This document shows positions 1-64,000 of a DNA stretch of 64,000 bases, one piece after another (position 1 is the stretch's first letter; every line of letters begins with the position of its first letter). The stretch lies in NCBI GenBank assembly GCA_012800795.1, contig JAAZIQ010000009.1, forward strand, positions 1 to 64,000, written 5' to 3'. The stretch is from Bacillota bacterium (lineage in GTDB: Bacteria > Bacillota > Dethiobacteria > Dethiobacterales > Dethiobacteraceae). The position numbers and the translations under genes were made by a program. Below the pieces are notes generated by a model, which saw only the letters and a list, made by a program, of their open reading frames with translations, was not told the origin of the DNA and searched no databases.

Positions 1-144
1 CCTCTTGAGTGACTAGTTTTTAGTTACTCGTCCCCGAACAGGACGGTGAAGTCTTTTTCTGTAATTAGAAGTCAATTCCCTTCTAAATACCTATAGTAAT
101 TTTACACTAACTTTTTTCGCTACCTTTAGAACCCTTTCGTTATG
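1..144. other. non-coding edge with two hairpins
   Basis: No credible gene is seen here. Bases 7-14 pair with 22-29 (8 bp, one G-T), and 29-33 pair with 41-45 (CGTCC/GGACG) around a CCGAACA-containing loop, followed by a T-rich stretch at 52-60. These may be the tail of a structured RNA or terminator belonging to a gene left of the window. The remainder is AT-rich and lies downstream of the minus-strand peptidase operon. Confidence 0.3.
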
Positions 145-1158
145 CTATAAACAGTAAGGGTAAATTTTCTGCATATCGATAGGTTCAGCAAGGAAAATTT
201 TTAGCAGTCTGACAGCACCTTCTACATCATCAAGATCTACCATTTCAGCGGGTGTGTGCACATAACGGCAGGGCACTGAAATAACACCGGAGGGAATGCC
301 CTCGCGTGTTAGATGAATAGCGCCGGCATCGGTGCCTCCTGCTGTCAGCACTTCAAACTGATAGGGGATTTGATGCTTTTCTGCCAATTCAACTAAAAGT
401 TCTTTTACTTGTGGGTGGCATATTACTGAATTATCTTTTACTTTAATAGCAGGCCCTTTGCCTAGCTCAACATTCATGGTATGTGCTTCGGGTGTATCTC
501 CCACCAGTGTCACATCTACTGCCAGACCAATTTCAGGGTTAATACGGTAACTCGAAATACGGGCGCCCCTAAGGCCTACTTCCTCTTGTGTGGTGAAAAC
601 GGCATATATTTCATTGGGTGTCTCACTTAGTTCGCGCAGAGCCTGAATCAAAACGGCACAGCCGGCACGGTTGTCCATGGCTTTACCAATTATTCTGTTG
701 CCTGCCACGACAAGTTGGCGCTCTGAGGTGGCAATATCGCCGATCTTAACCAGTTTTTCGGCTTCTTCCCGATTTTTTGCGCCAATATCCAGATAAAGTT
801 TATCTAAGGTGAGTTTTTTTATGTCATCTAATTTTTCCATACCAATGGTGCCAACAGTGCCATTGGCAAATACGACACGCTGTCCCAACATAATATAGGG
901 TGATACTCCACCAATATTACTAAAACGGAGGAAACCGTTTTCATCAATATAGGTTACTATAATCCCTATCTCATCCATATGGGCTGCCACCATCACTTTG
1001 GTTCCTGAACCTTTTTTAACGGCATATAAATTGCCCATCTTATCTGTAAACATTTCATCCACGTAGTCTTGCAGCTCTTCCCGAATAACGCCGGCAATTA
1101 TTTCTTCCCGTCCCGATGGTCCGTATGTTTCACTTAATTTTTTAAGCAATTCCTTCAT
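145..1158 (-). CDS. M42 family metallo-aminopeptidase (copy 3 of tandem)
   Basis: Cytosolic, probably oligomeric di-metal aminopeptidase or endoglucanase-like protein that trims short peptides. The 337 residues carry the whole M42 metal and catalytic set: H60 and D62 (AHMDE), bridging D162 (MDNRAG), E192-E193 (QEEVGLRGA), D215 (VDVT) and H301 (YVHTPAE). It is last of three paralogous genes on the minus strand. Its start overlaps the end of the middle copy by 17 nt, which implies translational coupling. A weak hairpin (ACCCTT/AAGGGT) follows the stop. The family assignment is secure. The substrate cannot be told from sequence, because M42 members range from general aminopeptidases to glutamyl-specific enzymes. 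Confidence 0.93.
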   Translation of the reverse strand: MKELLKKLSETYGPSGREEIIAGVIREELQDYVDEMFTDKMGNLYAVKKGSGTKVMVAAHMDEIGIIVTYIDENGFLRFSNIGGVSPYIMLGQRVVFANGTVGTIGMEKLDDIKKLTLDKLYLDIGAKNREEAEKLVKIGDIATSERQLVVAGNRIIGKAMDNRAGCAVLIQALRELSETPNEIYAVFTTQEEVGLRGARISSYRINPEIGLAVDVTLVGDTPEAHTMNVELGKGPAIKVKDNSVICHPQVKELLVELAEKHQIPYQFEVLTAGGTDAGAIHLTREGIPSGVISVPCRYVHTPAEMVDLDDVEGAVRLLKIFLAEPIDMQKIYPYCL

Positions 1159-2176
1159 GCTGCAGGCCTCCTTCAGCTATGGCTTTTAAAATCCCTTTAG
1201 CCAAGCGAATTGTATTGTAATAATCATCTAAATTAATAAGAGAAGCCGGAGAATGAATATAGCGGCAGGGAACTGAAATGACAATGCTAGGTATGCCCTC
1301 ATGCGTCTGAGATATTTTTCCGGCATCTGTCCCGGCCGTGGTCAAGCGTCTAAACTGATATGGAATACCTAATTCTTCTGCCGTTGCAACTGCTAAATCT
1401 ATCATGTATTGTGGCGTAATAAAAGACGAATCCATGAAGGTGATGGCAGGCCCTTTACCCAATTGTGTAACATGCCCTGCTTCTTTGGTACCGGCCACAT
1501 CCGAAGCAGAAGTTGCTTCAAAAACCAGCGCTACATCGGGATGAACATTATAGGCGGCAACGCCGGCTCCGCGCAGCCCCACTTCCTCCTGCACGGTAAA
1601 GACGCCTGTTAGTTCTAGATCAAAATCTTCCTTCATCAATTCACAGATTACAGCACAGCCAACGCGATCATCAAAGGCTTTGCCGAGCAAACAGTTCTTA
1701 CCAACTTCGCGTGTTTGAGCACTGAAAGCCACATAATCTCCAATTTTAACCAGCTTTTCTGCCTCTTCCTGGCTGTGTACACCAATATCAATATAGAGAT
1801 TTTCTATTTCAATAGGTTTTTTGCGTTCGTTAGCTTTTTGCAGATGAATTGCTTTCGCTCCAATTACACCGGGCACATGATTATTTCCCACTGCTACCGG
1901 CTTGGAAACTAAAACACGGTCATCAATGCCGCCAACTTTAGTTATTTTTAACAAGCCGCTTTTCTCAAAACCCACCACCATTAATCCAACTTCATCCATA
2001 TGGGCTGCCAGCATGACACGCGGTTTCTTGCCAATGCCGGTTTTTACATATAGATTGCCTATGGTGTCAGTGGTAATTTCCTCCACTTGCTTTTCCAGCT
2101 CTGCACGAATTAACTGACGTACATTGCCCTCATCACCGGATACTGCATAAGCCTCTGTTAATTTTTTTAACAACAT
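1142..2176 (-). CDS. M42 family metallo-aminopeptidase (copy 2 of tandem)
   Basis: Middle paralogue, 344 residues, same fold and predicted role as its neighbours. Visible motifs are AAHMDEVG, FDDRVG, VQEEVGLRGAG and the terminal ligand histidine in CRYIHSPAS. The fourth ligand block reads VFEATSAS, so it has Glu where both flanking copies have Asp (VDVT, IDVT). Either acid occurs in the family, but the change separates this copy from its neighbours and may alter metal or substrate preference. It overlaps the upstream copy by 10 nt and the downstream copy by 17 nt, so the three are surely one transcript. Confidence 0.93.
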   Translation of the reverse strand: MLLKKLTEAYAVSGDEGNVRQLIRAELEKQVEEITTDTIGNLYVKTGIGKKPRVMLAAHMDEVGLMVVGFEKSGLLKITKVGGIDDRVLVSKPVAVGNNHVPGVIGAKAIHLQKANERKKPIEIENLYIDIGVHSQEEAEKLVKIGDYVAFSAQTREVGKNCLLGKAFDDRVGCAVICELMKEDFDLELTGVFTVQEEVGLRGAGVAAYNVHPDVALVFEATSASDVAGTKEAGHVTQLGKGPAITFMDSSFITPQYMIDLAVATAEELGIPYQFRRLTTAGTDAGKISQTHEGIPSIVISVPCRYIHSPASLINLDDYYNTIRLAKGILKAIAEGGLQHEGIA

Positions 2177-3222
2177 GCCAATCCCTCCACGAATGTCCGA
2201 TCAACAGCGGCAATAAAATAGGCGAGCAATCGCCCTGAAAGCTTTACATCCTCCATATCCAGCAGCTCTACTGAGGTGTGCATATAACGTAAAGGGATGG
2301 AAACCAAACCGGCAGGAATACCTCCCCGTGTTACCTGAATTGCGCGCGCATCTGTTCCCGTTGGTCCGGCTGCAGTTTCAATTTGATAAGGAATCCCATA
2401 CTCCTTAGAAATATTAATAAGTTTTTCTCCAATTTGAGAGTGAATATTGGGGCCAAGAGTGATGGCAGGTCCCTTACCTAAACGGCATGTTTCATGCTCC
2501 GGCACTCCGGGCATTTCCCCATGTGTTACATCTATCGCTATTCCTATATCGGGAACAATACCATAAGTTGCTGTAGTGGCACCGCGCACCCCTACTTCTT
2601 CTTGTACCGTGGCAACGGCATAAACATCAGCATGGTGACGTAGCTTTTGTAATTCTTTTAAACAAACCAGCAAAACAGCAACACCGGCCCTGTCATCCAT
2701 AGCTTTACCGCTGAGGGATGAACCGGCTAATTCCAAAACTTCACGGCGAATAATAGCTACATCACCAACGGAAACTAATTCTTTTACACGTTCCTCTGGC
2801 AATGCTAAATCGATAAAAAGGTCTTCCATCTCATATGCTTTGCCGCGCTCCTCAGCACTCGTGAGGTGTGGAGGTTTAGCCCCAATTACACCAGGCAATT
2901 TCTCCTTGCCATATAAAATGATTTCTTGACCAATAATGGTGCGGGGATCTATCCCCCCGACGGCTGAAAAACGCAAAAATCCGTTTTTTTCAATTTTTGT
3001 TATCATAAAACCTATCTCATCCATATGGGCTGCCAAAAGGATTCGGGGTCTGTCGTCTCCGCTTCCTTTTTTGTAAAAAATTAAATTTCCTAAACGATCC
3101 AGGCGTGTTTCATCCGCATAACTTGAGATATACTCCTTAATTAACTGTGCCACCGGTTGTTCATAACCGGAAACACCTGGAGCTTCGCAGATTACTTTTA
3201 AGAAATCTTTTACGCTATCCAT
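2167..3222 (-). CDS. M42 family metallo-aminopeptidase (copy 1 of tandem)
   Basis: First gene of the three-peptidase operon, 351 residues. It shows AAHMDEIGF, MDDRAGVAV, VQEEVGVRGA, AIDVTHG and YMHTSVE, so all metal ligands and the catalytic Glu are present. The GTDA block reads GPTGTDARA, slightly different from the other copies (GGTDAGA and AGTDAGK). The ATG follows a GGGGGG-type ribosome site about 6 nt away. M42 enzymes assemble as dodecameric tetrahedra, so three co-translated subunits could form homo- or hetero-complexes; that part is inference. Confidence 0.93.
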   Translation of the reverse strand: MDSVKDFLKVICEAPGVSGYEQPVAQLIKEYISSYADETRLDRLGNLIFYKKGSGDDRPRILLAAHMDEIGFMITKIEKNGFLRFSAVGGIDPRTIIGQEIILYGKEKLPGVIGAKPPHLTSAEERGKAYEMEDLFIDLALPEERVKELVSVGDVAIIRREVLELAGSSLSGKAMDDRAGVAVLLVCLKELQKLRHHADVYAVATVQEEVGVRGATTATYGIVPDIGIAIDVTHGEMPGVPEHETCRLGKGPAITLGPNIHSQIGEKLINISKEYGIPYQIETAAGPTGTDARAIQVTRGGIPAGLVSIPLRYMHTSVELLDMEDVKLSGRLLAYFIAAVDRTFVEGLACC

Positions 3223-3298
3223 TGCGACCCCCCTAAGTGATATTCTCTCATTCTAAATTCCACATCGGCCAACATTTTCCTCTATTAGCAGTTGCCTA

Positions 3299-3327
3299 AA
3301 AAAAGAATTTCCCAATCAAGGGGAAAT
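3299..3327 (-). terminator. rho-independent terminator after the core-MetE gene
   Basis: On the minus strand ATTTCCC and GGGAAAT (3307-3313 and 3321-3327) form a stem followed by a run of seven T. It sits just past the stop of the MetE-like gene and before the M42 operon. Confidence 0.6.
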
Positions 3328-3348
3328 CATGTACCATAGACATTCGCT

Positions 3349-4410
3349 TTATTTTTGATACTGCTCCCTGAGTTCCTGTAGTAGTCTGTAAACAGCTGTA
3401 GTTTGCTCCAATGTTAAAGTGCCGGTTCCACAGCTGGGCGTAATAAGCAGCTGTTTGCGCAGAGTTTGATAATCCACTCCCTTTGTGGCAAGCCTTTCTT
3501 GATCTGAATCCAAGCGCTTTAACAAAGAAGACACACTTTCTTTCTGAACTTCTACGGAAGTGGGCACAATACCCCATGCCAAATATCCTCCCCGGGCTAA
3601 AAAATTATTACATTCCTCCACATAAGGCAAAAGCGAAGTAAAGTAATTATACATATCAATATTAATAATATCAAAGGGTAATTCAAAAAGCAGGGACCAA
3701 TCTACCCCGGCACAGGCATGAATACCTATCATTATATCTTCACTATGGGCAACATCTATAAGCGCTTTTAAACTGTGTTGAATAGCATGTTTTGATAAAC
3801 CTACAAAGGAAGCCTGCCCATAGCCATATAAGCCGGGTTCGTCTAAAAATAAAATGACGGGCAAACCAAATTGTTTTAAAGTTCGTGCCTGCCAGCAAAT
3901 TTGCATCGCCAAACTGCGCACTATTATCTCGCGTAAATCATGATGATAAAAAGCCGGCTGCATTTCTTCATCTGTAACAACAATGCCTATCGTCAAGGGC
4001 CCTGTTAATTGACCCTTCAGACAGCAGGCAGGCCCAACTCCAAATTCTTGTAAGTAATGCAAAAATGCATAAAAACCACTGGCCACATCCTGCGGCAGAC
4101 CAAAGCTTGCTATTGTTTCCTCGCTGTGATTTTCCAACACTTTACTATAGAAATCCGTCAGGAGTTCCAACCATTCTTCTGCCCCGGTAAGAAAGAAAGG
4201 AGAACGCCTAGGACTTTCTGCCAATAAGCCAAATTCTAACAGAGGACTTAGATATTGCCGCACTAATCCCTCTTTGCTGCCTTTTGCTGGCAATTGAGGC
4301 CAGTGTGGTAACTCCGGAATATGGTTAAAAATTAAATTCAGTGCCGGTTCGGCAGTAAGGGTGGGAAAACTCCCAATGCCGGTAGCTAAACCAGATAATT
4401 TATTTTTCAT
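3349..4410 (-). CDS. core methionine synthase (MetE C-terminal-like)
   Basis: Short cobalamin-independent-type methionine synthase that resembles only the catalytic barrel of MetE (about 353 residues against roughly 750 for MetE). I start it at ATG 4410, which is preceded by GGAAGGG at 7 nt and followed by MKNKLSGLATGIGSFP; a longer frame upstream (to 4497) has no good ribosome site. Probable zinc ligands are H231 and C233 (IHACAG), C327 (TPSCGTGT) and D252 where MetE has Glu. It lacks the N-terminal folate-binding half, as in the core-MetE families that take methyl from a corrinoid donor. It probably methylates homocysteine; the donor is inference. A uroporphyrinogen decarboxylase-fold methyltransferase of another role is the alternative. 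Confidence 0.75.
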   Translation of the reverse strand: MKNKLSGLATGIGSFPTLTAEPALNLIFNHIPELPHWPQLPAKGSKEGLVRQYLSPLLEFGLLAESPRRSPFFLTGAEEWLELLTDFYSKVLENHSEETIASFGLPQDVASGFYAFLHYLQEFGVGPACCLKGQLTGPLTIGIVVTDEEMQPAFYHHDLREIIVRSLAMQICWQARTLKQFGLPVILFLDEPGLYGYGQASFVGLSKHAIQHSLKALIDVAHSEDIMIGIHACAGVDWSLLFELPFDIINIDMYNYFTSLLPYVEECNNFLARGGYLAWGIVPTSVEVQKESVSSLLKRLDSDQERLATKGVDYQTLRKQLLITPSCGTGTLTLEQTTAVYRLLQELREQYQK

Positions 4411-4613
4411 TGCTAAACCCTTCCATTCAACTGCTTTAATGCCGGTGTGTTTTATGTAATAATTAGTGGCCAAGCCGGCGGAAAATATTAGCAACATTAT
4501 ACTATAATGCAGTTGCCATGTCCATTAAGCTTTTATCAGCATAAGAAAACAGCTTTTAATGTTTTTTGTTGGTAACATCCTCGCGATTTATTCATACACT
4601 ATGCAGAACAATC

Positions 4614-4642
4614 TTGTCACTGTGGTGGTTAATATGTATAGT
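4614..4642 (+). promoter_or_regulatory. sigma-A-type promoter for the NUDIX gene
   Basis: TTGTCA (4614-4619), 17 nt spacer, TATAGT (4637-4642), 21 nt before the start codon and just ahead of an AAGGAGTG ribosome site. Confidence 0.55.
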
Positions 4643-4663
4643 AAGACTAAGGAGTGATCTTTA

Positions 4664-5095
4664 ATGATCCGCTGCATTATGGCCATAGTATACCGTTGGC
4701 GAAACAATGAACCTGAATATTTACTGTTAAAGCGAAGTCCCGCACTAGGAGGCTACTGGCAGCCAATAACCGGCTTTATCGAAGAGCCGGAAGCAAATCG
4801 CTATGCCGCTTTACGGGAACTTTATGAAGAAACCGGCATTTCTGACTATGAAAAAGTTATTGATCCCGCACATTATTATTTTTTTGATATGAATGGTAAA
4901 AAATGTGCCATCTCTGTTTTAGCCATAGAAGTTAAAAACGATCCTAAAATTCGGCTTTCCTTTGAACATACTAAATATCAGTGGGTCAATTTTCAAAAAG
5001 CTTCCAATATGCTCCACTGGGAAAATAATGTGAAAGCCCTCACCATTTTACACCAACAATTAAACTCGCATCAAGGCATCAAGCATAAATCGTAA
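4664..5095 (+). CDS. NUDIX hydrolase
   Basis: 143-residue pyrophosphohydrolase of the NUDIX superfamily. The complete NUDIX box is present, starting at GFIEEPE and running through REL-Y-EETGI (GX5EX7REUXEEXGU), so the metal-binding glutamates are intact. The general layout (MIRCIMAIVYR start, WQPITG before the box, W-V-N-F near the end) resembles NudB-like dihydroneopterin triphosphate/dATP pyrophosphatases, but the substrate is not fixed by sequence. AAGGAGTG lies upstream of the ATG. It stands alone, convergent with comM. Confidence 0.85.
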   Translation: MIRCIMAIVYRWRNNEPEYLLLKRSPALGGYWQPITGFIEEPEANRYAALRELYEETGISDYEKVIDPAHYYFFDMNGKKCAISVLAIEVKNDPKIRLSFEHTKYQWVNFQKASNMLHWENNVKALTILHQQLNSHQGIKHKS

Positions 5096-5134
5096 CTTCT
5101 TCCCACAAGGAAGTTTGAATTAACACTATTTTAT

Positions 5135-6643
5135 TTAGTAATAAACAGGTTGACGGTAACTAATGGCTTCCGCCAGATGAACCGGCAGTATTTTCTGCTC
5201 ATCTTCTAAATCGGCAATAGTGCGGGCAACTTTTAATATGCGGTCATACGCACGTGCACTTAAGTGCAGCCGTGAAAATGCATGACGTAATAAATCGCGG
5301 CCGGCTGCATCCAACCGACAATATTTATCCAGATGCTGCGGCTTCATTTCGGCATTATGACTAATACCTTCTCCCCGAAAACGTGCAAGCTGCCGCCCGC
5401 GCGCTCTTGCCACCCGTTTGGCAATTTCTGCTGAATTTTCACCGTTCTTTTGTCCGGCCACTTCATCATAGCGTAACCGCGCCACTTCTACAAATAGGTC
5501 CAGTCGATCTAACAAGGGCCCGGAAATTTTATGCCTATAATTAAAAACTTGACGATCAGTACAAATGCATTCTGCTTCTTTATCCGTCAGCATACCGCAG
5601 GGGCAGGGATTCATGGAGGCAAGCAGCATAAAACGGGCGGGAAAAGTATAAGCGGCCATCATTCTGGTTACGGTAACAAAGCCCTCTTCCAATGGTTGAC
5701 GTAAAACCTCCAGAGTTTCACGTTTAAACTCCGGTAGTTCGTCTAAAAAAAGAACTCCGTTATGCGCCAAGCTAACTTCACCGGGACGCGGGTTGCGCCC
5801 ACCACCACATAAAGCTGCCGACGTTACTGTATGATGGGGGCTACGAAAAGGACGCTCTGTTATCAAAGCTGTAGTTTCCTGTAATAAACCTGCTGCACTG
5901 TATATCTTAGTCGTTTCTAAACTTTCCTCTTCTGACATAGGGGGTAAAATTGATGGTACGCAGCGTGCCAGCATTGTTTTACCGGAGCCGGGCGGTCCGG
6001 TCATCAGCAAACTATGACCGCCTGCTGCTGCCACTTCCAATGCACGCTTTGCTCCCTCCTGCCCTTTCACTTCTCTAAAATCAGCACTGATCCGACTTTT
6101 AACCGGTGTGTTTTGTGGTATAACAGCCGGTTCCGTCTGTCCGCTTAGAATAGCCAAAACTTCTGTTAATGAAGTGACGCCGATGACATGCACCCCGCTT
6201 ACTAGAGAGGCTTCGGCGGCATTGGCTAAAGGCAAAAGGATATTTTTTATACCCGCATCTCGTGCCGCGATAACCATAGGTAAAACACCGCGCACAGCGC
6301 GCAAACTGCCGTCTAAGGCCAATTCGCCGATAATCGCCATGGGCACATTCTGCTTTTCCAACTGTCCGCTGGCCTGCAATATCCCCAAAGCAAGAGCTAA
6401 ATCAAGCTGTGGTCCTTCTTTTTTTAAGTCAGCCGGCGCTAAATTTACCACAATACGCTGCTGGGGAAATTCCAGCTGACTGTTTTTAATGGCTGCGCGT
6501 ACTCTGTCACGCGCTTCGCGTACAGCTGTATCCGGTAATCCTACTATGTCAAAACTAGGCAGTTGGGCAGAGAGATATACTTCCACATCTACCATTTTGC
6601 CCTCTATGCCGGCAATGGTACAGCCGTTTACCCTGGCAAGCAT
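5135..6643 (-). CDS. YifB/ComM family Mg-chelatase-like AAA+ ATPase
   Basis: 502 residues: N-terminal Lon-type domain (starts MLARVNGCTIAGIEG), Mg-chelatase AAA+ core with Walker A GPPGSGKT and Walker B VLFLDELPE, a Cys-rich insert (CPCG...CICT), and a C-terminal helical lid. ComM in Gram-negatives is a hexameric helicase that promotes branch migration during natural transformation. In Firmicutes the protein is widespread but little studied. It is a complete family member transcribed alone, divergent from the SpoIID-like gene, with only 83 nt between starts. Confidence 0.92.
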   Translation of the reverse strand: MLARVNGCTIAGIEGKMVDVEVYLSAQLPSFDIVGLPDTAVREARDRVRAAIKNSQLEFPQQRIVVNLAPADLKKEGPQLDLALALGILQASGQLEKQNVPMAIIGELALDGSLRAVRGVLPMVIAARDAGIKNILLPLANAAEASLVSGVHVIGVTSLTEVLAILSGQTEPAVIPQNTPVKSRISADFREVKGQEGAKRALEVAAAGGHSLLMTGPPGSGKTMLARCVPSILPPMSEEESLETTKIYSAAGLLQETTALITERPFRSPHHTVTSAALCGGGRNPRPGEVSLAHNGVLFLDELPEFKRETLEVLRQPLEEGFVTVTRMMAAYTFPARFMLLASMNPCPCGMLTDKEAECICTDRQVFNYRHKISGPLLDRLDLFVEVARLRYDEVAGQKNGENSAEIAKRVARARGRQLARFRGEGISHNAEMKPQHLDKYCRLDAAGRDLLRHAFSRLHLSARAYDRILKVARTIADLEDEQKILPVHLAEAISYRQPVYY

Positions 6644-6726
6644 CTTTATCCACTCCTGCTATTTTCTTCCATTATAAGCCAAACGTATGTTCGTGTCAAT
6701 GTTTATTTCCTGAAAGGAGTTTCTCC

Positions 6727-8856
6727 ATGAAAAAGTTACTGTTGATTCTGCTACTTTGCTGTTTACTGGTAACGGGAGGTTATTTTTATAAACAACAAGC
6801 GGAAAAAATAATTTCTCAGAATGTGGAACTTTTCTTTTCCATGGCAAAAGAGGATAGTAAATCTGCCCAAAAGTACCTCTCACCAAGTTACCCGCAAAAA
6901 GAAGAACTTTTAACGGCTTTACAAATGGATAATTTAATCTCATTTGAAAAAATCGAGCAAATACGTTTACGCTCCATTAATCGTGCTTTAGTCTTAATTA
7001 CACTAAAAGTCGGCAATCAACTAAAAACAGCTACACTAGAAATAAGCCGTGAAAATGGGCAGTGGTTGTTAGATAATTTACCGGCATTATCAGTTATACC
7101 ATTAGCCTTGGTTACAGAAACTGCAAATAAGACGGTAAAACTGCTGACATCAGACAATAAACACATTATTTTGCATGCCGAAGTTTCCGTTAAGCGCGGT
7201 GATGCCGGGTTGGTCGTAGCCTTAGCTGACACTCTTATTTACTTTAACAGACTTCCAACCGTTAACGTCACAAAACTTTTAACACATAATACAAATTTAC
7301 TGGAGGGAGAAAATACAGGTTTTCACCAGTTAGCTCCCCATGTGATGTATTTTCAAGCCCAAAATGATAACTACACTATTACGGACAGTACATCGGCCAT
7401 AGTGGGTATGCAAAATCTAACCCTCTACCTCCAGGATGAGAAAGTGCAGGCAGTAATGCTGCCGGAAAAATTTGTGCCGGACACAATTCGTGTCTGCTTA
7501 AATACTACCGATTTTACCGGTCTCAGTCATTCTACTGCCACTATATCAGCCACCACAGCTTTTACCTTAACAGAAAAAATTACCGGCAAACAACAACACT
7601 TTAACGCCGGCGACAGATTAACTTTTCAACCCGGTCAAAACAATATCATAGTAAAATTCCCTTCCGGAGCAGTAGAAACCTACCCAAACCGCCTATACAT
7701 TACCCCCAGCGGCAATGGCCGTATCCAAGTACATACTATTCGTCGGGGCAGTCCTCCTTTTGTTCCCGCTTACCGCGGTCATCTGGAGGTTAGCCTACAT
7801 AATGGCTCGCTGCTTTTGGTTAATGAAGTACCCTTGGAAGCTTATCTCTATTCTGTAGTTCCCAGTGAAATGCCCATAAGTTTTGGAGAAGTACCGCTGC
7901 AGGTGCAGGCAGTAGCAGCCCGCTCTTATGCCGTCTCATCAATTTTACGCAGTGGATTCCGTTCTTTTGCTGCTCATGTTGATGACAGTGTAGCTTCGCA
8001 AGTATATAATAATGTGCCTGAATACGAACTAAGCACCAGGGCAGTAAATCATACACAGGGCAAAATCGTAAAATATGGCCTAGATATTGCCGACACACGC
8101 TTTTTTTCCACCTCTGCCGGCGTCACAGCAAATAATGAAGAAGTCTGGCATGACAGCAAAAGCGGCGCTTTCCCAGGAGCATCGCTGCCATATCTAATTG
8201 CGATGCCGCAATTACGTTCAGGTACATTGCCTGAAGTCAATACAGAAGCAGGTGCACAAGTCTTCTTTTCAACCAGCCACTGGGACAGCTACGATAAAGC
8301 TTCGCCCTGGTTTCGCTGGCAGGTAGAAATGACAAGAACCGATCTGGAAAAAGTTATAAGCACCAATTTACAAGAGCGATATCAAGCACAACCTGATTTT
8401 ATTCTGACAAAGGACGGCAACAATTATATTAGCAAAAAAATTAGTGATGACCCTCTAGGGGAACTAAAAGATATCAGAGTTATACGCCGTGGGGCAGGCG
8501 GCAACATTATGGAGTTGGAGATCGAAGGCAGTAAGGGCACCTTCCGTATTCTTAAGGAATATAATATCCGTTTTATATTGCGGCCACAAAGCAATGTTAA
8601 CGATGTTGTTTTATTACGCCATGACGGCTCTAAACTGATAAATTACAGCATTCTCCCCAGCGCCTTTACAGTATTCACTATCCACCGTAATGAGAAAAAC
8701 CAAATCCAATCTGTACTGATCCAAGGCGGTGGAAACGGCCATGGATCTGGAATGAGCCAATGGGGCGCCCGCGGTCTTGCTGCTGACGGTTTTACCTATG
8801 AAGAAATATTGCTTCACTATTATCCCGGATGTACTGTAGAATCTATCTATAAGTAG
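6727..8856 (+). CDS. SpoIID/LytB domain protein
   Basis: 709-residue exported or membrane-anchored protein. An N-terminal hydrophobic helix (LLLILLLCCLLVTGGYF) is a signal anchor, and the first ~330 residues are poorly conserved. The SpoIID/LytB domain follows: EAYLYSVVPSEMP contains the expected catalytic Glu, ARSYAV follows, and the family-closing GNGHGSGMSQWGA block lies near the end. SpoIID is a lytic transglycosylase that remodels peptidoglycan during engulfment. This protein is about twice the length of B. subtilis SpoIID (~340 residues), so it may be a LytB/other SpoIID-like paralogue rather than spoIID itself. GAAAGGAG precedes the ATG. Confidence 0.85.
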   Translation: MKKLLLILLLCCLLVTGGYFYKQQAEKIISQNVELFFSMAKEDSKSAQKYLSPSYPQKEELLTALQMDNLISFEKIEQIRLRSINRALVLITLKVGNQLKTATLEISRENGQWLLDNLPALSVIPLALVTETANKTVKLLTSDNKHIILHAEVSVKRGDAGLVVALADTLIYFNRLPTVNVTKLLTHNTNLLEGENTGFHQLAPHVMYFQAQNDNYTITDSTSAIVGMQNLTLYLQDEKVQAVMLPEKFVPDTIRVCLNTTDFTGLSHSTATISATTAFTLTEKITGKQQHFNAGDRLTFQPGQNNIIVKFPSGAVETYPNRLYITPSGNGRIQVHTIRRGSPPFVPAYRGHLEVSLHNGSLLLVNEVPLEAYLYSVVPSEMPISFGEVPLQVQAVAARSYAVSSILRSGFRSFAAHVDDSVASQVYNNVPEYELSTRAVNHTQGKIVKYGLDIADTRFFSTSAGVTANNEEVWHDSKSGAFPGASLPYLIAMPQLRSGTLPEVNTEAGAQVFFSTSHWDSYDKASPWFRWQVEMTRTDLEKVISTNLQERYQAQPDFILTKDGNNYISKKISDDPLGELKDIRVIRRGAGGNIMELEIEGSKGTFRILKEYNIRFILRPQSNVNDVVLLRHDGSKLINYSILPSAFTVFTIHRNEKNQIQSVLIQGGGNGHGSGMSQWGARGLAADGFTYEEILLHYYPGCTVESIYK

Positions 8857-8929
8857 TAAAAATTGCATTTTATTTTGCTGCACACTATAATAAATAAAAG
8901 AAAAGAAATTTCTACCAGGGGGACAAAAT

Positions 8930-9370
8930 ATGCTTACACAAATACAAAATGACATGAAACAAGCCATGAAAGCCGGCGAAAAGAAAAAAGTAACAACTCT
9001 GCGCATGTTAATTGCAGCCATTAAAAATGAAAGCATCAACAAACGCACTACTCTAAGTGATGAAGATATTATTGCCGTAATTCAAAGGGAAATAAAACAA
9101 AGGCGTAACGCTTGTGAAGAATTTAAAAAAGGCGGCCGTGAAGATTTGGTCCGGGAAAATGAAGAAGAGATTGCTCTTCTAGAAGCCTATTTGCCCCGCC
9201 AGTTAAGTGATGAGGAATTGGCTGCCCTGGTTAATCAAGTTATCAGTGAAGTGAATGCCACCTCTGTCAAAGACATGGGCAAAGTTATGGGAAAACTGAT
9301 GCCGCAGGTCAAAGGTAAGGCCGACGGCAGCCGTGTACAACAAGCGGTTAAAAAAGCTTTATTGCCATAA
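8930..9370 (+). CDS. YqeY/GatB-like domain protein
   Basis: 146-residue protein with the whole YqeY domain (start MLTQIQNDMKQAMKAGEKKK, LRMLIAAIKN, EEIALLEAYLPRQLSDEEL, MGKVMGKLMPQVKGKADG). The domain is related to the tRNA-binding tail of GatB, and a role in tRNA or amidotransferase chemistry is suspected but not proven. Start is supported by AGGGGGA. It closes the plus-strand pair after the SpoIID-like gene and runs into a shared bidirectional terminator. Confidence 0.9.
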   Translation: MLTQIQNDMKQAMKAGEKKKVTTLRMLIAAIKNESINKRTTLSDEDIIAVIQREIKQRRNACEEFKKGGREDLVRENEEEIALLEAYLPRQLSDEELAALVNQVISEVNATSVKDMGKVMGKLMPQVKGKADGSRVQQAVKKALLP

Positions 9371-9410
9371 ACAACAAAATGGAGACCTGCAGGTCTCCGT
9401 TTTGTTGTTT
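9369..9410. terminator. bidirectional terminator
   Basis: Long inverted repeat: AAACAACAAAA/GGAGACCTGCAGGTCTCC/TTTTGTTGTTT with a single T·G break in each arm. It is shared by yqeY (plus) and the SleB-like gene (minus), which converge here. Confidence 0.75.
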
Positions 9411-9414
9411 AAAG

Positions 9415-10167
9415 TTAGTACTTAAAAAAGACGTGAGAGCCAATGGTTGTGGTTACCGGATGGCTGCGTACCCAGGCATTGCTCGTTTTAGCAGGATTAT
9501 AAAAACCAGTCGCACCTGCTGAAGGATCCCAGCCTTTTAAGGCTTCACGTACAGCACGTTTGGCACTTTCACCGGCCGGTAAATTGATCCGCCCGTCTAA
9601 TACCGGACTATATTGATAACGGCCGCTTTCTACTTGATAGATTATGCCGCTGATAGTATTGGGATAAAGATCACTTTTTAGCCGGTTAAGAACCGTGGCA
9701 GCCACCGCCACTTGACCTTCAAATGGCTCTCCAGCAGATTCAGCATGCACTAAACGAGCAAACAAATCAAAGTCGGCTGCCGTAAGATGGATTTCAGAAA
9801 AAGCCATCATAGTTTGCGGCATGGCTTCTGTATTTTTTACTTCCTCAGTTTTGTCTAAAGGCTCTTTATCCAACATTTCCATTATTTTTTCTAAAGTTTC
9901 TCCACCTAAAATACCGTCAGCCTTTAAGTTATGGTCTTTTTGAAATTCGATTAGGCTACCATAAGTTAATGGGCCAAAAACTCCATCGATTCTTCCTTCT
10001 CTGTAGTTATTATCATTGAGAAATTGCTGCAAAACGGCAACGTCTTCCCCGCGATCGCCTATTTTCAATTCCCGCTCACCAAACTGTAGAGTTTGAGCGG
10101 CCGCACCGGTAAAAAGAGTCAAACCGAAAGAAAAGACAATTAGTATTGCAAATATTTTTTTATTCAT
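9415..10167 (-). CDS. peptidoglycan-binding SleB-like cell wall hydrolase
   Basis: 250 residues: cleavable signal peptide (hydrophobic core ILIVFSFGLTLFTGAAAQ), a peptidoglycan_binding_1 domain (GDRGEDVAVLQQFLND... YREGRIDGVFGPLTYGSL), then a Hydrolase_2/SleB domain (FARLVHAESAGEPFEGQVAVAATVLNR, with the catalytic Glu in HAESAGEP). This domain order is that of the spore cortex-lytic enzyme SleB, a lytic transglycosylase acting in germination. YkvT/CwlJ-type vegetative relatives cannot be excluded. AAAGGAGG lies before the ATG. The 289-nt leader is rich in palindromes (see that entry). Confidence 0.85.
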   Translation of the reverse strand: MNKKIFAILIVFSFGLTLFTGAAAQTLQFGERELKIGDRGEDVAVLQQFLNDNNYREGRIDGVFGPLTYGSLIEFQKDHNLKADGILGGETLEKIMEMLDKEPLDKTEEVKNTEAMPQTMMAFSEIHLTAADFDLFARLVHAESAGEPFEGQVAVAATVLNRLKSDLYPNTISGIIYQVESGRYQYSPVLDGRINLPAGESAKRAVREALKGWDPSAGATGFYNPAKTSNAWVRSHPVTTTIGSHVFFKY

Positions 10168-10248
10168 CTTTTAAACCTCCTTTAACCTTCAAGCATTTTT
10201 GTACCTTTAAAACTAAGGTTTATTCGGTTAGCTTGTATGTTGATTATA

Positions 10249-10395
10249 ATAACATGTTATGTAAACTTACGCAAAGCCGGAGGATTATTCCTAAAAGAAA
10301 TTAAACTGCCGCAGCCAGAAACAGTAGTAGATATGGCAAAAGGCTACTTACTTCCACGAGTATCCTGCCGTGTCCATATCTCTGGAAATATTTCC
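10249..10395. other. palindrome-rich intergenic element
   Basis: The gap between the SleB-like gene and yraN holds three strong symmetries. ATAACATGTTAT at 10249-10260 lies near a possible minus-strand promoter (TTGCGT, 17 nt, TATTAT). A two-part hairpin has 8 bp (10329-10336/10374-10381) and inner 7 of 8 bp (10341-10348/10359-10366) pairing. GGAAATATTTCC is at 10384-10395. The hairpin would lie upstream of the candidate promoter, so it need not be the leader of the hydrolase. I do not recognise it as a known riboswitch. Confidence 0.4.
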
Positions 10396-10407
10396 GGTAT
10401 AAAATAA

Positions 10408-10440
10408 AAAAGCCAAGGGTGTATACTTCCCACGGCTTTT
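10408..10440 (-). terminator. terminator after yraN
   Basis: On the minus strand AAAAGCC-GTGGG and CCC-TTGGCTTTT pair around GAAGTATACA and are followed by TTTTTTATTTTA. It ends the long ylxM-to-yraN transcription unit. Confidence 0.7.
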
Positions 10441-10456
10441 ATCTGCCTGAACTAAT

Positions 10457-10798
10457 TTAACCGAAAGCATTTTTATATAAAGTAACTTTTTCTGTCTGTG
10501 CCTCTACCGCCACTACATCGAATCGATAAGCCGGTGCCGTTGTGCCGGTCTGATGAATATAGTAAAGGGCTAAAAGGCGTAGTCTCTCCTGCTTGCGGAT
10601 GTCAACAGCTTCTGCCGGCGTACCATGCCGATCTGTTCGGCGTGTTTTTACTTCTACAAAAACAAGAATCTCACCGTCTTTGGCGACAATATCAAGCTCT
10701 CCACGTTCACAGCGCCAATTTCTCGCTAAAATTTTATAACCATTATCCTTTAAATGGGAGACCGCAATATCTTCACCACGGAGACCTATTTTTCTCAT
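10457..10798 (-). CDS. yraN: UPF0102/YraN family nuclease-like protein
   Basis: 113 residues with the restriction-endonuclease-like core of the YraN family: GLRGEDIAVSHLKDNGYKIL, the acidic ERGELDIVAKDG and the VFVEVKTR strand, which together form the D-E-K nuclease signature. Its function is unknown, although RecB-like nuclease folds suggest a role in nucleic-acid processing. It overlaps the end of rnhB by 4 nt, the usual rnhB-yraN pairing in Firmicutes, and is last in its operon. Confidence 0.9.
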   Translation of the reverse strand: MRKIGLRGEDIAVSHLKDNGYKILARNWRCERGELDIVAKDGEILVFVEVKTRRTDRHGTPAEAVDIRKQERLRLLALYYIHQTGTTAPAYRFDVVAVEAQTEKVTLYKNAFG

Positions 10799-11571
10799 TT
10801 CTGTTCAACTTCCCTTAAAAATGAACGCCGATGATGGCAAGTTAGCCCCATGCGGGCAATGGCCTGGCGATGCGCTTTAGTGGGATATCCTTTATGTTGG
10901 GCAAAACCATAATCCGGATTACTTTTGTCCAGCTCTATCATATAGCGGTCGCGCGTAACTTTAGCCAAAATGGAGGCAGCCGCAATAGAAGCGGACAAAC
11001 TATCACCGCTAATGATACTCTGCTGGGGAATTTTTAACCCTTCAATGGTAATGGCATCGATTAAAACGATATCGGGAACAACAGGCAAAGCACTAATGGC
11101 GCGTTTCATAGCCAACTTGGTAGCTTGAAAAATATTATATCGATCAATCTCTAACACATCACTTTTGGCAACTGACCAAGCAATGGCTGCCTCAGTTATT
11201 TGTGTATATAGTTCTTCTCTCTTTTTCGGTGTTAGTTTCTTAGAATCCTTTAAACCAGGCAAAAGAAAATTTTCAGGTAGGATAACTGCGGCTGCCATCA
11301 CAGGCCCCGCCAGCGGCCCTCTTCCCGCTTCATCTACACCGGCAATATATGTATAACCAAGCTGTCGAGCTTTATTTTCATATTTTAGCAGAGCTGCGAG
11401 CCTTTTTTCCTCTAACCTTTCTGCATTGCTTTTTTGCAAATGTTTTTTTAATAAACGCTGTACTCCTACTCTCGAGTCTGCTGCCAATAAGTCCAGCTCC
11501 CCGCGCTCAGGGCTGTCTTCACTTAGGTAACGGCTAATTTCCGCCACTGTCATTTTACTAAAATCCTTCAT
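10795..11571 (-). CDS. rnhB: ribonuclease HII
   Basis: Cleaves RNA in RNA-DNA hybrids and removes single ribonucleotides from DNA. The catalytic core shows GVDEAGRGPLAGP, VLIDAI, SAASILAKVTRDR and YGFAQHKGYPTKAH. An N-terminal ~70-residue extension matches the substrate-binding domain of Bacillus RNase HII. I start at ATG 11571 (MKDFSKM), preceded by GGGAGAGG. ATG 11553 (MTVAEISRYL), with AAGGA 10 nt ahead, is an equally plausible start, while the frame open to 11628 is too long. It overlaps rbgA and is followed by yraN. Confidence 0.93.
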   Translation of the reverse strand: MKDFSKMTVAEISRYLSEDSPERGELDLLAADSRVGVQRLLKKHLQKSNAERLEEKRLAALLKYENKARQLGYTYIAGVDEAGRGPLAGPVMAAAVILPENFLLPGLKDSKKLTPKKREELYTQITEAAIAWSVAKSDVLEIDRYNIFQATKLAMKRAISALPVVPDIVLIDAITIEGLKIPQQSIISGDSLSASIAAASILAKVTRDRYMIELDKSNPDYGFAQHKGYPTKAHRQAIARMGLTCHHRRSFLREVEQK

Positions 11572-12409
11572 TTTCCTCTCCCACTGCCGCAGCCTTTTCC
11601 AAGGTAATACGACCAAGCCTACCCTCACGAAAATCCTTAATTAATATGCGAGCTGCCGCTTCCAGATCAACTTCGCCGCCTTTTCTTAAGCAACCACGGC
11701 GTTTCCCAATTTCAATCATAATCTCATTGGGATCTTTAATTTCCGTTTCTATTTTATAACGCTGATAAATATTTTGTTGTGCATGCCGCTCGAAATACTT
11801 AATCAATTCATGGCCTAGCTCAAGTAGATTAATAATTTCATCCTTAATTGAACCAACGGCTGCCAGGCAAAAAGCCTGTTCTTTATTTGCAATTTTGGGC
11901 CACAATAAACCTGGCGTGTCTAATAACTCTAGGTCCCCAGGCAGCCTGATCCACTGCTTACCTGTGGTCACACCCGGTTTATCACCGGTAATGGCGGCAT
12001 TACGTCCTATGAGACGGTTTATTAACGATGATTTACCTACGTTGGGAATTCCGGCCACCATTAATCTTAAAGGTCGACGCTTATGTTTGCGGCGCTTAGG
12101 TATAGATTTTAAGCCGGCAAATAATCTTTTTATTCCCGTTCCCATGCGGGCATTAACTGCAGCCGCTATAAAATATTGCCTACCCAATAGCTGTAGCCAT
12201 TTTTCCGTTTCCTCCGGATCAGCCAAATCGGGTCTGGTCAAAACAGCTACTACAGGCCTGTTTTGCAGTATTTGACGTATATCGGGATTTTGACTAGAAG
12301 CAGGAATACGGGCATCTAGCACCTCAATTACAGCATCCACCAGTTTTAAATTTTCACGCAGAAGCCTTTTGGCTTTGGCCATCTGACCAGGGTACCATTG
12401 TACTTCCAT
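11558..12409 (-). CDS. rbgA: ribosome biogenesis GTPase RbgA (YlqF)
   Basis: Circularly permuted GTPase needed for late 50S assembly. The order of motifs is permuted as expected: the G4-type motif TRPDL early, then G1 GIPNVGKSS, then G3 DTPGLLWP. It ends with the C-terminal ANTAR-like region (RRGCLRKGGEVDLEAAARILIKDF). WYPGQMAKA near the start is the family signature. ATG 12409 sits 6 nt after AGGAAG and is preferred to ATG 12415. It lies between lepB and rnhB, the usual Bacillus order. Confidence 0.95.
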   Translation of the reverse strand: MEVQWYPGQMAKAKRLLRENLKLVDAVIEVLDARIPASSQNPDIRQILQNRPVVAVLTRPDLADPEETEKWLQLLGRQYFIAAAVNARMGTGIKRLFAGLKSIPKRRKHKRRPLRLMVAGIPNVGKSSLINRLIGRNAAITGDKPGVTTGKQWIRLPGDLELLDTPGLLWPKIANKEQAFCLAAVGSIKDEIINLLELGHELIKYFERHAQQNIYQRYKIETEIKDPNEIMIEIGKRRGCLRKGGEVDLEAAARILIKDFREGRLGRITLEKAAAVGEENEGF

Positions 12410-12419
12410 GAGCATCTTC

Positions 12420-12944
12420 CTATTCTAATGATATAGCTCTCATATTCTTCAGCGGCCAAAAGATAAAAATCGCCTTTCCTTTAATTCGTTCTAATTCTAT
12501 AAAACCCACATTGGGATGCCTGCTGTCCATGCTGTTGTTACGATTATCTCCCATCACAAAAACAGTTCCCTCCGGCACGATAACAGGCCCATAGGATTCA
12601 CGCGCATTTTCCAAAACATAATCTTCCCTAATTTTTTCACCGTTCACATAGACACCATCAGGTGCAATCCTTACTTCGTCACCCGCCGTAGCAATAACGC
12701 GTTTAATAAAATCCCTCTCTTTTGTAGCCCGAAATACCACTATTTCTCCTGCTTGAGGCTCGCGGTAATAATATTGAATTTTACTTACTAATAATCGCTC
12801 TCTATCATGTAGTGTGGGAAGCATGGAGTCACCCTGGACAAGAAATACTTCAACTAAAAAAGCGCGAATAACTAACGCTAAAATAACAGCCAGGATAATG
12901 GACTTGATCCATTCCCACATTTCGTTTTTAGCCGTTTCGTGCAT
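12420..12944 (-). CDS. lepB: signal peptidase I
   Basis: Membrane-anchored serine protease that removes signal peptides outside the membrane. One transmembrane helix (IILAVILALVIRAFLV) is followed by the catalytic Ser box QGDSMLPTL, the Lys box RDFIKRVIA and the C-terminal MGDNRNNSMDSR signature. I start at ATG 12944, 6 nt after GAAGG; a TTG 18 nt upstream continues the frame but lacks a site. Length (174) is typical for the short Gram-positive enzyme. It follows rplS after a hairpin, so expression may be partly uncoupled. Confidence 0.94.
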   Translation of the reverse strand: MHETAKNEMWEWIKSIILAVILALVIRAFLVEVFLVQGDSMLPTLHDRERLLVSKIQYYYREPQAGEIVVFRATKERDFIKRVIATAGDEVRIAPDGVYVNGEKIREDYVLENARESYGPVIVPEGTVFVMGDNRNNSMDSRHPNVGFIELERIKGKAIFIFWPLKNMRAISLE

Positions 12945-12973
12945 TTTTTTCCTTCTTTCCAACTTGGCAGGTA

Positions 12974-13005
12974 TAAAAGAGGACTGCAGTGACAGTCCTC
13001 TCTTT
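12974..13005 (-). terminator. hairpin between rplS and lepB
   Basis: AGAGGACTG (12978-12986) pairs perfectly with CAGTCCTCT (12993-13001). On the minus strand it is followed by TTTTAT. Probably a partial terminator of rplS. Confidence 0.55.
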
Positions 13006-13009
13006 TTCT

Positions 13010-13354
13010 TTAGTTGCGCTTTTCTTTGATGCGGGCTGCCTTACCCGTTAGATTACGCAAATAATATAATTTGGCACGACGCACTGCACCACGACGCACA
13101 ATTTCTATTTTCTCAATCTTAGGTGAGTGCAAAGGGAATGTTCTCTCTACGCCAACATTATAGCTAACGCGGCGCACTGTGAAAGTTTCACGCAAGCCGC
13201 TGCCCTGTTTTTTTATTACAACGCCTTCAAACACTTGAGTTCTTTCCCGGGCTCCTTCTATAACTTTCACGTGAACACGTACTGTGTCTCCCGGTGAAAT
13301 TTGCGGAAGATCTTTTTTCATTTGTTCCTCTTCTAGTTGATGAATAATATCCAT
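13010..13354 (-). CDS. rplS: 50S ribosomal protein L19
   Basis: 114 residues, start [17 protein letters not shown], with [53 protein letters not shown] and [14 protein letters not shown], all canonical L19. L19 sits at the 30S/50S interface. AAAGGAGG precedes ATG 13354; the frame extends upstream without a ribosome site. It has its own promoter inside the end of trmD. Confidence 0.97.
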
Positions 13355-13358
13355 GTCA

Positions 13359-13426
13359 TTGCCTCCTTTCCATCGCAAGTTGATGGCAACAAAAAAAATT
13401 ATATCATACAAAAAATTGCTTTACAA
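13359..13426 (-). promoter_or_regulatory. rplS promoter and leader hairpin
   Basis: On the minus strand TTGTAA (13426-13421), 17 nt, TATAAT (13403-13398). The short leader contains CCATC/GATGG (13382-13386 with 13370-13374) right before the AAAGGAGG site of rplS. Its position is where Firmicute L19 leader RNAs occur, so autoregulation by L19 is possible but not proven. Confidence 0.5.
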
Positions 13427-14164
13427 CAAAAGCTCGATTTTTCTTTTGGCGGCCTCATCCAGCAGTAGTTGCCGTTCAGAATCACTTAAATTTGCCTGCT
13501 GCAGCAAATCAGGTCTATGGGTTAAAGTAAGTAACAATGATTGTTTACGGCGCCACTCTCTAATTTTCTCGTGATCACCTGAAAGTAGAACCTCAGGCAC
13601 TTTCATTCCGCGAAATTCAGCCGGACGCGTGTACTGAGGATACTCCAATAAACCATGAACAAAAGATTCATCGGCAACCGCTTCCTGCGGCAAAACGCCC
13701 GGCAGCAAACGTACTACCGCATCCGCTACCACCATAGCCGGTATTTCACCGCCTGTAAGAATAAAATCACCTATCGAAATCTCTTCATCTACCAAAGCAC
13801 GAACTCGTTCATCAATGCCTTCATAATGGCCACAGAGCAAAATAAGGTGTTGTTCCTTTGCCAGCATTGCCGCTTTTTGCTGTGAAAAACGTTCTCCAAG
13901 GGGAGACATAAGTAATACTTTACCGGCAGATGCTGTTTGTTTTTGTAAGTATTCCACTGCCAGAAAAAAAGGTTCCGCCTGCATTATCATTCCGGGACCG
14001 CCACCATAAGGATAATCATCAACGCTACGGTGTTTATTAAGGGCGAAATCGCGCAGATCAGTAACAACGATTTGTACATGACCGGCTTCCGTAGCTCTTT
14101 TCATAATGCTTTCAGTGAGGGGCGCAAACATCCCGGGAAAAATAGTAAGGATATCAATCCGCAA
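13421..14164 (-). CDS. trmD: tRNA (guanine37-N1)-methyltransferase
   Basis: SPOUT-class enzyme that methylates G37 of tRNAs reading CNN codons, preventing +1 frameshifts. Visible are MRIDILTIFPGMF, DYPYGGGPGMIMQ, the SAM-knot LLCGHYEGIDERV and the catalytic-Asp region SIGDFILTGGE. The 247-residue length is normal. It lies 10 nt after rimM, the classic rpsP-rimM-trmD-rplS order. Confidence 0.97.
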   Translation of the reverse strand: MRIDILTIFPGMFAPLTESIMKRATEAGHVQIVVTDLRDFALNKHRSVDDYPYGGGPGMIMQAEPFFLAVEYLQKQTASAGKVLLMSPLGERFSQQKAAMLAKEQHLILLCGHYEGIDERVRALVDEEISIGDFILTGGEIPAMVVADAVVRLLPGVLPQEAVADESFVHGLLEYPQYTRPAEFRGMKVPEVLLSGDHEKIREWRRKQSLLLTLTHRPDLLQQANLSDSERQLLLDEAAKRKIELLL

Positions 14165-14174
14165 CTAATTCACC

Positions 14175-14681
14175 TCACATCAGACCGTCAGGTAAATCTA
14201 CTTCCATGCGAGCGTTTTCTAAATCGACTTTTTTGACCACATCTTTTAAGGCCGGAATAAGAATCTCTTTACCCTGCTGAGATTCTACAACATACACATC
14301 ATTGCTGCCTGTCTGCAAAATATCCTGCACTATTCCCAGCATTTGCCCGCTCACAGTATAAACATCCAAACCAATGATTTGGTCCCAGTAGTAAGTATCC
14401 TGCGGCAGCTCCAGTCTTTCTGACAAAGGAATAAGAATTAATGCGCCCCTTAACTGTTGAGCAGCTTCTATCCCCTCGATACCGGCTAGGCTTATCACCC
14501 AAAACCTGCCATTGATAAAGGCGTCCTGCACCAAATAAGGCTTTCTGATACCATTAATCTCCAAAAATACCCGCTCTAACATTTTAACACGTTCCGGAAA
14601 ATCAGAATAGGGCTGCACTTTAAGTGCCCCTTTAGTGCCGTGGGTGCTGATAACCTTGCCGATGGTGGCCATTGGCTCCAT
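14175..14681 (-). CDS. rimM: 16S rRNA processing/ribosome maturation factor RimM
   Basis: 168 residues, two domains: an N-terminal beta barrel (IGKVISTHGTKGALKVQPYSD) and a C-terminal PRC barrel (YYWDQIIGLDVYTVSGQMLG...GSNDVYVVESQQGKEILIPAL). It binds S19 during 30S head assembly. Upstream sequence GGTGATTAA serves as ribosome site. It is in operon with khpA and trmD. Confidence 0.96.
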   Translation of the reverse strand: MEPMATIGKVISTHGTKGALKVQPYSDFPERVKMLERVFLEINGIRKPYLVQDAFINGRFWVISLAGIEGIEAAQQLRGALILIPLSERLELPQDTYYWDQIIGLDVYTVSGQMLGIVQDILQTGSNDVYVVESQQGKEILIPALKDVVKKVDLENARMEVDLPDGLM

Positions 14682-14692
14682 TTAATCACCGC

Positions 14693-14929
14693 CTAATCGA
14701 CGATTTCCACAAAAACACGTTTCTTTTCTGCGGCGGCCGCAGCTTTAACTACCGTGCGAATGGCTTTGGCAATACGACCTTGCTTGCCAATTACTTTTCC
14801 CATATCAGCTGCAGCAACACGCAGTTCTAACTTGATGGAGTGTTCATCCTCCTGTTGATTAACATGTACATCGTCCGGGTGATCCACTAAGGCTTTGGCG
14901 ATGAATTCGAGCAATTCTTTCACTTTCAT
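14693..14929 (-). CDS. khpA: KH-domain RNA-binding protein KhpA
   Basis: Single KH domain of ~78 residues with IGKQGRIAKAIRTVVKAA (GxxG loop = GKQG). KhpA partners KhpB/Jag in several Firmicutes and binds many RNAs. The ATG at 14929 gives MKVKELLEFIAKALVDHP, which matches the family. An adjacent GTG at 14932 and a GTG 9 nt inside, better spaced from GGACGGTG, are alternatives. It sits between rpsP and rimM, its usual place. Confidence 0.93.
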   Translation of the reverse strand: MKVKELLEFIAKALVDHPDDVHVNQQEDEHSIKLELRVAAADMGKVIGKQGRIAKAIRTVVKAAAAAEKKRVFVEIVD

Positions 14930-14943
14930 CACCGTCCAATCAT

Positions 14944-15189
14944 TTACTTACTGAGGTCTACTTTTTTCAACAGTGCTTTCACTGTATCGGAAGGTTGTGC
15001 GCCTTTCTGCAGCCATGCCTGAGCTTTTTCACTGTCTATTTTCAGTGTGACCGGCTCAGTGGTGGGATTATAGTAACCTATCTCATCAATAAAGGCGCCA
15101 TCACGCGGTGAGCGTGAATCAGCCACAACAATACGGTAAAAAGGACGCTTTTTGGCACCCATCCTTTTTAATCTGATTCTAACAGCCAT
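14944..15189 (-). CDS. rpsP: 30S ribosomal protein S16
   Basis: 81 residues, [41 protein letters not shown], and the [14 protein letters not shown] tail. ATG 15189 lies 6-7 nt after AGGAGGTGA; codons upstream are not supported. S16 stabilises the 5' domain of 16S rRNA. Confidence 0.97.
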
Positions 15190-15223
15190 ACATATCACCT
15201 CCTTACATAGGATAAAAATCTAT

Positions 15224-16558
15224 CTAAAGAAAAGGAAATCTTCTTATGCCTTTACCTTTTTCCTTTTTGCCCAATCTTTTCATCATTTTTTGCACCATAT
15301 CAAACTGCTTTAACAAATTATTAACATCCTGCACCCGCGTGCCGCTACCTGCGGCAATTCTTTTTCGTCGGCTGCTATTAATAATCTTGGGATTTTGTCT
15401 TTCTTGTTTTGTCATAGATTTTATAATAGCTTCCGTTCTGGCAAATTGCTTTTCATCCAACTGTATATCCTTTAATTTTTTCCCCATACCGCCCATTCCG
15501 GGCAGCATTTCGAAAATCTGATTAAGCGGGCCCATTTTTTTTAACTGCTCCATTTGCTCTAGGAAGTCTTCCAAAGTAAACTGTTGTGTTCGCAGTTTTT
15601 TTTCTAAATCACGGGCTTTATCTTCATCAAATGAGGCTTGTGCTTTCTCAATCAGTGTCAGCACATCGCCCATACCTAAAATGCGCGATGCCATTCTATC
15701 CGGGTGAAAGGGTTCAAAGGCATCGGTTTTTTCACCTAGAGCGGCAAATTTAATGGGACAACCTGTAACGGCGCGTACCGATAAAGCTGCTCCGCCACGT
15801 GTATCACCATCAAGTTTGGTTAAAACCACTCCCGTCAGCGACAGGCGTTCCTTAAAAGCTTGCGCCACATTAACAGCATCTTGTCCGGTCATAGCATCCA
15901 CTACCAATAAGATTTCCTGCGGCTGCAGCGTAGCTGACATCCTTTCCAGTTCTTCCATTAATTTCTCATCCACATGCAGACGGCCGGCCGTATCCACTAT
16001 CATATAATCATGCTTGTGCTTTTTAGCATACTCCAAAGCAGCTTTAGCAATTTGTACAGGTTCTTGCTGCCCCATCTGAAAAACCGGAATGTCCAGCTGC
16101 TCACCTAGTACCTGTAGCTGCTTAATGGCCGCAGGGCGATAAATATCGGCAGCTACGATTAAAGGAGCATGTTTTTTCTTTTTTAATAAGAGGGCTAACT
16201 TTGCTGCTGAAGTTGTCTTACCTGCACCCTGCAGTCCCACCATCATTACAACGGTGGGCGGAGCAGCAGCCTGTGAAAGCTCAGCCACAGACCCTCCCAT
16301 AAGTTTCGTTAACTCTTCATTCACTATTTTAATTACCGTCTGCCCCGGCGTTAGGCTTGCCATAACCTCGCTACCTAAAGAACGCTCTTTAACAGCGGCA
16401 ATAAAATCTTTAACAACTTTAAAATTAACATCGGCTTCCAGGAGGGCTAAACGTACTTCCCGCAGTGCGGTATTAACATCCTTTTCAGTTAGTTTGCCTC
16501 TCCCGCGCAAACGCCTAAAAGTATCCTGCAATTTGTTTGATAGACTTTCAAAAATCAT
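15224..16558 (-). CDS. ffh: signal recognition particle protein Ffh
   Basis: SRP GTPase that binds signal peptides and 4.5S/6S scRNA, then docks with FtsY. N domain (MIFESLSNKLQDTFRRLRG), G domain with GLQGAGKTT, VAADIYRPAAIKQL, DTAGR and TKLDGDTRGGAA, and a methionine-rich M domain near the C-terminus (MGPLNQIFEMLPGMGGMG ... GSGTRVQDVNNLLKQF). The start ATG 16558 follows AGGAGG at 7 nt. It is 16 nt after ylxM, with which it forms an operon that continues into rpsP. Confidence 0.97.
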   Translation of the reverse strand: MIFESLSNKLQDTFRRLRGRGKLTEKDVNTALREVRLALLEADVNFKVVKDFIAAVKERSLGSEVMASLTPGQTVIKIVNEELTKLMGGSVAELSQAAAPPTVVMMVGLQGAGKTTSAAKLALLLKKKKHAPLIVAADIYRPAAIKQLQVLGEQLDIPVFQMGQQEPVQIAKAALEYAKKHKHDYMIVDTAGRLHVDEKLMEELERMSATLQPQEILLVVDAMTGQDAVNVAQAFKERLSLTGVVLTKLDGDTRGGAALSVRAVTGCPIKFAALGEKTDAFEPFHPDRMASRILGMGDVLTLIEKAQASFDEDKARDLEKKLRTQQFTLEDFLEQMEQLKKMGPLNQIFEMLPGMGGMGKKLKDIQLDEKQFARTEAIIKSMTKQERQNPKIINSSRRKRIAAGSGTRVQDVNNLLKQFDMVQKMMKRLGKKEKGKGIRRFPFL

Positions 16559-16574
16559 CTTATTCCTCCTGCGC

Positions 16575-16910
16575 TTACTCCAGCAGTTTCTCCACAATGG
16601 CCAGCGCTTCCAGGCGGTCACTGTCACTAATTTTATTTTGCGAAAGAATAGCCGCTAATCTTTTTAAATCTTTTTCCTGAGCAGAAAAACGAACAACAAG
16701 CCCCAGGCGTTGTTCTGCTTTTTCTAAAGTGCGTACTGCTCTTTTTACTAAATCATGTACACCCTGGCGCGAGATTCCGTCCTGGTCAGCTATTTCCGCC
16801 AGACTTAAATCATCCTGATAGTATAATTCCAAGCATTCCCTTTGTTTTGGAGTTAACAAACTGCCATAAAAATCATACAGCAAATTTACCCTCGTTACAT
16901 CCTCAAGCAT
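16575..16910 (-). CDS. ylxM: YlxM/p13-like HTH protein
   Basis: 111-residue helix-turn-helix protein resembling sigma-70 region 4 (LTPKQRECLELYYQDDLSLAEIADQDGISRQGVHDLVKRA). YlxM always precedes ffh in Firmicutes and was proposed to modulate the SRP cycle. A perfect 13-bp inverted repeat lies 15-50 nt before its start, in the right place for control of the ylxM-ffh unit. Confidence 0.93.
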   Translation of the reverse strand: MLEDVTRVNLLYDFYGSLLTPKQRECLELYYQDDLSLAEIADQDGISRQGVHDLVKRAVRTLEKAEQRLGLVVRFSAQEKDLKRLAAILSQNKISDSDRLEALAIVEKLLE

Positions 16911-16924
16911 TGTACCACATCCCG

Positions 16925-16960
16925 TTATTGCTGTAAAGGAAAATCGCTTTACAGCAATAA
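16925..16960. promoter_or_regulatory. 13-bp inverted repeat before ylxM
   Basis: TTATTGCTGTAAA (16925-16937) and TTTACAGCAATAA (16948-16960) are perfect inverted arms with a 10-nt loop, directly ahead of ylxM. There is no T-run after it in the minus direction, so it looks like an operator or an RNA stem rather than a terminator. Confidence 0.5.
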
Positions 16961-16999
16961 TTTTACCTTACATTTTTTTTGTTGGCAAGTTCTTTTGAA

Positions 17000-17034
17000 A
17001 AAAATCCGACAGCCTTCCTTGGCCGCCGGATCTC
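17000..17034 (-). terminator. terminator after ftsY
   Basis: On the minus strand ATCCGGCGGCC pairs with GGCTGTCGGAT (two mismatches) and is followed by a run of T. It separates the smc-ftsY unit from ylxM-ffh. Confidence 0.65.
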
Positions 17035-17043
17035 TTTTAAAAA

Positions 17044-17958
17044 TTAATCGGCATGAAAAAGCCCTTCTACATACTCTTGAGCTATAAAGGGCTGCAAATC
17101 TTCTATACCCTCCCCCACACCAATAAATTTTACCGGTATTTTTAGAGAGCGAGCCACAGCGATAACTATGCCTCCTTTAGCAGTACCGTCCAATTTCGTT
17201 AAAACTAAACCGGTTAAAGGTGCTGCCTCATTAAAAACTTTAGCTTGCGCCAAGGCATTCTGGCCCGTGGTTGCATCCAATACCAACAAAACCTCATGCG
17301 GTGCTCCCGGCAGGGCCTTTGCTATTACGCGATGCACTTTTTTTAATTCCTCCATTAAACTAGCTTTGTTATGCAGTCGCCCCGCCGTATCACAAAGCAC
17401 CACATCACAGCCGCGGGCCCGGGCTGCATTAATCGCATCAAAAATAACAGCAGCCGGGTCGGCACCATGCTGATGTTTTACCAGTTCACTTTGTGTACGT
17501 TCTGCCCAGATTTCCAACTGTTCAATGGCTGCAGCCCTAAATGTATCACCGGCAGCCAATAAAACCTTTTTCCCCTGCCGGCGATAACGGGCAGCCAATT
17601 TACCGATAGTAGTGGTTTTACCGACACCGTTTACGCCTAGCACAAGAATAACGGACGGTTTTTCAGTTGGTGGTTCTAATGACTCCTCACTCTCACCCAA
17701 AATATCTAACAGCAACTGCTTTAAAGCAGCTATAACGTCATCTGGTTCCGTCAACTTTTCATCTTTTACTTTTTGACGCAAATCTTCCACTAAGTCAAGA
17801 GTAGTTTCCACTCCCAGGTCTGCGCTGATTAATACTTCCTCAAGTTCTTCAAAAAAACCGTCATCAAAATTTTTACGGCTAAAAAGTCCTTCCAGACGAT
17901 TCATAATGCCGGATCGTGTTTTTTGAAGCCCGGCTTTAATACGTCCAAATAATCCCAT
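17044..17958 (-). CDS. ftsY: SRP receptor FtsY
   Basis: 304-residue SRP receptor GTPase. NG domains only, with a short N-terminal basic lead (MGLFGRIKAGLQKTRSG), as usual in Firmicutes. Motifs are GVNGVGKTTTIGKLA, LAAGDTFRAAAIEQL, DTAGRLHN, TKLDGTAKGG and VGEGIEDLQPF. ATG 17958 is 5 nt after GGTGGAGG; a GTG 12 nt upstream lies inside that site. It follows smc by 45 nt, the conserved rnc-smc-ftsY arrangement. Confidence 0.96.
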   Translation of the reverse strand: MGLFGRIKAGLQKTRSGIMNRLEGLFSRKNFDDGFFEELEEVLISADLGVETTLDLVEDLRQKVKDEKLTEPDDVIAALKQLLLDILGESEESLEPPTEKPSVILVLGVNGVGKTTTIGKLAARYRRQGKKVLLAAGDTFRAAAIEQLEIWAERTQSELVKHQHGADPAAVIFDAINAARARGCDVVLCDTAGRLHNKASLMEELKKVHRVIAKALPGAPHEVLLVLDATTGQNALAQAKVFNEAAPLTGLVLTKLDGTAKGGIVIAVARSLKIPVKFIGVGEGIEDLQPFIAQEYVEGLFHAD

Positions 17959-18003
17959 ATAGGCCTCCACCTTTCTTTTCTAGCTGGCTTTATACAACTT
18001 GCT

Positions 18004-21000
18004 TTATGCACTTTCAACCGGCAGTTTATTATCATCACGTAAACGTACGGAAATTATTTTTGAAACACCTGATTCCTCCATTGTTACGCCATAAAGAATA
18101 TCTGCTTGTTCCATAGTGCGTTTGCGGTGAGAAATAAGGATAAATTGTGTCTGCGCACTGAAACTGCGCAAAAACTCATTGAAACGCACCAAATTGGCTT
18201 CATCCAAAGCTGATTCAATTTCATCAAGCACACAAAAGGGAGTAGGCCTTAATTTCAGAAAAGCAAAAAGCAAAGAAATTGCCGTCAATGCCTTTTCTCC
18301 ACCGGAAAGTAAGGAAAGATGCTGCAGCTTTTTCCCGGGAGGTTGTGCCACTATCTCTATCCCGGATTCCAGCGGATTTTCGGGATCTGTAAGCCGCAAT
18401 TGGGCACGCCCGCCACCGAACAAGTTTTTAAAAACTTCAGCAAAATTTTGCTGCATTGCAGAAAAAGTAGCAAGAAATTTTTCTCCCATCCGGCTGTCTA
18501 TTTCGCGGATGAGACGAAGTAAATCCTTTTCCCCCTCCTGCAAATCAGTTCGCTGCGCCCGTAGAAATGCCACCCGTTCCTTGATACGCTGGTATTCATC
18601 AATGGCTCCCAGATTGACATGGCCCAGCGAATTTAGTTCTGCTTTAATTTTGAGAACGGCCTTTTGTGCCGCATCTTTGTCTTTTACAGGCATTGCCAAT
18701 TCTTGAGCCGCCTCAAATTCCAGTTCCCAGCTGTCGCGCAGACGAGCTAGAATATGCTGTAGCTCACTTTCGATGCGTTCACGTTCCATCTCTAAACGAG
18801 CCTGTTTTCGTTCCAAGCCGGCCAGCCCCTTTTCCTGCTGCCGCAGAAATTCAGTGGTTTCACGGTATTGCGTGGACATGGCTTTCAGTAATGCTTCCCG
18901 CTCCGCCAACTTACTGATAAGCTGAGAACGTTTTTTCTGCAGCGATAAAGCATCCACTTGTACTGATTGTAGCGCAGCGTTCAATTGTTTGTGTTTTTCC
19001 TGTAAAGAATGCATTTCAGTAATTTTATCATGATATTTTTTCTGCAATTGTTCTTGTAGAAATCGCAGGCGCTCCTTTTCTTCCAGATTACGCTCCTGCT
19101 GTTTTTGACAAGAAACCAAGTTTACTCGGCAATTCGTATAATATTCCTGCAGCCTTTGTTTTTCTTCCGCATTTTTACTTAAGATACCTGCCAAATCCAA
19201 TAATTCGCTGCGCAATTTATTTTCTTCAGTCCGAAGAGCGTCGAGCTTATTTCCTGTTTGTTCTAAATTATCACGGCAAGTTTTTATTTGTGCCCTGATT
19301 TTTTCTGCTGCCAGCAGCAGATTTTCTTTCTCCTCGGCCAACTCAGATAACTGTTTTTGTATATACTTTATTTCATTTTCATTTAACCCAAACTCCAACT
19401 CTATCTGTTGGCGCTGCTCAATAACTCTGGCTATTTTTTGGCTGATGTCCGTACTGTACTGCTGTAAACTGTGTGCTTCGGCCTGAATAGATTGCAGCTT
19501 CTCCTCATGCTGCTGCAGCGTCTTTTTCAGCACAGCCATCTCTTTACGCCGGGAAAGCACTCCCCTTTGTTTTCTTTCAAAGCCTCCACTCATGACACCG
19601 CCAGGAGCAATCATATCTCCATCTAATGTGACCACACGCTCACTAAAATTCAAAGCCTCCGCCACAGGCAGTGCCGCCTCCAAATCTGTAACAACATGAA
19701 TTCGTCCTAAAAGTGACTCCTTAACAATAGCAAACAAATCTTTGCTTTTTACTAAGTCAGCAGCTACACCTATGTAACCCGGCAGATTTTTAACTTTATC
19801 TGCCTTTGGATGCCGTTTTGTCGTTTTAAGAATATTCAAGGGTAAAAATGTTGCCCTGCCGCCTTTACACTGTTTTAAATAGGCAATAGCCTCACGCACA
19901 ACTTTATCATTTTCAGCTACTAAATTTTGCTGCGCAGAACCTAATGCTGTTTCTACCGCGACAACGTAGCGGGACGGAACTTCCAATAAATCTGCCACCG
20001 TGCCATAGATAGCTCTGAATTGCTGCTTTTCTTTTCTGGCTGCAAGAATTGTCTTAACACCACGATAATAGCCTGCCATGCTCTCTTCTAATTCCTGCAG
20101 CACAGTTAGCTTATTGCTGGTAATCATCATTGCTTTTTCTTCTGTCTGAGATTTTTGTGCCAATCTTTCCAGCTGCTTTAAAAGATCTTGCTGTTCAAGT
20201 TGCAAAGCAGCCAATTCCCGGCTCTTTATTTCATTTTGCTCGGCCAGCTTTTTCTTTTTTCCCTGCAACTCTTTATACTGCTCCTGCAGTATCTTTGTTT
20301 TTTCTATTTTTCTTTTTTCTTCTGACTTTAATTCCGTTAAATCTTCTTCAAGCTGCCTATTTTCCAGAATTAATCGTTCAGATTGCAGTTTAAACTCCTG
20401 AATCTCCATCAAAATAGCTTCCAATTGCTTTTGAATTGCCTGGGAATGTTTTGCTTCCGCCGAATTATCCAAGGCCTCAAGTTTTTCCTGTGCTTGTTCC
20501 AATTCAGCTGCAGCCTGTTTCAAGGCATTAGCTGAAAGCTCCAGTTCAGCATTATGGGCTTTTATTTCTTTGCACAAAAGTTCCTCTTCCTGCTGCAAAG
20601 CAGCAAGACTGCTTTTTATTTCCGCAAGCTGGCGTTCTATGCTGCTTATTTTTTCCTCTAGCACCGCTGTTTGCGTTTGCGCCTTTCCTAATTCAGAATT
20701 AAGAATATTTAATTCTTGCTGTAATTCTGTCACTGCTGCTTGCTCTTCATCATATTTAAACTGATTAGAAGTAAGCTGTGTTTCTTGACGCCTTAGCTCT
20801 GTCCGCTGTTTTAAAAGTTCATCTGCAACCGTTTTTAGCTTGCCGTCAACTTCATACCAACGCTGACGCAGCTCAAGCGCATCTGAAACCAGTAAATCAA
20901 CTTCATGCTTTTTTAAATCTTCGCGCAGTGATAAATATTTTTGGGCCTTTTCTGCTTGAACAGCCAGTGGTTCCAATTGTGCAGATAATTCGTGAATAAT

Positions 21001-21579
21001 ATCATTAATACGGATTAAATTATCTGCAGTTTCGGCAAGACGTCGCTCTGTTTCACGCTTTCTGTATTTGTATTTTAGAATTCCTGCCGCTTCTTCAAAA
21101 AATTGACGTCTTTCCTCCGGCCGCGCCTGTATTATTTCTTCGACTTTCCCCTGCCCAATGAAAGAATAAGCTTCTTTTCCGACGCCTGAATCCATAAACA
21201 ATTCTAAAATATCTTTTAAACGGCAGGGCTGTTTATTTAGTAAATACTCACTCTCGCCATTACGGTATAATCGCCTTGTTACCGTAATTTCCCGGTAGTC
21301 TACCCCTAAAGCACCGTCACTATGATCAAAGGTAAGGGAAACCTCGGCAAAACTTAACTGTTTACGTTTAGCTGAACCATTGAAAATAACATCTTCCATG
21401 CGCAAACCGCGCAGATGGCGGGCTGACTGTTCGCCCAAAACCCACCGTATTGCATCAGTAATATTACTTTTGCCACAGCCGTTGGGCCCCACAATTACAG
21501 TCACTCCCGGCGTTAAATCAAATGTAGTTTTATCAGCAAAAGATTTAAAACCATGCATTTCCAGTCGTTTAAGATACAT
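18004..21579 (-). CDS. smc: chromosome segregation ATPase SMC
   Basis: 1191 residues, full length. N-terminal ATPase half with GPNGCGKSNITDAIRWVLGEQS, long coiled coils, a hinge near the middle (FRAIYGTVADLLEVPSRY ... VVTDLEAALPVAEAL ... APGGVMSGG), a second coiled coil, and the C-terminal half with the signature LSGGEKALTAI and Walker B FCVLDEIESALDEAN. It acts as a dimer with ScpAB to compact and segregate the nucleoid. It lies between rnc and ftsY. Confidence 0.97.
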   Translation of the reverse strand: MYLKRLEMHGFKSFADKTTFDLTPGVTVIVGPNGCGKSNITDAIRWVLGEQSARHLRGLRMEDVIFNGSAKRKQLSFAEVSLTFDHSDGALGVDYREITVTRRLYRNGESEYLLNKQPCRLKDILELFMDSGVGKEAYSFIGQGKVEEIIQARPEERRQFFEEAAGILKYKYRKRETERRLAETADNLIRINDIIHELSAQLEPLAVQAEKAQKYLSLREDLKKHEVDLLVSDALELRQRWYEVDGKLKTVADELLKQRTELRRQETQLTSNQFKYDEEQAAVTELQQELNILNSELGKAQTQTAVLEEKISSIERQLAEIKSSLAALQQEEELLCKEIKAHNAELELSANALKQAAAELEQAQEKLEALDNSAEAKHSQAIQKQLEAILMEIQEFKLQSERLILENRQLEEDLTELKSEEKRKIEKTKILQEQYKELQGKKKKLAEQNEIKSRELAALQLEQQDLLKQLERLAQKSQTEEKAMMITSNKLTVLQELEESMAGYYRGVKTILAARKEKQQFRAIYGTVADLLEVPSRYVVAVETALGSAQQNLVAENDKVVREAIAYLKQCKGGRATFLPLNILKTTKRHPKADKVKNLPGYIGVAADLVKSKDLFAIVKESLLGRIHVVTDLEAALPVAEALNFSERVVTLDGDMIAPGGVMSGGFERKQRGVLSRRKEMAVLKKTLQQHEEKLQSIQAEAHSLQQYSTDISQKIARVIEQRQQIELEFGLNENEIKYIQKQLSELAEEKENLLLAAEKIRAQIKTCRDNLEQTGNKLDALRTEENKLRSELLDLAGILSKNAEEKQRLQEYYTNCRVNLVSCQKQQERNLEEKERLRFLQEQLQKKYHDKITEMHSLQEKHKQLNAALQSVQVDALSLQKKRSQLISKLAEREALLKAMSTQYRETTEFLRQQEKGLAGLERKQARLEMERERIESELQHILARLRDSWELEFEAAQELAMPVKDKDAAQKAVLKIKAELNSLGHVNLGAIDEYQRIKERVAFLRAQRTDLQEGEKDLLRLIREIDSRMGEKFLATFSAMQQNFAEVFKNLFGGGRAQLRLTDPENPLESGIEIVAQPPGKKLQHLSLLSGGEKALTAISLLFAFLKLRPTPFCVLDEIESALDEANLVRFNEFLRSFSAQTQFILISHRKRTMEQADILYGVTMEESGVSKIISVRLRDDNKLPVESA

Positions 21580-21621
21580 CGCGGTTCCCTCCCCATAGTG
21601 AACCCAAAGAATTATTCCTAT

Positions 21622-21670
21622 AGCACTAGTGCTTTATTTTTATGAAAATACCTGCTTGTGAACAAGCAGG
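21622..21670. other. two palindromes between rnc and smc
   Basis: AGCACTAGTGCT (21622-21633) is a perfect 12-bp palindrome. CCTGCTTGT/ACAAGCAGG (21651-21659/21662-21670) is a tight 9-bp inverted repeat followed on the minus strand by TATTTTCAT. The latter may be a weak terminator or an RNA-processing stem between rnc and smc. No other feature is seen in this 170-nt gap. Confidence 0.4.
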
Positions 21671-21749
21671 TTATAAATTACTTTGCCTGGTCTGCTTTAT
21701 TTGCCACACTTCCTATTCGGTATTAAGGACAATTATTCCTGCAAAAAAA

Positions 21750-22445
21750 TTATTTTATCAAATTGTTGTAAGCTATCCGGGCGGCTTCCTGCTCCGCTTC
21801 TTTCTTGGAATGACCGGAACCTTCAGCTAAAACTTTACCTTTTACGGATAGTTGTGCCACAAATTCTTTAGCATGATCCGGTCCGGATTCAGAAATAATT
21901 GTATAATCTGGCGTTGCTGCCAATTTAGCTTGGGTATACTCTTGAAGCAAAGTTTTATAATCAGTTACCGGTGCTCCCTTTTTGATATTAGCAAGAAAAG
22001 GAGCAAAAAATTTTCTGACAACAATTTTTACCTGCTCAAACCCTAGGTCCAAATAAAGTGCACCCAGTAAAGCCTCAAAAGCATCGGCCAACAAAGAAGG
22101 ACGCTGGCGGCCGCCACTGGCAGCCTCACCTTTGCCAAGCAGCAGATAATTGCCCAAAGTTAATTTTTTTGCCTGTTGAGAAAGCGTTTCTTCACAGACC
22201 AGTGCCGCGCGAAATCGTGTTAACTTACCTTCCGGCAGTTGAGGATAGCGTTGAAACAGCTCCTCAGAAATAGCCAATTCCAGCACTGCATCACCAAGAA
22301 ACTCCAAGCGTTCATTATGCGCAAAGTTCCCTAAATTATGTTCATGGGCATAAGAAGAGTGAGTTAATGCCTGTCTATAAAGCTCCTGCTGTTTAGGTTC
22401 AATATCTAATTTAGCAAATAGCTCCTTTAAATCTCGCTTTTTCAT
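21750..22445 (-). CDS. rnc: ribonuclease III
   Basis: 231 residues. RNase III domain with the signature HNERLEFLGDAVLELAISE (catalytic E and D), LLADAFEALLGALYLD, followed by a double-stranded RNA binding domain (DYKTLLQEYTQAKLAATPDYTI ... GSGHSKKEAEQEAA). Processes rRNA and double-stranded RNA. Start chosen at ATG 22445 after GGTGAT; the frame is open to 22469. Confidence 0.96.
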   Translation of the reverse strand: MKKRDLKELFAKLDIEPKQQELYRQALTHSSYAHEHNLGNFAHNERLEFLGDAVLELAISEELFQRYPQLPEGKLTRFRAALVCEETLSQQAKKLTLGNYLLLGKGEAASGGRQRPSLLADAFEALLGALYLDLGFEQVKIVVRKFFAPFLANIKKGAPVTDYKTLLQEYTQAKLAATPDYTIISESGPDHAKEFVAQLSVKGKVLAEGSGHSKKEAEQEAARIAYNNLIK

Positions 22446-22535
22446 TTTTATCACCATATTAACATACAAACAAATGTAACGAAAATTTTGCTAAAGAAGC
22501 CCTGCCTGCGCAGGGCTTTCACTAAAAACATTAAT

Positions 22536-22763
22536 TTAAACATGGGCCTCTATGTAACGTACGACATCGCCCACAGTTTTAATGCTTTCCAATTCATCAT
22601 CAGAAATCTCCAAATTAAATTTTTCTTCTAGGGCCATGACCAGTTCCACAATATCTAGAGAATCTGCATTAAGATCTTCAAAAGATGTTTCCATAGTGAG
22701 CTCATCTTCGTCTACAGTTAATTGATCACTGATAAGGCTTATTACCTCATCAAATACATCCAT
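22536..22763 (-). CDS. acpP: acyl carrier protein
   Basis: 75-residue acidic carrier with the phosphopantetheine site [20 protein letters not shown] (Ser in DSL). It shuttles acyl chains in fatty-acid and phospholipid synthesis. It lies between plsX and rnc. The fabD/fabG/fabF genes often found here are absent. Confidence 0.97.
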
Positions 22764-22893
22764 TACTTCACCTCCCCCACTATGATACTAGAAAACTGGC
22801 TGACTAATGTCAAAAAAATTCTACCATCAAGTAGGTCATCATCTCTGCAATAGATTTTGCCCCGTAATTGTTGAGTATTAGTATACCAAGTCT

Positions 22894-22922
22894 ATTATAA
22901 TTATAAAGCACAGCCTTAACAA
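22894..22922 (-). promoter_or_regulatory. acpP promoter
   Basis: On the minus strand TTGTTA (22922-22917), 17 nt, TATAAT (22899-22894). The imperfect symmetry TTAGTATACC/AAGTCTATTA overlaps the -10 and start region. The perfect palindrome AGCCCAATTG/CAATTGGGCT-like block at about 22930-22950 lies just upstream and could be a plsX end hairpin. Confidence 0.5.
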
Positions 22923-22977
22923 GCTTCTTAGCCCCAATTGCAATTGGGCTCAATAGCAGGCGCATCTTTCCGCAAAA

Positions 22978-23991
22978 TTACATTTTTGTTGCCAAAATAG
23001 ACAACTCATTTTCTATCTTGTCGTTAACGGCTTGGCGTGCATAGCGGTAAGCCTGGTTGACAATGGCACTACGAATGGCCCGTGCTTTGGAAGAACCATG
23101 ACCTTTAATATAAATCCCGTTAATACCCAGCAGAGGTGCTCCACCATATTCAGAGTAATCAAATTTGCTCTTTAGAGCTACTAATTCTGTTTTAAGCAGC
23201 ACTGCTCCAAGTTTACCTTTTACACTACCGGTAAAAGCATTTTTTAATGCCCCAAACATGCCGCTTACCAAGCCTTCCACAGTTTTCAAAAAAATGTTTC
23301 CGGAAAAGCCGTCACTAACAACAACATCAGCCACTCCATCTAAAACATAACGTGCTTCTACGTTACCCACAAAACCGGGTAAATTTTCCTTCATTAATTG
23401 ATATGCTTTTTTGATTTGTTCAGTTCCTTTTATCTCCTCTACCCCGACATTAAGCAAACCAACACGAGGGGAGGGTTTACCCAGTACTTCACGGGCATAA
23501 ATTGCACCCATTAAACCGTAATGAAATAACTGTTGGGCAGTAGCATCCATATTTGCGCCCAAATCAAGCAGAACCACATTACCAGCTTGAAAAGTCGGCG
23601 CCACAACCGTAAGCGCCGGGCGTTCAATACCCTGCAAACGTCCGGCAATAAGTAGGCTACCCACCATTAAAGCCCCGGTATTACCCGCAGAAACCATGGC
23701 ATCGCATTTGCCGTCACTAACCATTTTTATTGCCGTTATCATTGAGGATTTTTTTTTCCGGCGTACGGCCATAACAGGCTGATCGTCATTAGTTATTATT
23801 TCCGGAGCATGTATCAGCTCCACACGTTTTTGCGGGTAAGATCTGTGGCGTAAATAATCTTCCAGAATATTCAGAGGACCAACAAAAAAGAGCTGTAAAT
23901 CGTTTAACTCCGATACCGCCAGCAACCCACCCTCTATTATTTCCTGTGGAGCATGATCTCCGCCCATCACATCCAGCGCCACTTTGATCAT
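22978..23991 (-). CDS. plsX: phosphate acyltransferase PlsX
   Basis: Makes acyl-phosphate from acyl-ACP for glycerolipid synthesis at the membrane. MIKVALDVMGGDHAPQEII at the start, VSAGNTGALMVGSLL, LLDLGANMDATAQQL, VSDGFSGNIFLKTVEG and YGGAPLLGINGIYIKGHGSS are all canonical. I start at ATG 23991 with GGAGAG ahead. It follows rpmF, but FapR, which often precedes PlsX in Firmicutes, is missing here. Confidence 0.96.
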   Translation of the reverse strand: MIKVALDVMGGDHAPQEIIEGGLLAVSELNDLQLFFVGPLNILEDYLRHRSYPQKRVELIHAPEIITNDDQPVMAVRRKKKSSMITAIKMVSDGKCDAMVSAGNTGALMVGSLLIAGRLQGIERPALTVVAPTFQAGNVVLLDLGANMDATAQQLFHYGLMGAIYAREVLGKPSPRVGLLNVGVEEIKGTEQIKKAYQLMKENLPGFVGNVEARYVLDGVADVVVSDGFSGNIFLKTVEGLVSGMFGALKNAFTGSVKGKLGAVLLKTELVALKSKFDYSEYGGAPLLGINGIYIKGHGSSKARAIRSAIVNQAYRYARQAVNDKIENELSILATKM

Positions 23992-24056
23992 TTTACTCTC
24001 TCCTCTTAACATTTATCTGTGACAATCTTTTCCAACGACAAGCTTTCCCTAGATAA

Positions 24057-24080
24057 TAAAAACCCTCCTTTACAGGAGAG
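24057..24080 (-). terminator. weak terminator after rpmF
   Basis: On the minus strand CTCTCCT (24080-24074) pairs with AGGAGGG (24069-24063), followed by TTTTTATT. It could attenuate readthrough from rpmF to plsX. Confidence 0.45.
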
Positions 24081-24103
24081 TAAATGAAATGTATTTAGTC
24101 CTT

Positions 24104-24280
24104 TTATTCTGTTTCTAAAACTTCTTTGCCCTTATAATAACCACAATGGACACAAACATGGTGAGGTAACTTTGCCTCATGACATTGTGGACAAGAAACT
24201 AAACCTGGCACTGCCAGCTTCCAATGTGTTCTACGTTTATTTCTTCTCGCCTTAGACGTTTTTCTCTTTGGTACCGCCAT
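24104..24280 (-). CDS. rpmF: 50S ribosomal protein L32
   Basis: 58 residues read directly from the sequence: begins [20 protein letters not shown], then CPQC and [13 protein letters not shown]. The four cysteines make this the zinc-binding form of L32. The ATG at 24280 follows GAGGTG. It lies 20 nt after yceD, the conserved yceD-rpmF pair. Confidence 0.97.
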
Positions 24281-24300
24281 AGTTACACCTCCTCAGACTA

Positions 24301-24762
24301 CTAATCCAGCAGTTTCTTTAGCACTAACAAGCGGGGATCCAAATTGTCTGCCGGACAGCCGCACTGCGTTTGGTTGAGATCCGCGCCACATGTTGGGCAT
24401 AAACCGCGACATGCAGCATCACACAGAGGTTTTAACGGTAAAGTGGTCATAAAAATATCCCTAATTAATTCCACAGAATTTATAGCCGTCTCTTCTGTCA
24501 CCTGGATCTCATCTTCAAATTCCTGACTATAATGGTAGGAAAATGATTTTAAACAGCGGCCGCATGTAAGAATTAATCTTGTTCGCAGACTTCCCTGGAC
24601 TTTAACTTTTCCTTCGCCGTACATCGCCTTAAGCTGCACTTGTACAGGCTCAAGAAATTGAACATCTTCACTGTCCATTTCAAGATTGGCACCGTGCAAA
24701 GTAAAAGCATAAGTAATTGCTTTACCACCGGCACTCCGCAAAGCTTCTACATCTATTTTCAT
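24301..24762 (-). CDS. yceD: YceD/DUF177 family protein
   Basis: 153 residues with the DUF177 features: VQVQLKAMYGEGKVKVQGSLRTRLILTCGRCL and the Cys-rich tail CDAACRGLCPTCGADLNQTQCGC, probably binding zinc. In plants and E. coli the family is linked to 23S rRNA accumulation. It is always found before rpmF. It is first gene of a unit with a consensus promoter. Confidence 0.93.
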   Translation of the reverse strand: MKIDVEALRSAGGKAITYAFTLHGANLEMDSEDVQFLEPVQVQLKAMYGEGKVKVQGSLRTRLILTCGRCLKSFSYHYSQEFEDEIQVTEETAINSVELIRDIFMTTLPLKPLCDAACRGLCPTCGADLNQTQCGCPADNLDPRLLVLKKLLD

Positions 24763-24797
24763 GGAAATATTCTCGCTCCTCGCTTGCGCTATGCTTT

Positions 24798-24826
24798 ATT
24801 ATATAGAGGAATGACCCTATTGTCAA
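24798..24826 (-). promoter_or_regulatory. consensus promoter for yceD-rpmF
   Basis: On the minus strand TTGACA (24826-24821), 17 nt, TATAAT (24803-24798): a perfect sigma-A consensus, 36 nt upstream of the yceD start. Confidence 0.8.
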
Positions 24827-24923
24827 CATTTAACGTTAGCAGGGGCTTTCTTTTTAAAGCTTGACTTTCCTGCGTTTTACACCATTTTTTATAAAACTTC
24901 TAATGTAAGCACAAAGTTTGGCT

Positions 24924-25931
24924 TTAATCTCGGCTGCTTGCCTGTGCTAGTGTGTTTAAGAAGGCTAGTGCTTCGTCCAAATTTTCTACAGGAACTAAAG
25001 TTATATGGCGAGCTGCTTTTTTAGCATCCGCATAGTTTTCACGCGGCACAAGAAAGTATTCAGCACCCGCCTTTTCAGCGGCCCTAACTTTTTGGCGCAC
25101 ACCACCAATGGCGCCCACTTCCTCCCGCAAATTAATGGTACCGGTACCGGCAATCTTATGACCGGCCGTTAAATCTTCTTCACTAATTTGATTAATAATC
25201 TCCAATACAAACATCAAACCTGCTGAAGGACCTGAAATTTTTCCCACATCCATGTCAATATTCAGAGGTAAAACAGGCTGCCAGTTAAGTGTTTGTATTA
25301 TAACTCGAATGCCCGCCTTCTCTGGTTGTTCCGAGTGACTTGCCGTTACAATTGTTATTTCTTTCGTCTCATTACCTCTTCTGACCGTCAGTGTAACAGG
25401 CTCACCAATTTTTCGCTTCTGAACTGCTGAAATTACTTCTTCTTCCAAGTATAGCCGCTGCCCTTCCACAGCAAGAATTATATCGCCAGGGAAAAGCTTT
25501 CCTTTGGCCGGGCTGTCTTCTTCCACTTCCACCACCTTAACACCGTCACTTTTTATTAGCACCTCGAAACCGGCACGGCGCAAGGCAATAACTTTAGCCA
25601 GGTTCTGGCTTTCTTCCATATGATGCCGCATTAGCTTATTGTACTCTTGCTGGTCCATATCCGCAGGAATAACTTGTCGTCGCGGTTGTAAATCTGTGTA
25701 CGGATCTGCCAAGGCGTACAAAAAAAGTGCCGGCGTAGCAACTTGTTGTGAAACCGTCACCAAATAAAAAGTGCCTTTATTTTCAGCCGGCCGTTCCTCC
25801 ACTGCTATAAGCCCAGATAAATCTTCAGCCGAACCGGGACGAACAACCAAATAATCCGTACGGACAAACAAAAAAACAGTAAGTAAAAGAATAGCCAAAA
25901 CCAGCTTGTGAAATCTTCTGCTTCTACTCAA
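24924..25931 (-). CDS. PDZ and Lon-protease-domain membrane protein (YlbL/SepM)
   Basis: 335 residues. An N-terminal transmembrane helix (LVLAILLLTVFLFV) is followed by an extracellular PDZ domain (GVKVVEVEEDSPAKGKLFPGDIILAVEG) and a C-terminal Lon-type serine protease domain with the catalytic Ser in ISGPSAGLMFVL and Lys in KVRAAEKAGAEYFLVP. Relatives are B. subtilis YlbL and streptococcal SepM, which cleave small exported peptides. It overlaps the patatin gene by 4 nt; ylbK-ylbL are likewise adjacent in Bacillus. Confidence 0.92.
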   Translation of the reverse strand: MSRSRRFHKLVLAILLLTVFLFVRTDYLVVRPGSAEDLSGLIAVEERPAENKGTFYLVTVSQQVATPALFLYALADPYTDLQPRRQVIPADMDQQEYNKLMRHHMEESQNLAKVIALRRAGFEVLIKSDGVKVVEVEEDSPAKGKLFPGDIILAVEGQRLYLEEEVISAVQKRKIGEPVTLTVRRGNETKEITIVTASHSEQPEKAGIRVIIQTLNWQPVLPLNIDMDVGKISGPSAGLMFVLEIINQISEEDLTAGHKIAGTGTINLREEVGAIGGVRQKVRAAEKAGAEYFLVPRENYADAKKAARHITLVPVENLDEALAFLNTLAQASSRD

Positions 25932-26725
25932 AACAAACCCTCTTTCATCAGCAATTCCTGAATCTGCGGCAGCATTGAATATGCCGCTTTTTCACCTGCT
26001 TTGATTGCTTTATCCGCAAGATGAAACTGACCGGGTGCCACTTCCTCTAAATGGGGAGAAATAACAATATCCGCCGCTTCAAGGGAGTGCTGAACCAAAT
26101 CTCGCTGCATAATATCAATGCTTTGGGTTACCACATCCAAGATATGATGAGGTTTTTGGTTGTTAAAATAGATCCCCACATCTACAGCCAGCACAATATC
26201 GGCTCCCATCTCACGAACGGTAGGAGCCGGTACCCTTTCTACTACCGCACCGTCAACCAAAACTCGGTCTTCCTCTTCCACCGGCCGGAAAATGCCGGGA
26301 ATGGCAGAAGACGCCCTTACTGCGCGAGCCACCAGACCCTCACGGAAAACAATCTTTTTACCACTGCATAAATCTGCAGCCACCACCGCTAAAGGCCGCT
26401 CTAATTCGGTAAAATTTTTTTTCTTCGTTAACAACAATATTAACTGCTCCAACTTGTTGCCTGCTACTAAACCTTTATGCGGCAGTGTCCAATCCAACCA
26501 TAGGTTGCGGTCCGCATGAACAGCAAAACGTTCCAAAAAAGATATTTCCAGACCGGCACAATAACAAGCTCCAACAACAGATCCCATACTTGTTCCAGCA
26601 ACCAAGTCTATGGGTATTTTAGCCTCCTCTAAAACTTTTATAACACCAATATGGGCAAAACCTCGCGCTGAACCGCCCCCTAGTGCCAAGCCTATTTTTT
26701 TTCTTTCCTTTCTCAGAAGCAACAC
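25928..26725 (-). CDS. patatin-like phospholipase (YlbK/RssA type)
   Basis: 265 residues with the patatin catalytic dyad and oxyanion loop: GLALGGGSARGFAHIGV, nucleophile elbow GTSMGS, and the Asp motif VDGAVVERVP. Probably a cytosolic acyl hydrolase, substrate unknown. It forms an operon with the downstream YlbL-like protease and is divergent from ylbJ, so the ylbJ-ylbK-ylbL neighbourhood of Bacillus is kept. Confidence 0.92.
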   Translation of the reverse strand: MLLLRKERKKIGLALGGGSARGFAHIGVIKVLEEAKIPIDLVAGTSMGSVVGACYCAGLEISFLERFAVHADRNLWLDWTLPHKGLVAGNKLEQLILLLTKKKNFTELERPLAVVAADLCSGKKIVFREGLVARAVRASSAIPGIFRPVEEEDRVLVDGAVVERVPAPTVREMGADIVLAVDVGIYFNNQKPHHILDVVTQSIDIMQRDLVQHSLEAADIVISPHLEEVAPGQFHLADKAIKAGEKAAYSMLPQIQELLMKEGLF

Positions 26726-26800
26726 CCCAAAAATAAGGTAATATAAATATTTTCTAAATCTATATATATTATAAAAATACCAATTATACCGGGGGGAAAA

Positions 26801-28039
26801 ATGAATACAAAGCTCTTAGATAAAAAACGTCTTCCAGTTTACATAATGGCTTTGCTGGCAGTATCATTGGCCGTCTCCATGATACTTTACCCCGATGAAG
26901 CCTACACTGCTGCTGTAGATGGGCTGGAGGTCTGGTGGAATGTGGTTTTTCCTGCCTTGCTGCCTTTTTTTATTGGGTCGGAACTGTTGATGGGATTTGG
27001 GGTCGTCCATTTTCTGGGGGTTTTATTAGAGCCGCTGATGCGTCCGGTTTTTAGAGTCCCTGGTGAAGGCTCATTTGTTATGGCCATGGGTCTTGCTTCA
27101 GGCTTCCCCATCGGCGCCATTCTAAGTTCCCGTTTAAGGCGAGAAGGAATCTGCAACAAAATAGAGGCAGAAAGATTAATGAGTTTTACCAATACCGCGG
27201 ATCCGCTTTTTATGGCCGGTGCAGTAGCGGTAGGAATGTTAAATTCTCCGGAAATAGGAGCTACCATTGCCGCCGCCCACTACCTCTCCAGCATTACTAC
27301 AGGTCTAATTATGCGTTTTTATGGAAAAGATCAGCCCACAGCCCCTGAAAGAAAGCAGCGCGGGCGTATGCTCCCCCGTGCCATTAACGCTCTTTATGAA
27401 GCCAGAATAAAAGACGGACGTGCGCTGGGACAACTAATGGGTGATGCAATACGAAACTCTGTGAACAGTTTACTTTTAGTAGGCGGATTTATAATACTAT
27501 TTTCCGTAATAATACGTGTTTTGACAGTTATCGGCGCAGTTTCAGTTTTAAGCACACTCATATATAAACTGCTGGCGCCCTTTGGTTTAGATGCAGCCTT
27601 AATGCCTGCCGTCATCAGCGGTATCTTTGAAATAGATTTGGGCTGCCAAGTAGCAAGCGAGGCGGCAGCAAATGCTCCGATGCTGCAAACCATTATGATT
27701 ATCGGCAGTATTATAGCCTGGAGCGGGTTTTCCGTTCATGCCCAAGTAGCCAGTATCATTAGCGATACCGACATGAGCATTGTCCCATTTATAATTGCCC
27801 GCGTTATCCAGGCAATCTTGGCCGCAGCTTTTACCTGGCTGCTAATGGGGCCACTATCTTTGGTAACGACTGCAACAGCACCGGTTTTTTCATCTCTCCA
27901 GCAGGGATCCGGCCTAAATGTTTTGCAAAAAACAATATTTATGAGCAAATACTTTATTATTCTTGCAGCTGTACTACTGTTGTTGGGAATTCTGCTCAAT
28001 CTTTACCGCGGCATAAAATTCGTCTTTTTCCGCAGCTAA
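26801..28039 (+). CDS. ylbJ: sporulation integral membrane protein YlbJ
   Basis: 412 residues, polytopic (about ten hydrophobic segments, e.g. [16 protein letters not shown] and [15 protein letters not shown]) with Gate/nucleoside-recognition-type repeats ([41 protein letters not shown]). YlbJ is made under sigma-E in the mother cell and is needed for proper spore cortex. GGGGGG ahead of the ATG is the ribosome site. It is convergent with coaD, overlapping by 4 nt. Confidence 0.9.
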
Positions 28040-28515
28040 GCTTTTATTTTTTTCCTAATTAGAGGCAAAATTTCCGGCGGAACTAATTCACTAATGTCGC
28101 CCCCAAAATAAGCAATCTCCTTTACAATACTGCTTGACACATAAGAATAGCGATTATTGGTCATCATAAAAATCGTCTCTATTTGCGGATCTAATTTATG
28201 ATTAACAAGCGCCATTTGGAATTCAAACTCAAAGTCACCGATGGCTCTTAAGCCTTTAATGACTATGTTTGAATTCTTTTTTTTGGCATAATCTACAAGC
28301 AAACCATGAAAAGAATCCACTTCAACATTGGGATATTTGGGTGCAATTATTTTGAGCATTTCTACTCTCTCCTCAATGGTAAAAAGCGGTTGTTTGCGGG
28401 GATTTTCCAAAACAGATACAATTACTTTATCAAATATACGACTTGCCCTGTCAATAATATCCTGATGTCCTTTAGTTAGGGGATCAAAACTTCCCGGGTA
28501 AATTGCAGTTACCAT
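28036..28515 (-). CDS. coaD: phosphopantetheine adenylyltransferase
   Basis: Fourth step of CoA synthesis, adenylating 4'-phosphopantetheine. 159 residues with [18 protein letters not shown] (HxGH-like TKGH nucleotide site), [18 protein letters not shown] and the [16 protein letters not shown] tail. Start has GAAGGAGG about 8 nt ahead. It overlaps the end of rsmD by 32 nt; rsmD-coaD are paired in most Firmicutes. Confidence 0.97.
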
Positions 28516-29110
28516 TACGTTCGCCTCCTTCTAATTTTGCTGGGGTAAGAAAAGTAATTGCCGTATCTCCATACTTTTTTCTGCGTTTAATATGCCATTG
28601 TACAGACGACCACCAATTATTATCATCTGCATGGTGCTCTACTACCACAATCCCATCTTCTGCAACCAATGCATTTTCAGCAATTGCAGCCAGCACCGGG
28701 ACTAATAATGTGCTGCGGTAAGGAGGATCAAGAAAAATTATATCGAACTTAGATTTTTTTCTGCCCAAAGCAGCCAACGCAGGCAAAACATCAGATGGAA
28801 TAATTTCACCTACATCACTAAACCCACATAAAGCCAAATTTTCTGCAATAATTTTAACACACTGACGATTTTTTTCAATAAAAACACATTTTTCCGCCCC
28901 TCTACTAAGGGCTTCAATACCTATACTGCCTGTTCCGGCAAATATATCCAGCATTAACGCCCCCGAAAGCAGTGGGTATATAATATTAAAAAGTGATTCC
29001 TTTACTTTATCACCGGTAGGACGTGTCTCCCTGCCCTTCAGTGTTTTTAATTTTCTGCCGCGGGCAATACCGCTTATTACACGTACCAAAAGAACTCTCC
29101 CCATTTCCAT
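28484..29110 (-). CDS. rsmD: 16S rRNA (guanine966-N2)-methyltransferase RsmD
   Basis: 208 residues, SAM-dependent methyltransferase: [51 protein letters not shown], the catalytic FLDPPY. ATG 29110 has AGGAAA ahead. Bacillus relatives begin at MRVISG, so the TTG at 29089 (codon 8), 5 nt after GGGGAGAG, is a strong alternative start. Confidence 0.94.
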
Positions 29111-29210
29111 CTATTTCCTGATAAATTAACGTATAAGATGATATTAAATCGTTCATAATAGGGATACAACATATTCCCCATAAGCTCTTCCTCCGGTTTC
29201 TCCTCTCCCA

Positions 29211-29240
29211 CCCTTCGGGACTCCCCGCCCGAAGGGGCTT
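29211..29240 (+). terminator. plus-strand terminator-like hairpin with no obvious gene
   Basis: CCCTTCGGG/CCCGAAGGG (29211-29219/29228-29236) followed by a long T-run on the plus strand. Upstream on that strand there is only the divergent rsmD start, so it would end an unannotated or antisense plus-strand transcript. The 29111-29425 gap otherwise shows only AT-rich sequence and the SASP terminator. Confidence 0.6.
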
Positions 29241-29381
29241 TTTTTTTAAATATATATTTTTTTAGCATTTGTTTCTGTTCGTGTTATTATTATTATTTTC
29301 CTGCAAAAGTAGGCAAATGTATATATCTCTGCGATTCGGCCATAATACTTTTTAACAAAAACAGGCATTATTATTACAAAT

Positions 29382-29413
29382 AAAAAAGCGGAAAGTATGT
29401 ACCTTCCGCTTTC
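29382..29413 (-). terminator. terminator of the SASP gene
   Basis: On the minus strand AAAGCGGAAG and CTTTCCGCTTT pair around GTACATA and are followed by TTTTTATTT. Confidence 0.75.
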
Positions 29414-29425
29414 TATATCTCTTAG

Positions 29426-29668
29426 TTACTTAGTTCCTCCGCCGAGGGTACCACCATTCGCCAATTGGGATTCGGCCTGTTCGATCATTCTGCGAACCAT
29501 CAAACCGCCGACGTACCCATTCTGACGAGAGGTCAGATTTCCTTTATCTCCGCTGTAGTCGAGGCCCAATTCACTAGCAATCTCATTTTTAAACTGGTTC
29601 AGAGCTTGTTCCGCACCGCTGACTAAGATACGGTTACGGCCGGTTTGGTTAACCTTATTTGTTGCCAT
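29426..29668 (-). CDS. alpha/beta-type small acid-soluble spore protein
   Basis: About 80 residues, start MATNKVNQTGRNRILVSGAE, with the GPR protease site region NEIASELGLDY and the second conserved block NGYVGGLMVRRMIEQAE. SASPs coat spore DNA and supply amino acids on germination. AGGAGGTGA precedes ATG 29668. The C-terminus is Gly-rich. I could not read a convincing sigma-G promoter. Its own terminator shows it is monocistronic. Confidence 0.95.
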   Translation of the reverse strand: MATNKVNQTGRNRILVSGAEQALNQFKNEIASELGLDYSGDKGNLTSRQNGYVGGLMVRRMIEQAESQLANGGTLGGGTK

Positions 29669-29769
29669 GAAATTCACCTCCTTTGTCTTTGTGTCTTTAT
29701 TATTATCTGGGCAGCAGTCTTATATACTAGAATCATTTTCCTAAAAAGCTATAATATATCTCCAAAGAA

Positions 29770-29809
29770 AAAAATAATACCTGGGAAATAATTCCCAGGT
29801 ATTATTTTT
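29770..29809. terminator. bidirectional terminator after degV
   Basis: Perfect 17-bp inverted repeat: left arm AAAAATAATACCTGGGA at 29770-29786, right arm 29793-29809, with A- and T-runs built into the stem, 37 nt past the DegV stop. Confidence 0.8.
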
Positions 29810-29845
29810 AAAAAAGTAATCATATTGTTTTTTGCAGCATTTTTC

Positions 29846-30688
29846 TTATTCCGGCAGCACAGCTATTGCCAAAACACCAGGGCCAAGATGAGTACCGATA
29901 ACAGAACCAATGGAAGAAATGATAACTTCGGAAAAAGCAAAGCGCTCCTTGACTTTTTCGTATAATTTTTGTGCTTCTTTCGGCTCATTTCCATGCAGTA
30001 TAACCGCTTTGCCTTTGACGTCCTCGCCAAATTCTTCTGCCACAATTTCAATTAAGCGCTCTTTAGCCTTTTCTTTACCACGGATTTTTTCCTTCGGGAC
30101 AATAATGCCATCTTTAACAGACAAAAGCGGTTTTACATTTAACAGGCCTCCCAACAGAGCTGCTGCTTTGCCAATTCGGCCATTTTTTTGCAAATACTCC
30201 AGTGTATCAACTGCAAAAAATACTTTTACTTTATCAATATTAGAATTTAGCTGTGCCAAAATTTCTTCTTTTGTTTTTCCTGCCTTTGCTGCCCGAGCAG
30301 CCTCAATTACCGCAATTCCCATTGCCATACTGCCGGTTTTGGAATCAACCACCGTAATATCACAATCAGCCAGCTCATTTTTAGCAATTACGGCAGACTG
30401 ATAGGTACCACTTAATTGTGCTGAAATGTGAATAGAAATAATACTATCACCGGTTTCGGCAAGAGGCTTATAAACGGACTCGAAATCCGCAGGAGAAGGC
30501 TGAGATGTACAAGGAATTATTGGGCTGCTCTGCAATTTAGCAAAAAAAGAATCGGAATCAAAATCAATCCAGTCTAAATATTCTTCCTCCCCAAAATGAA
30601 CTTTTAAAGGTACCACGGTAATATCCAGCTCTTGTACAAATTCAGCGGGTAGATCGGCGGTACTGTCAGTAACTATTCTGACTCCCAA
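29846..30688 (-). CDS. DegV family fatty-acid-binding protein (FakB-like)
   Basis: 280 residues. Canonical DegV: VRIVTDSTADLP, VPLKVHFGEEEYLDW, TSQPSPADF, ISIHISAQLSGTYQSA, VDTLEYLQKNGRIGK and the closing IGTHLGPGVLAIAV. In FakAB the DegV protein presents a bound fatty acid for phosphorylation by FakA. The DAK2 protein directly upstream (28 nt) makes that pairing likely. Confidence 0.93.
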   Translation of the reverse strand: MGVRIVTDSTADLPAEFVQELDITVVPLKVHFGEEEYLDWIDFDSDSFFAKLQSSPIIPCTSQPSPADFESVYKPLAETGDSIISIHISAQLSGTYQSAVIAKNELADCDITVVDSKTGSMAMGIAVIEAARAAKAGKTKEEILAQLNSNIDKVKVFFAVDTLEYLQKNGRIGKAAALLGGLLNVKPLLSVKDGIIVPKEKIRGKEKAKERLIEIVAEEFGEDVKGKAVILHGNEPKEAQKLYEKVKERFAFSEVIISSIGSVIGTHLGPGVLAIAVLPE

Positions 30689-30716
30689 TTTAGCACGTCC
30701 TTTCCTTGAAGCTAAT

Positions 30717-32327
30717 CTATTCTACAGAAATAATATAATAGTAAAACGGTTGATTCCCTTCATACAATTCCACGTCACAATCTTTGAAAATTGCAGCTAT
30801 CTCCGATTGTAACTCTTCAGCATCTTCAGCCGGCACTGCTTCACCCACATAGAGCGTAATAATTTCCGTATTTTCATTGACCATTTGCCCTAATAAATCT
30901 TTGACTGTTTGCCCAACACTTTGCCCAACAACAACAATATCATCTTCCTTTAAACCAATGATGTCATTTTCACGAATATCTAAGCCATTTACTTTACTGT
31001 CACAGACAGCAAAAGTAACGGCGGCCGATTGTATCTTTTGGCGCGCACGCTCCATAGCAGCAACATTGGCATCTAATTCTTCTTCTTCACTAAAAGCAAG
31101 CATGGCAGCGATGCCTTGAGGTATAGAACGTGTTTCCACAACGCGAACTTCTTTTTCAACCAACTCATTAACCTGCTTTGCTGCTAAAATAATATTTTTA
31201 TTATTGGGCAGAATGATAATTTCATTGTAAGGGACTTCCTTTACGGCTTGGAGAATATCCTCAGTACTGGGATTCATTGTCTGTCCACCGTAAATTACCT
31301 TTTTAACGCCTAAACTTTCGAAGATTCTAGCTAACCCCTCTCCCGCAGCAACAGCCACCACTGCTAAACCATCGGCTGCGGTCACCGCCTGCGTACTTTC
31401 TGCCAACATGTGTTCATGCTGTTCACGCATATTATCTATTTTAATTTGATGAAGCGAACCATGCCTAATACATTTTTCTAAAATTTGCCCTGGATTATTG
31501 GTATGGATGTGTATTTTAACGACATTTTCATCTCCCACTACAATTACTGAATCACCCAGGTGACTAATTTCAGCACGGATCTTTTCTGCCCGCAAATTAT
31601 TTCCCTGCACTATTAGCTCTGTACAATATCCATAAACAATATCTTCGGTCTGAAAAACATCTTGGGACCGAAGTGTTTTAGCTTCCTCCTCCGTTGTAAC
31701 GACTTCGGGGATTTCTTCACCCAATAAATGAAGCAAAAAACCCCTATAGATCTCTATTAAACCTTTTCCGCCGGCATCTACCACACCGGCCTCTTTTAAC
31801 ACCGGCAGCATCTCTGGTGTTTTCGCTAATACTTTCTCAGCATGTTGTATCACATCTTGTAGGAGCTCAACAAAATTTCGACCCCGGTTGGCCGAGGCCA
31901 GGGCTTCTTTGGCGCTTTCACGCGCAATGGTTAGCATAGTGCCTTCCACCGGCTTCATTACAGCTTTATATGCTGCCTGGACACCGCTCTGCAAGGCATA
32001 AGCAAATTCCCTCGGCGTAACAGTATGTTTTCCTTCTAATCCCTTTGCAAAGCCACGAAATATCTGAGAAAGAATCACCCCTGAGTTTCCACGAGCTCCC
32101 AACAGTGAGCCAGTAGATAACGCAGCACCCACTGCAGAAACGGAATCTTCTTGAACCTTCTTTACTTCATTAAGTGCTGAACGCATTGTTAAACTCATAT
32201 TAGTGCCGGTGTCTCCGTCAGGGACTGGAAATGTATTCATCGCATTGATTATTTCTTTATTATTTTCCAGTAAGCGCGCACCGGCCGCTAACATTTGTTT
32301 CAATTCAGAACCAACGAGCTGCTCCAT
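30717..32327 (-). CDS. fakA: DAK2 domain fatty acid kinase (FakA/YloV)
   Basis: 536 residues: N-terminal DAK2 (DhaL-like) ATP-binding domain with PVPDGDTGTNMSLT and GARGNSGVILSQIFRG, a middle domain (YGYCTELIVQG, GDSVIVVGDENVVKIHIHT) and a C-terminal DegV-like domain. FakA phosphorylates fatty acids held by FakB, feeding PlsY-type phospholipid synthesis, and complements plsX at 23 kb. It lies 11 nt after the Asp23 gene, as yloU-yloV in Bacillus. Confidence 0.94.
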   Translation of the reverse strand: MEQLVGSELKQMLAAGARLLENNKEIINAMNTFPVPDGDTGTNMSLTMRSALNEVKKVQEDSVSAVGAALSTGSLLGARGNSGVILSQIFRGFAKGLEGKHTVTPREFAYALQSGVQAAYKAVMKPVEGTMLTIARESAKEALASANRGRNFVELLQDVIQHAEKVLAKTPEMLPVLKEAGVVDAGGKGLIEIYRGFLLHLLGEEIPEVVTTEEEAKTLRSQDVFQTEDIVYGYCTELIVQGNNLRAEKIRAEISHLGDSVIVVGDENVVKIHIHTNNPGQILEKCIRHGSLHQIKIDNMREQHEHMLAESTQAVTAADGLAVVAVAAGEGLARIFESLGVKKVIYGGQTMNPSTEDILQAVKEVPYNEIIILPNNKNIILAAKQVNELVEKEVRVVETRSIPQGIAAMLAFSEEEELDANVAAMERARQKIQSAAVTFAVCDSKVNGLDIRENDIIGLKEDDIVVVGQSVGQTVKDLLGQMVNENTEIITLYVGEAVPAEDAEELQSEIAAIFKDCDVELYEGNQPFYYYIISVE

Positions 32328-32338
32328 TACTCTGCCTC

Positions 32339-32701
32339 CTATTTATCCGTCACCCTAACCCCTTGAACATGAACATTAACTTGTGTCACATTCAAGCCGG
32401 TCAGCCTCTCTAGCATATATTTTACTTTCTCTTGTACATTCGTTGCAACTTCCGGAATTTTTGTTCCATAAGAAACAATAATATACAAGTCTATAGACAA
32501 TTCTCCTTCTTCTTGCTTTACTTCTACTCCGCGGCTTAAATTATCCCTACCCAAAAGTTCTGCGATACCATCTTTTAATTTTGCCCTAGTTGACATGCCC
32601 ACTAATCCATAACATTCAACTGCAGCCACTCCTGCCAATGTGGCAATTAGCTCTTCTGAAATGACTATGTCGCCTAAATCAGTTTGTATTTTATTGCCCA
32701 T
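32339..32701 (-). CDS. Asp23/Gls24 family protein (YloU)
   Basis: 120 residues starting at ATG 32701 (MGNKIQTDLGDIVISEELIA) after TAGGAGGG; the frame runs upstream to 32761 without support. Typical Asp23 core VECYGLVGMSTRAKLKDGIAEL, LSIDLYIIVSYGTKIPEVA and VNVHVQGVRV. The family is linked to the cell envelope and alkaline/stress tolerance in Gram-positives. First gene of the asp23-fakA-degV unit, divergent from rpmB. Confidence 0.92.
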   Translation of the reverse strand: MGNKIQTDLGDIVISEELIATLAGVAAVECYGLVGMSTRAKLKDGIAELLGRDNLSRGVEVKQEEGELSIDLYIIVSYGTKIPEVATNVQEKVKYMLERLTGLNVTQVNVHVQGVRVTDK

Positions 32702-32962
32702 TAATTTCCCTCCTAGGATACTAAAATTTTCGCCCATCATCCCGCCAATAGCTATAAGCATATATTATTACTCTCATATTATTCCCGTCAATACGCTTTT
32801 TTTCCTGCGATGATATTCCATATATTATACTAAAATTCCTGCCTTGTGAAATATTTACTTGCAAGCACTAATAAGCTATGTTATCATGTAACAAGTGAAT
32901 TTAGCTTTATTATGCTCAAGATAGAGCCTTCATACTGCTTCGTGGGCAAGGAGGTGTTAAAA

Positions 32963-33154
32963 TTGGCCAGAAGATGTGTTGTCTGCGGTAAGGGTACCGG
33001 TACAGGATACGCTGTCAGTCACTCCAATATTAAGACTAAAAGAACATGGAAAGCCAATATACAAAGAGTTAAAGCATTGGTCGACGGCACACCTCGTCGG
33101 GTTAACGTCTGCACCCGCTGCCTCAAAGCAGGCAAGATCCAAAGGGTTGTCTAA
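32963..33154 (+). CDS. rpmB: 50S ribosomal protein L28
   Basis: 63 residues, ARRCVVCGKGTGTGYAVSHSN, TKRTWKANIQ, RVNVCTRCLKAGKIQRVV. Four cysteines (CVVC and CTRC) mark the zinc-binding form. The start is TTG at 32963, 6 nt after AAGGAGGTG; an upstream ATG in frame at 32846 would add 39 residues foreign to L28. It is divergent from the asp23 unit. Confidence 0.96.
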   Translation: MARRCVVCGKGTGTGYAVSHSNIKTKRTWKANIQRVKALVDGTPRRVNVCTRCLKAGKIQRVV

Positions 33155-33162
33155 AAGACTGG

Positions 33163-33197
33163 AAATAAAAAAAGCGCTGTATGCGCTTTTTTTATTT
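33163..33197. terminator. rpmB terminator
   Basis: Perfect 15-bp inverted repeat around TGTAT with GCGC at the tip and A/T runs at the base; works in both directions. The spoVM stop codon lies within its right arm. Confidence 0.8.
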
Positions 33198-33269
33198 CTG
33201 CCACAAGCCAAGTATTCCACATAAAATTTTACCTATGAATTTCGGCACTTTCACTGTATAAAAACGCAT
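33192..33269 (-). CDS. spoVM: stage V sporulation protein SpoVM
   Basis: 25-residue amphipathic peptide read from the sequence: MRFYTVKVPKFIGKILCGIL followed by GLWQK. It aligns without gaps to B. subtilis SpoVM (MKFYTIKLPKF...), including the helix-breaking Pro9 that is required to sense the convex forespore membrane. SpoVM anchors SpoIVA and starts coat assembly. GGAGG lies 6 nt before the ATG. The location near rpmB and the yloU-yloV homologues is conserved. Its stop codon overlaps the rpmB terminator. It has one cysteine (C17), not present in the B. subtilis peptide. Confidence 0.93.
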   Translation of the reverse strand: MRFYTVKVPKFIGKILCGILGLWQK

Positions 33270-33283
33270 TTCCGTCCTCCCTT

Positions 33284-33457
33284 CTAAAAAATGCGCTCCT
33301 GCCGAAATATAATCCACCCAACCCAGATCAGGCCGAAACCCACAACCAGTAACCATAAGTATTTAGGCAGGGTATTTATCACTATGGTGATGCCAGCTAC
33401 CGCAAAAACCAGGCCGGTAACTTTGCGTACCAAGGCGCTTGGCCTCAAGGTGCGCAA
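33284..33457 (-). CDS. small two-helix membrane protein upstream of spoVM
   Basis: About 57 residues: start (TTG 33457) MRTLRPSALVRKVTGL, then two hydrophobic segments, LVFAVAGITIVINTLP and YLWLLVVGFGLIWVGWIIF. GGAGGTGG lies 4-5 nt before the TTG. A second TTG 15 nt upstream is inside the ribosome site. It ends 14 nt before the spoVM start and probably shares its transcript, hinting at a sporulation role. I do not recognise the family. Confidence 0.6.
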   Translation of the reverse strand: MRTLRPSALVRKVTGLVFAVAGITIVINTLPKYLWLLVVGFGLIWVGWIIFRQERIF

Positions 33458-33491
33458 ACTACCACCTCCCAATCAAGTTAGCCTTCGCTTC

Positions 33492-33520
33492 AGTATATGC
33501 ATACCCTGCCTCCTTTGTGA
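33492..33520 (-). promoter_or_regulatory. possible sigma-E promoter for spoVM unit
   Basis: On the minus strand TCACAAA (33520-33514), 14 nt, CATATACT (33499-33492). The -10 fits the sigma-E consensus (CATACAMT) at 7 of 8; the -35 is weaker. It lies at the very end of the PepT-like gene, about 35 nt before the small membrane gene, and spoVM is sigma-E dependent in Bacillus. Confidence 0.4.
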
Positions 33521-33521
33521 A

Positions 33522-34631
33522 TTAAGCGAATTCAACAATTTTAACTACTAAAGCAGTTGTTTTTACTAATTCAGGTATTTGTAGATATTCATTAACCGTA
33601 TGTACCTCTTCATTGCCTACAGCCAAATTTACGGTTGGAATTCCTTTTTCATTAAAAATATTGGCATCGCTGCCACCTCCGGTAGGTTGCAGTTGAATGG
33701 GCAGATCAATTGCTGCACCGGCTTTTTTAACCAACTGTAATAATTTATGATTTTCAGCAATATGATATGCAGAGTAAAGCCGATTTACCTCCATTTCAAC
33801 ACGCGCATTTTCTGTGCCTGCCGTTTCTACAAAGGCATTGACAATTGCTTCCGTAGCTTTTACTAATTTTTCTTCTACTAAGCTGCGCACTTCCCCATGT
33901 ATTTCTACATAATCCGGCACAATATTTGTAGCTTTGCCGCCGCTAATGGTTCCGATATTAGCAGTGGTTTCTTCATCAAGCCTGCCTATTTTCATTTTAC
34001 TAATGGCCTTGGCTGACACAACAATGGCATTAACACCTTTTTCGGGCTCTACCCCGGCATGGGCAGCGCGGCCATGAATCTTGGCAATAATTTCATTCTG
34101 CGCCGGGGCTTGATTAATCACTATTCCGGCTGCTCCGGTACTGTCTAAAACAATTCCCAATTTTGCTTGCAGATTTCCAAGATCAAGTGCTTTCGCACCA
34201 TTTAAGCCACCCTCCTCAGCAATGGTAAAAACCACTTCAATCCGACCATGTTTAAGATTATTTTCTTTAACAACCTGCAGCATTTCAAGTATTGCTGCAA
34301 TACCGGCACAGTCATCTGAAGCTAAAATTGTATCACCACTGCTTTTTACTATATCGCCTTCAACAACAGGCTTAATGTTTTCTCCGGGAGTAACACGATC
34401 CATATGCGCGGAAAATAATAAAGCCGGTTTTTCCTGCTGGCCTTCTAACACGCCAATTACATTACCTGCGTTGCCGCCAATACTTTCTCCCGCCTTATCT
34501 TCATAAACATCCAGCCCTAAAGCGGTCAACTTTTCTATAAGATGATCCGCCATAGCCCTTTCTTTTTTTGTCTGGCTATTAATTTGTACAAGTTCCAAAA
34601 ATGACTGTACCAATCGCTCTTGATTTACCAT
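33522..34631 (-). CDS. M20 family peptidase (PepT-like tripeptidase)
   Basis: 369-residue zinc peptidase. Metal-site motifs are LLFSAHMDRV, DTILASDDCAGIAAIL, FTIAEEGGLNGA (catalytic Glu), VLDSTGA and the closing EEVHTVNEY histidine. The PepT/PepT-2 group trims N-terminal residues from tripeptides. ATG 34631 follows AAGGAGG; the frame is open to 34667. Single gene, no partner. Confidence 0.88.
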   Translation of the reverse strand: MVNQERLVQSFLELVQINSQTKKERAMADHLIEKLTALGLDVYEDKAGESIGGNAGNVIGVLEGQQEKPALLFSAHMDRVTPGENIKPVVEGDIVKSSGDTILASDDCAGIAAILEMLQVVKENNLKHGRIEVVFTIAEEGGLNGAKALDLGNLQAKLGIVLDSTGAAGIVINQAPAQNEIIAKIHGRAAHAGVEPEKGVNAIVVSAKAISKMKIGRLDEETTANIGTISGGKATNIVPDYVEIHGEVRSLVEEKLVKATEAIVNAFVETAGTENARVEMEVNRLYSAYHIAENHKLLQLVKKAGAAIDLPIQLQPTGGGSDANIFNEKGIPTVNLAVGNEEVHTVNEYLQIPELVKTTALVVKIVEFA

Positions 34632-35080
34632 AATATATCCTCCTTGAACTCTGGTATCACTCCACAATTAATTTACCTTTTTATCCCTATTATCCTGCCC
34701 ATTAATGATTATTATTAATTCTTAGAAAACAAGACTACTTTACAGTCAGCTGCCTTTTACTAATTTTTATCTATTAAATCATAATAAAACTGTTGCAGTG
34801 CGACTTCAGGCTAATCTAAAATAATAATATAGTAAAAAACAGCAAAATTTGGTGAGCCGGTAATTTTAATCGGCAACCTGAACAAGTTTAAAATAACTTA
34901 CAATCATGAATAATAACAGTAGGATAGCTAGAGAAAAATATTTTTTATACCAGCAAACGGCAAACCCCCTTCAGGTAAGCTAAAACACATGCTGGTTTAA
35001 TATAGACTGCAACTATTAAGAGTTAAAATAATTATAACATAAATGGTTACTATAAACTCTCCAGTGCAAATTTTAACCAC
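34632..35080. other. AT-rich non-coding stretch
   Basis: No open frame of note. One stem, ACCAGCA/TGCTGGT (34949-34955/34990-34996), encloses GGCAAACCCCCTTCAGG; I could not match it to a known riboswitch. GCCG/CGGC brackets an AT-rich loop near 34858-34872. The rest is featureless A+T. Confidence 0.5.
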
Positions 35081-35109
35081 TTTACTTTTATACAATTATG
35101 CTTTATAAT
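35081..35109 (+). promoter_or_regulatory. tRNA-Leu promoter
   Basis: TTTACT (35081-35086), 17 nt, TATAAT (35104-35109), 13 nt before the mature tRNA 5' end. Confidence 0.6.
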
Positions 35110-35122
35110 TATTAGGTGACAT

Positions 35123-35209
35123 GCCGAAGTGGCGGAACTGGCAGACGCACTTGACTCAAAATCAAGCGGGTTTCGACCTGTGTGGGTTCGAGTCCCACCT
35201 TCGGCACCA
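35123..35209 (+). tRNA. tRNA-Leu (anticodon CAA)
   Basis: 87 nt including an encoded CCA. Acceptor GCCGAAG/CTTCGGC, anticodon stem CTTGA/TCAAG with loop CTCAAAA giving CAA (reads UUG), a long variable arm as in class II tRNAs, T-loop GGTTCGAGTCC. Discriminator A, as expected for Leu. Confidence 0.97.
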
Positions 35210-35232
35210 TTGATTGTAAAGGGTTTTGGGAC

Positions 35233-35278
35233 TTAGGGTAAATACCCTAAACAGAAAAAATACCCAAAATTACCCTAA
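35233..35278. repeat. TACCCTAA repeats after the tRNA
   Basis: TTAGGGTA-AA-TACCCTAA (35233-35250) is a perfect inverted repeat. TACCCTAA recurs at 35271-35278 and a variant TACCCAAA at 35261. This cluster starts 24 nt after the CCA end. Confidence 0.7.
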
Positions 35279-35287
35279 TATAATAAA

Positions 35288-35320
35288 GTCCTAGAAGTTA
35301 TCAGCTCCTAGGGCTTTTTT
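35288..35320 (+). terminator. terminator after tRNA-Leu
   Basis: AGTCCTAG/CTAGGGCT stem (one mismatch) followed by TTTTTTGTTT on the plus strand. Confidence 0.65.
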
Positions 35321-35517
35321 GTTTAATCTTTTAAGAACTCTATGATTATTTCTGCCTTCTCTACAGGTATTTTTCCTTCATATAACTTTAGGGCTAAATT
35401 TAGATAAGGTATTAAGTCATACCTTCTTGCCACCTAAACATTACCCCTTTTGCATTTCCGGTTTTCTACAGTGGGGGAATTATTTCCTGCAATAAAAAAG
35501 CCTAGAAGTTATTAGCT
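35290..35517. repeat. 17-bp near-perfect direct repeat pair
   Basis: CCTAGAAGTTATCAGCT at 35290-35306 recurs as CCTAGAAGTTATTAGCT at 35501-35517 (16 of 17). The copies flank the 36-codon remnant, and each lies next to an A- or T-rich tract. Confidence 0.7.
35323..35433 (-). CDS. 36-residue hypothetical, possibly a gene remnant
   Basis: GTG at 35433 with AAAGGGG about 10 nt ahead opens a frame reading (M)ARRYDLIPYLNLALKLYEG and on to KAEIIIEFLKD-stop. The composition is protein-like (regular hydrophobic/charged pattern) rather than random. It lies between two 17-bp direct repeats behind a tRNA gene. It may be a tiny gene or the C-terminal fragment of a lost mobile-element gene. I do not recognise the family. 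Confidence 0.4.
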   Translation of the reverse strand: MARRYDLIPYLNLALKLYEGKIPVEKAEIIIEFLKD

Positions 35518-35544
35518 ATCCTTATTTTTTTAGAAATATTAAAA

Positions 35545-35601
35545 GCGGTCACTTAAGGTATGGAGACCTGTGATACCTCCTTTACTTCGTATGTAGACCG
35601 C
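35545..35601. other. nested-stem structured element
   Basis: Outer stem GCGGTC/GACCGC (35545-35550/35596-35601) encloses an inner stem AGGTAT/ATACCT (35556-35561/35573-35578). On the minus strand the outer stem is followed by TTTTAATATTT. It may be a small structured RNA downstream of the feo operon. No known RNA family is recognised. Confidence 0.4.
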
Positions 35602-35628
35602 CTAACTGTATTCTAAAGACAATGTATT

Positions 35629-35670
35629 GAACCCAAAAAGGATTCCCAATCGAGAAGCCTTTTTGGGTTC
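35629..35670. terminator. hairpin at the end of the feo operon
   Basis: Perfect 13-bp inverted repeat GAACCCAAAAAGG/CCTTTTTGGGTTC, 33 nt past the stop of the Cys-rich feo gene. There is no long T-run after it, so termination may be imperfect or it may protect the 3' end. Confidence 0.6.
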
Positions 35671-35702
35671 TTCTGCATAACTGCAATTGCAATTTATCGC
35701 AG

Positions 35703-35855
35703 CTATATTTTAGAGTAATGACATTTTTCCTTTTCGGCACAACTGCAGCCACTGCTGCAGCAGAAACTTTCACCTTTAGCGCTTTTTATAAACATTTTGA
35801 CAATTATAAGTGCAGCAGCACCAAAAATGAGGATGCCCAAAATCCAATCGATCAT
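35703..35855 (-). CDS. FeoB-associated Cys-rich membrane protein
   Basis: 50 residues read from the sequence: one N-terminal membrane helix (IDWILGILIFGAAALIIVKMF) and a Cys-rich cytosolic tail (FCCSSGCSCAEKEKCHY, five cysteines). This is the FeoB-associated Cys-rich protein found after feoB in many Firmicutes, proposed to act like FeoC in iron handling. AAGGAGG lies before ATG 35855. It is 33 nt downstream of feoB in the same operon. Confidence 0.9.
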   Translation of the reverse strand: MIDWILGILIFGAAALIIVKMFIKSAKGESFCCSSGCSCAEKEKCHYSKI

Positions 35856-35888
35856 CTGCAGTTTACCTCCTTGTGTTCTTTTTATCCA

Positions 35889-37940
35889 TCAACTAAACCC
35901 CAAAATACTGCCCACCTGAAAAATAAGAAAGGCTACTAACCAGGCCATAAGCGTCTGATATCCTACTGCAAACAATGCCCATTTCCAGGAATTCATCTCT
36001 CTTTTGATTGCCCCAAAAGCAGCAATACATGGCATATATAAAAGTGTAAAAGCCATAAAAGCATACGCTTTAAGCGGTGTAAAGTATGTTTGTAGAGCAG
36101 CAATCAATTCCATAGAACCTTCTGCCACTTCTCCAACAGCCAGAAGAATTCCAAAAGTAGCGACAACCACCTCTTTGGCCAATAAACCTGATAAAATTGC
36201 CACAGCCGCGCGCCAATCACCAAAACCCAATGGAGCAAAAATGGGTGCAATTGCCTTGCCAATAACACCTAAAATACTTCCGGCAGGGTCTTCCACCATT
36301 TGAAAAGAGAAGTTAAAAGACTGAAGGAACCAAATAAGAACGGCAGCGGCAAAAATCACAGTGCCGGCTTTAGTAATAAAATCTTTGCTTCTATCCCACA
36401 TATGAATCATCAAGTTTTTAAAAGTAGGAACACGATAAGGAGGCAGCTCCATCACAAAGGGCGATGATTCACCTTTAAAAACAGTTTTTTTCAACAAAAA
36501 ACCGGAAAAGATTGCCACCAGTATGCCAAGCAAGTAAATGGAGAAAACCACCCGGCTTTGTTTTGCTACAAAGAAAGCCGCTGCAAACAAGGCATAAACA
36601 GGTAATTTAGCACCACAAGACATAAAAGGTGTTAGAATGATTGTCAGCCGGCGGTCTTTTTCATCTTCCAGTGTTCTGGTAGCCATTACAGCCGGGACAC
36701 TGCAGCCAAAACCCAACAGCATTGGTATAAAAGACTTGCCGCTTAATCCCAGTTTTCTAAAAAAATAATCCATGATGAAAGCGGCACGAGCCATATAGCC
36801 GCTATCTTCCAAAATAGCAAGGAAGAAAAAGAGAATTATAATTTGAGGGATATAGATAAGTACGCTGCCTACTCCGCCAACAATACCGTCAACAATCAGG
36901 CTTTGGAGCCAATCGGCTGCACCGGCAGCTTCCAGCCATGCGGAAAGCTGTCCAACCACCGTTTCACTAAAAAAGACTTCAATATATTCTACCGCAAATG
37001 TGCCCACCGTTCCAAAAGTTAGCTTAAACACTATATACATTATGGCAAAAAATAAGGGAATGGCCAAAAAACGGTTTGTAACTATGAGGTCAATTTTATC
37101 TGAGACAGTCATGGAATCACTTGGTCTTTTTCTTTTGACTGTCCTGCTGACAACTTGAGAGATATATCTGTACCTCTCATCGGCTAAGATTGATTCAACA
37201 TCATTGTCATATTCTTTTTCCAGTCTTTCACGGTAGGGTTTTATAGCCTCCAGAAGAGCTTCCGAAGCATTAATCCTAGCAATTACTTTTTCGTCGCTTT
37301 CCAATAACTTTAAAACCATCCATCTGGAGTTGAAATCTGCGCCCTTGATTTGAGAAGTTAGTATTTTCTCTGTTTCCTCTATACATTTTTCGATCATTTC
37401 CGTGAAAATAGCCGGTGACGGCGGCTTTATTAATGTGCCGGCTGAGGCAGCTTTTGCCACTTGAAGGGCTTTCTGTATCAATTCATTAATGCCCTTGCCT
37501 TTGGTTGCAACTGTAGGTACAAAAGCTATTCCCATAGTTTGTTCCAGGGCTTGGATGTCAATCCTATCGCCTTTGGCTTCAATTTCATCCATCATGTTTA
37601 GAGCAACAACCATGGGCAAACCAAACTCCATCAACTGGGTTGTAAGGTAAAGATTTCTTTCAAGGTTAGTGGCATCAACTATATTAATTATCACATCGGG
37701 TTTTTCGTCAAGGAGGTAATCCCTAGCAATGACTTCTTCTAAACTATAGGGAGATAAAGAATATATGCCCGGGAGATCAACTATTTTAACATCTTCTTTT
37801 AATTTTTTTACCCTACCTTCTTTTTTTTCCACCGTAACACCCGGCCAGTTGCCAACATACTGGGTACTTCCGGTAAGCTCATTGAAAAGACATGTTTTTC
37901 CGCTATTGGGGTTTCCCACTAGAGCAAACTTTAACGACAT
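35889..37940 (-). CDS. feoB: ferrous iron transport protein B
   Basis: 683 residues. N-terminal G-protein domain: G1 GNPNSGKTC, G3 DLPGIYSLSPYS, G4 NMMDE, then the helical switch-linked domain and a membrane part with two Gate repeats and Cys-bearing motifs (LLGFGCSVPAVMATRT and MSCGAKLPVY). It imports Fe(II). Part of the dtxR-feoA-feoB-Cys-rich cluster; feoA stops 71 nt before its start. Confidence 0.96.
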   Translation of the reverse strand: MSLKFALVGNPNSGKTCLFNELTGSTQYVGNWPGVTVEKKEGRVKKLKEDVKIVDLPGIYSLSPYSLEEVIARDYLLDEKPDVIINIVDATNLERNLYLTTQLMEFGLPMVVALNMMDEIEAKGDRIDIQALEQTMGIAFVPTVATKGKGINELIQKALQVAKAASAGTLIKPPSPAIFTEMIEKCIEETEKILTSQIKGADFNSRWMVLKLLESDEKVIARINASEALLEAIKPYRERLEKEYDNDVESILADERYRYISQVVSRTVKRKRPSDSMTVSDKIDLIVTNRFLAIPLFFAIMYIVFKLTFGTVGTFAVEYIEVFFSETVVGQLSAWLEAAGAADWLQSLIVDGIVGGVGSVLIYIPQIIILFFFLAILEDSGYMARAAFIMDYFFRKLGLSGKSFIPMLLGFGCSVPAVMATRTLEDEKDRRLTIILTPFMSCGAKLPVYALFAAAFFVAKQSRVVFSIYLLGILVAIFSGFLLKKTVFKGESSPFVMELPPYRVPTFKNLMIHMWDRSKDFITKAGTVIFAAAVLIWFLQSFNFSFQMVEDPAGSILGVIGKAIAPIFAPLGFGDWRAAVAILSGLLAKEVVVATFGILLAVGEVAEGSMELIAALQTYFTPLKAYAFMAFTLLYMPCIAAFGAIKREMNSWKWALFAVGYQTLMAWLVAFLIFQVGSILGFS

Positions 37941-38011
37941 CTGCTACAATCTCCTTTTGTTTAATAGAATACTTAAATAAGTAAATGATAGAGTAATGAG
38001 TTGGCTTTAGG

Positions 38012-38236
38012 TTATTCTACGAGGATTTTTTTTGCATCCGCTCTTCTAAAAGCAAGCTCATATCCCCTTATATTAACTTCAATGGGATCCCCCAGGGGGG
38101 CTGCTTTGCGCATCAATACTTCAACTCCACTGGTTACTCCCATCTCCATCAGCTTTCGTTTCACTAATCCTTTGCCTAAAATTTTTTTAATAATTCCTTT
38201 TTCGCCAGGCTTTAATTCATTTAAAGTTTTTTGCAT
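38012..38236 (-). CDS. feoA: ferrous iron transport protein A
   Basis: 74-residue SH3-like protein: LNELKPGEKGIIKKILGKGLVKRKLMEMGVTSGVEVLMRKAAPLGDPIEVNIRGYELAFRRADA covers the entire FeoA domain (only parts quoted as positions 4-70 are diagnostic). It assists FeoB. The start follows AGGAGTAAT. A palindromic operator lies 35-54 nt upstream. Confidence 0.95.
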   Translation of the reverse strand: MQKTLNELKPGEKGIIKKILGKGLVKRKLMEMGVTSGVEVLMRKAAPLGDPIEVNIRGYELAFRRADAKKILVE

Positions 38237-38267
38237 AGCTATTACTCCTTTCAGGCGCTAGATTGGC

Positions 38268-38299
38268 ATTATGTTAGACAAGACTAACATTATTTTCAA
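38268..38299 (-). promoter_or_regulatory. feo promoter with DtxR-type operator
   Basis: On the minus strand TTGAAA (38299-38294), 17 nt, TAACAT (38276-38271). ATGTTAG-ACAAGA-CTAACAT (38271-38290, 7-bp perfect arms, extending to 9 of 10) covers the spacer and -10. That is where a metal-loaded DtxR-family repressor would block polymerase. The regulator gene lies directly upstream. Confidence 0.7.
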
Positions 38300-38335
38300 A
38301 AAAAAGCTCATATGCTTTTATAATTAATCAAGAAT

Positions 38336-38731
38336 TCATTTTTCTGCTTCTTGAGCCTTTTCCATATACTCTTCAATTTTTTTCAATGTCGTTGGACTTA
38401 CGACATGTTCCATTAAGCAAGCATCTTCGTCTGCCGTCTGGTAATCAACACCCAACACATCAATCAAAAACCTTCTTATCATGCTGTGACGGTGTCGAAT
38501 TTCTAAGGCATGTTTTTTCCCGGCACTTGTGAGCTCAATGGGGCCATAGCTTTCCTGCTGCACTAAACCCATATTCTTTAATTTATTTATCGTGATGGTA
38601 ACAGTTGACTTTGCAATATTCATTTTGTCAGCAATATCGGTTACTCTGGTCCCATTTTCTTTTTCCTCAAGCTCAAGTATTACCTCAAGATAATCCTCCA
38701 AAGCAGGAGTTAAATTAATAGTCTCTACCAA
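38336..38731 (-). CDS. DtxR/MntR family metal-dependent regulator
   Basis: 131 residues: winged helix (LTPALEDYLEVILELEE, TDIADKMNIAKSTVTITINKL) and a dimerisation/metal domain. C105-E108-H109 (CLMEH) corresponds to the C-x-x-E-H ligands of the iron-sensing DtxR/IdeR group rather than the Glu found in MntR. No C-terminal SH3 domain. Adjacent to feoAB, so it is probably the Fe(II)-sensing repressor of that operon. Confidence 0.9.
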   Translation of the reverse strand: MVETINLTPALEDYLEVILELEEKENGTRVTDIADKMNIAKSTVTITINKLKNMGLVQQESYGPIELTSAGKKHALEIRHRHSMIRRFLIDVLGVDYQTADEDACLMEHVVSPTTLKKIEEYMEKAQEAEK

Positions 38732-38912
38732 TTCTTCACCTACCTAAAAATGTTTTAGCAGTCTAACTTTTCATAAAAATAATATCTCAAGTTATTATGA
38801 TCTGTCAATACTAAATTTCTAAAAAAAAATCAGAAACCCCTTTGCCTTTTGTCGGCACCTTTTTGACCCTCTACAACTATGATACAATAGGGTTATATAT
38901 TGGGGTGATTGT

Positions 38913-39101
38913 ATGGGATGCCTGCTGTGGCTAATTTTGTTTGTCTTATGCTGGCCGCTGGCTTTAATATTTTTGTTCCTATATCCAATTGTTTGGCTGC
39001 TTTTACTGCCATTTAGATTGTTTGGCTTTGCGGTGGGTCTCATTCTTGAATTTATCTGGCGGGTAGTTACATTACCATTAAAACTATTAAGGCTGCTCTA
39101 A
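38913..39101 (+). CDS. 62-residue hydrophobic membrane protein
   Basis: Nearly all hydrophobic: MGCLLWLILFVLCWPLALIF, then two more Leu/Trp/Phe-rich segments and an Arg/Lys-bearing C-terminus (RVVTLPLKLLRLL). GGGGTGAT lies ~7 nt before the ATG, and a terminator follows the stop at once, which supports a real gene. Convergent with acsB. Function unknown. Confidence 0.6.
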   Translation: MGCLLWLILFVLCWPLALIFLFLYPIVWLLLLPFRLFGFAVGLILEFIWRVVTLPLKLLRLL

Positions 39102-39105
39102 CATG

Positions 39106-39141
39106 CAAAAAAATGCCCGGCTTTTTAAACCGGGCATTTTA
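39106..39141. terminator. terminator shared with acsB
   Basis: AAAATGCCCGG (39110-39120) and CCGGGCATTTT (39130-39140) form a perfect 11-bp stem with flanking A and T runs; serves the small membrane gene and acsB, which converge. Confidence 0.8.
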
Positions 39142-39143
39142 TC

Positions 39144-41270
39144 TTACATAATCGGATCCAAGCCTAAAGCAGGATGTTCTTTTTCGGTGAGGAATTTTAG
39201 CACTTCATCTATATTTGTAGAGATAGTTTCATCACAAATCATATCGGCAAAGTTATCAATGCCATATAGCTCTTTTGCTGTTTTATTTAATTTATCTGCC
39301 ACTTCATCTTTTAATTCTTTCGGCATCCAAACTATTCTCGCTATGCCACCCTCGGCCTTCATGAACTTTTTCGAGGCGATAAAGTGCCTACCGTGTCCCA
39401 TAAAACCTGGGGTCTGCACTCCGCCACCAGTCATAGAAGCCAATTGACCAAAAGTCATGCCTACGGGTGTTTCCTGCGAGTATTCCCTGTTTACAATAAT
39501 GACACCATTTGCTTCGGGGAAAATACTGCAGATGCACTCAAAACAGCCGCATGAAGTCATGGGGTCTTCCAAAATACTGTAGAGAGCGACACGGGAAACT
39601 TTACCCTGAGAAGCTTTATCAACAGCTTTGTTTACTTCTGCCCAAACACCTCTTACTTCATCTTCAAGTCCTTCTTTGGGCACATCCTGGCAAGGACCGC
39701 TTGGATTTAACTCTTTGGTAGCTTTAGCATCCAGCCAGCTAACAGCACCGCAAAGACCTAATCTCTCCGGTGTAACAATACAAACATGTGCAGGTGCAAA
39801 GGATTGACACAAGGTGCAGGAGTAGAATGTATCTACACTTTCGTCGGTTAAAGACGCCAGTCTTTCATCACGTGCATTATATCTGGGGATGGCTACTGAT
39901 TTTTCCAGTTCAAGTACTTTTTCCTTATCAGTTATAATAGTGACCTGACATTTATCAATTACCGAACCAAACTCATCAAGCATCATATGATAGAGAACTT
40001 CACCGAAATGCTTCAACCTTAAACCTTTGGCATAAGCATCTTTACTAATGCGCACCCAGGCAAGATTCCTTTGCCCTATATGCATAACTCCTTCAATGTA
40101 GTTAAGGTAGTAATGTATTTTTCTTTCTAAAACCGGCTCAAAGTCCAGCTCCATATTTTTTCCTGCCACATCGACTATGACGGCCAAGGGCAGATAAACC
40201 GGAGGCTCCAGAGCATCGATGTCGGGGCCAATCAGCTCAATTTTATGATCTTCAACCTCATCCAGCTCTCTCATGCGCACCAGTTCCCAGGCTTTACTTC
40301 TCTTGCTACCAAATTCAGCATAAACGACATCTTTTCTGATTCTTTCTCCTTCGAAGGCTGCTGCGAAAGCCACAGGAATGGGAATTTCAGTTACTTTGAT
40401 TTTTATATTTCTGGCATCAAGCGAAGTTTTTACTGTCTTTTGGTGATTTTTTTCTGTAATTAGTGCGCCTGGAACTTCCGGCACATCAACATCGGCAATG
40501 ACCGGAAAACCTAAAGCTATGGCTCCAGCCCCTGCGGATACTACCACTTCATTAAGCGGGCCAAAGGTATTAACAAAAGCCGGAATTCTCTCCTTGGTAT
40601 AAGTAAGCAGACCTGATAAATCACCGGCTTTAATGGCTCCAAAGATAAAAGCTGCCCGTACGGCCACGGATACAACATGGATAACCGCAGTAACATCATG
40701 GCCTACCGGAATTACCCTGAATTCCAACCCCACTTTAACATCGGAAGCCAAAACTTGATCAATGACATTACCTACCAAAAAGGTAAGAATGCCTTTGGAC
40801 TGATAATCTTTTACTATAGTAGTAAGGCTATCAGTGTCATCTGCTTCACCAATCAAAACGGCAATACCGGGGATATCCCCTGAGACCAGCGGTACACCCA
40901 ATGATCTTATAACAGCATCGGGAATGAAACCAATACCTGCTTCTTCTTCATAGGGATTGTCAGCAAGTGCATATTTTACCGCTTCAATTATCTCAGCCGA
41001 AACAGCTGTTGCCAATCCAGCATTTAAAGCCTTATCCAATTCCTCTTCTTCTACAATCAGGCTACGTACAACATTTAGAGCAGACTGCAGTTGTTCTAAT
41101 GTTGTTATTTTTTCCCCTGTAGCACCATAAATAATAGGCAATGCATACGCAGTGTCAGGAAAAGCAACTTTTTGTTCTTTGCCCTTTGCTGCTATAGCAT
41201 CATTAACGGCTTTTTCCGCCAAAGCCAAAGCAGCGTTAGACCCTGCAAAAATGGTCTTGAATAAATTCAC
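39144..41270 (-). CDS. acsB: acetyl-CoA synthase (CODH/ACS beta subunit)
   Basis: Joins CO, a methyl group from the corrinoid Fe-S protein and CoA to make acetyl-CoA at the Ni-Ni-[4Fe-4S] A-cluster. 708 residues, near the 729 of Moorella AcsB, with the N-terminal CODH-contact domain present. C485, C488, C497 and C507 match the cluster-ligand spacing of Moorella (506, 509, 518, 528), and C574-G-C576 matches C595-G-C597, all shifted by 21. The start is GTG, 7 nt after AAGGAGG. No CODH (acsA), corrinoid protein (acsCD) or methyltransferase (acsE) gene lies nearby in this window, which is unusual. Confidence 0.96.
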   Translation of the reverse strand: MNLFKTIFAGSNAALALAEKAVNDAIAAKGKEQKVAFPDTAYALPIIYGATGEKITTLEQLQSALNVVRSLIVEEEELDKALNAGLATAVSAEIIEAVKYALADNPYEEEAGIGFIPDAVIRSLGVPLVSGDIPGIAVLIGEADDTDSLTTIVKDYQSKGILTFLVGNVIDQVLASDVKVGLEFRVIPVGHDVTAVIHVVSVAVRAAFIFGAIKAGDLSGLLTYTKERIPAFVNTFGPLNEVVVSAGAGAIALGFPVIADVDVPEVPGALITEKNHQKTVKTSLDARNIKIKVTEIPIPVAFAAAFEGERIRKDVVYAEFGSKRSKAWELVRMRELDEVEDHKIELIGPDIDALEPPVYLPLAVIVDVAGKNMELDFEPVLERKIHYYLNYIEGVMHIGQRNLAWVRISKDAYAKGLRLKHFGEVLYHMMLDEFGSVIDKCQVTIITDKEKVLELEKSVAIPRYNARDERLASLTDESVDTFYSCTLCQSFAPAHVCIVTPERLGLCGAVSWLDAKATKELNPSGPCQDVPKEGLEDEVRGVWAEVNKAVDKASQGKVSRVALYSILEDPMTSCGCFECICSIFPEANGVIIVNREYSQETPVGMTFGQLASMTGGGVQTPGFMGHGRHFIASKKFMKAEGGIARIVWMPKELKDEVADKLNKTAKELYGIDNFADMICDETISTNIDEVLKFLTEKEHPALGLDPIM

Positions 41271-41602
41271 AGCTATTCCTCCTTAAGTATTATTTTCAAA
41301 ATTACTACGTAAAGAAAAACGCATAGAAACCAATTAGATTGCTCTTGTCCCGTTTTTCACATGCCTGAAGTTAACAACTATACGCGCGTTTTTTTTGGTT
41401 ATAGGTTTAATATATAGTTCGACAATTTAAACTTACTTCCCTGCCTCGCAATAAATTATATTCAGCAGAATGAAGATTCAATTAGATGCATTAAAACTAT
41501 TTTGCTGTTCCAAAAGTAGTAACCGAAAGATATATTTCAACATAATATATGTTGAAAGCATACACGCAATACTAATTTTGCGGAGGGAGGGAACAGATAA
41601 TA
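41271..41602. promoter_or_regulatory. divergent acsB/Cys-rich intergenic region with palindrome
   Basis: 332 nt between two divergent genes. TTCAACATA-ATA-TATGTTGAA (41536-41556) is a perfect 9-bp inverted repeat 46 nt ahead of the plus-strand gene. ACGCGCGT followed by eight T lies near 41382-41397. No further gene is visible. Confidence 0.5.
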
Positions 41603-41962
41603 ATGAGATGCGGTAAATTTAAACACGACTTTAAGTGCGGCATAGAAAAGGGTAAGGATAAAATCGTTAAAGTTGATCATGCCAAGTGTGATTGCTGCAA
41701 AGAGTTTTTGCGTTATTATGAAAGAGATGAGGCAATCAGAGTTTGGGTAAGGCAGGTTGTAAACAATACACCTGCTGACCAGCCCCCGTTTGGCCTTGAT
41801 GGCAGCGGAGTTTTCCGCATCAAGAAAATTGGCTGCGACTGCATTGTCTTAATCATGCTTAACCCAGAAGAAGGCTACAGCCCCTGGCGCGAGTATGTCG
41901 TAAAATGTAAAGATATTGTTGCCATGCGTGGAGGCCCCATTCAAACTAATTTAGTACCCTAA
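41603..41962 (+). CDS. Cys-rich hypothetical protein
   Basis: 119 residues, no signal peptide or membrane segment. Cysteines cluster at C3, C12 and C29/C31/C32 (KCDCC), with a later CDC pair and one near residue 102. The core FRIKKIGCDCIVLIMLN is beta-like. The layout loosely recalls CotY/CotZ spore coat proteins, but I cannot claim homology. GGAGGGAGG precedes the ATG. It has a palindrome upstream and a strong terminator behind. Divergent from acsB. Confidence 0.6.
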   Translation: MRCGKFKHDFKCGIEKGKDKIVKVDHAKCDCCKEFLRYYERDEAIRVWVRQVVNNTPADQPPFGLDGSGVFRIKKIGCDCIVLIMLNPEEGYSPWREYVVKCKDIVAMRGGPIQTNLVP

Positions 41963-41988
41963 ATATCATAAATCCTGTTTAATTTAAT

Positions 41989-42024
41989 AAAGAGGCTGCA
42001 GCGAAAATTCGCTGCAGCCTCTTT
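41989..42024. terminator. bidirectional terminator
   Basis: Perfect 16-bp inverted repeat, AAAGAGGCTGCAGCGA with its complement around an AAAT loop, between the Cys-rich gene and rubrerythrin. Confidence 0.85.
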
Positions 42025-42027
42025 GTC

Positions 42028-42618
42028 CTAATATGGTTCAGTAAAAATCTCAAAATGTGCCTGAGGATGAATGCAGGCCGGACACTCTTCAGGAGCAGTT
42101 GTACCCTCATGAAGATAGCCGCAATTACCGCACTTCCAGATGACAGGCTTATCTTTTTTAAAGACGGTTCCATTTTCTAAATTTGCTAACAGCTTCCGGA
42201 AGCGTTCCTCATGCCCTTTTTCAGATACGGCAATACTTCTAAAGGCTGCGGCTATTTCCGGGAATCCCTCTTCCTCAGCAATTTCAGCAAATGCCGGATA
42301 AAGGTCATCCCATTCCTCATTTTCCCCTTCGGCCGCCGCCCTTAAATTGGTACGTGTATCTCCTTGGGCGACAGGATAACTTGCATTAATTTCTATCTTG
42401 CTGGGCAGCTCGTCCAAACCTGCCAACAAAAACTTAAAAAATCTCTTAGCATGTTCTTTTTCATGTTCTGCTGTTTCATTAAAAATGTTTCTAATTTGCT
42501 TATAACCTTCCTTGTCCGCAACCGAGGCATAATAATTATAACGGTTACGGGCTTGAGCTTCGCCTGCGAATGCCCTAAGTAGATTTTCAGCTGTTTTTGT
42601 TCCAGTTAAACTTTTCAT
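42028..42618 (-). CDS. rbr: rubrerythrin
   Basis: 196-residue NADH-linked peroxidase component of anaerobes. Ferritin-like di-iron domain with [18 protein letters not shown] and EKGHEERF ligands, and a C-terminal rubredoxin domain (KCGNCGY ... ECPACIHP). Start at ATG 42618 ([13 protein letters not shown]) after AAGGAGG; codons upstream belong to perR. It overlaps perR by 32 nt and is surely co-transcribed with it. Confidence 0.96.
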
Positions 42619-43045
42619 TGTTTTCCTCCTTCTGCTGGCACTCCGGGCAGAGGCCATAATAATAATATCTTTTTTCCTTTATCATAAAATCATTAAGTTC
42701 TTCCTTCTCTTCCAGCCTAGGAACATGGAAAAAATCATATATTTGTTTACAAGACAAGCACTGAAAATGGCCGTGCTCCTCTATATTGGCATCATAACGT
42801 GTCTCTTTTTCATCAATATTAACTGATTTGACAAGATTTAAACGCAAAAACAATGATAAAGCATTATAAACAGATGTTTTTGAAAGTGTGAGAATTTCTT
42901 TCTGCAGTTCCTGATATATTTCATCGGCAGTTGGATGGGTAGGATTTTTCAATAAAAAAGTTAAAACTTTAAGCCTAATTGGTGATGGTTTTATCCCTTT
43001 TTCTAACAGCATCTTCGCTGCTTTTTCAGAATAAATCAAGGCCAT
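42587..43045 (-). CDS. perR: Fur family peroxide regulator (PerR-like)
   Basis: 152 residues: winged helix ([37 protein letters not shown]) and metal domain. Structural zinc cysteines CLSC and CPEC are present. The regulatory site keeps the PerR type, with RYD, HGH and YDF giving His/Asp ligands, including Asp where Fur has Glu. It controls rubrerythrin, which follows in the same transcript, and very likely itself through the upstream palindrome. Confidence 0.88.
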
Positions 43046-43073
43046 GACCCGCTTTTTGTAATAATTTCATTTT

Positions 43074-43120
43074 TGTAATGATTACAGTGATAGTATAACA
43101 TACTTATTTTATTTTTGCAA
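43074..43120 (-). promoter_or_regulatory. perR promoter and PerR/Fur-type operator
   Basis: On the minus strand TTGCAA (43120-43115), 17 nt, TATACT (43097-43092). TGTAAT-G-ATTACA (43074-43086), a perfect palindrome of the 7-1-7 Fur/PerR class core, begins 5 nt after the -10, on the transcription start. Autorepression is the natural reading. Confidence 0.75.
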
Positions 43121-43181
43121 GGGGATAAAAGCATTGCGATTCCTCACACTAATAAAAATTTGCCAATATGCAATTTTTATA

Positions 43182-43946
43182 CTATAAAACCATATCTTTT
43201 CGGATAAATATAACTAAAGTTAAAAAATAAAAGAGTAAACCAAAACAGGAAATAAAAACAATGGAGGATATAAGTGTCATGGGATTAACAAAAGCGCCTA
43301 AAATAAACGGCAGAGTATTAAAATAATTATTAATCAAAAAGGGACCAATCTCAGTTAGCAACTCAAGCATAATGGAAAAAAATAAAATACCGGCAGAAAT
43401 ACCTACAGCAGCAGCCCCACTCTGCACAATAACCGCAATAAACGTCACAAATAAACCAAAGGCAAGAAGCGGTAAAGACGCAGATAGGTATGAAATAATC
43501 GTTAGCTTTACTCCCGTTAAAGATGTATAACTTGCTCCGCGCAACATAAAATCTGTGCCCCAGCCAAAAATAAAGCAGCCAATACCATAGCCCAATAGGA
43601 GGCAGAACAGCATTAGTGTTATAAGCAGCAAAAAAACAAAAAGGACTTTAGCCGTAATTATTTGCCACCGTGTAACAGGTTGAATAATTGTATGAGAAAG
43701 ATTGCCTGACAGATAATCCTCCGTCACAATCTCAGCAATCAAGACAATTAAAAACAGCGGCATAACAAAAGAAGTTATGACACCAAATACAGTCAAAGGG
43801 TAAACCTGCCCATTTAAAGTATTCATCCTAACAACAAGAGTCATCAAAACAGGAAACAGATAAATGATCAGCAATAGTAAGAGAAACCAGTAAAACTTCT
43901 TATTATTAAGCAATTTTAGCCATTCATTTTTAATTAGACCAATCAT
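43182..43946 (-). CDS. ABC transporter permease (ABC-2 type)
   Basis: 254 residues with six predicted membrane helices (e.g. FYWFLLLLLIIYLFPVLMTLVV and VLFVFLLLITLMLFCLLLGYG). The ABC2 pattern EDYLSGNLSHTIIQPVTRWQIITAK after helix 2 is typical of NosY/BcrB-like permeases. It overlaps its ATPase by 4 nt. The substrate is unknown; such pairs export antibiotics, lipids or peptides. Confidence 0.85.
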   Translation of the reverse strand: MIGLIKNEWLKLLNNKKFYWFLLLLLIIYLFPVLMTLVVRMNTLNGQVYPLTVFGVITSFVMPLFLIVLIAEIVTEDYLSGNLSHTIIQPVTRWQIITAKVLFVFLLLITLMLFCLLLGYGIGCFIFGWGTDFMLRGASYTSLTGVKLTIISYLSASLPLLAFGLFVTFIAVIVQSGAAAVGISAGILFFSIMLELLTEIGPFLINNYFNTLPFILGAFVNPMTLISSIVFISCFGLLFYFLTLVIFIRKDMVL

Positions 43947-44860
43947 AGATTACCCTCCTTTGAGGCCAGCTGCATAAAAAAATCTTCCAGGGAATATTTT
44001 CTAAGAATTACATACTGCAGATGTAAATTGCGTCTAACCAAAAAAGGAATTAAGTGTTCGGTACTGCCCTTATCAAGTTCAACCAACAGAGAAGACTGAT
44101 TTATTGTACATTTATGGACAAAAGCCACACCAGCCAAGGCATTGTATGTCTCCAGTATATCTTTTGTGTAAATCTCCACAACTTCACAATCAGACCTCAA
44201 TAAGTCAGTTAAATTGCCCTGTGCTATAATTGTGCCATTTTTTATAATTGCAATTCGATCACAGACTTGCTCCACTTCATGGAGCAAATGGCTAGTAATA
44301 AACAGTGTTATCCCCTGCTGTCGTAAATGATGAATCAGAGAGCGCACTTCAATAATGCCCTGGGGGTCAAGACCATTCATGGGCTCATCTAAAAAAATAA
44401 TTTTAGGGTAATTTAGCAAAGCACGAGCTATGCCCAATCGCTGCTTCATGCCTAATGAGAAAGTCCCTACTTTATCATGAGCACGAGCAATCAAACCTGT
44501 AAGCTCCAGAACTTCCCCAATTCGGTTCTTATGCAAGCTTCGGTGCAAATTTTTTACCAACAATAAGTTTTGATAGGCAGTTAGCTGAGGATAAAACTTG
44601 GGTGTTTCCACCACTGCGCCAACATGTTCAATGGCCCGGCGAAAGTTTGTCTGTAGATTAAAACCGTTAATTAAAATGCTACCGCAGTCTGGACGAATAA
44701 GCCCTAAGACCACACGGATGAGCGTGGTTTTACCGGCACCATTGGGGCCTAAAAAGCCAAATACCTCACCTTTGGCCACCTTAAGGTTAACATTATGCAG
44801 CACCTTATGTTTCCCAAAAGTTTTTCCCAGCTGCGAAATTTCTAAAAGGCATTCTCCCAT
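43943..44860 (-). CDS. ABC transporter ATP-binding protein (BcrA-like)
   Basis: About 305 residues. Walker A GPNGAGKTT, signature FSLGMKQRLGIARALL, Walker B IIFLDEPMNGLDPQG, H-loop TSHLLHE. The C-terminal ~80 residues are of the type attached to BcrA/CcmA-like ATPases. ATG 44860 (MGECLLEI) has GAAAGG upstream; a GTG at 44896 extends the frame without a site. With the permease it makes a two-gene exporter. Confidence 0.9.
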   Translation of the reverse strand: MGECLLEISQLGKTFGKHKVLHNVNLKVAKGEVFGFLGPNGAGKTTLIRVVLGLIRPDCGSILINGFNLQTNFRRAIEHVGAVVETPKFYPQLTAYQNLLLVKNLHRSLHKNRIGEVLELTGLIARAHDKVGTFSLGMKQRLGIARALLNYPKIIFLDEPMNGLDPQGIIEVRSLIHHLRQQGITLFITSHLLHEVEQVCDRIAIIKNGTIIAQGNLTDLLRSDCEVVEIYTKDILETYNALAGVAFVHKCTINQSSLLVELDKGSTEHLIPFLVRRNLHLQYVILRKYSLEDFFMQLASKEGNL

Positions 44861-45017
44861 TTCTTGCAACCTTTCATGTAATAATTTAATTGTCACTATA
44901 TTATTTTATTCTAACTAAAATATCACTCAGGCAAAAATAGATTAACACTAATTTATGCGATTATCCACTAAGTTTTAATAAAAAATTTGTTTAAATAAGA
45001 GAGCGATACGGTATTGG

Positions 45018-45086
45018 TTGACAGTAATTATAAATTATGCTAATAAAAATAATAGCAGTTTAGCACTCTCTGCCTGAGAGTGCTAA
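45018..45086 (+). promoter_or_regulatory. htpG promoter with perfect CIRCE operator
   Basis: TTGACA (45018-45023), 17 nt, TAATAA (45041-45046), then TTAGCACTC-N9-GAGTGCTAA (45060-45086), an exact CIRCE inverted repeat in the leader. HrcA is the known CIRCE repressor. Confidence 0.93.
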
Positions 45087-45112
45087 TAAATATGGAAGGG
45101 AGCGGTGCTTAA

Positions 45113-46990
45113 ATGACAAAAAAACAATTTAAAGCTGAATCTAAAAGATTGCTGGATTTAATGATTAATTCCATTTACACAAACAAGGAAATATTCCTGC
45201 GAGAATTAATCTCCAACGCCAGCGATGCAATAGACAAAATTTACTATAAAACCTTAACGGATCAATCCATTAATTTTAATCCTGATGATTACTATATTAA
45301 AATCTATATAGACAAAGAAAAAAGATTGCTTACAATCTCCGACACAGGCATTGGTATGACAAAGGAAGAATTGGATGACAATTTAGGCGTAATTGCCAAA
45401 AGTGGTTCCTTTGACTTTAAAAATGAGCATGACATCAGAGATGGCCATGATATAATTGGCCAATTTGGTGTTGGCTTCTATTCTGCTTTTATGGTAGCAG
45501 ACACCGTCACAGTAATCAGCAAAGCTTTAGGCAGCGATGAAGCTTACAAATGGGAATCTTCAGGAGTTGATGGCTATACAATTGAACCCTATCAGAAAGA
45601 CGCAGTAGGCACAGATATTATTCTCAAAATCAGAGAAAATACCACTGATGAAAATTATGATGAATTTTTGCAGGAATATAAAATTAAAGCTTTGGTAAAG
45701 AAATACTCAGATTTTATCCGCTATCCTATAAAAATGGATGTAACAGTGAGAAAACCTAAAGAAGGCAGCGAGAATGAATATGAAGAATATCAGGAAGAAC
45801 AAATTCTAAACAGCATGGTTCCTCTGTGGAAAAGAAATAAAAATGAATTAACACAAGAGGATTATGATAATTTTTATACTGAAAAACATTTCGGCTTTGA
45901 TAAGCCCCTAAAACATCTGCACATCAGTGTAGAAGGTACCACCAGCTATAATGCCATTCTTTATATTCCGGAAAAAGTACCGTACGATTACTACACCAAA
46001 GACTATGAAAAGGGCCTGGCGCTGTACGCCAAAGGTGTTTTAATTATGGAAAAATGCCCGGATCTTTTACCTGACTATTTTAGTTTTGTAAAAGGCATGG
46101 TTGATTCGGATGATTTGTCTTTAAATATTTCCAGAGAAATGCTGCAGCATGACCGGCAATTAAGAATAATTGCCAAAAGCATTAAAAATAAAATCAAAAA
46201 TGAATTACTCTCTATGCTAAAAAATGAAAGAGATAAATATGAAGTTTTCTTTAAAGCCTTTGGTCGACAATTGAAATATGGTGTTTATAGTAATTTTGGA
46301 CAGCATAAGGAAGATCTGCAGGACTTACTCCTCTTCTATTCTTCAAAAGAGAAAAAATTGGTAACCTTAGCCGAATATTTGGAGCGTATGCCTAAAGAAC
46401 AAAAATATATTTTTTACGCTGTGGGAGATTCCATTGAGCGTTTAGAGAAACTACCCCAGACTGAACTTGTAGCAGAAAAAGGTTATGAAATACTATACTT
46501 CACAGATGATGTGGATGAATTTGCCATAAAAATGCTTATGGATTACCAAGGCAAAGAATTTAAATCAGTTTCTAGTGCTGACCTTGGTCTAGAAGAAAAT
46601 ACCGAAACTGAAAAAGAGGATAAGGAAAACCGGAAAATTTTTGACGGGATGAAAAATATTCTCGGCGATAAAGTAAAAAATGTCCGTGCTTCAAAAAGAT
46701 TAAAAAAGCATCCTGTTTGCTTAACCAATGAAGGTGATCTCTCCATAGAAATGGAAAAAATTTTAAATGCAATGCCATATAATCAGAACAAAAACTTTAA
46801 AGCAGAAAAGGTTTTGGAAATAAACACAAAACACCAAGTCTTTGCAGCTTTAAAAGCTGCCTATGAAAAAGACAAGGAAAAATTTAAACTCTATACAAAC
46901 TTGTTATATGACCAGGCCCTCCTCATAGAAGGTTTACCTGTTAGCGATCCTGTGGAATTCACCAATAATATCTGCAGTTTAATGACTTAG
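45113..46990 (+). CDS. htpG: molecular chaperone HtpG (Hsp90)
   Basis: 625 residues. GHKL ATPase domain ([41 protein letters not shown]), middle domain ([51 protein letters not shown]) and C-terminal dimerisation domain. A homodimeric stress chaperone. AAGGGAG precedes the ATG. CIRCE control shows it belongs to the HrcA regulon, whereas B. subtilis htpG is not CIRCE-controlled. Confidence 0.97.
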
Positions 46991-46996
46991 AGAATA

Positions 46997-47031
46997 ACAA
47001 ACGGCGGCACATCAATTGTGCCGCCGTTTGT
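46997..47031. terminator. htpG terminator
   Basis: Perfect 15-bp inverted repeat ACAAACGGCGGCACA/TGTGCCGCCGTTTGT with TTTT following. Confidence 0.85.
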
Positions 47032-47082
47032 TTTCCTGAAACTCAGGTTAATCCTTGATCCATTAGGGACAAACTTCCCTCA

Positions 47083-49071
47083 TTATTGCTTGTGTAATTT
47101 TTGTACGATGGAAACAATATTTTCTACGGTAAAACCGTATTTTTCCTGCAGGATTTTTCCGGGAGCAGAAGCGCCAAAATGGTCTATGCCAAGAATCATT
47201 CCTTTGCTGCCTGTAAAATGCTCCCAACCCATGGAATGACCGGCTTCAATAGCCAAACGTTTTTCCACTGCTGCCGGCAAAACTTGCTCTTGATAAGCGG
47301 GTGTTTGCTGCTTAAATATTTCCCAGCTCATCATGCTAACCACACGTGTATCAATCCCTAAATCCCACAATTCTTTTTGAGCCTGCAAAGCTAAGTACAC
47401 TTCCGATCCGCTTGCGATCATGATAACATCAGGTGTTTGTCCCTTTTCCGCACTCAAAACATACGCACCCTGCAAAGCTTCTTTGCCTGTGCCCTTTAGT
47501 TGCGGTACATCCTGCCGGGTCAAAATAATTGCAGTAGGTCCGTTTGTTCTGTTTACTGCCGCCAGCCAGGCCGCTGCTGTTTCACGACCGTCTGCCGGAC
47601 GCAAAACATGCAGGTTAGGAATAGACCTCAGGCTTATCAAATGCTCAACAGGCTGGTGCGTAGGTCCGTCTTCACCAACGCTAAAGCTGTCATGGGTAAA
47701 GACAAAAATTACGGGCAGGCCCATTAATGCGGCTAAACGCACAGGCGGTTTCATATAATCGACAAAAACAAAGAAGGTGGAACAAAAAGGCCTTAACCCC
47801 CCATGGAGTGCAATTCCATTGACAATTGCACCCATGGCATGTTCACGGACTCCAAAATGAATATTATTTCCGCCGTAATTATCCGCCTGAAAATCACTAT
47901 AAGCTTTTAAATATGTTTTGGTCGATGAATGCAAATCTGCAGATCCACCGATTAAATTAGGCAAATATTTTGCTATTACTTGCATTACCTGTCCGGAGGC
48001 TGCACGGGTTGCCATGGGCTTGGTAAACTGCCACAACTCCTTATCTTCTTCTAGTTCCGGTGGCACATTTTGTCCGTGCCATTCATCCCAGCGCGCAGCA
48101 TCTGCCGGAAACTTTTCCCGGTATTTTGCAAACAGCTCTTCCCATTCTGCCCTCTTATTTTCCAGCTTTTTGGCTAAACCGGCAAAATGCTCCCGCACTT
48201 CGGGCGGCACATAAAAGCTTAAATCTTTAGGCCAACCTAATTTTTCTTTTGTCAAAAGAACTTCTTCAGCTCCTAAAGGAGCACCATGAGCTGCAGGCAA
48301 ACCTTGCTTATTAGGGCTGCCGTAACCGATTACCGTTCTTGCCATAATCAATGAAGGTTGATCCGTTACTTTTTTTGCTTCCTCAAGGGCAGCAGCTATG
48401 GCATCGATATCTGTGCCATCATTAACTGTTTGCACATGCCAACCGTAAGCGCTAAAACGCTTTCCCACATCTTCTGTAAAAGTAATTTCAGTGTTTCCGT
48501 CAATCGTAATTTGGTTATCATCATAAAGACAGATTAGACGCCCCAGTTTTAAATGGCCGGCTAGTGATGCGGCCTCAGCCGTTACCCCTTCCATTAAACA
48601 ACCGTCGCCAACGTAAACATATGTGTAGTGATCTACTACCGGATATCCTGGTTTGTTAAACTCTGCAGCCAGCCGTCGTTCCGCAATTGCCATTCCCACC
48701 GCGTTTGCAAATCCCTGTCCTAGAGGACCGGTGGTAGTTTCCACCCCCGGAGTATGCCCATACTCCGGATGGCCAGGAGTTTTACTATTCCACTGGCGAA
48801 ACTGTTTTAAATCATTTATGCTCAGGTCATAGCCAAACAAATGCAATAATGCATATAGAAGCATGGAGCCATGACCAGCCGAAAGAACAAAGCGGTCGCG
48901 GTTTGGCCAGTTTGGGTTGCTGGGACTGTGCTGTAAGAAGCGTGACCATAATGTATAAGCCATGGGAGCGCCTCCCATGGGTAAGCCGGGATGACCCGAT
49001 TGAGCCCTCTCTATTGCATCTACTGCCAAAAAGCGAATTGTATTTATAGCTTGTTCTTCAAGTGATTTCAT
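47083..49071 (-). CDS. tkt: transketolase
   Basis: Thiamine-dependent enzyme of the pentose phosphate pathway. 662 residues: [44 protein letters not shown], the TPP motif [22 protein letters not shown] with downstream DDNQITIDG, middle domain [46 protein letters not shown]. Complete and single-gene. GGAGGG precedes the ATG. Not the split (two-subunit) form. Confidence 0.96.
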
Positions 49072-49180
49072 TTTATCCCTCCGCCAAATAAGACTGTATT
49101 TCTATTTTATCTAAACTTTAGACAAAATAAAGCCATACTGCAAAAATTATTCCAATAGCACAATGCATAACAAAAAAGCA

Positions 49181-51103
49181 TCATTTTTCTTCCAACATTG
49201 CTTCTAATTGTTCCATGTCTTCCTCCCACTGGGCATACAACCTCTGCAAGGCATCCTTTAATTTTTTCATTTCTTCCCCCTTTGCCGCAGCTAGCTGATA
49301 ATCATTAAATACCTCCGGGCTTAAAAGCTCTTTTTCCACCTCAGAAAGTCTTTTTTCCTGCTGGATAATGGCCGCCTCCAAATTTTGTACCCGTTCTGTA
49401 AGCTGACGACGCAAACGCCGCTTTTGTTGCTCATCTTGACGACGTCGTTTTTCTTCTAAGCGCTGCTGTTTTTCAAAAGGCGTTTTTTCTGCCTTTATCT
49501 TCATATCGCGCTGCCGTGTATATTCTTTATATGGCACTTGGTAAAAAGTAACTACTCCATTATCTAACTGCAATACTTTATCAGTAGTGCGATTTAAAAA
49601 ATAACGATCATGAGAAACAATAAGCAAAGTGCCGGGAAAAGCACGGATAGACTCTTCCAACTCCTCTACAGCAGTAATGTCTAAATGGTTTGTCGGCTCG
49701 TCCAATACTAAAAAGTTACCGGCATCCAGACTTAATTTTGCCAACATTAAACGACTTTTTTCCCCTCCGCTTAAATCGGCATTGCGTTTATAAACAGCTT
49801 CACCGGTAAAAAGGAATTTTGCCAAATGATTCCTCGCCTCGGCAATATTTAAATCTGAAGCCGCCATGATTTCTTCAAGCGGCGTTAATGTAGGTGTGAT
49901 TGTTTGCTGGTGTTGATCAAAATAAACCGGCTTTACACTTGGCCCCAACCAGACTCGTCCACTATCCGGCTGCAGCTCTTTAGTTATTAACTTAAGCAAA
50001 GAGCTTTTTCCCGAACCGTTGGGGCCTACCAGTGCCACGCGGTCCCCCCAACGCAATTCAAAAGAAACATTACTGAAGACTGTCTTACCGGCAAAAGTTT
50101 TTGTTACATCCTCTAGGCGAACCGCTATTTCTCCACTGCGCCCGGAAAATGAAAAATCAAGAACCATTCTTTTAGCCTTCTCCGGCTTTACTACCGGTGA
50201 TAATTTGTCTAGACGTTTAAGCCGGCTTTTTACTTGGCGTTTTTCTCGTTCACTGCTGCCAAGTGAGCGAATGAAATTCATTTCTTTCTGCAAATAGTCC
50301 TGCTGCTTTTGATATGCTTTTAATTGTGTCTTTTGTTCTACTTGCCGCTGCGCCAAATATGATTCATAATTACCGTTGTAACTTTTCAATTGTCCATTTT
50401 CTAATAATAATATTCGCTGGACAATACGGTCAAGAAAGTAGCGATCATGCGAAACCACCAGAATTGTTCCAGGCCAGTCACATAAATATTTTTCCAGCCA
50501 CTCCACAGCTTTAATATCCAGGTGATTGGTCGGTTCATCCAGCAGCAGGATACTGGGTTCTTCCAAAAGCAGTTTGGCCAAACGTATACGCGTTTGTTCT
50601 CCACCGGAGAAAGTATTAATTGGACGCTCTAAATCCTGCAGCTGAAAGCCTAATCCACATACAATGGAGCGTACACGTGCATCAATGACGTATCCCCCTG
50701 CTTCTTCGTAACGATGGCGTAATTCGCCATATGTCGACATAATATTCTCCAACTGCTGTGCCGTTAATTTTTGCTCCGCCATTTCTTTTTCCAGTAGCCG
50801 CAAATGCTTTGCCATTTTATCTAAATGTGCAAAAGCTCTATATAGTTCTTCCTGCATACTGCCTTTTAAAGTAACGGCAGAACTCTGCTCCAAATAACCA
50901 AGTGAGCTGTCGCGAGCAAAAAAAATTGTCCCGTCATCAGCAGTAGTTCGTCCGGCAATAATATTTAGCAAGGTGGTTTTCCCGGCTCCGTTAGCACCTA
51001 TTAAACCCACACGCTCTCCGGCTTGTAATTGGAACGACACATTATTGAGAATTAAATCTGCTCCGAATAATTTTTTCAGATTATGTACTTGTAAAATACT
51101 CAC
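49181..51103 (-). CDS. ABC-F family ATPase (Uup/YdiF type)
   Basis: 640 residues, two ABC domains without membrane parts: Walker A GANGAGKTT and GPNGSGKSS, signatures FSGGEQTRIRLAKLL and LSGGEKSRLMLAKL, and the inter-domain linker (AQRQVEQKTQLKAYQKQQDYLQKEMNFI) that enters the ribosome. The C-terminal coiled coil (~90 residues) is present. ABC-F proteins clear stalled or drug-bound ribosomes. Exact subgroup is uncertain. Confidence 0.92.
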   Translation of the reverse strand: MSILQVHNLKKLFGADLILNNVSFQLQAGERVGLIGANGAGKTTLLNIIAGRTTADDGTIFFARDSSLGYLEQSSAVTLKGSMQEELYRAFAHLDKMAKHLRLLEKEMAEQKLTAQQLENIMSTYGELRHRYEEAGGYVIDARVRSIVCGLGFQLQDLERPINTFSGGEQTRIRLAKLLLEEPSILLLDEPTNHLDIKAVEWLEKYLCDWPGTILVVSHDRYFLDRIVQRILLLENGQLKSYNGNYESYLAQRQVEQKTQLKAYQKQQDYLQKEMNFIRSLGSSEREKRQVKSRLKRLDKLSPVVKPEKAKRMVLDFSFSGRSGEIAVRLEDVTKTFAGKTVFSNVSFELRWGDRVALVGPNGSGKSSLLKLITKELQPDSGRVWLGPSVKPVYFDQHQQTITPTLTPLEEIMAASDLNIAEARNHLAKFLFTGEAVYKRNADLSGGEKSRLMLAKLSLDAGNFLVLDEPTNHLDITAVEELEESIRAFPGTLLIVSHDRYFLNRTTDKVLQLDNGVVTFYQVPYKEYTRQRDMKIKAEKTPFEKQQRLEEKRRRQDEQQKRRLRRQLTERVQNLEAAIIQQEKRLSEVEKELLSPEVFNDYQLAAAKGEEMKKLKDALQRLYAQWEEDMEQLEAMLEEK

Positions 51104-51258
51104 AACTGATCCCCCGATTATCTGCTAACCTTATTTATTATTCCTTTTCTTCCCCCTTGTTCCCTGCCGAAAACAAGCTTGCCTTCTTAGTGTTTTTTTC
51201 TTGTCTGATTAAATCATTACTGTTATACTAAAAAATATGTGTAAGCAGGAGGCAAAAA

Positions 51259-53085
51259 ATGCAGATTAGGAATATAGCCATTATTGCTCACGTAGACCAC
51301 GGTAAAACCACCCTCGTTGACGGCATGCTTCGTCAAAGCGGTATTTTTCGCAGCAATGAAACTGTTGTCGAACGTGTCATGGATTCCCATGACCTGGAAA
51401 GGGAACGGGGAATCACCATTCTTGCCAAAAACACAGCAGTTTTTTATAAAGGAACAAAAATTAATATTGTTGATACTCCAGGACACGCTGATTTCGGCGG
51501 AGAGGTAGAACGGGCACTTTCCATGGTGGACGGTGTCCTTTTGGTTGTAGATGCTTTTGAAGGCCCCATGCCCCAAACACGTTTTGTTTTGCGTAAAGCA
51601 CTGGAATTAGGCTTGCGTCCCATTGTGGTGGTTAATAAAGTTGATCGTCATGATGCTCGTCCTCTAAAAGTAGTTGATCTGGTTTTTGACTTATTTGTGG
51701 AGCTGGATGCAAATGACGAACAATTAGACTTTCCCGTTATTTATGCTTCGGCACGGAACGGCGCCGCCGGCTTGGAGCCGGAAAAGCTGGATAGCTCATT
51801 AGAGCCACTTTTTAAAACTATAGTTAAGCATGTCCCCGCCCCAGAAGGTGATGCAGACAGCCCTTTTCAGATGCTTGTTGCCAACTTGGCCTATGATAAC
51901 TATGTTGGACGTTATGCTATCGGTAAGATTTTTCGGGGCTCCGTTAACGCCGGTGAACATGTAATAATCATTCATGCCGATGGATCCCAGGAGCCGGCGA
52001 GAATCAATAGAGTGTATACCTTTGAAGGCCTGCAAAAAAAAGAAGTAGATTTGGCAACGGCAGGAGAAATAGTTGCCCTTTCTGGGTTGGACCATATTAA
52101 TATAGGCGAAACCATCTGTCATCCTGACCATCCTGAACAATTACCTGTTATTACAGTGGACGAACCAACATTAACCATGAATTTTTTGGTGAATAACAGC
52201 CCTTTTGCCGGCCAGGAAGGCCAATATGTTACCTCACGCAAATTAAGAGAGAGGCTTTTCCGTGAGCTTGAAACAAATGTTGCTCTGCTCGTGAAGGAAA
52301 CCGATAGCCCTGATGTTTTTTCAGTTGCTGGGCGTGGGGAATTACATCTTTCTATCTTAATTGAAAATATGCGGCGGGAAGGATACGAACTGCAGGTCAG
52401 TAAGCCGGAAGTTATTTTAAAACGCATAAATGGCATAATTCATGAACCTTTTGAGCATTTAACACTGGTCTTGCCGGAAGAATACCTGGGAGGGACAATG
52501 GAAATATTAAGCAAGCGCAAAGCGGAAATGCTGGATATGCAGCCTTCCGGCCCTGGACAAATTAGGCTTGAATATAAAATTCCAGCCAGGGGTTTAATTG
52601 GTTTTCGCACCGAATTTCTGAATGAAACACACGGCAATGGAACCATGAATCATACATTTGACAGCTACCAACCCCATAAAGGGGAAATTACCTCCCGGCA
52701 TCACGGAGCTTTAATTGCCTGGGAAAGCGGAGAAGCTACCACTTATGGCCTACATGCAGCTGAGGAAAGGGGACAACTTTTTATTGTTCCCGGCACAAAA
52801 GTATATGAAGGAATGATTGTGGGCCAAAATAACCGTGAAAATGATCTGGAGGTAAATGTATGCAAGAAGAAACATCTAACCAATATCCGCTCCTCCACTG
52901 CCGAAGAAGCCATACGCCTAAAAGAGCCCCGGATACTCAGCCTAGAAGAAGCCATTGAATTTATTAGCGAGGATGAACTGGTGGAAATTACTCCGCAAAG
53001 CATTCGTCTGCGCAAAAAATTACTGACAAAACAAGAACGTAGCCGTTATCATAAAGCTCAGGCAGTCAAACCTAACAAAGAGTAA
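51259..53085 (+). CDS. typA: translational GTPase TypA/BipA
   Basis: 608 residues. GTPase domain with [48 protein letters not shown]-like domains II, III and V; and the BipA-specific C-terminal domain ([37 protein letters not shown]). Ribosome-associated, needed at low temperature or stress. AGGAGG before ATG. Single gene with its own terminator. Confidence 0.97.
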
Positions 53086-53102
53086 GAAAAATTTATGCAA
53101 AG

Positions 53103-53140
53103 AACAAGCCTTACATCTTTTGGCCGATGTAAGGCTTGTT
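53103..53140. terminator. typA terminator
   Basis: Perfect 15-bp inverted repeat AACAAGCCTTACATC with complement 53126-53140 around TTTTGGCC. Confidence 0.85.
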
Positions 53141-53173
53141 TACCCTCTTCCATGGCAAGACATAATTTTACCG

Positions 53174-53836
53174 CTACTTTTGCGCTACGCCATTTTCGCT
53201 GTAATGCACAACTTTGTAGCCCTTGCTTTGCAGATAATTAATAAGGTCCTCAGGATTCTCACAAGCTTCAATCCGCCAAACCGAGTGGGCAAGATCTTTA
53301 TCCTGATCACTGATAAAGGCCACAGAGCTTACAATGTTTACACCATAATCACTAAACAATCTTGCAACTTCAGCTAAAGCTCCATGCCTTTCTTTTATTT
53401 CCAAGGTAATGCGTAAACCTCCGCGATGTACGCCCAACATTTCCAAAAATGCGGTAAAAATGTCGGTTTCAGTTATCATGCCCACCACACGACCATCTTC
53501 TACAACGGGTAAACCGCCAATACGATGTTCCCGCATTAATGCTGCTGCCTCATCGATGGTAGTATCCGGCGTTACAGAATAGACTTTTTTCGCCATAACA
53601 TCTTTAACCGGTAATTTGGCTAGGAGGTAATTTAGTTCCCAGACACTTAAGCTCGTAGCAGGCGAAGGTGAAGCCCGTACTAAATCCAGTAAAGTTACAA
53701 TTCCTACTAACCTGTCATTGTCTACAACCGGTAAGCGGCGGATTCCCTGCTCTTCCATTTTGGCCAAAGCATCAGGAACTGTAGTATCCGAAGTAATTGT
53801 TAATACATTGACCGACATTCTGTCTTTAACAAGCAT
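53174..53836 (-). CDS. CBS-ACT domain protein (AcuB-like)
   Basis: 220 residues: two CBS domains (VKDRMSVNVLTITSDTTVPDALAKM; VKDVMAKKVYSVTPDTTIDEAA) with the GIRRLPVVDN and RIGGLPVVEDG turns, then an ACT domain (LRITLEIKERHGALAEVARLFSDYGVNIVSSV). CBS pairs bind adenine nucleotides and ACT domains bind amino acids, so it is a cytosolic sensor. AcuB of Bacillus (acetoin use) has the same order, but no acuA/acuC is near. Confidence 0.88.
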   Translation of the reverse strand: MLVKDRMSVNVLTITSDTTVPDALAKMEEQGIRRLPVVDNDRLVGIVTLLDLVRASPSPATSLSVWELNYLLAKLPVKDVMAKKVYSVTPDTTIDEAAALMREHRIGGLPVVEDGRVVGMITETDIFTAFLEMLGVHRGGLRITLEIKERHGALAEVARLFSDYGVNIVSSVAFISDQDKDLAHSVWRIEACENPEDLINYLQSKGYKVVHYSENGVAQK

Positions 53837-53910
53837 GTCAATACCTCCTTAATTTTCCTATCTTTATTCTACCAGGAGTTTCGCATGCTGTGAAGACAGA
53901 CAGTGTAAAT

Positions 53911-54300
53911 TTACCCCTTTGGTACTATAAAAACATTGGGGCCGTTTAAGTAACGGTGAAGCCGGCGTAAGAGTTTTGCCACAATGGGAGTCGGCTTATC
54001 AGTGAAAATATAAAAGCGGGGCATTTCACTATTCTGCCAAAGCTCAAAAGAGAGAATACCATTACCGTTTTTTAGAGTAACAACCCATACTTCTACCGGC
54101 CCGTCTAGATTACGGTGCACAATATAGCTGGGTTCGCCAAAAGTAGTCCGTAATAAATATGCACAGCGATTAACGGCCTTCGGTGAAGTGATGTCATTAA
54201 ATTCCGGCAAAACACGGCGGGCAGAGTATACCGTACGTTGTGCTAAATTTTTTGCTGCATCTCCGCGGGCTAAAGTAACAGTTTGACCCTTCAAACGCAA
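53911..54300 (-). CDS. hypothetical protein, 129 residues
   Basis: Basic soluble protein starting at TTG 54300 (MRLKGQTVTLARGDAAKNLAQ), 7 nt after GGGGGG. Contains AYLLRTTFGEPSYIVHRN and VEVWVVTLKNGNGILSFELW, a mixed alpha/beta pattern. No signal or membrane helix. Family not recognised. It lies between the CBS-ACT gene and a divergent membrane gene. Length and codon pattern suggest it is real. Confidence 0.7.
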   Translation of the reverse strand: MRLKGQTVTLARGDAAKNLAQRTVYSARRVLPEFNDITSPKAVNRCAYLLRTTFGEPSYIVHRNLDGPVEVWVVTLKNGNGILSFELWQNSEMPRFYIFTDKPTPIVAKLLRRLHRYLNGPNVFIVPKG

Positions 54301-54443
54301 GTAATAACCCCCCTAACTCTTTTATACAGTATATGCAAGAAAGCAAATAATTTACTTCCCTGCCGTTAATTAACGTTAAGGGTGGTAGAATCTGCTTTTT
54401 TAGGTTAAAATAACAATAGTATGGTGATTAAGGAGGCCTTACT

Positions 54444-54776
54444 TTGACTCTGGAAGCTTTTGAATCAGCTTTAAATACCTTTTTCTCCATCTCTGCACAT
54501 ATTTTAGAAATCTTTGGTGCCTTCATTATTATTTTTGCGTCAATAAAAACATTTATTTACTTTCTTTCTACCCGCAGTGCAAAACGTGAAGCAACGCTTT
54601 CTTTTGCCCGTTTTCTCGTCTTTGGCTTGGAATTTAAAATGGCGGGAGAAATTTTACGCACAGTTATTGTGCGCAGTTTATCAGAAATTCTAATTTTAGC
54701 CGCCGTTATTGTCTTGCGTTTTCTTCTAAATTTAATACTGCAATGGGAAATTCACCAGGAAGATAAGGTCAAATAA
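54444..54776 (+). CDS. DUF1622 family membrane protein
   Basis: 110 residues with three hydrophobic helices: ILEIFGAFIIIFASIKTFIYFL, FARFLVFGLEFKMAGEILRTVIV and EILILAAVIVLRFLLNLIL. The LEFKMAGEILRT motif is characteristic of DUF1622 proteins. Function unknown. AGGAGG lies before the start. Followed by a terminator. Confidence 0.8.
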   Translation: MTLEAFESALNTFFSISAHILEIFGAFIIIFASIKTFIYFLSTRSAKREATLSFARFLVFGLEFKMAGEILRTVIVRSLSEILILAAVIVLRFLLNLILQWEIHQEDKVK

Positions 54777-54789
54777 GCATTTTCCCATA

Positions 54790-54819
54790 AAAAGACCTGC
54801 TGTTGCAGGTACTTTTTGT
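54790..54819. terminator. terminator between DUF1622 gene and fxsA
   Basis: ACCTGC-TGTT-GCAGGT stem extended by AAAAG/CTTTTT with one bulge; T-run on both strands. Confidence 0.75.
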
Positions 54820-55212
54820 TTAGGGGCGGAAAAACCATAGCCTCCCTTCTTGCAAAGCTTTTTTTAGTTTACGGTAAAGATAAATTTTTGCCGGTCTGCG
54901 CGTATTGGGAAAAAGCAAAAACAAGCCAAGAAGGTCTGTGATTAAACCGGGTGTCAGCAAAAGGGCTGCTCCAATAAGCACTAAAAAACCGTTTAGTAAA
55001 GCATCTGTTGGCATTTCACCAAGGCTTAATGTGCTAATAATGTTTTTTAAAACAACTAATCCCTGTGCCCGTGCAAGGATGATGCCTGCCAAACCCGTTG
55101 CCAAAACCAAAAAAACGCTAGGCAAAACTCCCACTGTTTGACCTAATTTTATTAATAAAATGATTTCCATGATGGGAATCAAAATAAAAAGTACGTAAAA
55201 TTTTATCAGCAT
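54820..55212 (-). CDS. fxsA: FxsA family membrane protein
   Basis: 130 residues. Two to three helices (YVLFILIPIMEIILLIKLG, VLPSVFLVLATGLAGIILARAQG) and the FxsA hallmark GFLVLIGAALLLTPGLITDLLGLFLLFPNTR. FxsA relieves phage exclusion when overproduced in E. coli; normal role unknown. It follows pyk by 31 nt, the same place as in Bacillus (pfkA-pyk-fxsA). Confidence 0.93.
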   Translation of the reverse strand: MLIKFYVLFILIPIMEIILLIKLGQTVGVLPSVFLVLATGLAGIILARAQGLVVLKNIISTLSLGEMPTDALLNGFLVLIGAALLLTPGLITDLLGLFLLFPNTRRPAKIYLYRKLKKALQEGRLWFFRP

Positions 55213-55243
55213 TTTTACTCCATCTGTTTCTCTGTATTTTTAC

Positions 55244-56992
55244 CTAAAAAGTAGTAGCTCTGCCACGATAAACAAGGCCGCGCACAGTGTCTAAAGTTAT
55301 AGTTTCTCCGTCGCTCAGCTTTCCGGTTGCACCTGTTGCTCCAACTATAGCCGGTAAACCAAGATTTAACGCCACAATAGCTGCATGAGAAGTTAATCCT
55401 CCCTCTTCTATCAGCAGGCCAGCTGCCCTTTGCAAATGTGGCAAATAATCTTTGTCAGTAGCAGAAGCAACTAAGATCTGCCCTTTTTGCAGCTGCGCTG
55501 CCGCCGCAGCCGTTTTGGCAATCTTTACCTGACCTGTTACCGATTTTTTTCCTAAGCCGGTTCCCTGTAAAACTATTTCCCCCACAGTATGGACCCGTAA
55601 AAAATTAGTTGTTCCGCTCACACCGACAGGAACACCGGCCGTAAAAATTACCAGGTCTCCATTTTTGATATACTGGTTTTCTATGGCTGCTGCCACAGCA
55701 GCAGAGAACATTTCATCGGTAGTAGTAGAAGGCTCACAAAGCAGCGGTGCAACCCCCCAAGTTAAATTCAAACGTCTAGCCACCGCTTTACTCGGCGTCA
55801 CTGCAATTATCTGCGCTTTAGGTTTATACTTGGAAACATTACGTGCCGTAAAGCCAGATTGCGTTGATGTAATAATGGCATTTGCCCCTAATTCCTGCGC
55901 TGCGTAACATGTGGCAAAAGCAATGGCATCAGTTACACTTCTTTCTTGGGGTGGTTCAAATATTTCCAGCATCTTTTTATATTCAAGAGCTTCTTCTGTC
56001 CTTTCGGCTATGCGAGCCATAGTATGTACTGCTTCCACGGGATACTTCCCTACGGCTGTTTCGCCTGATAACATTACCGCATCCGTGCCGTCAAAGATAG
56101 CATTAGCCACATCACTGGCTTCAGCACGTGTGGGCAGAGGATTTCGGATCATGGAATCCAGCATTTGTGTTGCTGTAATTACCGGCTTGCCCACGGCATT
56201 ACATTTTCTGATAATCATTTTCTGAATTAGCGGCACATCTTCGGTAGGAACCTCTACGCCTAAATCACCGCGTGCTATCATTATTCCATCAGCGGTAGCG
56301 AGAATTTTATCTATATTTTCCACACCTTCTCGGTTTTCGATTTTAGCTATAATTTGCATATCACTGTTAAACTCTTCCAAGACCGCTCTGATTGCCAGCA
56401 CATCTTCCGCTTTACGAATAAAAGAAGCGGCAATAAAATCGAAATCATGCTCAATGGCAAATTTTATGTCTTCCCTGTCTTTTGCCGAAAGAGGCGGCAA
56501 CTGTACATAGGCATCAGGGATATTGACGCCTTTGTGACTGCAAAGCACTCCCCCTCTAATAATTCGGCACTGTATTGCGTCTTCTGTAACATGCTTAGCT
56601 TCCAAGGTAATTAATCCATCGTCCAACAAAATCTGCATCCCTGGTTCAACATCTTTGGTAATGCCGGGATAATTTACTGAAACTTGCTTTTGGTCACCCA
56701 AAACATCATTGGTTGTCAGCGTAAAAGTTGCCCCCTCCTGTAGCAAAACTTCCCCCTCCGCAATGCTGCCAATACGTATCTCAGGGCCTTTAGTATCAAG
56801 GAGGAGAGCAATATTTTTGCCGGTTGTTTTTACTGCCTGTCGCACTGCGGCAACCATGGCAGCATGCCCAGCATGGGTGCCATGAGAAAAATTAAATCTG
56901 GCCACATCCATCCCTGCTTCAATTAACGCCTGAAGCACACTAACTTCAGTGGTGGCAGGCCCTAATGTACAAACAATTTTTGTCCTGCGCAT
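55244..56992 (-). CDS. pyk: pyruvate kinase with C-terminal PEP-utiliser domain
   Basis: 582 residues. Catalytic barrel with RRTKIVCTLGPAT, ARFNFSHGTHAGH, IIAKIENREGVENID, MIARGDLGVEVP, KPVITATQMLDSMI, the allosteric domain, and an extra ~110-residue PEP-utilising mobile domain (ILVASATDKDYLPHLQRAAG, EGGLTSHAAIVA with the phospho-type His, GLPAIVG), as in Geobacillus and Bacillus enzymes. Makes pyruvate and ATP from PEP. 20 nt downstream of pfkA. Confidence 0.97.
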   Translation of the reverse strand: MRRTKIVCTLGPATTEVSVLQALIEAGMDVARFNFSHGTHAGHAAMVAAVRQAVKTTGKNIALLLDTKGPEIRIGSIAEGEVLLQEGATFTLTTNDVLGDQKQVSVNYPGITKDVEPGMQILLDDGLITLEAKHVTEDAIQCRIIRGGVLCSHKGVNIPDAYVQLPPLSAKDREDIKFAIEHDFDFIAASFIRKAEDVLAIRAVLEEFNSDMQIIAKIENREGVENIDKILATADGIMIARGDLGVEVPTEDVPLIQKMIIRKCNAVGKPVITATQMLDSMIRNPLPTRAEASDVANAIFDGTDAVMLSGETAVGKYPVEAVHTMARIAERTEEALEYKKMLEIFEPPQERSVTDAIAFATCYAAQELGANAIITSTQSGFTARNVSKYKPKAQIIAVTPSKAVARRLNLTWGVAPLLCEPSTTTDEMFSAAVAAAIENQYIKNGDLVIFTAGVPVGVSGTTNFLRVHTVGEIVLQGTGLGKKSVTGQVKIAKTAAAAAQLQKGQILVASATDKDYLPHLQRAAGLLIEEGGLTSHAAIVALNLGLPAIVGATGATGKLSDGETITLDTVRGLVYRGRATTF

Positions 56993-57011
56993 TTTGCCCC
57001 CCCTTAAGTAA

Positions 57012-57971
57012 CTAAATAGCCAGAATAGCTGCCAGCTGATAAATATCGGCGGGAAATTTTCTTTTTGCTGACAGAGCTTTTTCTAAAGGTGTAGAACAAA
57101 TTTTTCCGTCGACAAAGCCCAGCATCCGGCCATGACGGCCGGACCGCAGCAAATCAACGGCTTCGGCGCCCAAACGGCTTGCTAAGATGCGATCAAAAGC
57201 AGTGGGCGTGCCACCGCGCTGTACATGTCCTAAAATGGTAACTCTAACATCCATTTTTGTTTTTTCTTTTATTATTTCTGCCACTGAAAAAGCACTTGCT
57301 GCCCCTTCTGCCACCAAAATAATGCTGTGTAATTTACCCCGTTTAACACCTCGCTGCAAACGTTCCACCACTGCAGACAAATCAAAGGGAATTTCCGGCA
57401 CAAGTATGGATTCGGCGCCACCGGCCAAACCGGCGGCCAGAGCTATATAACCGGAAGTGCGCCCCATTACTTCGATTACATATACCCGCTCATGTGAAGT
57501 GGCCGTATCACGCACTTTATTTATGGCGTCAGTCACATTATTCACGGCAGTATTAAAACCAATAGTGTAATCAGTAAAAGCAATATCGTTATCAATGGTT
57601 GCCGGAACACCAATGGTGGGAACGCCCAACTTTTCCAGCGCCGCCGCACCGCGGAAAGAGCCGTCACCACCTATGACCAGCAGGGCATCCAGACCGCAAT
57701 TAGCAATTACCTGTAAAGCTTTCTGCTGACCACTTTCTTTTTCAAATTCCGGAGCCCTTGCTGTTAAAAGTATCGTTCCGCCGCGGTGAATGATATCGGC
57801 CACTGAACCGAGGCGCATCAATGTGTATTCACCGCTCATCAAACCCTGAAAGCCGCGGCGGAAACCCAAGACTTCTAAACCATGGTATATAGCTTTACGT
57901 ACTATCGCTCTAATGGCTGCATTCATGCCGGGAGCATCGCCGCCGGAAGTAAGCACGCCAATTCTCCGCAT
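57012..57971 (-). CDS. pfkA: ATP-dependent 6-phosphofructokinase
   Basis: 319 residues, GVLTSGGDAPGMNAAIRAIV, GGTILLTARAPEF, VIGGDGSFRGA, IGVPATIDNDIAFTDYTIGF, RVYVIEVMGRTSGYIAL and LGHVQRGGTPTAFDR. The GDGS motif (rather than GDDS) indicates ATP over pyrophosphate. Operon dnaE-pfkA-pyk-fxsA; Bacillus has accDA between dnaE and pfkA, absent here. Confidence 0.97.
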   Translation of the reverse strand: MRRIGVLTSGGDAPGMNAAIRAIVRKAIYHGLEVLGFRRGFQGLMSGEYTLMRLGSVADIIHRGGTILLTARAPEFEKESGQQKALQVIANCGLDALLVIGGDGSFRGAAALEKLGVPTIGVPATIDNDIAFTDYTIGFNTAVNNVTDAINKVRDTATSHERVYVIEVMGRTSGYIALAAGLAGGAESILVPEIPFDLSAVVERLQRGVKRGKLHSIILVAEGAASAFSVAEIIKEKTKMDVRVTILGHVQRGGTPTAFDRILASRLGAEAVDLLRSGRHGRMLGFVDGKICSTPLEKALSAKRKFPADIYQLAAILAI

Positions 57972-58038
57972 TTATAACCCCTCAAACAAAAATTTTCTTC
58001 TATCCTTCTACCAATAATCTGCCCTGCCATAGAAATGC

Positions 58039-61000
58039 TTATCCTACTTTCTCCACACTAACTGCAGCTGGACTGAAAAGTTTTTCTATTTCCGCAAGCT
58101 GCGGCGAATCCTCCTGCAGCCAGTAATTTTGTGCCAAAAGAACTTTCTTTTTCTGCTGGGGAAATGAAAGGTAGACCGGTATTATGCCGCGCAAGCCATT
58201 TAGAAGTTCTTTCAAAGCTAAAAGCTGATCAAGACTGCCGGAAGTGCAGTTTATAATTACCTGCCGAACTTCCCGCGGCAAAGGAGTTATTTGTTCCGCC
58301 AGTATTTTGGCCTCTTCTTCCTTATGGTCTATTTTCCCGTGCACGATTACTACATTATCATTTTGTAAAAAATCCTTCACTTTTTCATAGACAGAAGTAA
58401 AGACAACAACTTCCAAACTACCGGCCTCGTCCTCAAGGGTAAAGAAAGACATGGGCTTTCCGGCTTTTGTAAAAATGGTTTTTTGATTACTGATCATCCC
58501 CGCCGCAGATACTATTTGCCCCTCAGGCAGTTCCAACAATTCATTTACCGGCACCAAGCCGGGATATATTTTCAGTACTGCCGCATAGTCCTGCAGAGGA
58601 TGACCGCTAATATATAAGCCTAAAGCTTCTTTTTCCATTGTCAGACGTTCCCGCGCAGTAGGTTCCGGCAGATCGGGAAAATTATCATGCAGTTGTATCC
58701 AAGCGGATTCCTCCCGGTTTTCATCCACAAGTTCAAACATACTGATCTGACCATTCTGCTTTTCACGCTGCTGTGCTTGTGCCGCCGCCATTGTCTCATC
58801 CAAAACAGCCAAAAGCTGGTTACGATTAGCGCCGAAACAATCAAAAGCCCCGCATTTTATTAAACTTTCCATTACCTTTTTATTACAGCTGCGCATATCA
58901 ACCCGAGAGCAAAAATCCCGCAGAGATGTAAATTCTCCCTTCTCCCGTCTGCTGGACAAAATGGAATCGACAGCACCGTTGCCAACATTTTTTACCGCTG
59001 CCAAACCATAGCGAATAACTTTGTCTGCCGCAACCGTAAAATTAGCATCACTCGCATTAATATCAGGCGGCAAAACAGTAATACCCATTTTCTTGCAGTC
59101 TGCGATATACACAGCCACTTTATCCGTATTGGACATTACGCCCGTTAATTGAGCCGCCATATACTCTGTAGGATAGTTTGCCTTTAAATAAGCAGTTTGA
59201 TAGGCCACCAAAGCATATGCTGCTGCGTGGGATTTATTAAAACCATAGGAAGCAAATTTAACAATTAAATCATATAATTCATTGGCCAGTTCCTTACTAT
59301 GGCCTTTTGTTATGCAACCTTTGACAAATACTTCACGCTGCTGGTTCAATACTTCCAACTTCTTTTTGCCAATGGCACGGCGTAGGAGATCGGCTTCACC
59401 CAAAGAAAAACCTGCCATGACAGAAGCCACCTGCATAATTTGTTCCTGATAAACCATAATTCCGTACGTTTCCTTTAGGATAGGTTCCAAATCAGGGTGA
59501 AGATACTTAATGGGTATTTCCCCGTGCTTACTTTTAATAAATATTGGTATTTGCTCCATGGGGCCTGGACGGTAAAGTGCCACCACTGCAATAATATCTT
59601 CAAAAACATTAGGTTTAAGTTCACGCAAAACACTACGCATACCGCTGGATTCCAGCTGAAAAACAGCGGAAGTATCTCCCTGCGACAATAAGGCATAAGT
59701 ATTTTCATCGTCTAAAGGGATTGTGGCCAAGTCTATTTCTTTTCCGGTTGTTTGTTTGATTAGGCGCACTGCTTCTCCCATAATAGTCAATGTACGCAGT
59801 CCCAAAAAGTCCATTTTCAGCAAACCCAATTCCTCCAATGTGCCCATTGGGAACTGGGCGACCATACTTTCGCCGGATTTTTGCAAGGGAACAAATTCTA
59901 CCAAAGGTTTGCCGGCAATAACAACACCTGCAGCATGCGTAGATGCATGGCGGGGCATACCTTCTATTGCCATACTTAAATCCAGCAGTTGGCGGATTTT
60001 TTCATCATTTTCATACAACTCTTTTAAATCGGGTGATTTTTCCAGTGCCTCTTGAATCGTAATATTTAACTCTGCAGGAATTAGTTTGGCTATTTTGTCC
60101 ACTTCGGAATAAGGGAAATTAAGCACACGCCCCACATCGCGTACAGCAGCCCTAGCAGCCATAGTCCCAAAAGTAATAATTTGAGAAACAGAATCCTCAC
60201 CATATTTTTTCGTGACATACTCTATTACACGTTCGCGCTTTTCGTAACAGAAATCAATATCAATATCAGGCATGGTAACCCTTTCCGGGTTAAGGAAACG
60301 TTCAAAAAGCAAATTATATTTTAATGGATCAATATTGGTTATACCAAGGCTGTATGCCACTAAACTGCCGGCGGCAGAACCGCGGCCGGGACCGACCAGA
60401 ATATCATTTTCATGAGCATAATTAACAAAATCCCAAACAATTAAGAAATAAGATGCATATCCCATTTGTTTAATAACTTTTAGCTCATAATCCAGTCTTT
60501 CCTGCACATGTGCAGGTAGTGGATCTCCATAGCGTTTTTGGGCTCCTTTAATACATATCTGCCGTAAATATTCGTTATCATCATATCCTTTTGGTATTTC
60601 ATAGACCGGCAAATGGGTTTTTCCAAACTCGAAGGTTACATTACAGCGCTCGGCAATTTCCAATGTATTAGCCACTGCCTCGGGCAGCTCTGGAAATAAA
60701 GCAGCCATTTCTGCCGCTGATTTTAAATAAAATTCGTCAGTAGAAAAACGCAGGCGGTTTTCATCTTCCAGTGTTTTTCCCGTCTGAATGCAAAGTAAAA
60801 TATCATGCGGATAGGCATCTTCCTTGTTGATATAGTGGGCATCATTAGTAACCACTAACGGTGCATTGGTGGCGCGCGCCAATTGAATTAGCTGAGGATT
60901 TAAAGTTTTTTGCTCAGGCAATCCGTGGTCCTGTAGTTCTATATAAAAATTTTCCCGCCCAAAAGTTTCTTGGTATAACTTTACAAGCTGCAAAGCATCC

Positions 61001-61464
61001 TCTTCCCGTCGCTCCAGAAGAGCAGTAGGAATCTCGCCGGCCAAGCAGCCTGAAAGTGCTATCAAGCCACGACTATAACGGGCTAAAAGTTCATGATCAA
61101 CGCGTGGTTTATAATAAAAACCTTCGCTAAAGCCCCTGGTAACTAACTGCATTAAATTCCGGTAACCTTCGTTATTTTGAGCTAAAAGTACCAAATGGTA
61201 CTGTCTTTGGTCACGCCGTGCATCACGATCGAAACGAGAACGGGGTGCCACATAAACTTCACAGCCAATTATGGGTTTAATCCCTGCTTTTAATGCAGCT
61301 TTATAAAAATCAATTACACCATACATCACACCATGATCAGTAATGGCTAAGGCGGGCATTTCAAGTTCTGCAGCCCGCACAACTACTTCATTGATTTTAC
61401 AAAAACCATCCAGCAATGAATATTCTGTATGTGTATGCAGGTGCACAAAAGAATGTTTCTTCAT
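58039..61464 (-). CDS. dnaE: DNA polymerase III alpha subunit DnaE
   Basis: 1141 residues. PHP domain (FVHLHTHTEYSLLDG, ALAITDHGVMYGV, KPIIGCEVYV), C-family polymerase palm (GPGRGSAAGSLVAYSLGIT, PDIDIDFCYEKRERVIEYV catalytic Asp pair), thumb and fingers (FNKSHAAAYALVAYQTAYLKANYP), helix-hairpin-helix, and OB fold (VSAAGMISNQKTIFTKAGKPMSFFTLEDE). In low-GC Gram-positives DnaE works with PolC, extending primers on the lagging strand. Start supported by an AGGTGAGAA site. Confidence 0.97.
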   Translation of the reverse strand: MKKHSFVHLHTHTEYSLLDGFCKINEVVVRAAELEMPALAITDHGVMYGVIDFYKAALKAGIKPIIGCEVYVAPRSRFDRDARRDQRQYHLVLLAQNNEGYRNLMQLVTRGFSEGFYYKPRVDHELLARYSRGLIALSGCLAGEIPTALLERREEDALQLVKLYQETFGRENFYIELQDHGLPEQKTLNPQLIQLARATNAPLVVTNDAHYINKEDAYPHDILLCIQTGKTLEDENRLRFSTDEFYLKSAAEMAALFPELPEAVANTLEIAERCNVTFEFGKTHLPVYEIPKGYDDNEYLRQICIKGAQKRYGDPLPAHVQERLDYELKVIKQMGYASYFLIVWDFVNYAHENDILVGPGRGSAAGSLVAYSLGITNIDPLKYNLLFERFLNPERVTMPDIDIDFCYEKRERVIEYVTKKYGEDSVSQIITFGTMAARAAVRDVGRVLNFPYSEVDKIAKLIPAELNITIQEALEKSPDLKELYENDEKIRQLLDLSMAIEGMPRHASTHAAGVVIAGKPLVEFVPLQKSGESMVAQFPMGTLEELGLLKMDFLGLRTLTIMGEAVRLIKQTTGKEIDLATIPLDDENTYALLSQGDTSAVFQLESSGMRSVLRELKPNVFEDIIAVVALYRPGPMEQIPIFIKSKHGEIPIKYLHPDLEPILKETYGIMVYQEQIMQVASVMAGFSLGEADLLRRAIGKKKLEVLNQQREVFVKGCITKGHSKELANELYDLIVKFASYGFNKSHAAAYALVAYQTAYLKANYPTEYMAAQLTGVMSNTDKVAVYIADCKKMGITVLPPDINASDANFTVAADKVIRYGLAAVKNVGNGAVDSILSSRREKGEFTSLRDFCSRVDMRSCNKKVMESLIKCGAFDCFGANRNQLLAVLDETMAAAQAQQREKQNGQISMFELVDENREESAWIQLHDNFPDLPEPTARERLTMEKEALGLYISGHPLQDYAAVLKIYPGLVPVNELLELPEGQIVSAAGMISNQKTIFTKAGKPMSFFTLEDEAGSLEVVVFTSVYEKVKDFLQNDNVVIVHGKIDHKEEEAKILAEQITPLPREVRQVIINCTSGSLDQLLALKELLNGLRGIIPVYLSFPQQKKKVLLAQNYWLQEDSPQLAEIEKLFSPAAVSVEKVG

Positions 61465-61576
61465 TTTCTCACCTCTCCGTTACTTTAAATAGATTCTTTT
61501 CCCTGCGTTAATTTCCTTGTTATGTAATGTCTAAATCTGATTTTTCCTCCATAGACATAATAGAAGGAGGATCACA

Positions 61577-61906
61577 ATGACAAAACTGTTGGAAACAATG
61601 ACCTACAATGCTTTTATTGCTCTTGGCGTAATTATTGGCGGTTCTCTGATAGGTTCCCTGGGCTATGTCTTAGTGGGGCAGCCTCCCGGTCACAGTATGG
61701 TTGAATTGGCAGAAAAACTAAAAATCTGGGCTTTCGTGACTGGTTTAGGCGGCACTTATGAGACAATCAGAGCCATAGAAGCAGGATTTTTAGGTCTGCA
61801 GCTCAACACCGTCATCAAACAACTCCTGCTAATTTTTGCTGCTTTCATCGGTGCACACACTGGTTATTTAATCATTATACACTTAACGGGCGGTAAAATC
61901 AGGTGA
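61577..61906 (+). CDS. ytrH: sporulation protein YtrH
   Basis: 109 residues, three hydrophobic helices (AFIALGVIIGGSLIGSLGYVLVG, FVTGLGGTYETIRAIEAGFLG, QLLLIFAAFIGAHTGYLIII). YtrH is a sigma-E-dependent mother-cell membrane protein of B. subtilis found, as here, beside dnaE. GAAGGAGG ahead of the ATG. Overlaps ytrI by 4 nt. Confidence 0.9.
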   Translation: MTKLLETMTYNAFIALGVIIGGSLIGSLGYVLVGQPPGHSMVELAEKLKIWAFVTGLGGTYETIRAIEAGFLGLQLNTVIKQLLLIFAAFIGAHTGYLIIIHLTGGKIR

Positions 61907-62355
61907 AAAAAGAGATCGCCACACTCCTAGTGGGAGTAATTTTGGGTGCTGCCCTCATGAATCTTTTCCTCTGCAAGCAGATAGACCAACTATATTTAGA
62001 AAGGGAAAAGCTGAAAGTAGAACTTTATGAAACAACTGAACGCCTGAAGAAAATAAGAGTACAGCAACAGCAAAATAAACTGTTTGTCCGTGAGATTGAA
62101 GTCATTTTTCTAAATGAACCCAAGCAAAACCTCTTGGAAATTGAACTGCACAAAAAGATTGTTGAATTAGCCCAAGCCATTATCGGTACAGAAGTAGAAA
62201 AGGTGCCCCATACGATAATAGGGCACCTTTTGGATCAGCGTCTAATTGAAGTTAACGGCAAAAAGTTTCTTCTCCATTTAAAAACAATTATTATTGCCGA
62301 AAAAGTTACATTTTTGCTGAAATACGAAACTGCCGACGGGCAGTCCGACGAATAG
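61903..62355 (+). CDS. ytrI: YtrI-like sporulation membrane protein
   Basis: 150 residues: one N-terminal helix (IATLLVGVILGAALMNLFL) then a coiled coil (YLEREKLKVELYETTERLKKIRV) and a globular tail. Size, topology and coupling to ytrH (GTG start inside the ytrH stop) match YtrI. Sequence conservation is low, so the call rests partly on context. Confidence 0.7.
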   Translation: MKKEIATLLVGVILGAALMNLFLCKQIDQLYLEREKLKVELYETTERLKKIRVQQQQNKLFVREIEVIFLNEPKQNLLEIELHKKIVELAQAIIGTEVEKVPHTIIGHLLDQRLIEVNGKKFLLHLKTIIIAEKVTFLLKYETADGQSDE

Positions 62356-62554
62356 TTTCAGCACTTTTTTCTTTATTTTGCATTTTTGACAACTGCTGCC
62401 GATAATAGCTGTGGTGGCTAGAAAATACCAAAAGCGCAAAGGCAAACCATAAACGTGTTACCAAGCTGCCGGCACCGCTACCCGTTAGTGGCGGCAAGAT
62501 TACCATACCAAGCACCAGTAAAACACAACTGATAACTAACTTCACCATATACAC
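62306..62554 (-). CDS. small two-helix membrane protein
   Basis: About 82 residues; helices MVKLVISCVLLVLGMVILPP and LVTRLWFAFALLVFSSHH, then a basic tail (TIRRTARRQFRISAK). GGGGAGGG is followed at once by ATG 62560, at 6 nt by GTG 62554 and at 12 nt by ATG 62548; I favour GTG 62554 by spacing. Its tail overlaps the end of ytrI by 50 nt on the opposite strand. Family unknown. Confidence 0.55.
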   Translation of the reverse strand: MYMVKLVISCVLLVLGMVILPPLTGSGAGSLVTRLWFAFALLVFSSHHSYYRQQLSKMQNKEKSAETIRRTARRQFRISAKM

Positions 62555-62663
62555 CGGCATCCCTCCCCTTTAATATACGCCTGTTATACTCTAAATAATA
62601 CCGCTTTTCTATTGTCTAGCTCACAGCAAAACGTTATAATGGTGTCGATATGGAGGGATGATA

Positions 62664-63800
62664 GTGAATGACGTGAACAATTTTAACAATAATTGGCGTT
62701 TAGCAGTACGCATTATTTTTTTATTGCTGGCCATCATCTTAATTTTTTTGTTCTTACAAAAAATTACTTGGATCATTAGTCTGGTCTTAATGGCTGTCTT
62801 AATTGTTTACAGCTTATCTCCCTTATCTAATTTTTTAACCAAAAAAGGCTTTCCCCACATCCTGTCGGTTCTACTGGTTTATTTGCTTTTTTTATTTTCT
62901 GTCATATTATTCTTTTATTTATTGATTCCCACCGTTATCTTAGAGATGGGTACGCTGGCACGTTTCCTAGCCACCGATTATCGTGCTCTTTTTACCAATG
63001 CTATTGCACAACTTGATACCTTTTTAAATAATGAAACTTTAGAACAAACATTACTGCAGTTAATGCAGGACATACCCAGCACATTACAATCTACAGTGGC
63101 TACCCTTACCAATATTTCCGGAAATATCTTTTCCAGACTCTCAGAAACGATAATTATACTTTTTTTAGTTTTTTATTTACTAAAAGATATGGACTCCATC
63201 AGACAAGGAATTATTCGTATCTTTCCAATAAAGTGGCAAAAAGAAGTCAACCTGATTCTGGAAATTATCGACTGTAAAGTCGGAAAATATTTACGCGGCA
63301 ATCTGCTGCGCTGTTTCGCTGTCGGTCTCCTAGTCGGCATTACTCTAAAAACTCTCGGCATGCCCTTTTCTTTTATGCTTGCCATACTGGCCGGAGTGCT
63401 AAATATAATAGCCTATATAGGACCATATCTAGCCGCTATTCCGGCAGTACTTCTGGCCTTAACACCAAATACGCCCCACCCTCTCTTAATAATCGCACTC
63501 TATGTACTAATTGAAGCTATAGACGCCTTTTTATTAAGTCCCTTCCTTTTGGGTAAAGCAGTTGATTTAACGCCATTTAGCGTGATTATGAGTTTATTAA
63601 TTGGCGGTCAGCTGTTTGGTTTTCTTGGTATCCTGCTCGCCCTCCCCGTAACCGCCACACTAAAAGCAATCCTGCAGCATTATTATTTTCGTGAAGATTT
63701 TAAACAGCCCGCCGACGGTGAGCGTGGATTACCGGCACTGAAAAGTAAATGTAAATCTGTTAGTTTAAAAATTTTTAATAAAATAAAAAATAAACCATAG
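62664..63800 (+). CDS. AI-2E family permease (YtvI-like)
   Basis: About 378 residues, seven or eight helices. AI-2E/UPF0118 hallmarks: IIILFLVFYLLKDMDSIRQGI, GKYLRGNLLRCFAVGLLVGITL, LAGVLNIIAYIGPYLAAIPAVLLAL, and the closing LIGGQLFGFLGILLALPVTATLKAIL. Members export small molecules or ions (Na+/H+ in some). GTG 62664 lies 7 nt after GGAGG; ATG 62658 abuts the site. YtvI/SpoVE-region relatives act in sporulation, but that is not certain here. Confidence 0.9.
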   Translation: MNDVNNFNNNWRLAVRIIFLLLAIILIFLFLQKITWIISLVLMAVLIVYSLSPLSNFLTKKGFPHILSVLLVYLLFLFSVILFFYLLIPTVILEMGTLARFLATDYRALFTNAIAQLDTFLNNETLEQTLLQLMQDIPSTLQSTVATLTNISGNIFSRLSETIIILFLVFYLLKDMDSIRQGIIRIFPIKWQKEVNLILEIIDCKVGKYLRGNLLRCFAVGLLVGITLKTLGMPFSFMLAILAGVLNIIAYIGPYLAAIPAVLLALTPNTPHPLLIIALYVLIEAIDAFLLSPFLLGKAVDLTPFSVIMSLLIGGQLFGFLGILLALPVTATLKAILQHYYFREDFKQPADGERGLPALKSKCKSVSLKIFNKIKNKP

Positions 63801-63830
63801 AAACACATCTTGAGCAACTCACATAATCAA

Positions 63831-63862
63831 AGGGGCTATTCCACAACTAGTGAATAGCCCCT
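63831..63862. terminator. bidirectional terminator
   Basis: AGGGGCTATTC/GAATAGCCCCT perfect 11-bp stem between the AI-2E permease and the HMA gene. Confidence 0.7.
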
Positions 63863-63867
63863 ATCAG

Positions 63868-64000
63868 TTATTTAACATCATAGCCGGCTTCTGTAACTGC
63901 AGCCCGAAGCTCTTCTTCACTAACTTTTCCCGGGTCGTACTTAATTTCCGCCTCACCGGCAGAAAGATCCACGACTGCACTTTCAACACCGGTTAACGCA
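63868..64000 (-). CDS. HMA domain protein, 3' part (copper-chaperone-like)
   Basis: Partial; the 5' end lies beyond the window. The last 43 codons read ALTGVESAVVDLSAGEAEIK, then YDPGKVSEEELRAAVTEAGYDVK-stop, the second half of a ferredoxin-fold heavy-metal-associated domain. The CxxC site would be upstream. Either CopZ or the tail of a small metal-binding protein; a P-type ATPase is unlikely because the gene ends right after the domain. Confidence 0.8.
   Translation of the reverse strand, partial: ALTGVESAVVDLSAGEAEIKYDPGKVSEEELRAAVTEAGYDVK

Follow-up and report, generated by a model that had tools for sequence, protein, structure and literature searches.

What does an acetyl-CoA synthase (ACS) gene do when it stands alone? 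On the usual view, ACS is a CODH-bound subunit that receives CO through an internal tunnel. In the window, the whole 64,000-nucleotide stretch of bacterial DNA analysed here, an acsB gene nevertheless lies by itself, and a sequence-only reading had offered relocation, separate regulation, or use without a full Wood–Ljungdahl pathway as explanations. On balance, we favour a working class-2 ACS, laterally acquired from a clostridial type and operating without a dedicated CODH, most likely as the sole remnant of a class-2 operon. A cell that combines a class-1 CODH/ACS with a selected class-2 ACS lacking its matching CODH would offer a natural test of an ACS working alone on dissolved CO, or swapped between CODH classes.

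The window frame is an intact, open acsB (Table 1). Its product scores 1069.6 bits against NF040764, the NCBIfam equivalog for bacterial AcsB (cut-off 800; residues 9–708), and keeps the A-cluster ligands Cys485, Cys488, Cys497, Cys507 and Cys574-Gly575-Cys576, which are invariant among 11 aligned copies. All six cysteines are thus in place at the Moorella spacing, as had been claimed, at positions constantly 21 lower than the Moorella residue numbers. The gene is complete in all three genomes of the two sister genera that carry it in isolation, g1 and g7, one of them the genus of the window genome (G000, with G001 and G007), and is under strong purifying selection: between G000 and G001 its dN/dS is 0.039 (dS 0.78), against 0.090, 0.077 and 0.055 for the neighbouring genes feoB, htpG and tkt, and 0.027 for the class-1 acsB (337 comparable codons). 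The ratios were taken from this pair; dS between G000 and G007 is saturated. With its ligands kept and a dN/dS of about 0.04, the enzyme should catalyse acetyl-CoA formation, in keeping with the activity predicted earlier. Base composition gives no signal of transfer, since the GC content of the gene (42.7%) is not notably different from that of the window (41.8%).

The isolation of the gene is as plain as its integrity. Twelve tblastn queries (acsA, acsC, acsD, acsE and acsV of both classes, the cooC of the class-2 operon, and acsB), run against the window and the remaining 11.6 kb of its 75.6-kb contig, returned nothing except the orphan itself, and the earlier statement that no other acs gene lies within 39 kb to the left or 22 kb to the right therefore holds. 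The gene does sit between an iron-uptake side (FeoB and an MntR/DtxR-like regulator) and a peroxide-defence side (rubrerythrin and a PerR/Fur-like regulator), as described; the rubrerythrin/PerR side is common to g1 and g7, whereas the FeoB side is not. That it forms its own expression unit is likewise borne out by the hairpin and U-run that follow its stop codon (−25.6 kcal/mol, z −6.7, with 0 of 200 shuffles as good). Upstream, a Shine–Dalgarno sequence and two further elements are conserved, and an alignment of this region read by eye revealed no sigma-54 promoter 5′ of the window acsB. The divergent cysteine-rich frame beyond them has no match in Pfam or NCBIfam, and an Rfam scan of the window returned a tRNA only.

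Table 1. The orphan acsB of the window, its neighbours and its expression signals
Feature	Position	Strand	Remarks
FeoB	35889..37940		same side of acsB as the MntR/DtxR-like regulator
MntR/DtxR-family regulator, downstream neighbour	38336..38731	-	below equivalog cut-off; present in G001, not seen at the G007 locus
Intrinsic terminator, GC-rich hairpin and U-run	39107..39140	-	directly 3′ of the acsB stop codon
acsB2-type orphan class-2 (C. autoethanogenum-like) acetyl-CoA synthase gene	39144..41270	-	708 aa, GTG start
Shine–Dalgarno AAGGAGG	41278..41284	-	kept in G000, G001 and G007
Upstream element GTGAAA ... ACA, possible promoter or operator	41343..41360	-	kept in three genomes of two genera
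Upstream element GGCAGG.AAGT ... TGTCGAA	41407..41446	-	kept in three genomes of two genera
119-aa cysteine-rich ORF, divergent from acsB	41603..41962	+	72% identity to its G001 counterpart; missing from the G007 locus
Rubrerythrin	42028..42657	-	adjoins acsB in both genera, with its real start likely close to 42618
PerR/Fur-family regulator	42587..43045	-	below equivalog cut-off; adjoins acsB in both genera

Is the orphan, then, a duplicate of an acsB in an intact cluster elsewhere, as the sequence-only reading allowed? The cluster exists; the duplication does not. Genes for acsA, acsC, acsD, acsE and a second acsB were all found elsewhere in G000 (1.67 Mb in 99 contigs, 90.4% complete), on contigs C18 and C29. 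On C18, acsB is followed by acsC-acsV-acsD-acsE and metV/metF-like genes, and cooC and acsA lie at the end of C29; the g1/g7 genomes are all fragmented MAGs, and the cluster that is split across two contigs in G000 is continuous in G007. G000 also encodes formyl-THF ligase and, on contig C1 (L203, 9465–12176), a formate dehydrogenase whose Sec motif HCARLUHSS contains a TGA in frame and which is probably a selenocysteine enzyme; it adjoins metF and a CooS-V-like gene. The carbonyl branch is thus complete on other contigs, and the proposed use without a full Wood–Ljungdahl pathway falls away because the full system is present elsewhere in the genome.

The two ACS differ in kind. Bacterial CODH/ACS falls into class 1 (Moorella, Carboxydothermus) and class 2 (C. 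autoethanogenum), which differ in subunit arrangement (PMC12289521, in excerpt). The window ACS scores 1139 bits against the C. autoethanogenum ACS 6ytt, in a match spanning all 708 residues, as compared with 742 for Carboxydothermus and 700 for Moorella, which places it in class 2. Conversely, the ACS encoded on C18 scores 1180 bits against Moorella versus 762 against 6ytt, and the cluster CODH 817 bits against 7zkj versus 483 against 6ytt_B, so that both are class 1. In a tree of 135 rows (144 acsB-like ORFs were collected and nine partial ones left out), the window ACS and the cluster acsB of G000 occupy separate deep clades, and with an identity of 49% and a difference of class besides, a simple paralogue of the cluster gene was rejected. 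By sequence the window ACS is a class-2 enzyme; a class-2 CODH to accompany it was not found in G000 (90% complete). The CODH homologues of that genome are one of class 1, one CooS-V-like and one weak match below the cut-off. The CooS-V-like gene on contig C1 was considered as a separate CO-supplying CODH and rejected: its best match is 7b7q, a code mentioned in the CooS-V paper, it has Glu303 at the equivalent of Cys295 in an alignment with six true CODHs and an incomplete set of C-cluster ligands, and it is kept not only in G000, G001 and G007 but also in G002, which is without the orphan acsB.

The origin of the gene is best read from its relatives. Of 59 relatives, 8 have copies that share 64% identity or more with it; these belong without exception to the genera g1, g7, g8 and g9 and make up 8 of the 19 genomes of the family holding them; among the 59 relatives, no class-2 genes were found in members of the class beyond the four genera. 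In g9 the class-2 operon runs acsA-cooC-acsB1-cooC-acsD-acsC-acsE-acsB2-acsV and its CODH is of class 2 (921 bits to 6ytt_B); the same order occurs in Alkalibaculum sporogenes, in a Eubacteriaceae MAG and in the MAG UBA3936, and in g8 pieces of the operon are spread over several contigs. None of the five genomes of g8 (G008, G014, G017) and g9 (G009, G015) shows a class-1 ACS. The window acsB, its counterparts in G001 (94% identical) and G007 (86%), and the acsE-side acsB2 copies of g8/g9 and Alkalibaculum form a clade of ten rows (support 100/99), and the operon acsB1 copies fall apart from it. The window gene is therefore orthologous to acsB2, the copy beside acsE. The comparison of synteny that had been called for shows that in all three g1/g7 genomes the gene is not between acsE and acsV but isolated near rubrerythrin and PerR; its g8/g9 counterparts belong to the class-2 operon. 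Relocation, as first suggested, came close, in that the orphan corresponds to one gene of an operon that sister genera still possess.

A tree of rpoB, to which rpoC was added and from which the unrelated tail of the G002 rpoB (past residue ~985) was trimmed, recovers the four genera g1, g7, g8 and g9 as a single clade (100/99); within it g8 and g9 are sisters (98/98), and g1 pairs weakly with g7 (81/73). The simplest history is that a class-2 operon entered the common ancestor of the four genera. In g8/g9 it would then have replaced the ancestral class-1 genes, and in g1/g7 the class-1 cluster would have prevailed, the class-2 operon being lost except for acsB2. If so, the lateral replacement of a carbon-fixing core can here be placed on a tree: two sister genera switched class and two kept the old system plus one new gene. 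The main rival on history, which we regard as possible though doubtful, is that a lone acsB was taken up from a clostridial donor and that g1/g7 never had the rest of the operon. In its favour, the best acsB tree weakly sets two Eubacteriaceae copies between the g1/g7 and g8/g9 copies (88/59), a placement that counts against an operon remnant and would make separate uptake of the lone gene possible. When the entire g9 operon served as a DNA query, moreover, acsB2 alone was matched over its full length in G000, G001 and G007; the rest gave only short patches, with no other operon remnants in any of the three; the positive controls G008 and G014 matched over most of the operon. Against lone uptake, the four genera are one clade, the other relatives in the class are without class-2 genes, and the hypothesis that the acsB2 genes of the family arose once is not rejected in a careful tree of 37 of the 135 rows, chosen by locus (AU p 0.273).

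How would an orphan class-2 ACS work? Under the operon-remnant reading, the retained acsB2 would be transcribed alone, from its own ribosome-binding site and conserved upstream region to its own terminator, and such a separate unit would allow the cell to make more ACS irrespective of CODH; when the enzyme is used, and how it is regulated, we can only infer. Its A-cluster would join a methyl group, CO and CoA to acetyl-CoA. The methyl group would come from the class-1 corrinoid protein (AcsCD, AcsE); the methyl donor found in G000 is indeed the class-1 CoFeSP. The CO would most likely come from solution, whether leaked by the class-1 CODH or external, and we favour this source because there is no class-2 CODH to dock to. 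ACS can bind dissolved CO with a Kd of 0.74 uM even with its tunnel blocked (PMC12289521, in excerpt). A relaxed CODH interface was looked for in the orphan and rejected: in the N-terminal, CODH-contacting domain only 3 of 118 otherwise invariant positions are changed, and identity to the outgroup is 64.9% for the orphan versus 64.6% for the operon copies. Docking on the class-1 CODH may accordingly still occur, because this domain is unrelaxed. Such constancy counts against our preferred explanation, as it would be odd if CODH docking had been abandoned, and so does the structure 6ytt, in which the class-2 ACS of C. autoethanogenum reportedly binds CODH.

Alternatively, the class-2 ACS might dock on the class-1 CODH in some conditions and replace the class-1 ACS there as an alternative subunit. 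G000 has one true CODH only, and the N-terminal domain of the orphan is conserved as in the operon copies, both of which fit such a mixed complex. We nonetheless consider it unlikely: the subunit arrangement differs between the classes (PMC12289521, in excerpt), the two ACS are just 49% identical, and the N-terminal domain, with its three class-specific changes, shows no adaptation to a new partner.

It is also conceivable, if quite improbable, that the enzyme has been repurposed, for example for acetyl-CoA/CO exchange in acetate or pyruvate oxidation, or for protective metal or CO binding tied to the PerR–rubrerythrin stress locus. Both genera retain the gene next to rubrerythrin and PerR, and some Dethiobacteria MAGs, a group that may include G000, are suspected acetate oxidisers (PMC11932165, in excerpt). 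The active site, however, is unchanged, and no fitting operator stood out upstream: a PerR-like one was not apparent there, and the Rex-type pattern has 7 matches against 5.6 expected, with only a poor one near the orphan. That the gene is a decaying relic without function, a thought invited by its isolation and its redundancy with the class-1 ACS, is very improbable indeed, given an intact frame in three of three genomes from two genera, a dN/dS below those of feoB, htpG and tkt, and the conservation of all ligands and of the Shine–Dalgarno sequence.

How does this compare with known systems? The closest structural match is the class-2 ACS of C. autoethanogenum (6ytt and others), which has the same length and A-cluster ligands; that enzyme, however, belongs to a CODH/ACS complex that includes a CODH of its own, whereas the window ACS has neither a class-2 CODH nor a class-2 operon. 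A second acsB within the acs cluster is described for TWA4, B. hydrogenotrophica and R. obeum (PMC4275979, in excerpt). In TWA4 it is 63% identical, and like the window genome TWA4 has two acsB per genome, but clusters of this type hold both, whereas the second copy of the window genome stands alone and belongs to another class than the cluster ACS. Acetobacterium, too, has more than one acsB per genome, with an extra acsB in A. bakii (PMC6239172, in excerpt) and acsB1 in A. woodii (PMC3315566, in excerpt). There, in contrast to the window genome, all copies are of one class-2 lineage, and the isolated one lies behind a V4R/sigma-54 gene. A functional ACS without bound CODH, as proposed for the window enzyme, also has a precedent in the free ACS of Carboxydothermus hydrogenoformans, reportedly described by Svetlitchnyi in 2004, although this is a class-1 enzyme. 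Its gene in C. hydrogenoformans lies in a CODH/ACS cluster. Searches of open-licence PMC papers found no report of an isolated class-2 acsB in a genome that also has a class-1 cluster.

As an arrangement, an unlinked extra acsB is not unique to the window genome. From the best 80 of at least 519 confirmed places, 79 clostridial loci were fetched; 18 of them hold two acsB, and 12, many of them short, hold no other acs gene. Counted from the locus list, 36 of the matches listed are loci of at least 22,115 bases, and in four of these (L106, L124, L137 and L140) acsB stands isolated, with some 10 kb clear to either side. A search of eight genomes whose acsB is isolated or dispersed found another acsB in seven, adjoining cooC and acsA in every case; in the eighth, G064, no other acsB was found. 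Two Acetobacterium MAGs combine an isolated acsB with an acs cluster elsewhere in the genome. In these (L137 and L124, at about 7832–12136) the isolated gene is preceded by one for a sigma-54 activator with a V4R domain, a domain call tested in L137 and extended to L124 from equal length and a near-identical start. Just upstream of the isolated acsB both loci carry TGGCATAAAACTTGCT, one mismatch from the −24/−12 consensus; such sites with at most two mismatches occur at chance level in the two loci (12 against 11.4 expected and 14 against 10.8), and the value of this one lies in its position and its presence in both genomes. Together these features suggest an ACS with its own, putatively ligand-responsive, control.

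A wider pattern can be put forward tentatively, though as an unlikely one: acetogens may time and again retain a second ACS uncoupled, genetically and functionally, from CODH, one copy lying beside acsA-cooC and fed by the tunnel, the other unlinked, separately regulated and working on dissolved CO. Were this true, the cell could adjust its capture of CO separately from CO2 reduction, and in the window genus the two ACS would even be of different structural classes. The caution for annotators is that CODH/ACS complexes cannot be read one to one from the number and class of the acsB copies in a MAG.

Several smaller observations accompany the survey. In L140, a clostridial MAG, the gene following the isolated acsB (10001–12127) starts like DnaA, as named by eye, and the region is apparently that of a replication origin. 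Contig C82 of G016 carries rpoB and rpoC each twice, about 16 kb apart, probably as an assembly artefact. Three genomes of one genus (G021, G028 and G030) have ORFs of 139–154 aa that match only the first ~100 residues of ACS, at 35–37%. Finally, six of the 59 relatives (G004, G005, G013, G016, G018 and G055) also possess an archaeal-like arrangement, in which a frame of ~400 aa, matched only to the C-terminal two thirds of ACS, adjoins one of ~770–790 aa that matches the N-terminal part; in G004 the shorter frame contains three in-frame stops.
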